Below are positions 1 to 25,337 of a stretch of 25,337 nucleotides of DNA, piece after piece. The notes under the pieces are model-generated. The model ran no database searches, had not been told where the DNA came from, and was given only the letters and a program-made list of their open reading frames with translations. Made by a program: the position numbers and the translations under genes. This stretch comes from a virus: positions 1 through 25,337 of IMG/VR virus record IMGVR_UViG_3300044940_000622; one strand, 5' to 3'. Each line of letters begins with the position of its first letter. Position 1 is the first letter of the stretch.

Positions 1-138
1 GCCAGCAACCCCAACCTGCACCCCGATCTACAGGCCAAACTCGTGAACGATCCAGACCGATTTGTCCGCGAAGCTATTGCCAAAAACCCCAACCTGCACC
101 CAGATCTTAGGGCCAATCTGGCAAGTGATAAAAAATAG
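1..138 (+). CDS. LRV-repeat protein, 3' end only (partial)
   Basis: The window opens inside an open frame whose last 45 residues end at TAG (136-138). It holds one complete and one partial copy of the 26-residue unit seen in the next gene (KLVNDPDRFVREAIAKNPNL, then HPDL) and ends ANLASDKK. This matches the leucine-rich-repeat variant (LRV) type: two short helices per unit with a conserved NPNLHP turn. The gene is a tandem paralogue of the 252-1184 gene, which it also matches closely in DNA sequence. The start and full length lie outside the window. The function is unknown; LRV and HEAT-like solenoids usually bind proteins. Confidence 0.8.
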   Translation, partial: ASNPNLHPDLQAKLVNDPDRFVREAIAKNPNLHPDLRANLASDKK

Positions 139-184
139 CAGGTCGGTGCAGTACTATCTGATCCTAATAGGCTTTAAAAACCAA

Positions 185-207
185 CAAATATTGAAAATTT
201 ATATTTG
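185..207. repeat. Inverted repeat overlapping the -35 of the LRV gene promoter
   Basis: Perfect 7-base arms CAAATAT (185-191) and ATATTTG (201-207) flank a 9-base centre. The right arm runs into the proposed -35 hexamer (205-210), the usual place for a repressor site. The AT-rich context makes chance arms possible, so the operator role is inference. Confidence 0.35.
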
Positions 208-233
208 TAAAAATATTTAATTTATGGTATTAT
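205..233 (+). promoter_or_regulatory. Sigma70-type promoter of the LRV gene
   Basis: TTGTAA at 205-210 and TATTAT at 228-233 are separated by exactly 17 bases, and TGG precedes the -10 (extended -10). Transcription would start near 240. A Shine-Dalgarno-like GGAGCAGGA at 237-245 precedes the ATG at 252. The same TATGGTAT string recurs before the Imm5-like operon near 10408 and, inverted, before minus-strand genes. Confidence 0.6.
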
Positions 234-251
234 ATTGGAGCAGGATAAAAT

Positions 252-1184
252 ATGACGAAAAATAAAAGCAAACCTGACTTAAATGATAATTTTGAATTAC
301 AAGAGAAACTTGTAAATGATCCTGACGAATATGTCCGCCGAGCCATCGCCAAAAACCCAAACCTGCACCCCAAACACTGCGCCAAACTAGTGAATGATGC
401 AAACTGGCTTGTCCGCGAAGCCATCGCCAGAAACCCCAACCTGCACCCTAAACACTACGCAAAACTCGTGAATGACCCATATGAGAATGTCCGTGCAGCC
501 ATCGCAATAAAAACCAACCTGCACCCCGACCTGCAAGCCAAACTCATAAATGACCCAAATGAATATGTCCGCAAAATCATCGCCATAAACCCAAACCTAC
601 ACCACGACCACTACGCTACACTCGTGAATGATGCACATTGGACTGTCCGCGCAGCCATCGCCAGCAACCCCAACCTGCACCCCGATCTTCAGGCAAAACT
701 CGTAAATGATTCAGAGGAATATGTCCTCCTAGCAATCGCCCAAAACCCCAACCTGCACCCATACCTCCACGCCAAACTCGTGAATGATCCTAATCAATAT
801 GTCCGCCGAGCCATCGCGAGCAACCCAAACCTGCACCCCTACCTCCACGACAAACTCGTGAGTGATCCAATTTGGTATGTCTGTGCAGCCATCGCCAGCA
901 ACCCAAACCTGCACCCCGACTACCACGCTACACTTGTGAATGATCCAGATGAGCATGTCCGCCGGGCCATCGCGCGCAACCCAAACCTGCACCCCGACTA
1001 CCACGCTACACTCGTAAATGATTCAGACCGATATATCCGTGCAGCCATCGCTAGTAACCCCAACCTACACCCCGACCACCAAGTCAAACTCGTGAATGAT
1101 CCAGAAGAATATGTCCGCAAAGCCATAGCCAAAAACCCTAATTTGCGCTCAGACCTACATGCTAAACTCACTGGAGAAAAATAA
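252..1184 (+). CDS. LRV (leucine-rich repeat variant) solenoid protein, 11 repeats
   Basis: A 310-residue protein made almost entirely of 11 head-to-tail 26-residue units (residues 19-304) after an 18-residue polar leader and before a short KLTGEK tail. The consensus is KLVNDPxxYVRxAIAxNPNLHPDLHA. The V-R-x-A-I-A helix and the NPNLHP turn match the LRV/HEAT-like class, seen in bacteria and large phages. There is no signal peptide, membrane segment or catalytic motif. Its likely role is protein binding as a cytoplasmic scaffold or host-interaction factor, which is inferred from fold class only. Divergent units include one with KTNLHP and one with a Cys (YVCAAIA). The repeat DNA is visibly richer in C and G than the flanking AT-rich sequence. 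A paralogue lies directly upstream (1-138), so this is a tandem gene family. Confidence 0.85.
   Translation: MTKNKSKPDLNDNFELQEKLVNDPDEYVRRAIAKNPNLHPKHCAKLVNDANWLVREAIARNPNLHPKHYAKLVNDPYENVRAAIAIKTNLHPDLQAKLINDPNEYVRKIIAINPNLHHDHYATLVNDAHWTVRAAIASNPNLHPDLQAKLVNDSEEYVLLAIAQNPNLHPYLHAKLVNDPNQYVRRAIASNPNLHPYLHDKLVSDPIWYVCAAIASNPNLHPDYHATLVNDPDEHVRRAIARNPNLHPDYHATLVNDSDRYIRAAIASNPNLHPDHQVKLVNDPEEYVRKAIAKNPNLRSDLHAKLTGEK
306..1163 (+). repeat. Eleven tandem 78-bp coding repeats
   Basis: Eleven in-frame units of 78 bases encode the 26-residue LRV units. The stretch AACCCCAACCTGCACCCC, or a near copy, recurs in most units with the same codon choices, which suggests duplication by slippage or unequal recombination rather than old repeats kept only at protein level. 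The partial gene at 1-138 carries the same unit. Confidence 0.85.
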
Positions 1185-1278
1185 GAATTTAAGCTCAGGT
1201 TTTTAACAAAAACAATGTATTTTGCAATAGTTACTATAATTTTTGGTTTTAAATATATTATGTAATCGGTGGTGTATA

Positions 1279-1452
1279 ATGTGCTTAATATGTGTTGATC
1301 TAATAAAACAAAAAATAACTTCAGAAGAAGCTAAAAAGAATCTTAATGAAATGGTAATTGGGAATGAAGTCACAGACGAGTTACAAAAGCACGTCGAAGA
1401 AGTGCTAAACTTGATCGACCATATAAAAAACTTAGAAATGTCTGGCTTATGA
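1279..1452 (+). CDS. Small phage protein with MCLICVDL N-terminus
   Basis: 57 residues starting MCLICVDLIKQKITSEEAKK and ending in an acidic helical stretch (HVEEVLNLIDHIKNLEM). An upstream in-frame start at 1243 exists, but the ATG at 1279 follows a GGTGGTG ribosome-binding-like stretch and puts the paired cysteines at the very N-terminus. That arrangement (M-C-x-I-C-V, then 'T-x-x-E-A-x-x-N-L-x-E-M') resembles a family of small uncharacterised phage proteins I recall. The function is unknown. The two Cys could bind metal or be redox-active, but there is no second Cys pair for a full zinc site. Confidence 0.65.
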   Translation: MCLICVDLIKQKITSEEAKKNLNEMVIGNEVTDELQKHVEEVLNLIDHIKNLEMSGL

Positions 1453-1472
1453 TATTTAAAATTTTTAAATAT
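1452..1472. repeat. 21-bp perfect AT palindrome downstream of the small CxxxC gene
   Basis: Ten-base arms ATATTTAAAA and TTTTAAATAT surround a single T. The palindrome begins at the last base of the preceding stop codon and lies in the 73-base gap before the metallophosphoesterase gene. It has no GC-rich stem, so a terminator role is weak; it could be a protein-binding site or a transcript 3' end. Confidence 0.4.
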
Positions 1473-1525
1473 TAAAGCAATCAAAAATTATCTGAATCTC
1501 ACATATCAACAGACTATTAAAACAC

Positions 1526-2134
1526 ATGAACAACCTTAAAAAAATATTTTTTACTTCAGACTGGCATATAGGCCACCATTCTATACTTAAATTTGATAAT
1601 AGACCATTTAGGAATGTTCAAGATATGGCAGATAGCCTTATAAGTCGTTACAACAGTACAGTGCCAAATAATGGAATATGCTATTTTTTGGGCGATATGG
1701 GACTATGTAAATCAGAAGAGCTAGGAAAGGTAATAGCGCAGCTAAATGGCACTAAAGTTTTGGTATTAGGCAACCACGACAAAAACAGTCATGCTATGTA
1801 TAATTTAGGTTTTGATGTTGTGCTAAATTCTGCTATCATATATTTAGGGGATAAAAGAATATCTATGAGTCACTGCCCGCTACCAGGCATAAAAAGAGAG
1901 GATATGGAGCGAGGGTTGAAACCAGGAGAAAATTGGCACGGAGAATTTAAGAACCAGCGTTTTACTAGCCAAGATTTAACTGTAGATTTTCACTTGCATG
2001 GACATGTTCATAAGCAAAACAATGAAGATTATAAGACTGACAGGCAGTATGACGTAGGAGTCGCTGCCAATAATTACACGCCTGTCAGTTTAAGCACAAT
2101 AGAAAGTTGGATAGCTAAGGAGCTAAAAAAATGA
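1526..2134 (+). CDS. Calcineurin-like metallophosphoesterase
   Basis: A 202-residue protein with every motif of the calcineurin-like phosphoesterase fold in order: D12-x-H14 (SDWHIGHHS), GD57 (FLGDMG), GNHD at residues 82-85, H116 (MSHCP) and HGHVH at 158-162. These residues hold a two-metal centre that hydrolyses phosphomono- or diesters. The SDxHxGH...NRPF start is typical of stand-alone phage and bacterial members; the substrate is unknown. The length is normal for a single domain and no residue is missing. There is no clear Shine-Dalgarno before the ATG. The stop TGA overlaps the ATG of the next gene (ATGA at 2131-2134), so the two are translationally coupled. Likely roles are nucleotide or RNA-end processing. 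Confidence 0.88.
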   Translation: MNNLKKIFFTSDWHIGHHSILKFDNRPFRNVQDMADSLISRYNSTVPNNGICYFLGDMGLCKSEELGKVIAQLNGTKVLVLGNHDKNSHAMYNLGFDVVLNSAIIYLGDKRISMSHCPLPGIKREDMERGLKPGENWHGEFKNQRFTSQDLTVDFHLHGHVHKQNNEDYKTDRQYDVGVAANNYTPVSLSTIESWIAKELKK

Positions 2135-2352
2135 CGAGATCACAAATGATAGAAATTCTTAAAAAAAGCATTCGCAATCATATAAATTGTAATGAAATAG
2201 ATGATACGATGTGCTCTAATATACTACTAGACCTAGAAGAAAATGGTATGCAGCCACCAGAATACTTTAATGTAGAGTATTACGACGAGCCAGAATGTGA
2301 CGGTATGATAACTGCATGGGAACCAGAATGCGACGTTAAAGTAACTAAATAA
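2131..2352 (+). CDS. Small phage protein (GMQPP / WEPE type)
   Basis: 73 residues, acidic C-terminal half. An N-terminal helix (SQMIEILKKSI) is followed by LDLEENGMQPPEYF and a TAWEPECD tail. The 'L-x-x-L-E-x-x-G-M-x-P-P ... W-E-P-E' pattern resembles small phage proteins of unknown function that I recall. It is coupled to the metallophosphoesterase by a 4-base ATGA overlap, suggesting joint expression. No catalytic motif is visible; three Cys are not spaced like a zinc ribbon. Confidence 0.7.
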   Translation: MTRSQMIEILKKSIRNHINCNEIDDTMCSNILLDLEENGMQPPEYFNVEYYDEPECDGMITAWEPECDVKVTK

Positions 2353-2368
2353 GAACTAGATTATATTT

Positions 2369-2392
2369 TAGTATATAGTATATAGTATATAG
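2369..2392 (+). repeat. Short TATATAG tandem repeat
   Basis: Three consecutive copies of TAGTATA-type units (AGTATATAGTATATAG and so on) lie in the 95-base gap between two small genes. This could be slippage sequence or an AT-rich promoter region; a clear -35/-10 pair is not visible. Confidence 0.45.
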
Positions 2393-2447
2393 TTAATTAT
2401 ATACTTGCTTTATTGAATAGATTTGATAACATGGATATGGAGGATTT

Positions 2448-2657
2448 ATGAGCAACTTTAAAGAAAAAAGACAAAATTTAGATATCTTAGACGTAGAAGT
2501 AGAAGGCATAAACACTAGTGATTACCCAGACTTCTGCGACGCTTATATCACAAAAGCGGCCTGGTCTGACGGGACTGAGCTGACCGAAGACGAGCTAGAT
2601 GAATTAAACAATGACAGTGACTTTGTGTACCGAAGCGTACTGAATTATATCAATTGA
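2448..2657 (+). CDS. Small acidic phage protein (DYPDFCDAYI type)
   Basis: 69 residues, strongly acidic, with SDYPDFCDAYITKAAWSDG followed by ELTEDELDELNNDSDFVYRS. This 'D-Y-P-D-F-C-D-A-Y-I ... L-x-x-x-E-L-D-x-L-N' arrangement recurs in small uncharacterised proteins of large phages; no biochemical role is known to me. The start is well supported by a GGAGG Shine-Dalgarno (within ATGGAGGATTT) just before the ATG. It ends 7 bases before the next gene, so the pair is probably co-transcribed. Confidence 0.75.
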   Translation: MSNFKEKRQNLDILDVEVEGINTSDYPDFCDAYITKAAWSDGTELTEDELDELNNDSDFVYRSVLNYIN

Positions 2658-2664
2658 AATTTAT

Positions 2665-2880
2665 ATGATATTATATAAGTTTAGCTATATGGACGCGATA
2701 GGCCTACCCCTAAAGGATATAGAAAATCACATATCTAATATCGTCAATGAACAGGCCGAACTAGAAGGTTGGGGAACAGGTTACAAGGTTGATATTGCAG
2801 GCCCTACAATAGTCACACAAGACGGCCTCCTGCGATACGATGTAACTATAGAAACAGACTCGCCTAATTGCTGCGCTTAG
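2665..2880 (+). CDS. Hypothetical small phage protein
   Basis: 71 residues, starting MILYKFSYMDAIGLPLKDIE, with a central helix ending QAELEGWGTGYK and a beta-rich C-terminal half (RYDVTIETDSPNCCA). Neither the ATG at 2665 nor the in-frame ATG at 2689 has a good ribosome-binding site, so the start is uncertain. The stop TAG (2878-2880) overlaps the stop TAA of the convergent 1581-residue structural gene (2877-2879 on the minus strand). I do not recognise the family; the repeated 'EGWGTG' next to a helix suggests a small alpha/beta fold. Confidence 0.65.
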   Translation: MILYKFSYMDAIGLPLKDIENHISNIVNEQAELEGWGTGYKVDIAGPTIVTQDGLLRYDVTIETDSPNCCA

Positions 2881-5800
2881 GACGATAAGCTGACCGACTG
2901 CCACTCGATTGTTAGAGCCCATTGTGTGGGTGCGCCGGCTGCCCCGTAGGCTACGGCTACAATATCATTGCCGTTTATGCCGAAAAGTAAGCTGTAAGTC
3001 AATGCATCACCACTAGCACCAAAACTGTTGGCAATAGGGAATCCGGCTGCTACAGGTGCGCCGCCCTCACGATAAAAGGTACCCTCAATACTAAAAGAGC
3101 CAGTGCCATTAGTGCCGTCACTTCGCCTAACCGTAGCTGATATCTTAACCCTAATAGCTCTATTGTCGGCTAAAGTAATCTCTGAACCCGTGATCGTTGT
3201 ACCAGTATTAGTAACGACTGTTTGTGCAGCGGTTTTATAATTAACCTGTGAGCCAGGGTGAGATGTATGGGTTTTAACAGCCTGAAGTGCAGTCCAAGTT
3301 GCTTTTGGTTTATTATTTTCTCTGCCAATTATAAATTGCTGGTCAGATATACCAAAAATACCGCCTAGCTGTGAAGCACCACCATCGATCTCTATAGAGC
3401 CAGCTATCTTGAGTGCCGTTTCCCCTATTGATGGGTTGGCTGCATTGATTTCGACAGGTAAGAGGGAAGCTAGGTTTATGATTCTACCGCCATTATAGGC
3501 AGATTGCAGCGTAACATCTCCTGCTTTAGCGGCTACAGCAGAGCCGTAAGCTGGTAATACACGGCTTCTTAAATAAAGATTGCCACCTGTCGCTTGCAGA
3601 AAACGTATTTTGGCTTTTGGGCCACCAAAAGTTTCTTCGTAGTCTCTGTCAGCCTGCTTTACAATACCATTATAAAGAACCAGAAGCTCTTCGCCGGTAA
3701 GATTTGGGTCATTGGACGCTTTATAGTGCGAGTGAGTACCGAAAACAACATAAGCAGAGCCTACAACTTGGGTTCTACGATTTGGTGGCAATACTATTTC
3801 TACGTTTGTGGCCACTGAAGGAGCTGTAAAAGGTGGGTTGCCTGGGTTATTCACTGTCCTAGAGGTGACAACGCCGTTCTGGGACAGTGCATCTCCGTCG
3901 TTAAACGAACCGGAAATGATGTGGACCAAGATAGAGTTTGGTCCAAGTGAAACGTGACCGCCTGGCATAGTGATTGGTGCGGTCTCAATAGTTTCAACTA
4001 CGGGAGCGTTCCCGTGAAGAACCCAGGCAAGTGCGGTGGGGTTGTCTTGCGATCCTTTGTAAATATAGGACCCGCTTCGGATGGTTCCTGTACCCGACAA
4101 ATCCATCTGCTGGATAAAGACAGTTTCGTCGTAAATAGGCCTGTTTAGAGCGGTGTTTATTTTGGCCAGCTCCCTATCTTCTTTTCTAAGACCAAGGGTT
4201 AGATTATCGGAGTCATTAATATTGTAGTTTAATCTATAATAGGTGACTTCATCGGTAGGTGACAGATTGCTAACATCTTCATTAAACACAACGGTCCTGG
4301 AACTTATTGTATGTTTAACAGTAAAAATATAAGTCGTTAAACCAACTGTTTTTACTACCCTATCGTTTTTAGAAAAATTAAGCTCTGGACCAGATACAAA
4401 TGTAACCATTCTGGTCTTTTGATCTACCTGCTCAACTTCCAACTCTTGAGTGTATTGGTATTGACCAACGGATTGAATAACTGAATAGTTTGGGTTTGTT
4501 GCGGCTTCAGAACCAGCGCCGGTGTACGTCAGCAAATTGCTGGGTTCATTATCGTTGACTTGCCTAACCTCACCCAATTCTAATTCTAGGTTTCTTAGGT
4601 ACGCTTTAGAAGTAGCTGAACCGTTGTCGCGCCTAAACGCTATCCAGTATACATCTCCGCTTGAATCAACCTGCCAATGCTTCTTAACTTTGATTGTGTT
4701 GTATATGCCTTTAGAATATTTTAATTTGCCTGATTTCGCCGGTCTATGGGCAGTCGATGGGGCTTGGCCGCTATCATCTACTAAAGTAAAGCTATTAGTA
4801 ACAACCGGAGTGCCTATTACGCCGGCTATTCTTAACCAGCGGTTTTCTTCTTCGCCTTCCCATTTTACGTAATCACCGGACACCAAGTTATTGCCGTTTT
4901 CATCTACTGGCGGTGTCGGGCCTACTACTGTTGCGCCACCGGTAGTGCTATAGCTAGCGCCGTTAGACACTAACTTATCGCGCTTAAGTATAACATAAGC
5001 AACGTCTCCGTTTCTCAGGTATACTGTGCCAGTAACCCCATTTGTGTTAAATTGGTTAGCAATTGGTGAAACATTAGCGTCTGTAGCTGTAGTTTCTGCA
5101 ATTGCAGTTTGTGGGATAACAAACAATTTATCGCCAATGATACCCTTAACTACAATATCTGCGTCCCAAGCGACTGGACCGGCGTAAGGATTTTGGGCAA
5201 ATTTAATAAAAGTATCGTGTGTGTTAGATGGGTTTGTATAACTGGCCACTGAAATTATTCCAGTGCCAACTAAAACAAACTGAGTCGGTGTCAATACGTT
5301 TATGCCAACCGCAGAATAAGTGCGGATATAGATAGAATCTAAAGGATTACCGTATATAGTGAAAGAAACTGGACCAGGGTTTGTGCTAAGCCCATGCGGT
5401 ACCAGGGTAGTTACTGTTAAATTACCGGCACCATCGTTAGTAATCGTGGTTACTCTAACAGGGTTTACAACTGTAGAAACTGCTACTACGCCATCAAGCT
5501 GTATCGCACCCCCAGCGTTACCTAAACCTGGTAGCGTATCTGGCCCAACTAGGTACACCAGAGAATATGGCGAAATAGAGACTGCATCAATCCCGCCAAC
5601 GTTAAATTCTTCTATTACACTGCCTGTAACGTCTAATGCAAACTGATGCGCCCACGGCATAGCTTTTGCATTAGATACTGTAGCTGTACCAGTAGGAGTT
5701 ACTGCAAGATTTACGTTTATTTCATTGGCACCAGGACCTAAAGATTCTACAGCCAATTTTCCGTTTGGGGCATTGGTAGTAGCTACCAGCCCTTTGACCA

Positions 5801-7622
5801 TTATTTGGTCTTTAAATGTAATGGGAACCGCCAAAGCCGTAGCGGTAGCATTCTGAGAAATCTCTACCGAAGACGACGACACTATAGAGGTTACCACTGC
5901 GCCCGCTGGTATCCCAGCGCCTGACACAGCCATCCCGATCTTTAACCCCGCAGTCGAAGGAATGGCGGTAATGATCGGTGAACCCGTATTAGTATCACCA
6001 GTCGTAATCACAGGAGAAACAAAGTTATGGCCTGGTACGACTAGTTTGGCGGTCAGACCGGCGTATGACCATGACGCTACGTTAAATGTAGGCATGTAAG
6101 GATGCCGGTCTAAAGCATCTAAACGAACACCATTGTTAGGAGAAACTAAAACACCCGTTACGCCAGTAAGAGGAAAGGGATTGCGTACAGAAAAAGTGGT
6201 GGGTGAGCCTACAGACTCTACTAAAAAAACTGCATTTGGCGCAGGGTCGCTGCTAGTAAGAGTTAAACCGAATACCGATACTGTATCTCCTACATTAAAC
6301 CCGTGTGGAGTGGTAGTGGTAATGGTTACCTCTGAATAAAATAAATCTGAACCGGAAACGTTATTGTATGTCCAGGATGCTATATCAACTGTCGGACCGC
6401 TAGCTAAGGCAACTCTCCTAAGTCTTCCCCATCTGCTAGAGTTATAAGATACATCGGATAAAATGTATTTTGACAGGTCTGGTCTAAATAGCCTTCGATT
6501 TCTTAATATTTCATCAAATACAAAAGTGCCGCCGGTTAAGGAATTGATAATTAATTGCGAATTGTTAAAATTGGTAACTACTGCTTTAGCACCAGAAGTA
6601 AAACCTTCTACGTATGAATCGCCAGGTAAAATAGATGGGTCATACGGAAAGGCTTGGAAAGCACCAGAGCTAGGGGTACTGGCCTCTAAAACCATGTTAT
6701 AGCTTAAGGAACCGTTTGCGGTCATGGCGGACCCTATGCTATCCCACCAAACATCTTTTAATTTTAATCCCGTGCCGGTAAATCCAGAATCAATATACCA
6801 ATAATCAGAACCAGATATTTCTTTAAATCTAGTGTATATAGCGGCTAAACATTCTCGCAAGGAGGTAATGCTTCTGTCACCGTAATCAAATGCAGCTGCG
6901 GGTGCGCCAGCGGCCACAGCTCTAGGACCAGGCAATGAGCTATTTTGATTTACCCACTCTCTAATGGTGCCAGTTTGTGGGTTTATTAAATTTTTATAAT
7001 TAAATGAGTTTAACGGATTAGGGCTGGCACCGCCGGTACCTAAGCTAAACAGCATTTCCCTAGCGTCTTCAGCCCATTCAAAATTGCCATTAGTTCCAAC
7101 TTTAATATTGTATAGTGGTGCCCTAGTGCCATGCCCGCTGGTATTGATTACTAGCCTATATTTAAGAATACGTCCTATTGGTGCAGACCGCTGATATTCT
7201 AACTGCTCTGCGGGGGACCATCCTGCAGTATTATCAACTGTGGAGTTATCGGTTTCTCTGATATAATCCAGTGAAACATAGTTAACTACACCGTTTTGAA
7301 AAGCCCCTAGTACATTTTCGTTTTGCGTAGAAAGTATTTCATCGGGAGTGTTAGCAGGTACACTTAGTATAGTCCCCGGTTCTGTGGCTGTAGAATTTAA
7401 AATGGCTGAATCTGCGACTTCAATTTGTAATGTCTGTACTGGAACTGACGCATTAGGTATTTTTAACCGAAACCCGCGTATAACATACGGTCTACCTAAC
7501 CCAGTCACTAGACCTCTTAGCATATCGTCAAAATCGGCTGCAACTGCCGATTCTAATGAACGGATATGTGGTAAGTCTAATCTGAAACCGCTATAGCCGG
7601 TTAGCCTTCGTTTAATTGCCAT
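2877..7622 (-). CDS. Large virion structural protein (baseplate/tail adhesin-like), 1581 aa
   Basis: The longest gene of the window. The N-terminal ~300 residues (MAIKRRLTGYSGFRLDLPHI...) look like a virion-anchoring region. Then come beta-rich modules: residues ~415-485 with a TTTTPHGFNVGDTVSV motif, ~540-600 with GLKIGMAVSGAGIPAG and VEISQNATATA (a motif common in phage fibre proteins), and ~720-790 with a second VPHGL module. Later stretches carry QVDSSGDVYWIAFRRDNGS and a C-terminal ~140-residue beta domain (TGSFSIEGTFYREGG...) that could form a trimer tip. This fits a baseplate-attached fibre or adhesin facing the host surface. A Shine-Dalgarno AAGGA precedes the ATG. The CCTAATCTT element lies 19 bases upstream of the start. 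Function is assigned by style and context, not by a named family. Confidence 0.75.
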   Translation of the reverse strand: MAIKRRLTGYSGFRLDLPHIRSLESAVAADFDDMLRGLVTGLGRPYVIRGFRLKIPNASVPVQTLQIEVADSAILNSTATEPGTILSVPANTPDEILSTQNENVLGAFQNGVVNYVSLDYIRETDNSTVDNTAGWSPAEQLEYQRSAPIGRILKYRLVINTSGHGTRAPLYNIKVGTNGNFEWAEDAREMLFSLGTGGASPNPLNSFNYKNLINPQTGTIREWVNQNSSLPGPRAVAAGAPAAAFDYGDRSITSLRECLAAIYTRFKEISGSDYWYIDSGFTGTGLKLKDVWWDSIGSAMTANGSLSYNMVLEASTPSSGAFQAFPYDPSILPGDSYVEGFTSGAKAVVTNFNNSQLIINSLTGGTFVFDEILRNRRLFRPDLSKYILSDVSYNSSRWGRLRRVALASGPTVDIASWTYNNVSGSDLFYSEVTITTTTPHGFNVGDTVSVFGLTLTSSDPAPNAVFLVESVGSPTTFSVRNPFPLTGVTGVLVSPNNGVRLDALDRHPYMPTFNVASWSYAGLTAKLVVPGHNFVSPVITTGDTNTGSPIITAIPSTAGLKIGMAVSGAGIPAGAVVTSIVSSSSVEISQNATATALAVPITFKDQIMVKGLVATTNAPNGKLAVESLGPGANEINVNLAVTPTGTATVSNAKAMPWAHQFALDVTGSVIEEFNVGGIDAVSISPYSLVYLVGPDTLPGLGNAGGAIQLDGVVAVSTVVNPVRVTTITNDGAGNLTVTTLVPHGLSTNPGPVSFTIYGNPLDSIYIRTYSAVGINVLTPTQFVLVGTGIISVASYTNPSNTHDTFIKFAQNPYAGPVAWDADIVVKGIIGDKLFVIPQTAIAETTATDANVSPIANQFNTNGVTGTVYLRNGDVAYVILKRDKLVSNGASYSTTGGATVVGPTPPVDENGNNLVSGDYVKWEGEEENRWLRIAGVIGTPVVTNSFTLVDDSGQAPSTAHRPAKSGKLKYSKGIYNTIKVKKHWQVDSSGDVYWIAFRRDNGSATSKAYLRNLELELGEVRQVNDNEPSNLLTYTGAGSEAATNPNYSVIQSVGQYQYTQELEVEQVDQKTRMVTFVSGPELNFSKNDRVVKTVGLTTYIFTVKHTISSRTVVFNEDVSNLSPTDEVTYYRLNYNINDSDNLTLGLRKEDRELAKINTALNRPIYDETVFIQQMDLSGTGTIRSGSYIYKGSQDNPTALAWVLHGNAPVVETIETAPITMPGGHVSLGPNSILVHIISGSFNDGDALSQNGVVTSRTVNNPGNPPFTAPSVATNVEIVLPPNRRTQVVGSAYVVFGTHSHYKASNDPNLTGEELLVLYNGIVKQADRDYEETFGGPKAKIRFLQATGGNLYLRSRVLPAYGSAVAAKAGDVTLQSAYNGGRIINLASLLPVEINAANPSIGETALKIAGSIEIDGGASQLGGIFGISDQQFIIGRENNKPKATWTALQAVKTHTSHPGSQVNYKTAAQTVVTNTGTTITGSEITLADNRAIRVKISATVRRSDGTNGTGSFSIEGTFYREGGAPVAAGFPIANSFGASGDALTYSLLFGINGNDIVAVAYGAAGAPTQWALTIEWQSVSLSS

Positions 7623-7641
7623 ATTTATCCTTATATACCAT

Positions 7642-7650
7642 AAGATTAGG
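7642..7650 (-). promoter_or_regulatory. CCTAATCTT element upstream of the 1581-aa gene
   Basis: The minus strand reads CCTAATCTT, followed by ATGGTATATAAGGATAAAT and the start codon. The 31-base gap to the upstream gene holds nothing else. It is one of five identical 9-mers, each before a minus-strand structural unit. The adjoining TGGTATATA also resembles an extended -10. The role (late promoter, activator site or RNA signal) is inference. Confidence 0.55.
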
Positions 7651-7653
7651 TTT

Positions 7654-8109
7654 CTACACTCCGTTACCAGGTGTTAAGTATATGCCCTCAAAATTTACGG
7701 ATATTCTGACAACCTGTCTGCTTTGCATTGAAACAGTGTATGTGGAAACCTTACAGTAATCTACGGATAATACTAATTCGGTAGTAGCCCTATCATATAT
7801 ACGCAAGCCAAAAAATTTACTAGCCGCCATATTGGGCAAACCTACCGCGTCTTGTCTGTATGGCACCAAGCCAGCTCGCTCCATAGTGGTTCCTTTTGGC
7901 AAGAATAGCATCATAGAACCTCTCACAAAACTAGGGCCAGCTCCTTGGGCTATTTCTTGAGGGAACGGACTATCTACGGTATAAATCATCTTCTGGCCTT
8001 GAGAAACAGTGAAAGTAAGCCCAGTAGCATAACCTATAGTTTTCTCTATATCGCCCTCATGCACTATTTTTACTTGTAAACTTGCTCCGGTGTGTAAAAA
8101 GCTTCTCAT
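7654..8109 (-). CDS. Tail-tube-like structural protein (151 aa)
   Basis: 151 residues starting MRSFLHTGASLQVKIVHEGD. The start is set at the ATG whose A is the last base of the upstream stop codon (TAATG overlap, 8107-8111), which couples it to the 744-residue gene. An upstream GTG at 8121 would extend into that gene and is less likely. The pattern 'T-G-A-x-x-x-V-x-I ... QGQKMIYTVDSPFPQEI ... FGLRIYDRATTELVLSVDYC ... SVNFEGIYL' follows the same layout as the tube-like protein at 24542-25018: an N-terminal strand pair, a loop with P and E-I, and C-terminal strands. It is probably a tube-fold component such as a baseplate hub ring or tube initiator. No enzyme motif is visible. Confidence 0.6.
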   Translation of the reverse strand: MRSFLHTGASLQVKIVHEGDIEKTIGYATGLTFTVSQGQKMIYTVDSPFPQEIAQGAGPSFVRGSMMLFLPKGTTMERAGLVPYRQDAVGLPNMAASKFFGLRIYDRATTELVLSVDYCKVSTYTVSMQSRQVVRISVNFEGIYLTPGNGV

Positions 8110-10343
8110 TATGCACCCCACACATACTCGGAATCATTGACTTTTAGGCCACCGATTGGTTCAAAATAGTGACCGAACCCAGTATCGTCGGGATAAATAA
8201 CTATGATTTCAAATGTTATACCAGAAGCTAACACTTCCTGTATAATAGATTCCGCAAAAACCCTGCCTTCTGATGTGCCGGTTACATAAAACCCGTAATC
8301 AGTCCCATCAGGGCTTGGCTCGTAGGCCTTAGAATCACTCATAACCGTAGCATCGGCACCAATATCGTGATCTTTTTTAAAAGCGTATGCTGGGTCTATA
8401 ATTACGATAGAAAATCCGCGCGGCGATTCTTGTGCTACAGTACCAGTGTTTTCTGTGACTGTGAGCGGAACCGACGATATTAAAGTAAAAGTATCACTAT
8501 CGGGCACGGACTCAACGGACCAAACCCCATTAAAGTTTACAGTACCGGTTATAACGATCTGTTGCTTCTCTTTTAAAAAATGTGGCTCTTGTGTATTTAC
8601 TACTATATTAGTGCCATTTTGCGATATTTCTAGTATGGGTGCAGAAATTGTGTTACCAATTTTTTGCGACGACAAGTATGGAACCGGACCTTCTTCGGTA
8701 GTTTTATTTAAGTCTAGCCATAAATTGCCTTGAGTATTTTCTATTGTTCCTTCAATTACTAAAGTTCTTTTATATTCCCCAGCGAATACGCGCTCCCTAA
8801 AGTTTCCTACCTGGCTAGTTAATGTATAATTAGCTTGTGGATCTATCACGTAGGCCCCTAAAAAGGGTTTGTCTGGGTCGTCTTTTAAAACCAAATCTAC
8901 GCTCACATTCACTATAAGGTTTGTATAAAACAAATTGGGAACACTAGACGGTACGGTCGGGAGTCCGTGCGGAGTCGATGTAACTACGGTTGTATAGCCA
9001 TTTTCTCTAAATACATAATCTATATCTACCTCTATAAGATTGGGATTTAGATAGCTTAATGTTCCGCCAGTCCCGTAATGATCGTATCCTGCTTGTCGGT
9101 ATCTTATGGCCCTGTCGTTTATTACTTGTACTTTCGCTTCTATATTAGTTGAACTACCAAAAGAGCCATTAAAGGTAGTTTCTGGGTATAATAAGTGTAA
9201 ATGAGCGCTTCCAATTAAATCACGTTTAACTACTTTAGTAGTAGCGGGAACATACACTTTGAGCTTGTTGGAATCCGGCTCCCACGCCAAAGCGTACCTG
9301 GTTTGCCCGTACGGTGTATTGCGCTTTGGTAAAAAAAACTTTAAGTCATTATAAGAAGTCTGGGCTACCGTAAATGAATAGAATATCGGCGGTGTATTTG
9401 GTGCTGGCAATTGACCAGGTGGAGTTGTACGTAACCCAGCAAAATTAGGGATAGTTATTTCAAACCAGCCAGAATTTATAGCAGGCACTGCTCCGGCTGG
9501 TGATACGTCCGTTACCTCAAATGTGCCGGCTATTCCGACACTCTCAAACCCGTTGCCGTATATTAAAGATGAGTCGCCTGGCAACACATTTTCAAGCAAA
9601 GGCTTACTGCCAGAAACCCATCGGAATCGGTGGGTTTGTCCAGAAGTCCTAGTTATTTCCCAAACGGTGTTATTTACGGGCAGGTTTGTGTCTCTAATTT
9701 CAGGAAACTCCATCTCATTTTGCACTCTTCCACCGTGTATTTGTACAAATGAATATGGTCCCCTGGCACCGCCGAATATTCTAACAAACCTGTTTCCAGT
9801 ATCAACGTCTAAAAATTCTTGGGCATATCCCTTTAGACCTCTGGCCCTGATGGCCCTTGTTATCAGGTCTGCAACTTCTTTAGCAGTGGCTTGCTGAATA
9901 TTAACAAAATCTTGTGGGGAAACCGTTATGGTAAATTTTTCGCCGTTTTCTAATGATATAATTAAATCGTCCCCTGGTTCAAAGAAATAGGGCGCGGGGT
10001 TAGCACAAGTGGTATATGCCCTGACTGACTCTTCACCATAAAACGTTTCCAATATGGCGTGGACAGCTTCTGATATCTGTTTTGTGGCTTTTAATTGTAT
10101 CCCCAGTTTTCTAAAAGCCAGGTCGTCTACCCCCAATTCTGCTGGGCGCACTACCACACTTGTAAGGTTTTTGTCCAGATAAACATCAGATGATGTTGAT
10201 ATATACAACTGGTTATTGACGGCTACGGATAACTCTTGCCTACGTTCATATTCATCAGCTAAAGACTGTATAATAGCCTCGGCATTTTCTTTACCGTGCA
10301 AGAAGTTTGATATAAACTGCTTTAAAAACGTATACTTATCCAA
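8109..10343 (-). CDS. Baseplate wedge-like structural protein (744 aa), TTG start
   Basis: The N-terminal region is helical (residues 1-105). Its ISTSSDVYLDKNLTSVVVRP and ELGVDDLAFRKLGIQ resemble the 'YLD-x-x-x ... GI-x-R-P ... D-x-F-R-x-L' stretch of baseplate wedge/J-like proteins of large phages. Residues ~120-170 (GDDLIISLENGEKFTITVSP, then QQATAKEVADLI) match a small domain common in phage structural proteins. Beta modules with TPHGL (458-460) and QEPHFLKEKQQIVITG (~590) follow. The start appears to be TTG: AAAGG sits 7 bases upstream and no in-frame ATG precedes it. The CCTAATCTT element lies 34 bases upstream. It is coupled to the tube-like gene by TAATG. Baseplate assignment is by resemblance only. 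Confidence 0.68.
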   Translation of the reverse strand: MDKYTFLKQFISNFLHGKENAEAIIQSLADEYERRQELSVAVNNQLYISTSSDVYLDKNLTSVVVRPAELGVDDLAFRKLGIQLKATKQISEAVHAILETFYGEESVRAYTTCANPAPYFFEPGDDLIISLENGEKFTITVSPQDFVNIQQATAKEVADLITRAIRARGLKGYAQEFLDVDTGNRFVRIFGGARGPYSFVQIHGGRVQNEMEFPEIRDTNLPVNNTVWEITRTSGQTHRFRWVSGSKPLLENVLPGDSSLIYGNGFESVGIAGTFEVTDVSPAGAVPAINSGWFEITIPNFAGLRTTPPGQLPAPNTPPIFYSFTVAQTSYNDLKFFLPKRNTPYGQTRYALAWEPDSNKLKVYVPATTKVVKRDLIGSAHLHLLYPETTFNGSFGSSTNIEAKVQVINDRAIRYRQAGYDHYGTGGTLSYLNPNLIEVDIDYVFRENGYTTVVTSTPHGLPTVPSSVPNLFYTNLIVNVSVDLVLKDDPDKPFLGAYVIDPQANYTLTSQVGNFRERVFAGEYKRTLVIEGTIENTQGNLWLDLNKTTEEGPVPYLSSQKIGNTISAPILEISQNGTNIVVNTQEPHFLKEKQQIVITGTVNFNGVWSVESVPDSDTFTLISSVPLTVTENTGTVAQESPRGFSIVIIDPAYAFKKDHDIGADATVMSDSKAYEPSPDGTDYGFYVTGTSEGRVFAESIIQEVLASGITFEIIVIYPDDTGFGHYFEPIGGLKVNDSEYVWGA

Positions 10344-10377
10344 TTGTGGACCTTTATATTTTTTGTGGTGTATTAAT

Positions 10378-10386
10378 AAGATTAGG
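10378..10386 (-). promoter_or_regulatory. CCTAATCTT element upstream of the baseplate-like gene
   Basis: The minus strand reads AAAGCCTAATCTTATTAATA, 34 bases before the TTG start at 10343. The site lies in an 83-base divergent region shared with the Imm5-like operon. It is one of five copies in the window. Confidence 0.55.
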
Positions 10387-10407
10387 CTTTGGGGTTTTAA
10401 TTATTTA

Positions 10408-10416
10408 TGGTATAAT
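10408..10416 (+). promoter_or_regulatory. Extended -10 promoter of the Imm5/receiver operon
   Basis: TGGTATAAT at 10408-10416 is a perfect extended -10 (TG, one base, TATAAT). The -35 position is poor (TTTGGG or TTGGGG near 10388-10394), as is usual for extended -10 promoters. Only 10 bases separate it from the ATG at 10427, so the transcript would have a leader of about four bases. No Shine-Dalgarno is present, suggesting leaderless or near-leaderless translation of the first gene. Confidence 0.6.
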
Positions 10417-10426
10417 TAAACTGATT

Positions 10427-10864
10427 ATGAGTATCAAAAAAACAATACCATATAATGTTTTACGGCTTGCTCACCTAACTATTACACGCCTGCCGCATTT
10501 ATCGCAAGAAATCGCACTGCAACTAGCTGAGCAAGTTTTACCCATTTTTGAAAATGAATACCCAAATGACAATAGGCCTAGGCAGGTCATAACTGCAGCG
10601 CGCAGATATTTTGCCAACCCTACAATAAAAAAAAATAAATATTTAGTAAAAAAAAGCCTTATTGCTTACAATGCTGTTACTGAGGCTCAAAAACATGGTA
10701 ACTATTACGCTGCCTTTGCTGCCTACGCCGCCTATTGGGCTCCTATTCAATACGGTGCTGCTGCTTGTTATGCTGCCTACGCCATCAATATTGATCAGTG
10801 GGATGTAAAGTTTCAGAATGTTGAATTAAAATTAATGAAATCAGATAGTTGGGTGCAACTGTGA
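10427..10864 (+). CDS. Imm5-like protein, copy 1
   Basis: 145 residues starting MSIKKTIPYNVLRLAHLTIT. The conserved core LALQLAE-type helix, PIFENEYPNDNRPRQVI and TAARRYFANPT match what I recall of Imm5-like domains (an immunity-protein-like helical family seen in large phages). The middle is a Tyr/Ala-rich low-complexity stretch (AAFAAYAAYWAP, CYAAYA). The C-terminus SDSWVQL is shared, nearly unchanged, by all four copies of this family in the window. The ATG at 10427 is chosen by alignment with the other copies; longer in-frame extensions would run through the promoter. It is the first gene of the operon; its TGA overlaps the GTG of copy 2 (GTGA, 10861-10864). Whether it binds a toxin is unknown. 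Confidence 0.7.
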   Translation: MSIKKTIPYNVLRLAHLTITRLPHLSQEIALQLAEQVLPIFENEYPNDNRPRQVITAARRYFANPTIKKNKYLVKKSLIAYNAVTEAQKHGNYYAAFAAYAAYWAPIQYGAAACYAAYAINIDQWDVKFQNVELKLMKSDSWVQL

Positions 10865-11376
10865 TTAAATTTAATAAATCAATTCCAGATCATATTATAA
10901 AATTCGGTCACTTGACCGTTGCAAACCTGCCTAATTTCTCCACAGAAACCATGCTGCAGCTCTCTGAATTAGTTTTACCTATTTATGAAAGTATGTTTCC
11001 CGAAGAGGGCGGGCCCAGGCAGGCTATTGCTGCAGCCCGTAGATATATGGCTGACCGCACAGAAGATAATTGGATCGCGTCCGGACAGGCTGCCGCAAAC
11101 GTTGTTAAATCTATCCATTCCGCCTCCAATACTTCCCTTAATAATCCCAACATTAAACCCGATGACTATTGGGATGCCTATCACGCTGCCATAGCCACCT
11201 ATCACGCTGTCCTGGCTACCTATTACACTGCCAGCGGCTCATATTTGGATATGTATAGAGCTAACACCGCTGCCAGTTGGGCCGCCAAGTCGATCAGAAT
11301 TAAGCAACATAAAATAAAAATTCGGGACAACAAATTAAATGTAATGAAATTAAATAGTTGGGTGCAGTTATGCTAA
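10861..11376 (+). CDS. Imm5-like protein, copy 2 (GTG start)
   Basis: 171 residues starting M(V)IKFNKSIPDHIIKFGHLT. It has the family core LQLSELVLPIYESMFPEEGG and PRQAIAAARRYMADRTED, then a long small-residue-rich helix region (YHAAIATYHAVLATYYTAS). The C-terminus is LNSWVQLC. The GTG at 10861 lies 5 bases after GGGTG, which sits inside the codons for the WVQL tail of copy 1 and can act as Shine-Dalgarno; an upstream TTG at 10849 is in frame but breaks family alignment. The gene runs 7 bases into the receiver-domain gene (ATGCTAA). It is diverged from copies 1 and 3 in DNA sequence, so it is an older paralogue. Confidence 0.7.
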   Translation: MIKFNKSIPDHIIKFGHLTVANLPNFSTETMLQLSELVLPIYESMFPEEGGPRQAIAAARRYMADRTEDNWIASGQAAANVVKSIHSASNTSLNNPNIKPDDYWDAYHAAIATYHAVLATYYTASGSYLDMYRANTAASWAAKSIRIKQHKIKIRDNKLNVMKLNSWVQLC

Positions 11377-12086
11377 GCGATAAGCTATTAAATACTGACA
11401 AACCAGTTGTACTTATAGTAGAAGACGACCCGCAAATAGCCTCTGGACTGGCCATATTTTTTCATTCTAAAAATTACTGCGTATACGTAGAAAGCAGTGT
11501 AGATAATGCCAGACGCAAACTTCAGGTGTTTGATTATTCTAAAACATTGGTGGACCTTGCTTTTATACAAAACAGTGCTGATCAAAAAGGAGCGGCATTT
11601 GTTAGCGATCTGCATCGTAAGTACGCTAATGTTAAAACTGTTGTTATACAAGACAGCAGGAACAATCCAGCCATTGCCAGCGCATTTGTACACAGAGATG
11701 ATGATATTGTGATGGCTGGGCAAATTGCTCACGATACTTTACTATACAGCCAAGAAATGTTAAATGAATATATTAAAGCGGCCAGAATAAAAGATAAAAA
11801 ACTAAAAGAAATAGAGAGAACTAGACAACTAGCTTATTTATCAAAACACACCCCAGCGGAAATAGCGGCAGCTTTGGACAAAAAAAGGCAAGTGGCTGCA
11901 AAGATAGCTCCAATTGTACTTCAGCTTTTTGATGCATGGGATAATGTGCATTTAAGGCGGCAATATTGGAAAGAGATTGTTGGTAAGTCTAAAGTATATA
12001 AGCACAATATTAAAATAATGACCATTGTTGGTATGTTTAGACTATATAAAGCTTATCGATTAAGGAGTGCCGGTCAGTGCAAATAA
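11370..12086 (+). CDS. Receiver-domain (response-regulator-like) protein
   Basis: 238 residues. Residues 11-100 follow the CheY-like receiver pattern: a beta-1 strand VVLIVEDDP with the acidic pocket E18/D19/D20, a helix, a strand ending in the likely phospho-acceptor D62 (KTLVDLAFI), G74, and a strand VKTVVIQDS. The usual conserved Lys near residue 110 is not evident (HRDDD instead), and Thr/Ser after beta-4 is shifted, so phosphotransfer may be impaired. Residues ~125-238 are helical and basic (TPAEIAAALDKKRQVAAKIA...) with no recognised DNA-binding domain. No histidine kinase is near. It sits between Imm5-like copies 2 and 3 with overlaps at both ends, a placement that implies joint function. 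The start ATG 11370 follows GGGTG by 5 bases. Confidence 0.68.
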   Translation: MLSDKLLNTDKPVVLIVEDDPQIASGLAIFFHSKNYCVYVESSVDNARRKLQVFDYSKTLVDLAFIQNSADQKGAAFVSDLHRKYANVKTVVIQDSRNNPAIASAFVHRDDDIVMAGQIAHDTLLYSQEMLNEYIKAARIKDKKLKEIERTRQLAYLSKHTPAEIAAALDKKRQVAAKIAPIVLQLFDAWDNVHLRRQYWKEIVGKSKVYKHNIKIMTIVGMFRLYKAYRLRSAGQCK

Positions 12087-12523
12087 CACTTAACAAATCA
12101 ATCCCAAACAAGATTTTGCAGTTTGGCCACGTGACTGTCCTCAATCTGCCGCATTTATCGCATGAAACAGCACTGCAACTAGCTGAACAAGTTTTACCCA
12201 TTTTTGAAAATGAATACCCAAATGACAATAGACCTAGGCAGGTCATAACTACAGCGCGCAGATATCTGGCCGATCCTACAAAAGAAAATTACAAAGAAAT
12301 GTTTCAAGCCGCTGACATTGCCTACAGGGCTATTAGCCACGAACACATTTTATATTGGACTATAGACTTTATTAGGAATTACTGTTTATTTTACACAACA
12401 GAAAGATATATTGCCAACATTGCTTATTGGGTTGCCTGCGCCATCAATATTGATCAGAAGGCAGTGAATTTAAGCGATACGGCATTAAAATTATTTCAAT
12501 CAAATAGTTGGGTGCAGCTATGA
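12077..12523 (+). CDS. Imm5-like protein, copy 3 (GTG start)
   Basis: 148 residues starting M(V)QITLNKSIPNKILQFGHV. The core QLAEQVLPIFENEYPNDNRP and RQVITTARRYLADPT is almost identical to copy 1, and the DNA of this block (12146-12265) differs from copy 1 (10490-10609) at only 6 of 120 positions. The N-terminal 20 residues and the C-terminal half differ from copy 1. The GTG start follows AAGGAG (12062-12067), which lies within the 3' end of the receiver gene; the two genes overlap by 10 bases. The C-terminus is SNSWVQL; its TGA overlaps the ATG of the zinc-ribbon gene. Confidence 0.7.
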   Translation: MQITLNKSIPNKILQFGHVTVLNLPHLSHETALQLAEQVLPIFENEYPNDNRPRQVITTARRYLADPTKENYKEMFQAADIAYRAISHEHILYWTIDFIRNYCLFYTTERYIANIAYWVACAINIDQKAVNLSDTALKLFQSNSWVQL

Positions 12524-12813
12524 TGTTAATACAATGCCTATACTGCGGCTATGAGTTTAAAACATATGTTAAGCCAAAGTGTTCTGAATGTGGCGAAACC
12601 AGACTTTTAAAACAAATACCGCCACATAGTATTATCAATCAATACCCAGAAGAATCCCCAGGTATAACAAAAGAAAGCATAAAGTCTTTGATTGAGAGTT
12701 ATAAGAAAAATGATCTAATCATTAATGAAGAAGATGCAAAAAATTTATTAGAAAAATTATATAAATTAACAGAACAAGGAGAAGCCCAATGGGTAGACGA
12801 TATGATGGATTAA
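12520..12813 (+). CDS. Zinc-ribbon protein, last gene of the Imm5/receiver operon
   Basis: 97 residues. The N-terminus has two CxxC knuckles 13 residues apart (CLYCGYEFKTYVKPKCSECG), the layout of a zinc ribbon. The rest is helical and charged, with a segment (NEEDAKNLLEKLYKLTEQGE) likely to be a helix hairpin. The ATG at 12520 is placed 5 bases after GGGTG within the WVQL codons of copy 3 and overlaps its stop (ATGA); an in-frame TTG at 12508 is less likely. Zinc ribbons of this size often bind nucleic acid or protein partners; no specific function is claimed. A bidirectional hairpin follows immediately. Confidence 0.68.
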   Translation: MMLIQCLYCGYEFKTYVKPKCSECGETRLLKQIPPHSIINQYPEESPGITKESIKSLIESYKKNDLIINEEDAKNLLEKLYKLTEQGEAQWVDDMMD

Positions 12814-12839
12814 AAAACAAATCGGTGGGATTGTTTTTT
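12812..12839. terminator. Bidirectional terminator between convergent units
   Basis: AAAAAACAA (12812-12820) pairs with TTGTTTTTT (12831-12839) over 9 bases, with a 10-base inner part ATCGGTGGGA that can add two more pairs. The A-run and T-run give a U-tract on both strands. It begins inside the stop codon of the zinc-ribbon gene and serves the plus-strand operon and the minus-strand unit ending at 12861. The stem is mostly A-T, so strength is uncertain. Confidence 0.55.
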
Positions 12840-12860
12840 ACGGTAGTTGGACTACGATAG

Positions 12861-13310
12861 CTAAATACTTTTAATCGCCTCTATCGCGCCTAGAATAGCA
12901 GCAATAGCTCCGGCAATTGCAGCCAAAAAAAGAAGATATTTTTTAGACATTGAAAGCCATATTCTAGGTTCTTCTAACTTATTTATTCTCGCTTCCGTCA
13001 GCTTTTTTTCAGATTCCCACATATCTTGGAGGATCTCGATCTTTTTTTCTAAAAGTTTATTGGATTTTCTTAATTCTTGTACACCGGCAATATGGACAGC
13101 TAATTCTTTATTATAAACTTCTAGCTTTTCGTTCATATCCCGCATCTCAGCGTACATTTGCTCGTCTTGCTTGAGGTGCGCTAAAAAAGCAGTTTCTTGC
13201 CTTGCCATCGATATATTTATAGCATTCAAGTGTTCAAGCTGCTTATCCTGCTTACACGCAATTTCTTTCAGGTCTTCTTGTAATTTATCAATTTGGTCTT
13301 CTCGCGCCAT
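12861..13310 (-). CDS. Coiled-coil protein with C-terminal membrane helix (XhlA-like layout)
   Basis: 149 residues. Residues 1-115 are a long charged heptad-rich helix (DQIDKLQEDLKEIACKQDKQ through SEKKLTEARINKLEE), likely a coiled coil. Residues ~124-147 are a hydrophobic segment (YLLFLAAIAGAIAAILGAIE) ending in AIKSI. This is the layout of XhlA-type phage lysis accessory proteins, and it is next to a papain-fold hydrolase gene; another possibility is a membrane-tethered virion or spanin-like factor. No Shine-Dalgarno precedes the ATG; instead CCTAATCTT ends 6 bases upstream. The stop is followed by the bidirectional hairpin. Confidence 0.6.
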   Translation of the reverse strand: MAREDQIDKLQEDLKEIACKQDKQLEHLNAINISMARQETAFLAHLKQDEQMYAEMRDMNEKLEVYNKELAVHIAGVQELRKSNKLLEKKIEILQDMWESEKKLTEARINKLEEPRIWLSMSKKYLLFLAAIAGAIAAILGAIEAIKSI

Positions 13311-13316
13311 ATTATA

Positions 13317-13325
13317 AAGATTAGG
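13317..13325 (-). promoter_or_regulatory. CCTAATCTT element immediately upstream of the coiled-coil gene
   Basis: The minus strand reads ACCCTAATCTTTATAATATG. Only 6 bases (TATAAT) separate the 9-mer from the start codon. A similar GCTAAT lies 9 bases further upstream. The short distance would make a promoter here leaderless or place the start site within the gene, so a role other than a -10/-35 element is possible. Confidence 0.5.
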
Positions 13326-13345
13326 GTATTAGCTTTATATATCAA

Positions 13346-13849
13346 CTATTTATTAAAAACCCCGTTTTCCGACAAAATTTCATATAAATCTCGCGGAGTT
13401 ATAAGATCAGGAGATTTTTCTATGTGATAACCTAGCTTTATTAAAATTCTGGCAATTTCTTCGGAACAGTTTGACTTATCTGCTCCTTTAGACAAAGGGT
13501 TTGATTTGAGCGAAAACAGGTTTGCAATTACAATACCTAGATTTTGCATAACATCGTAAGGTTTTCCTGCGTTATCTACGCAATATTTCATAATCTTATA
13601 GTAGCAATCATCAGGCACAACAATTACGAACTCGTCCACTGGCTTAGCGTATTTTTGCCACATCTCAAACCCAATAAATCTTACGCCAACACCTACAGAT
13701 TCGTATATGATACTAGTAGATAATTTGTCGGAAAAAAACTTGATGTAAATGTGACTGTATTTAGTACCCATGTATGCCCTTATAAGCCAACTAGCCACGG
13801 GCATAAATCTATTTATTGGTTTTGAAAATCCTATTGTAAGGGTTTTCAT
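13346..13849 (-). CDS. Permuted papain-fold (YiiX/NlpC-P60-like) hydrolase
   Basis: 167 residues. H33 in YSHIYIKF, E50 in IIYESVGVGVRF, GKPYD at ~95-99, C128 in SNCSEEIARIL and TPRDLYEIL at 151-159 give the His-then-Cys order of circularly permuted papain-fold enzymes (YiiX/DUF830-like), which cleave amide or ester bonds in peptidoglycan or lipids. Related phage proteins commonly end 'T-P-x-D-L'. It is coupled to the upstream gene by TAATG (shared base 13849), and GGGAT in that gene may help ribosome binding. It sits at the end of the tail-fibre operon beside a coiled-coil membrane protein, so cell-wall processing during entry or lysis is plausible. The substrate is unknown. Confidence 0.72.
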   Translation of the reverse strand: MKTLTIGFSKPINRFMPVASWLIRAYMGTKYSHIYIKFFSDKLSTSIIYESVGVGVRFIGFEMWQKYAKPVDEFVIVVPDDCYYKIMKYCVDNAGKPYDVMQNLGIVIANLFSLKSNPLSKGADKSNCSEEIARILIKLGYHIEKSPDLITPRDLYEILSENGVFNK

Positions 13850-14307
13850 TACTGTATCCCAGATTGTAAAACAGAAATCCAGTTATTGATCATTTCCTGC
13901 GTCACAAAACCGGAAGGCTGCTTTTGCGACAGGCGATAAAGCGCCGTTGGCCAAGCCCCTTCGCGAATTCTGATTAACACGTCCTGATAATCATCAAACA
14001 TAGCATCAGATTGTTGGACAGTAATACCAAGTAGTGTGTTTGCGGTATACAGATTGCGCAACATCTCCGGTGCTTTTTCCTGATAATGCTTAATTCGAGC
14101 ATTGATGATAGATGCGAGATCGGTTCCATAGCCAGGTGGCGGCACCAAATGGTTGCCTTGCAATACCCAACCAACATCAGGTTGAACCAAAAGGTCTTCG
14201 ATATCTACTACTAACTCGTATTTGGAAGCTGCTAAACGGTATCCATCTTCATCTAAGTATTTAATTTCTGTGACGGTAAAATTATTAATTATGGCAAATT
14301 TTCTCAT
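13849..14307 (-). CDS. Tail-fibre assembly-like protein
   Basis: 152 residues starting MRKFAIINNFTVTEIKYLDE. The region KYELVVDIEDLLVQPDVGWV followed by LQGNHLVPPPG resembles the 'V-x-P-Q-x-G-W-x-x-x-G' segment of phage tail-fibre assembly/chaperone-type proteins and fibre-attached small proteins. The C-terminal half is helical (ARIKHYQEKAPEMLRNLYTA...). AGAGGTG lies 4 bases before the ATG, a strong ribosome site. It lies directly downstream of three fibre-like genes, which fits a chaperone or fibre-cap role. The family is not certain. Confidence 0.6.
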   Translation of the reverse strand: MRKFAIINNFTVTEIKYLDEDGYRLAASKYELVVDIEDLLVQPDVGWVLQGNHLVPPPGYGTDLASIINARIKHYQEKAPEMLRNLYTANTLLGITVQQSDAMFDDYQDVLIRIREGAWPTALYRLSQKQPSGFVTQEMINNWISVLQSGIQ

Positions 14308-14318
14308 AATACACCTCT

Positions 14319-14864
14319 TTATTCATCTTTTTTAGTAATATCTAAAAACTCTATATCGTTACGCAATCTTACGATACTATCATAAACGCCAAGATGATTA
14401 ACATAAATTCTATCCCGATAAGTCTGACCAAGCCTTACCACGGTGGCTTCAATCATAAGGGTGCTATCCCCATCTAGCTCTGCTGGAGATAGAGAGGTAC
14501 TAAGCACATCAGAAAAAAAATAGTGGTTAGATAGCTGACTGCCAGGTATTGTAACAATAAGGCTTTCGCTCCAATCTGGTGGATGAACGCGGTAGATTTT
14601 AAACGTACATGACCCAGCATTATCTATACTGCCTGTAGCGGTATTAAACAAATATGCCGCAAACTTAATACTGGAGAAATCATCCGTGTCAAATTGTGCA
14701 GCTATTTTTAAAATCTGAGACGATGATGAAAATGCAGAGTTAGGACCAAATATAATTTGCCATTCAGGCCCGTTATTAACAATAAAACGCTGCGACGAGT
14801 CTTGTTTTAGAGTTTGGCTTTCCTCAGAGTCATATTGTGCGAGCCATTTAGTAGTTACTGGCAT
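14319..14864 (-). CDS. Virion structural protein, beta-rich (181 aa)
   Basis: 181 residues starting MPVTTKWLAQYDSEESQTLK. It has alternating beta-strand pattern with 'SSIKFAAYLFNTATGSI', FKIYRVHPPDWSESLIV, and TLMIEATVVRLGQTYRDRI, a jelly-roll-like arrangement without enzyme motifs. Start codon two bases after the upstream stop (TAA-CA-ATG). Its place in the fibre operon supports a virion decoration or fibre role; I do not recognise a named family. Confidence 0.62.
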   Translation of the reverse strand: MPVTTKWLAQYDSEESQTLKQDSSQRFIVNNGPEWQIIFGPNSAFSSSSQILKIAAQFDTDDFSSIKFAAYLFNTATGSIDNAGSCTFKIYRVHPPDWSESLIVTIPGSQLSNHYFFSDVLSTSLSPAELDGDSTLMIEATVVRLGQTYRDRIYVNHLGVYDSIVRLRNDIEFLDITKKDE

Positions 14865-14866
14865 TG

Positions 14867-16216
14867 TTATGTACCTAGAAGTGTGAACCCTTTATAGGCT
14901 ATTCGTTCTATACCATTCACCACAACGCCGATTTTAACACTATAGTGCGTCAGGTCAGTTAAAAGTGTAGCTGGCACTGGGGTTAGCTTAAATCTCCCGT
15001 TAGCGTCTGCAACTATGCCGCTTTCAGTTAATCCAGTTACGGGAATACCATTAGCGTCGTAAACAGTGTAATTTGCCGTACCGAGACCTCCTATTTCAAT
15101 CTGGTCTGATCCGCGCTGGACCCAAATAACACCCTGGAATTGATTTAGAGCATTGATTGAAAACTGAGCTTTTGGCTCGTACGGTTTTGACTGTACCTGT
15201 ACGGCAAACATTTCTACTCTGGTAATGCTATCAACTACCATAGTAACCCTAACGGAATACCCAGAGTAGTTGCCGGTCAGTAAGTTTGGGATGCTCGTAA
15301 TTTTAAAAACGCCATTTGAATCTGCCACTATGCCAGTCTCGGACATTCCAACCACGATATCCCCGTTTTGGTTAAACACCTGATAGCTGGCAGTGCCCAA
15401 TCCAGACGTTTTAATTACTTCATCCGCAGAAACCCAAAATGCACCGTCAAATTGATTGGCATCAGTTATAAAGAATAACCCAGAGATGTCATACTTTGGA
15501 GCTTCTTGGATAATGGGCACGTATCCTTCTCTAACCTGTCCATCGACTGTAATATCAACCTTAATCATGTAATGATCTAGCGATAAATTGAGTGTAGATG
15601 CCACTGGAGTAATTTTATATTGCCCGTTAGAATCTGCAGTAATACCAGATTCAGACATGCCTACTATTGGAGCCCCAGTTTTATCATATACTTGATAGCT
15701 GGCAGTACCCATAACAGCATTACCGGTTTTAGCCAAAATAGAGTTCTTGAGACACCAAAGTGTGCCCTGTAATTGATTTGTGGGACTGATAGCAAACGCG
15801 CCTTCCGTTTTATAGACGTCGGCACTAGTAAACACACCGGTCGAAATAACACCAATGGATACTAAATTAGCATCGCGATTGCCAACGGCGTCAACAGCAC
15901 GAACGCCCATGTAGTAAGTGGTGCCATTAACCAAAAACGCACCATCTGGCGTAGTCCATGTATCAAATTGAAGCTTATCGGTCATGCCCACAATATTAGC
16001 AGTGTTAAACAAGTTGGTAGGCGTAGATGCTTGAATATAGACCTCATAATGAACAGGGGGAGTAGTGTCTGTGGCTGCTGCCCATGTAGTTCTAATTTGA
16101 CCCCGTGATTGAACAGTAGCACTAGCTATCCCAGCAAAAGTGGGTGGGGTTAAGTCCAATAGGCATGCTTGGCTAGTGCCTTGGTAAAAGTTATTATTTA
16201 CCAGTATATTAGGCAT
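14867..16216 (-). CDS. Fibre-like protein: fibronectin-III domain plus three Ig-like repeats (449 aa)
   Basis: Residues ~25-125 read as a fibronectin type III domain (DLTPPTFAG, RTTWAAATD, HYEVYI, NGTTYYMGVRAVDAVGNRD). Three tandem ~100-residue repeats follow at ~138-237, ~246-345 and ~350-449. Each contains 'LGTASYQVYD-x-x-G', 'G-M-S-E-S-G-I-x-A-D-x-N-G-x-F-K-I-T-P' and a hydrophobic strand near the end, like Ig or carboxypeptidase-regulatory-type beta sandwiches. Such modules are typical of phage proteins that bind cell-surface sugars. The stop of the upstream gene lies 3 bases before the ATG; AAGGA in that gene is the likely ribosome site. It has no enzymatic residues. Confidence 0.72.
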   Translation of the reverse strand: MPNILVNNNFYQGTSQACLLDLTPPTFAGIASATVQSRGQIRTTWAAATDTTPPVHYEVYIQASTPTNLFNTANIVGMTDKLQFDTWTTPDGAFLVNGTTYYMGVRAVDAVGNRDANLVSIGVISTGVFTSADVYKTEGAFAISPTNQLQGTLWCLKNSILAKTGNAVMGTASYQVYDKTGAPIVGMSESGITADSNGQYKITPVASTLNLSLDHYMIKVDITVDGQVREGYVPIIQEAPKYDISGLFFITDANQFDGAFWVSADEVIKTSGLGTASYQVFNQNGDIVVGMSETGIVADSNGVFKITSIPNLLTGNYSGYSVRVTMVVDSITRVEMFAVQVQSKPYEPKAQFSINALNQFQGVIWVQRGSDQIEIGGLGTANYTVYDANGIPVTGLTESGIVADANGRFKLTPVPATLLTDLTHYSVKIGVVVNGIERIAYKGFTLLGT

Positions 16217-16219
16217 AGA

Positions 16220-18292
16220 TTAGCTTTCCTTCAGTGATGGTCTAATATCTACACCAGGCGGCGATGTAAAGGTATACCGAATCAGAGTACCTACTGTATT
16301 TGGTATAGTTCCAAGCGGCAACCATGTGATACCATTATCGGTAGAATATTGAAAATTAGACGCATTAGCATTTGTATTATGGTTAACCAATAGTACGTCA
16401 CTTAAATCATACGCTCTATAATATAAAACTGGTACAGAAGAGGCGTAAGTCTTTTTAAGACGGAACGCCGTGCGAGACGGGGAAGTATTGTCTGAAAAAT
16501 CATCAGAAAACTCCCAATTGTCTGATATTCCAAACAGAGACTCAAGCTCTAACAAAAGTTCATTAACTTGTTGCGGTATTGTAGACTGGCGGGTCAATAT
16601 ATTAAATTTAATCTTAAACTGAATTTGGTTAGCACTAGGAATAGATATGTCTTTATTGCTTTCAATATCAATCCAACCGCCTGTAATATTACCAAAACCA
16701 GATGTGCGGTATTGTACAGAGATTCCGGTAGTAAAAGATGAATAAGCCCGCAATGAAGTTATTGTTTTTAACTCCTGGTCTTTAATATCTAGCACTTTAG
16801 TTACAATATACGAGTAATCAAGTAGCCTATCCGAACGCGCGTCGATCAAAAAAATACCGCGCTGACCGGCAGTAGTACTATTTACTGCCATCCAACCTTC
16901 TTCTAGGTCTATGTTAGTAGAAGTTAGCGGGCCAAAATCTACAGGTTCTACCGACGTCCCCTCTAAAATCGAGATATTGGTAGTACCAAAACGTCGATCT
17001 ATCACGTTATTGATGACCTGTTTCATTACATATCTAGACTGACTGAGTGAAAATACGCACCTGTCAAGTGAATTAGACCAACCTGCAGCAAGTGCCGCGG
17101 TATTAATTATTTCATTGGGTGCTCCTAATTGGTTGGCAGTCACTAATGAAGGCCATGTCGTAGCACCAGATGTTAACTCTGATAATCTACCTAAATATAG
17201 GTTTGTGGTGGTTGCGAAAAAAGCGCAACTAAATCCAGAATTAGATGTGTGCTGCGGTAAGGCAAAATCTTCAGAATCTGTTAGTAGCAATGTACCAGTT
17301 AATGCCGGCAAGTTACCTGTTTTATGCAGCCAATTAGAGCCGGTAGTGCCCCAAGCCCTAGCTATTACAGCATTAACAGAAGGTGAGCCTGTGGTATTAA
17401 TGGATGCGCCGCCAGAGGTAGCGGATAATTCATAGCTGACACCGGCCACAGGGTTCCTAACAAAATAAACGGTTCCTACAGTTAATCCGGTAGGCAGGGT
17501 TCCCGAGGTAAATACTACTGGGTCGTTATTTAAAAATGTATGTCCAGCATGCGATACAATACCAGGTGATCCGACACTAACAGACACACTGCTTGTGGCC
17601 ACCGACGGGGTTGCGGTAAGATCATAAACATAATATTGATGAGTTGCAGCAACACCATTATGAACATATATACGACCAGTGCCTTGATCAAGCACAGACC
17701 CAGCAGATGCAATATTTAATTGTCCTACACCTATATTAGCCGGATCTTGCAAAAAATAAACTGCCTTTTGGTTCGTACCAGTAGCCATTGGAATAGTCGG
17801 GAATCCAATAGTAACAAAATCTGATTTATCAATAGAATTAGCTACAAACAAACCGCCGTTAATAACTACGCTAGCTACAGTGGTAACACAAATTTTCCAT
17901 CCAGTGTTTCCAGCATCATTGTAAACTTTAAGGCTTCTGAGGGTATGGGTAGTGGCGGCTACGTTTGGCAACTGTATATCTATACGGCCAACATATGATG
18001 TAGCACCAGTATTTAAATTAAAATCATAACACAAAATAGGCAAAGTGTCATATGTAGTGCCGTTAGTAGGTGCGGATGCAGCAACAAAAAGCCGACCGTT
18101 ACTAGATAAGAACATTAGTCCGGGAGTTATACCAGAGTCCGTAAACACGTCTACAAACCTGTTACGCGGTGGCCCCAAAACTTCTACGCCGGAGATAGTG
18201 CTCTGTTGAGCCCTACCCTGAATCGTAGTCTTAGTTTGGTCGTAGACCGATACTACATCTGCAAGCAAATCAGCTCTTTTTGTTTTTCTCAT
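16220..18292 (-). CDS. Virion structural / fibre protein (690 aa)
   Basis: 690 residues. The N-terminus (MRKTKRADLLADVVSVYDQT) is basic and may anchor the protein; the middle resembles a beta-propeller or long beta-rich domain (SNGRLFVAASAPTNG, KAVYFLQDP, GRIYVHNG). Residues ~235-290 hold HTFLNNDPVVFTSGTLPTGL and TVGTVYFVRNPVAG, a motif common in phage tail-fibre proteins. The C-terminal part (LLYYRAYDLSD..., YSTDNGITWLPLGTIP) is another sandwich. GGAGA lies 7 bases before the ATG. It lies 13 bases after the 313-residue structural gene. The assignment as fibre/host-recognition protein is by motif and context. Confidence 0.68.
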   Translation of the reverse strand: MRKTKRADLLADVVSVYDQTKTTIQGRAQQSTISGVEVLGPPRNRFVDVFTDSGITPGLMFLSSNGRLFVAASAPTNGTTYDTLPILCYDFNLNTGATSYVGRIDIQLPNVAATTHTLRSLKVYNDAGNTGWKICVTTVASVVINGGLFVANSIDKSDFVTIGFPTIPMATGTNQKAVYFLQDPANIGVGQLNIASAGSVLDQGTGRIYVHNGVAATHQYYVYDLTATPSVATSSVSVSVGSPGIVSHAGHTFLNNDPVVFTSGTLPTGLTVGTVYFVRNPVAGVSYELSATSGGASINTTGSPSVNAVIARAWGTTGSNWLHKTGNLPALTGTLLLTDSEDFALPQHTSNSGFSCAFFATTTNLYLGRLSELTSGATTWPSLVTANQLGAPNEIINTAALAAGWSNSLDRCVFSLSQSRYVMKQVINNVIDRRFGTTNISILEGTSVEPVDFGPLTSTNIDLEEGWMAVNSTTAGQRGIFLIDARSDRLLDYSYIVTKVLDIKDQELKTITSLRAYSSFTTGISVQYRTSGFGNITGGWIDIESNKDISIPSANQIQFKIKFNILTRQSTIPQQVNELLLELESLFGISDNWEFSDDFSDNTSPSRTAFRLKKTYASSVPVLYYRAYDLSDVLLVNHNTNANASNFQYSTDNGITWLPLGTIPNTVGTLIRYTFTSPPGVDIRPSLKES

Positions 18293-18305
18293 TGACTATT
18301 CTCCA

Positions 18306-19247
18306 TTAAACTAAACTCCACGTTATGGAATCTCTACGATATTTACCGGACACTTGCGTGTACGCTATGGTCTTCCTGGCTGTAAAACCTGGGCCAGTTC
18401 CAATACTAGGTGCGGTATAATCTAGCATAGTGATTCTTTGGTTTTTGTTGCCAAAATCGGCATAAGTTATCGCCATAGACCTGTCTTTAGCTTTTAAAAT
18501 TTGCTGTACCCTGTTATTTACAAAAACAAATTCTGGCCCATTGGGTTGGCCGTTTTCGGTGCCGGAGATAATATTATTTTGGGGCAAGGCGTTAATGGCG
18601 TTGTTTATAGCGGTAAGCTGCCCAATTTGGGTAACTTGATTAGCTGCCGTAGCTGCACCTGTAGGCAAGACACTGCTTGTAACTTGGGTATTAATACTGC
18701 CATCTAAATTTACAACTAGTTCGGTGCCATTAGGCCCACCGATACGAACTGAATCGTGTACATTCCCCAAAGTTGGAAAGTTATCTAGGTGGCTTAACTG
18801 GACACTTAAATTGGCGTTTAGCGATTCTATATTGATACTGCCGTCGGACAGGCGAACTGGCAACGGATTATCTACACTATAAAATTGACCATATCTATCT
18901 ACAGATACAGTGCGTATAGCTACCGCAGGTTCTTCTTCATAAACATTACGGATAATCGGGTCAACTGCAATCGTATTTCTCGGCTGCTCAGAGGCCCATA
19001 AGATGCCGCCAGTAAACCCTACCGGATTAGAAAAGTTAAATAAATTTGAGTCTCTGGGGCCTACTTTAATGGTAGTGGGGCTAAGGATACGCTTTATTTC
19101 AAACTCTTCGGTCTGAGAGCCTAGTTGTAGAGTTATTTTTTGCTTTGTGTGCAAACCATTTACATTTGGAAGTGTAACTATATGATTTGACACAGAAATT
19201 GGTCCGATTAATACATCGGGCCAGCTTCTTTCAAAAGTAGTGGCCAT
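18306..19247 (-). CDS. Virion structural protein (313 aa), first gene of the fibre operon
   Basis: 313 residues starting MATTFERSWPDVLIGPISVS. It contains EEPAVAIRTVSVDRYGQFYS followed by VDNPLPVRLSDGSINIE, a signature I recall from structural proteins of large phages ('E-P-V-A-I-R-T-V-x-V-D-x-Y-G-x-x-Y-x-x-x-N-P-L-P-V'). The C-terminal part is beta-rich (ITMLDYTAPSIGTGPG, YRRDSITWSLV). AAGGAT is repeated before the ATG. CCTAATCTT lies 50 bases upstream, after which a hairpin (19276-19291) occurs in the likely leader. It heads the six-gene unit running to 13346. Confidence 0.7.
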   Translation of the reverse strand: MATTFERSWPDVLIGPISVSNHIVTLPNVNGLHTKQKITLQLGSQTEEFEIKRILSPTTIKVGPRDSNLFNFSNPVGFTGGILWASEQPRNTIAVDPIIRNVYEEEPAVAIRTVSVDRYGQFYSVDNPLPVRLSDGSINIESLNANLSVQLSHLDNFPTLGNVHDSVRIGGPNGTELVVNLDGSINTQVTSSVLPTGAATAANQVTQIGQLTAINNAINALPQNNIISGTENGQPNGPEFVFVNNRVQQILKAKDRSMAITYADFGNKNQRITMLDYTAPSIGTGPGFTARKTIAYTQVSGKYRRDSITWSLV

Positions 19248-19275
19248 TTTATCCTTATCCTTGCTTGTTAGGCAT

Positions 19276-19291
19276 GAGTTCCCGTGAACTC
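19276..19291 (-). promoter_or_regulatory. Leader stem-loop before the 313-aa structural gene
   Basis: GAGTTC (19276-19281) and GAACTC (19286-19291) form a perfect 6-base stem with a 4-base loop, about 29 bases upstream of the minus-strand start and between it and the CCTAATCTT element. There is no T-tract, so it may be an operator or an mRNA leader hairpin rather than a terminator. Confidence 0.4.
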
Positions 19292-19297
19292 TTTACA

Positions 19298-19306
19298 AAG
19301 ATTAGG
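19298..19306 (-). promoter_or_regulatory. CCTAATCTT element upstream of the fibre operon
   Basis: The minus strand reads AAATAGCCTAATCTTTGTAA, 50 bases before the ATG at 19247. It is one of the five identical copies that precede minus-strand structural units and precedes the longest of these operons. Confidence 0.55.
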
Positions 19307-19343
19307 CTATTTGGTATAGTCTAAATTGATTAGAGACTGGGAC

Positions 19344-19349
19344 TATAAT
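19344..19349 (+). promoter_or_regulatory. Possible -10 of the fourth Imm5-like gene (leaderless layout)
   Basis: TATAAT at 19344-19349 ends only 5 bases before the ATG at 19355. If this is a -10 box, transcription would start at or next to the start codon, giving a leaderless mRNA. The -35 region is poor (TTGATT at 19326-19331 is only 12 bases away). The layout resembles that of copy 1 (10408-10427). Confidence 0.4.
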
Positions 19350-19354
19350 TTAAT

Positions 19355-19843
19355 ATGATTAAACTTAATAAATCAATCCAAGACAGGGTTTTGCATTTTG
19401 GGTATTTGACCACAGAAGGTATACCGTACGCGCCAGCAGAAATTACGCTGCAGCTAGCTGAACTAGTTCTACCCATTTATGAAAGCAATGGCTTGAAAAA
19501 CCGAAACCCAAGACAAGCTATTGCTGTAGTACGTGAATATATGGCCAATCCTACAGATGAAAACATGGAGGCCGTAAAACAAAACCCATACTCAATTAAG
19601 TACCCTACCCACAGTTACAATTGGGATACTGATCTTGACCCACGCCCTGAATGCGTTTATCATGCTGAAACCGTCACATATTATGCAAACCGCGCTGTCA
19701 ATCCTGACGATTATATTGCATATCATGCTGCCTATTGGGCTGCCCATTACGCCGCTAAAGCAATCGGCATTAAACAAAATAAAGTAAAGTTTCAGAATAT
19801 CGAATTAATACTAATAAAATCAAATAGTTGGGTGCAGTTATAA
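19355..19843 (+). CDS. Imm5-like protein, copy 4 (separate locus)
   Basis: 162 residues starting MIKLNKSIQDRVLHFGYLTT. It has the family core ITLQLAELVLPIYESNGLKN followed by PRQAIAVVREYMANPTDE, a His/Tyr/Ala-rich middle (YIAYHAAYWAAHYAAKAI) and the tail LIKSNSWVQL. The arrangement matches the three copies 7-9 kb away, including the DNA of the WVQL tail, so it is a dispersed paralogue. It has no Shine-Dalgarno and the putative -10 is 5 bases upstream. Unlike the other copies it is not coupled to a following gene; the stop is followed by a repeated AGGTCG...TATAAT sequence and the next transcription unit. Confidence 0.68.
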   Translation: MIKLNKSIQDRVLHFGYLTTEGIPYAPAEITLQLAELVLPIYESNGLKNRNPRQAIAVVREYMANPTDENMEAVKQNPYSIKYPTHSYNWDTDLDPRPECVYHAETVTYYANRAVNPDDYIAYHAAYWAAHYAAKAIGIKQNKVKFQNIELILIKSNSWVQL

Positions 19844-19856
19844 TTAAAACCTAGAT

Positions 19857-19919
19857 AGGTCGACATATAATAAAAAACATGTTGATTTCTAATTTCAGGT
19901 CGGCTATAATAAAAACATA
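19857..19919 (+). repeat. Direct repeat carrying two -10-like boxes
   Basis: AGGTCGACATATAATAAAA at 19857-19875 and AGGTCGGCTATAATAAAAA at 19897-19915 are near copies about 40 bases apart, both containing TATAAT and both followed by CAT. The arrangement suggests tandem promoters or a duplicated regulator site (AGGTCG) placed just before -10. Confidence 0.6.
19882..19910 (+). promoter_or_regulatory. Sigma70-type promoter of the small-gene block
   Basis: TTGATT at 19882-19887 and TATAAT at 19905-19910 are separated by exactly 17 bases. The ATG at 19931 follows an AGAGAGG ribosome site. It drives the row of overlapping small genes from 19931 onward. Confidence 0.65.
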
Positions 19920-19930
19920 GAGAGGTTGTA

Positions 19931-20209
19931 ATGAAAAAAATCACAAAAGAACAAGCAATTAAAGTAATAAATAGCCTAAAAAATGATATTTTTACAGTAG
20001 AGTTTGTAAAGAAAAATGGTGACCTGAGATCGATGAACTGCCGACTCGGTGTTACTAAGCACCTGAAAGGCGGTGAGCAGGCTTATGAACCGTCGGATTA
20101 TGACCTAGTTTGTGTGTTCGACATGAAAAAACAAGCCTACAGAAGCATTAACCTCAACACTCTAAAAACCATTAAGATAAAGGGAGAACAATATGCAGTC
20201 GTACTATGA
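19931..20209 (+). CDS. SH3-beta-barrel-like small phage protein
   Basis: 92 residues starting MKKITKEQAIKVINSLKND, then VEFVKKNGDLRSMNCRLGVT and KHLKGGEQAYEPSDYDLVCV and FDMKKQAYRSINLNTLKTIK. The pattern 'F-V-K-K-N-G-x-L-R-x-M-N-C-R-L-G-V-x-K-x-L-K-G-G ... V-F-D-M-x-K-x-A-Y-R-x-I-N-L' is that of small phage proteins often named SH3 beta-barrel-fold proteins. The function is unknown; a nucleic-acid or protein-binding role is likely for the fold. AGAGAGG precedes the ATG. It overlaps the next gene by 17 bases. Confidence 0.75.
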   Translation: MKKITKEQAIKVINSLKNDIFTVEFVKKNGDLRSMNCRLGVTKHLKGGEQAYEPSDYDLVCVFDMKKQAYRSINLNTLKTIKIKGEQYAVVL

Positions 20210-20465
20210 TACAATTGATAAAGGCGGGGTTTATATAGTAAACGCAGAAAATGGACGAATAAGTGGGTTTTACCCAGATGAATTGTCTGCAAATGACGCT
20301 TTGTTTGAGTTTTCTATTACTGGAGTACCACACATAATTATTTTAGAAAAACTCGAAGGGAAAGAGCAACAATATTACAGTATAACTACAGAAAAAATGT
20401 ATCGACAATTAGAAGATGCTATTAATGATACGACTGTTTTTTTAATGTCTGGGAGACAGAGATGA
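20193..20465 (+). CDS. Hypothetical phage protein (90 aa)
   Basis: 90 residues starting MQSYYDTIDKGGVYIVNAEN, with strands IIILEKLEG and YYSITTEKMYRQLEDAIND. The start ATG follows an AAAGGGAGA ribosome site inside the 3' end of the previous gene. No family is recognised. The stop overlaps the start of the next gene (GATGA at 20461-20465). Confidence 0.68.
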   Translation: MQSYYDTIDKGGVYIVNAENGRISGFYPDELSANDALFEFSITGVPHIIILEKLEGKEQQYYSITTEKMYRQLEDAINDTTVFLMSGRQR

Positions 20466-20671
20466 AAAAAATGACAAATAATATAAAACTATCGGAGTTG
20501 CCTGCAGGCCCAAGATATGTTGGCGAAATGTTTGTAACAGATTTAAATGATATTTTTATATATACCGATAGCGGTTGGGACTATATAGACGCAGATATGC
20601 TATCCGAATTGAACCGTATTGCAATAAAATCAATAACTAAACCATCGTGTGACAATAAACACAGTATATAA
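20462..20671 (+). CDS. Hypothetical phage protein (69 aa)
   Basis: 69 residues. 'LSELPAGPRYVGEMFVTDLN' and 'IFIYTDSGWDYIDADMLSEL' are the recognisable stretches; a second in-frame ATG at 20471 is possible, but GGGAGACAGAG before 20462 supports the first. It is coupled to the upstream gene by ATGA. No function can be assigned. Confidence 0.62.
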   Translation: MKKMTNNIKLSELPAGPRYVGEMFVTDLNDIFIYTDSGWDYIDADMLSELNRIAIKSITKPSCDNKHSI

Positions 20672-20681
20672 AAGAGTATTT

Positions 20682-20864
20682 ATGGTTAAATTAAGCTCAA
20701 AAGACATTGGCCCTATTAAAGATCTTGCGATGCAAATTTTTCATAACACCAGAAAGTTTCACTCCCAGAATGCAAATGAAATGCGCATAGAAATTATCGT
20801 AAGGGCGGTCTTAGACTATATTAAAACTAAAGGTGTCGATATAAATGTTGAGTGGGTAGACTAA
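20682..20864 (+). CDS. Hypothetical phage protein (60 aa)
   Basis: 60 residues starting MVKLSSKDIGPIKDLAMQIF, helical throughout, ending VDINVEWVD. The ATG at 20682 is chosen over an in-frame GTG at 20649 because the latter lies inside the previous gene without a ribosome site; AAAAGAG is a weak ribosome site before 20682. No family recognised. Confidence 0.58.
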   Translation: MVKLSSKDIGPIKDLAMQIFHNTRKFHSQNANEMRIEIIVRAVLDYIKTKGVDINVEWVD

Positions 20865-20865
20865 A

Positions 20866-21105
20866 ATGTTGCGAGATTTGAATTACTTTATCAATAAATT
20901 CAATAATATACCAGATAATTTAAAGGTTGTAACAGATTGCCTTGAATTATGGGACGAAGGTGAAATTGACGACTTTTTATCAATTTTAAATAAAGACATT
21001 TATATTGCTGCATTTGATTTTGTCTATTTATCTGATAAGATTGGCAGTGAGAAGGCCGCGGCACAGCTTGTTTTAAAAAATCTTAAACAAAAAATGGCGG
21101 CGTAA
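20866..21105 (+). CDS. Hypothetical acidic helical protein (79 aa)
   Basis: 79 residues starting MLRDLNYFINKFNNIPDNLK, acidic in the middle (LELWDEGEIDDFLSILNKD), then ending basic (VLKNLKQKMAA). The start is one base after the previous stop. No ribosome site is obvious. The family is unknown; the helical acidic make-up is that of many small phage early proteins. Confidence 0.58.
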   Translation: MLRDLNYFINKFNNIPDNLKVVTDCLELWDEGEIDDFLSILNKDIYIAAFDFVYLSDKIGSEKAAAQLVLKNLKQKMAA

Positions 21106-21143
21106 ACAATGTTTATTTTTATATATCACATAAAGGAGTCGGC

Positions 21144-21371
21144 ATGGAATTAATTTGTAAGGCGTGTAATAAGCGCGGTAAAACTTGCTTTGATTGCGAA
21201 AACGCTGACAAACCATTATATGCTGAAAAAAAACGCATATGCAGGTCGTGTGGCAGACCTTGCAGCGATGACCGCTATTTCAATTGCAGAACATGCGTAA
21301 CGCTAGAAACTGACGACGAAGTATATAATCATTTAGTACCACAGAGCAAAAAGAAAAAAGGCGCTGCTTAA
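21144..21371 (+). CDS. Cys-rich double zinc-knuckle protein
   Basis: 75 residues with four Cys pairs: CKAC, CFDC, CRSC and (after CSDDRYFN) CRTC, that is two possible zinc-binding knuckle pairs of the type ICKACNKRGKTCFDC and ICRSCGRPCSDDRYFNCRTC. The C-terminus is lysine-rich (QSKKKKGAA). The start has a clear AAGGAG ribosome site. Such proteins usually bind nucleic acids or protein partners in phage-infected cells; function not known. Confidence 0.7.
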   Translation: MELICKACNKRGKTCFDCENADKPLYAEKKRICRSCGRPCSDDRYFNCRTCVTLETDDEVYNHLVPQSKKKKGAA

Positions 21372-21377
21372 ATTAAT

Positions 21378-21390
21378 GCATTTTAAATGC
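21378..21390. repeat. 13-bp inverted repeat
   Basis: GCATTT (21378-21383), one T, AAATGC (21385-21390) in the short gap between the zinc-knuckle gene and the next gene. It is perfect but short, and has no U-tract, so a terminator is unlikely. Confidence 0.3.
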
Positions 21391-21416
21391 GGAAAAGAAT
21401 AAAAAGGAACAGAGAT

Positions 21417-21752
21417 ATGGGAAAGATAATTGATTTTATTACAAAAACAGTGATTTATGAAAATGATTGCGACAAATTAAGCCAATCTGGTCGGCGTAAT
21501 TTAAAAGACCCAAAAACGCCAAATAAGATTAATAAATCAACTGTAATATCCGGCAGTCAAGACAATACCACAGCACTAGACGAAATAATCAGGATGCTAC
21601 GCAATAATATTGAGTTTTTACAATTAATTAAAGGGAAAAATAATCCAGAAGTGATATCGTTTATAGATGTTTTAGAGTTTCATTTAAGTTATTTCCAAAC
21701 ACTAAAAGATGAGGTACAGAACAATCCAACAATTAAAAGTAGAGGTGAGTGA
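21417..21752 (+). CDS. Hypothetical phage protein (111 aa)
   Basis: 111 residues starting MGKIIDFITKTVIYENDCDK. The second half is helical and regular (LDEIIRMLRNNIEFLQLIKG). The ATG at 21417 follows AAGGAACAGAGAT; an upstream in-frame ATG at 21387 would add MRKRIKRNRD but lacks a ribosome site. The stop overlaps the start of the next mini-gene by one base (TGATG), and AGAGGTGA in its last codons forms that gene's ribosome site. Confidence 0.62.
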   Translation: MGKIIDFITKTVIYENDCDKLSQSGRRNLKDPKTPNKINKSTVISGSQDNTTALDEIIRMLRNNIEFLQLIKGKNNPEVISFIDVLEFHLSYFQTLKDEVQNNPTIKSRGE

Positions 21753-21820
21753 TGTCAAAAGAATACAAAGATAGATGGGATAAGCCAATAGTGAATCCGC
21801 CATTAGTGGGTGTGTTATGA
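21752..21820 (+). CDS. 22-residue mini-gene (MSKEYKDRWDKPIVNPPLVG...)
   Basis: Reading ATG at 21752 to TGA at 21818-21820 gives 22 residues: MSKEYKDRWDKPIVNPPLVG plus VL. The start overlaps the upstream stop by one base (TGATG), has a near-perfect AGAGGTGAG Shine-Dalgarno, and the stop overlaps the ATG of the next gene (ATGA, 21817-21820). Continuous coupling on both sides argues for a translated peptide or a translational bridge rather than chance. No function is known. Confidence 0.58.
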   Translation: MSKEYKDRWDKPIVNPPLVGVL

Positions 21821-22035
21821 TATTTTATCTGGCGCAGCTATATTTGTGTGTAGGATTCGGTTTTTATTTTGGGGTGTCGGTAGCCAGAATTCATGTTTTT
21901 GACAATGCAACCTTGCATTCAGTCATTAAAGGTTTTCTATTCAATGTATTGTTATGGCCGATTGCGGCGGTATTATGCTTATTGGATTATTTAGATTCGG
22001 ATGATTCTATGAATAGGAAAACGGATGAAAATTAA
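21817..22035 (+). CDS. Small membrane protein (72 aa)
   Basis: 72 residues starting MIFYLAQLYLCVGFGFYFGV with a second hydrophobic segment (KGFLFNVLLWPIAAVLCLL), so two membrane helices around residues 3-24 and 38-58, then an acidic, polar tail. The ATG overlaps the mini-gene stop. It overlaps the start of the PDZ-protein gene by 11 bases and is probably made with it. No family recognised. Confidence 0.65.
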   Translation: MIFYLAQLYLCVGFGFYFGVSVARIHVFDNATLHSVIKGFLFNVLLWPIAAVLCLLDYLDSDDSMNRKTDEN

Positions 22036-22438
22036 ACGCCTGTTTTTATCACCATGGGTTATTTCCGTACTGTTACACATATTGCCTATTTTGATGTATC
22101 TATTGGCATATATTTTACACCTTTTAATGTTCTCTAGTCCAAAAAATGGGTCGCAACAATACCCAGTTACCGAGATATTTACAGAAAAGGGGGCGGGCGC
22201 TTATTGTAAGCGATACTATGGAGGCATAGGTATAAAGTACGAGGGAGCAACTAATACAATCAAAGAAATCGCTCCAGGTTATGTTGCCGACCGAATCGGC
22301 CTACAAGTTGGTGATGTAATAGTTTGGGGTGATTCTAGCATAAGAGGCGCGGTCGGCAGGCATATTACAATCACCTACCTTAGAAAAGGTGTTTTATACA
22401 AAAAGAAAGTCGTGACTGAAAAAATCTGTCTGGATTAA
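22025..22438 (+). CDS. Membrane-anchored PDZ-domain protein
   Basis: 137 residues. Residues ~10-36 are a hydrophobic helix (PWVISVLLHILPILMYLLAY) preceded by a basic N-terminus, then a linker, then a PDZ domain at ~63-133: GGIGIKYEG in the peptide-binding-loop position (GΦGI type), IKEIAPGYVADRIGLQVGD as the 'S-P-A-x-x-A-G-L-x-x-G-D' core, and VIVWGD. No protease residues (no Ser/Zn active site) are present, so it is not DegS or RseP but a stand-alone adaptor that would bind C-terminal peptides at the membrane, most likely with a periplasm-facing PDZ. AGGA precedes the ATG inside the upstream gene. The stop TAA overlaps the convergent gene's stop. Confidence 0.68.
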   Translation: MKIKRLFLSPWVISVLLHILPILMYLLAYILHLLMFSSPKNGSQQYPVTEIFTEKGAGAYCKRYYGGIGIKYEGATNTIKEIAPGYVADRIGLQVGDVIVWGDSSIRGAVGRHITITYLRKGVLYKKKVVTEKICLD

Positions 22439-24444
22439 GGGGATATTCGCAGTCTTAGCTTGCCACAGTCATACACCCTTAAAAGCCCATCTAATTCTGC
22501 GTGCTCAAATTCAGTCATTCCCTTGGGTGTGCCCACTTTGTTTTTTGCTCGTGCCTGCTTAGAAACATAACATAGCACTTGAGAGCAATAAAAGTAATCG
22601 GGGTTTATTTTTTTATCTAGCACAAAGCCGGCTTTACTGTAAGATTTTCCGTTAGACTTAGATAAATCTACAAAGGTGTATAAATCACAACCCAGTGTTT
22701 TTGCTGCATGTTTGCAGATTTTAGCTAGTCCACCATGCACCAAAACACCCTCAGCAAAGCACACTCTATTTATTAGCAAACCTTTTGTAGAATTGCGATG
22801 ATGCTTTCCTACAGTAACTACGGCCAATAGTTCATTTCTATTAAAAAGACCAAATGCTGCAATAAACAGACTTTTAGGGAAACTGCCCCTAATATGATAC
22901 CTATTTAGAAAATCAGATGCTATTTGGTAGCTGATTGTTTTTATTATACATTTTCTGGCAAAAACCCGCCTTAAGTTGCTGCCTAATTTAGACCGCAAAT
23001 AAGACTTAATTTGAGCAGATTTATATTTCCATTCATGTTCCCATACGTGTATTAAAGTAAAACCATTGGCATTAAAATGTTCAGTTTTGTCACGATGAAA
23101 ATTATTTGACTTATAAATATGAGAATGCCAATAAGCACCGTTAAACTCTATGGCAATTTTTTTAGAAGGCACTACAATATCTGCCTCTACTCCGCCTACC
23201 TTATGCCGGTACAGGGCATCGGGGCAATAAGTCTGAACCCAAGCATACAAATCTCGCTCACCTTTAGATGAACCATGACATTTATTGCACTGTACGCCCC
23301 GCGCTACAAATCCGATAGTCGTAGTAAAAGTATGGCCGCAACGGCTATTAAAAAATGTGCCCTGCTCAGACATAACTGGGGTTTCTCCGAGAAAAGTAAT
23401 ATACTCTGGCAATCTTTTTAGTATTTCATTGCTTGGCAATCTCTTTTTGAGACCTTTTCTGGCTGGGTGTATTTTTTTACCTAATATAACATCAGATGGC
23501 AGTCCGGTAAATTCACCATATTCTGAATCTATAAATGTAGCTGGCTGGTTACCGGCTTTAAAAGTTTCCGGTACCATAGTTATGCCTTCAGGCATTCGAC
23601 TAGTAAAATGTTCCAACAAAGACATACGTGCTTTTTTAATATTTTCTTTGATTCGCTCGGGGTGTTTTTTCCCGCTATAAATTACAGATGTGGGGCTGGC
23701 CTCAAATTCTCCATACTGCTCATCTATCATTATGGCAGGACGAGACATGCCTTTATAAGTATCTCGTTTTATTGATATACCATCGGGCAATTTTTTTATT
23801 ACTTCATCAATCGGCTTTATATTATTATTTTCAGCTTGAGCGCGATCAGGGTGTTTTTTGGCTCCCGATAAGACATCTCTAACACACCCAGTAAATTCCC
23901 CGTATTCGCTATCTATAAACGTGGCAATGGACTTTTTGCCACGATACGTTTCAGGCTTGATAGTTATAATTGCACTGCCCGTTGCGGAACAATTATCAGA
24001 ATTGGCCATAGATTGATTTAAAATATCCAAATCTTTAATTATTTGGTCAATAGGGGCGCGCTTCTTAGCCGCTATTTCTTTGGCGCGATTGGGGTGGTGT
24101 TTGTTTTTAGCCACCACATTGCATACCAGACCCTCAAACTCGCCGTAATCCCGGTCAATAAAGACAGCAGTATGTTTCCAGCCCTTATAGGTATGTTTAA
24201 CAAGCGTCAGATATTCGGGCAAACGTTTTTGTATATCTTCCGGGGTACTATGTGGCAGCCGTTTCCTGGCTGGGTGGCGTTTTTGTCGAGATGTTACTAG
24301 GCGAACTATACCAACAAATTCACCGTATTCTTTATCTATAAAAGTCGCCGGTTTGGTTACACCTTTAAAAGTCTCCGGGACCAATACAATACCTTCTGGT
24401 AGGCGTTTTTGGATGTCTTCGGGAGTTAAAAAAGAGCCCTTCAT
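22435..24444 (-). CDS. EDxHD (Vsr-like) homing endonuclease with N-terminal DUF723-type repeats and GNAT-like C-terminus
   Basis: 669 residues. Five tandem ~60-70-residue repeats (~8-66, 67-130, 131-205, 211-270, 275-330) share '(L-P-x-x) ... ETFKG ... ATFIDxEYGEF ... HPxR', resembling DUF723-type repeats. A sixth, diverged unit (~340-390) carries a Cys/His cluster (RCGHT, CNKC) like a zinc finger. Residues ~395-475 hold the Vsr/EDxHD nuclease: E396 (GERDLYAWV), D422, E433 and H440 (IAIEFNGAYWHS), D452 (HRDKTE), and HVWEHEW. Residues ~500-669 match the conserved C-terminus of Hef/I-Bth0305I-like enzymes (FLNRYHIRGS, CDLYTFVDLSKSNG, MTEFEHAELDGLLRVYDCG). Likely a site-specific DNA endonuclease spreading its own gene. 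It sits between tail-tube and PDZ genes without a CCTAATCTT element. The start has no ribosome site but an extended -10-like TGGTATATC 6 bases upstream. Confidence 0.8.
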   Translation of the reverse strand: MKGSFLTPEDIQKRLPEGIVLVPETFKGVTKPATFIDKEYGEFVGIVRLVTSRQKRHPARKRLPHSTPEDIQKRLPEYLTLVKHTYKGWKHTAVFIDRDYGEFEGLVCNVVAKNKHHPNRAKEIAAKKRAPIDQIIKDLDILNQSMANSDNCSATGSAIITIKPETYRGKKSIATFIDSEYGEFTGCVRDVLSGAKKHPDRAQAENNNIKPIDEVIKKLPDGISIKRDTYKGMSRPAIMIDEQYGEFEASPTSVIYSGKKHPERIKENIKKARMSLLEHFTSRMPEGITMVPETFKAGNQPATFIDSEYGEFTGLPSDVILGKKIHPARKGLKKRLPSNEILKRLPEYITFLGETPVMSEQGTFFNSRCGHTFTTTIGFVARGVQCNKCHGSSKGERDLYAWVQTYCPDALYRHKVGGVEADIVVPSKKIAIEFNGAYWHSHIYKSNNFHRDKTEHFNANGFTLIHVWEHEWKYKSAQIKSYLRSKLGSNLRRVFARKCIIKTISYQIASDFLNRYHIRGSFPKSLFIAAFGLFNRNELLAVVTVGKHHRNSTKGLLINRVCFAEGVLVHGGLAKICKHAAKTLGCDLYTFVDLSKSNGKSYSKAGFVLDKKINPDYFYCSQVLCYVSKQARAKNKVGTPKGMTEFEHAELDGLLRVYDCGKLRLRISP

Positions 24445-24450
24445 ATTTAT

Positions 24451-24459
24451 GATATACCA
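24451..24459 (-). promoter_or_regulatory. Possible extended -10 promoter of the homing endonuclease
   Basis: On the minus strand TGGTATATC ends 6 bases before the start codon at 24444, so transcription would begin near the ATG. There is no Shine-Dalgarno. This is similar to the layout before Imm5-like copies 1 and 4 (TGGTATAAT or TATAAT a few bases before ATG). Confidence 0.35.
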
Positions 24460-24482
24460 TAAATTTTAAGTACTTATTAAAT

Positions 24483-24510
24483 AAAAAAGCACCTGCCCGA
24501 AGACAGGTGC
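24483..24510 (-). terminator. Rho-independent terminator of the tail-tube gene
   Basis: On the minus strand GCACCTGTC and GGCAGGTGC pair over 9 bases (one G-T wobble) around a TTCG tetraloop, followed by TTTTTT. It lies 32 bases downstream of the tube gene stop and ends its transcript, so the homing endonuclease needs its own promoter. Confidence 0.85.
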
Positions 24511-24541
24511 CATTTTATTTTAGTACAGTGATTAGTAAGTA

Positions 24542-25018
24542 TTATGCGCCATCATCTAGGTTAGAAGCGGTATTTGATTCACCGTCTCCGCCCTGGGATT
24601 CGCCGTATTCATCCTGACCTAGCAGGCCTAAGATGTTTATACTTACGTCGGATAATCCTCGCGATGCTACACCGCTACTCCATCCAAGTACTCTGCACCC
24701 TAAAGCGCTGAATATAACCTTGCCGGTTTGACGATCAAGCACTGTAACAGTGAAATCCTCTTCTTCAAGCAGGTTTTTTAACAATGTGGCGTTAGCTACC
24801 TTATAAGGGCCAGCATCTACTACCCTGTAGCCTGTTAATGTCAAACTAACGGCTTCTTGGGCGGTAGGTGTGATCTCCGCCGGGCTGTGTCTGCCCAATA
24901 TAAAAGCGGGCTGTTTGTCTTGTCTAATCGACCAAGAGCAGTTGGTAAAAAGCCCAACTGTCGTGCCGTTAATCAGGACTTTTGCCCGCGCTCCTGTTAA
25001 TATTTGTGATCTAGCCAT
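24542..25018 (-). CDS. Tail tube-like protein
   Basis: 158 residues starting MARSQILTGARAKVLINGTT. Beta strands alternate with loops in the tail-tube pattern: VGLFTNCSWSIRQDKQPAFI, LGRHSPAEITPTAQEAVSLT, VDAGPYKVANATLLKNLLEE, FTVTVLDRQTGKVIFSALGC and SVASRGLSDVSINILGLLGQ (positions ~20-140). The 'PAEI...L-T-L-x-G-Y' and 'D-R-x-T-G-x-V' turns resemble other contractile-phage tube proteins. A short acidic Gly/Asn/Asp tail ends it. It follows a probable sheath C-terminus, the usual sheath-tube gene order, and is flanked by terminators on both sides, consistent with strong single-gene expression. AGGAG lies 11 bases before the ATG. A shorter paralogue is at 7654-8109. Confidence 0.72.
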   Translation of the reverse strand: MARSQILTGARAKVLINGTTVGLFTNCSWSIRQDKQPAFILGRHSPAEITPTAQEAVSLTLTGYRVVDAGPYKVANATLLKNLLEEEDFTVTVLDRQTGKVIFSALGCRVLGWSSGVASRGLSDVSINILGLLGQDEYGESQGGDGESNTASNLDDGA

Positions 25019-25060
25019 TTTGTGATTACTCCTATAGGAATTAATTTTACCGGTATACTA

Positions 25061-25069
25061 AAGATTAGG
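25061..25069 (-). promoter_or_regulatory. CCTAATCTT element upstream of the tail-tube gene
   Basis: The minus strand reads AAAAGCCTAATCTTTAGTAT, 42 bases before the ATG. It lies between the terminator of the upstream sheath-like gene and the tube gene, which needs a separate promoter, so this is the strongest positional case for a promoter function. Confidence 0.6.
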
Positions 25070-25150
25070 CTTTTGTGGTATATATTAAATAAGTTAATAG
25101 CTATATCTTATTTATAACTGTTAGATTTATGTGGCATAATCAATTATGAG

Positions 25151-25183
25151 AAAAAAGTTAGGGCCACCTTCTCAGGCAGCCCT
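25151..25183 (-). terminator. Rho-independent terminator of the sheath-like gene
   Basis: On the minus strand AGGGCTGCC pairs with GGTGGCCCT over 9 bases (two G-U pairs) around a 6-base loop, followed by AAC and TTTTTT. It lies about 28 bases downstream of the stop at 25212. The 193-base stretch 25019-25211 holds no convincing gene: only this terminator, the CCTAATCTT element and AT-rich leader sequence. Confidence 0.78.
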
Positions 25184-25211
25184 ACTAGGATTTTATATTA
25201 TAACAGTTTAT

Positions 25212-25337
25212 TTATTGTGATGCTTCTTGTGTTACCTGGCTGAGGGTGAGGCTAATCGGAACGAAGTAAATCAATCCTGCGATCTTCGCCTCAACATTAA
25301 CTTCCATTACGCCACCAGTTAATCGCACAGAAGCATT
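25212..25337 (-). CDS. Probable tail sheath protein, C-terminal 41 residues (partial)
   Basis: The minus frame entering from the window end gives 41 residues, NASVRLTGGVMEVNVEAKI to PISLTLSQVTQEASQ, ending in TAA (25212-25214). The alternating strand pattern 'G-x-x-x-V-x-V-E-A-K-I-A-G-L-I-Y-F-V-P-I-S-L-T-L' resembles the C-terminal strands of contractile-phage tail sheath proteins, and it lies directly upstream of the tube-like gene in the usual sheath-then-tube order. The identification rests on these points only, because the conserved domains are outside the window. Confidence 0.5.
   Translation of the reverse strand, partial: NASVRLTGGVMEVNVEAKIAGLIYFVPISLTLSQVTQEASQ

Follow-up and report, generated by a model that had tools for sequence, protein, structure and literature searches.

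The outer membrane is powered by motors of the Ton/Tol type, through which many phages and bacteriocins gain entry. TonB and TolA of E. coli have a single N-terminal membrane helix with an S-x3-H motif and a C-terminal periplasmic domain. According to the papers cited here, the residues of this motif contact ExbB/TolQ (S16 and H20 in TonB, S18 and H22 in TolA; PMC12215075), the D-box binds ExbD (PMC10907165), and strand addition is the mode used by the TonB C-terminal domain and by the D-box (PMC10907165, PMC12204202). The last of these also proposes bacterial TonB-like transducers with a vWA C-terminal domain (PMC12204202); they resemble the family described below in joining an SHLS-type helix to an unrelated C-terminal domain, and differ in being bacterial, in carrying vWA and not PDZ, and in often being linked to motor genes. 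The term 'PDZ' occurs 0 times in the text of that paper. DegS/HtrA proteins share another arrangement with the family, a membrane anchor followed by a C-terminal domain of the same PDZ fold. A search of the open-licence literature found no phage protein consisting of a membrane helix and a PDZ domain (TM-PDZ), and no Ton/Tol transducer that was of PDZ type or encoded by a phage.

The window analysed here is an entire IMG/VR record of 25,337 bases and represents a virus fragment. The fragment is related to Myxococcus phage Mx1, a protein of which resembles one of the large structural-type proteins of the window (32.5% identity over 69%). Contigs of 138.7 and 157.3 kb encode relatives of the protein at 24542-25018, and four large-phage relatives gave no match to the PDZ protein. 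The plus-strand genes from 19355 to 22438 diverge from the minus-strand structural genes, and the last four of them overlap end to start. The TM-PDZ gene is the final gene of this chain and converges with a minus-strand gene (22435-24444) with a four-base overlap. The three genes that precede it, as read from the open reading frames, are:

21387-21752, plus strand: open reading frame of 121 aa that heads the overlapping run

21752-21820, plus strand: open reading frame of 22 residues that overlaps its neighbours on both sides

21817-22035, plus strand: 72-aa protein with two hydrophobic stretches and an 11-base overlap with the start of the PDZ gene

Because these genes overlap end to start, co-expression of the TM-PDZ gene with the 72-aa and 22-residue genes is plausible. 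A search for relatives of the neighbouring genes 21817-22035 and 20649-20864 returned none; the 72-aa gene had a weak relative in contig L051, lying about 5 kb from the PDZ gene of that contig and not adjacent to it, so linkage between the 72-aa and PDZ genes does not hold outside the window. Inspection of the surroundings of the window PDZ gene revealed no recognisable lysis gene.

Several other features of the window were recorded. The convergent gene at 22435-24444 encodes a homing-endonuclease-like protein that matches PHROG 3339/559 and is preceded by an ATFID.EYGEF repeat present in about five copies; a protein of this kind also occurs at L001 3994-5163. Four similar plus-strand proteins (10346-10864, 10849-11376, 12077-12523 and 19355-19843), three of them clustered, have the common C-terminal tail SWVQL (SWVQLC in one). 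Such a shared tail is curious in a phage that encodes a PDZ domain, and the proteins that carry it look cytoplasmic. The plus-strand gene at 252-1184 encodes a protein of short LVNDP..YVRRAIA.NPNLHP-type repeats, with a shorter relative at L055 3872-4213.

The first-pass annotation had described 22025-22438 as a stand-alone membrane PDZ protein of a phage, lacking protease residues, and this description was borne out: a helix (residues 10-35) and a PDZ domain (residues 61-137) were found in a phage context, and no match to a trypsin-like catalytic domain was obtained in the protein or in the 25 kb window. The parts of the gene are listed below, with the basis of each assignment in brackets.

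22025-22438, plus strand: complete coding sequence of the 137-aa TM-PDZ protein, with an ATG start (open reading frame, Pfam, AlphaFold2 model, Foldseek)

22052-22129, plus strand: N-terminal membrane helix, residues 10-35 (DSSP helix on the model)

22064-22078, plus strand: S14-x3-H18 motif, SVLLH, with the histidine invariant in 11 of 11 members (family alignment)

22130-22204, plus strand: linker, residues 36-60, without a TonB D-box-like strand in the window member (sequence)

22205-22435, plus strand: PDZ domain without helix alpha2, residues 61-137 (Pfam, model, Foldseek, VIA, alignment)

22205-22207, plus strand: codon of Cys61, probable disulfide partner of Cys135 (the pair is present in 10 of 11 members, and L028 has neither cysteine)

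22427-22429, plus strand: codon of Cys135, probable disulfide partner of Cys61 (family alignment)

The Pfam profile PDZ_6 matched the window protein with an E-value of 4.1e-5 and a score of 23.7 bits, which falls short of the curated threshold of 27; the relatives from L022 (27.9 bits) and L028 (27.5 bits) exceed this threshold. Both PDZ_6 and PDZ_2 matched all eight members of the first family alignment (E <= 5). AlphaFold2 gave a poor model from the single sequence (pLDDT 52), and with the eight-sequence family alignment returned a model of mean pLDDT 82 that contained helix 10-35 and a PDZ-like beta fold. The top Foldseek matches of this model were CtpA (8sxf, E 3.9e-4) and DegS (3gdu, E 5.9e-4), and DegS chains with OMP peptides ranked among the top fold matches. 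VIA gave Z-scores of 10.1 to H. pylori CtpA (73 residues, 1.7 Å) and 9.5 to DegS (77 residues, 2.4 Å), making CtpA/Prc the nearest PDZ by structure; the aligned stretch is 90 residues long in CtpA against 73 in the model, and no peptidase S41 domain was found in the window protein. A search of a viral fold library with the model returned nothing at E <= 0.001 (best 0.029). The predicted structure thus supports a PDZ fold for residues 61-137.

Searches with the window protein as query yielded no convincing relative among viral contigs, and the best E-values were 1 for phages, 0.7 for plasmids, 0.18 for PDB sequences and 0.36 for PHROGs. Relatives were obtained by searching for the PDZ core as a degenerate DNA pattern, followed by alignment searches and a local HMM. 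The pattern gave 32 stretches, roughly half of which were unrelated frames or ordinary PDZ proteases; L019, L025, L031 and L035 were added by the HMM, and a rescan with a larger core alignment returned the same nine contigs. In total, a small TM-PDZ protein of this kind is encoded by 15 more viral contigs, which fall into seven lineages besides that of the window (L022 and L059; L023 and L028; L051; L052, L053 and L054; L055 and L056; L057; L019, L025, L031 and L035), giving 16 contigs and eight lineages with the window, where the grouping into lineages is a reading of sequence and context. The TM-PDZ protein therefore belongs to a new small family that is spread over several unrelated phages. 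The window phage has a sister in L028, whose structural gene 10206-10757 is 55% identical to window 14319-14864 and whose PDZ gene sits in a divergent cassette corresponding to that of the window. A metallophosphatase-like gene is common to L055 and the window (54%).

Among 369 gammaproteobacterial genomes, 52 gave matches at E <= 1e-8, with frames of 340-583 aa among the matches listed; among 398 Pseudomonadota genomes, 290 gave matches at E <= 1e-6, and the smallest frame among the matches listed was 282 aa. These frame lengths suggest that the bacterial matches are PDZ proteases, and no small stand-alone cellular homologue was present among the matches listed for the two sets. A very large viral contig (L027, 447.8 kb) encodes, at 162-404, a PDZ protein of 81 aa that stands alone and has no membrane helix.

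Conservation was counted in an alignment of 11 distinct family sequences. The linker between helix and PDZ domain varies among the members. Ten columns were invariant (window numbering): H18, Y65, G67, G69, G85, A88, G92, D97, R120 and I134, of which Y65, G67 and G69 belong to the G-x-G carboxylate-loop region. The two cysteines that bracket the PDZ domain, C61 and C135, are both kept in ten of the 11 sequences and both lost in L028. Because they are present or lost jointly, a disulfide closing the PDZ domain is probable, which would place the domain in the periplasm. The positively charged N-terminus (KIKR) likewise suggests an N-in helix and a periplasmic PDZ domain.

Classical binding of C-terminal tails by PDZ domains requires the groove between beta2 and alpha2. 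The window model has no helix between strands 98-102 and 113-120, the usual place of alpha2, and the span from D97 to R120 is 23 residues, compared with 35 in E. coli DegS. This span is 21-26 residues in nine of the 11 members and longer in L028 (31) and L055 (34). Helix alpha2, one wall of the peptide groove, is absent in most family members, and with this segment missing they do not have the wall that usually holds a C-terminal peptide. The first-pass annotation had read the protein as a truncated DegS/RseP-like arrangement that could bind C-terminal tails or interfere with host envelope-stress proteases. The nearness of the PDZ fold to CtpA and DegS, including the DegS-OMP peptide chains, is in keeping with a decoy that titrates such tails or disturbs the sigma-E response. 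The missing alpha2 wall argues against classical tail binding, however, the anchor is unlike that of DegS, whose N-terminal helix has no histidine, and no sigma-E gene context or other pointer to sigma-E was seen. The likeness to DegS therefore stands for the fold and fails for the anchor, the sigma-E proposal is weakened, and a decoy of this kind is improbable. The window protein, having no protease domain, is not DegS.

The family searches used PDZ cores from residue 52 or later as queries. The membrane helix was therefore free to vary and was not selected for, yet H18 within it is invariant in 11 of 11 sequences. The residue four positions before the histidine is Ser in five, Thr in two and Val in four, so that Ser/Thr occurs in seven of 11 and the Val-bearing sequences make up two of the eight lineages. 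Among viral contigs, 51 ORFs passed a simple N-terminal membrane helix (N-TM) rule; all seven family members among them had a membrane histidine and six had [ST]xxxH, compared with three and none of the 44 non-family ORFs (L053 and the L019 group were absent from this control owing to the hydropathy and gene-picking rules and were counted on neither side). In 150 kb of E. coli sequence (130 CDS), four of 33 N-TM proteins had the histidine and none had [ST]xxxH, while E. coli TonB and TolA scored positive with the same script. As a yardstick, TonB_C proteins of eight bacterial genomes had a histidine in the hydrophobic stretch at nine of 21 loci, counting some frames that are not simple TonB proteins and at least one match that may be a signal peptide. 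A membrane histidine is thus common but not universal among TonB_C proteins.

Further likeness to TonB and TolA was found in some relatives. L057 matched the TolA profile TIGR02794 far below the cut-off (E 0.0018, residues 6-68 on profile positions 3-65), the only such match among the 11 members, and the L019 group had no match to a TolA/TonB profile. The L057 linker contains VEVTFVT at +27 from the histidine, the same distance as the ISVTMVT D-box of E. coli TonB, and the L051 linker contains MEVTVVD. With patterns composed after two members had been looked at, a loose strand pattern occurred in linkers of six of the eight lineages (P 0.0008, shuffle mean 1.56), and a stricter pattern resembling the D-box of TonB/TolA was present in four of eight (shuffle mean 0.24; none of 10,000 shuffles reached four). 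One obvious difference is that the family carries a PDZ domain as its C-terminal domain; it also has a short linker, is phage-encoded and has no motor genes nearby. The window protein has no D-box-like strand, and Y25 and Y29 stand where the complete SHLS motif has Leu and Ser; by these features and its C-terminal domain it is not TonB or TolA. Among 12 viral records no ExbB/TolQ-type gene exceeded the cut-off, with one ExbB match below it (G004, E 5.5e-4), and the motor would therefore have to come from the host.

We tentatively favour the reading, somewhat short of probable, that the protein is an inner-membrane pseudo-transducer that docks a periplasmic PDZ grip on host Ton/Tol-type motors. 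The N-in helix would dock laterally on a host proton-driven motor of the ExbB/TolQ type through its S-x3-H face, as the TonB and TolA helices do, aided in several members by the short D-box-like linker strand. The PDZ domain would take the place of the TonB/TolA C-terminal domain, and its open beta edge could grip an envelope partner by beta-strand addition. The likely outcome, and the least certain part, would be an occupation or redirection of Ton/Tol energy at the envelope by the phage, which could thereby shut out rival phages or bacteriocins dependent on Ton/Tol or make the outer membrane weaker for lysis. Several points count against a transducer: the linkers of the family are short for spanning the periplasm, a membrane histidine can serve other roles, the -4 residue is Val in the four sequences mentioned, and the window member lacks the SHLS Leu/Ser and the D-box-like strand. 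In addition, at least two lineages adjoin lysis genes or a protease instead.

The protease neighbours bear on a split HtrA, in which the TM-PDZ protein would recognise substrates in trans for a separately encoded phage trypsin-like protease, the two together forming a DegS in two pieces. The trypsin-like gene of L051 (7063-7758) scores 39.6 bits with Trypsin_2, over the cut-off, shows His, Asp and GNSGGP on inspection by eye, and shares the bases ATGA with the start of the PDZ gene; in L028/L023 a TM trypsin-like gene (Trypsin_2 50.4 bits) lies a few genes downstream of the PDZ gene in the same strand run. The family phrog_11383 (function unknown, 462 positions) appears to be a fused protease-PDZ protein, as it is matched by the L051 trypsin and, at its profile end, by the L028 PDZ domain (E 1.3e-5); the window member had no match to it at E <= 0.1. 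The related large phages G003 and G004 also encode a trypsin-like protease, but without a PDZ_6 match over the cut-off. The DegS proposal thus survives in an altered form, as the PDZ gene run of two relatives includes a separate gene for a trypsin-like protease without a PDZ domain. The pairing is real in these two of eight lineages and is not general: a scan of viral sequences found a PDZ gene within 4 kb at only one of 12 trypsin loci (L136, which is the L051 contig), and the PDZ carriers G000, G005 and G010-G014, most of which are fragments, had no Trypsin_2 match in the sequence examined. A split HtrA also leaves the invariant membrane histidine unexplained and is unlikely.

Other observations were made around these proteases. 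L051, a large Mx1-like phage, also encodes an envelope-type protease, an S8 subtilase (2199-3038). PDZ-less trypsin-like proteins recur in large Mx1-like phages (L028 919-1665, L039 1420-2184 and L042 1351-2160), three of them adjoining nucleotide-kinase-like genes. A protein with an N-TM helix, repeats in its middle part and conservation at its C-terminus recurs 5' of the trypsin-like gene (L051 6560-7069, L039 2178-2684, L042 794-1309), and its L051 copy gave a weak Rz-like spanin match (E 0.072).

The remaining contexts bear on a role as an accessory of the lysis module, in which an inner-membrane PDZ would link to an outer-membrane lipoprotein or disturb the outer membrane at lysis in a spanin-like or Tol-jamming manner. 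In L053, after a weakly holin-like gene, the PDZ gene is flanked on one side by a lipoprotein-like gene and on the other by a Phage_lysozyme gene, the start of which it overlaps, and in L051 the second gene beyond the PDZ gene is a convergent Phage_lysozyme gene. In L022 and L059 the PDZ gene follows a gene read by eye as ribonucleotide reductase, and genes that by eye look endolysin- and spanin-like lie at a distance of 2-3 kb, so that L022, with a spanin-like pair of its own, would have no vacancy for such an accessory; the window offers no recognised lysis gene nearby. An i-spanin has an N-in helix with a periplasmic coiled coil and is paired to an outer-membrane lipoprotein; the window protein has a helix, with a PDZ domain where the coil would be, and lipoprotein-like neighbours were seen only in L053. 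Spanins are not known to be PDZ proteins. We consider a lysis accessory quite unlikely. In L019/L035 the PDZ gene adjoins a terminase-like gene (by eye), and because its position differs among lineages no single neighbour defines its function. A metallophosphoesterase-like gene with an apparent intein-like insert was noted on the minus strand of L022 (7930-9447), with a relative of similar length in L059.

Extended to its broadest form, the pseudo-transducer reading would state that phages encode their own TonB/TolA-like force transducers, in which a motor-docking helix and a disulfide-closed, groove-trimmed PDZ domain hijack the host's proton-driven Ton/Tol motors and so exert a pull on a target in the outer membrane or jam it, and that in some phages this module is wired to a phage envelope protease; this full statement is doubtful. 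The family provides an example of a PDZ domain from which one wall of the classical ligand groove is absent. If the proposed docking is true, the TM-PDZ protein would represent a new phage means to exclude rivals or control the envelope, and would offer a compact probe of how the S-x3-H helix communicates with the motor.
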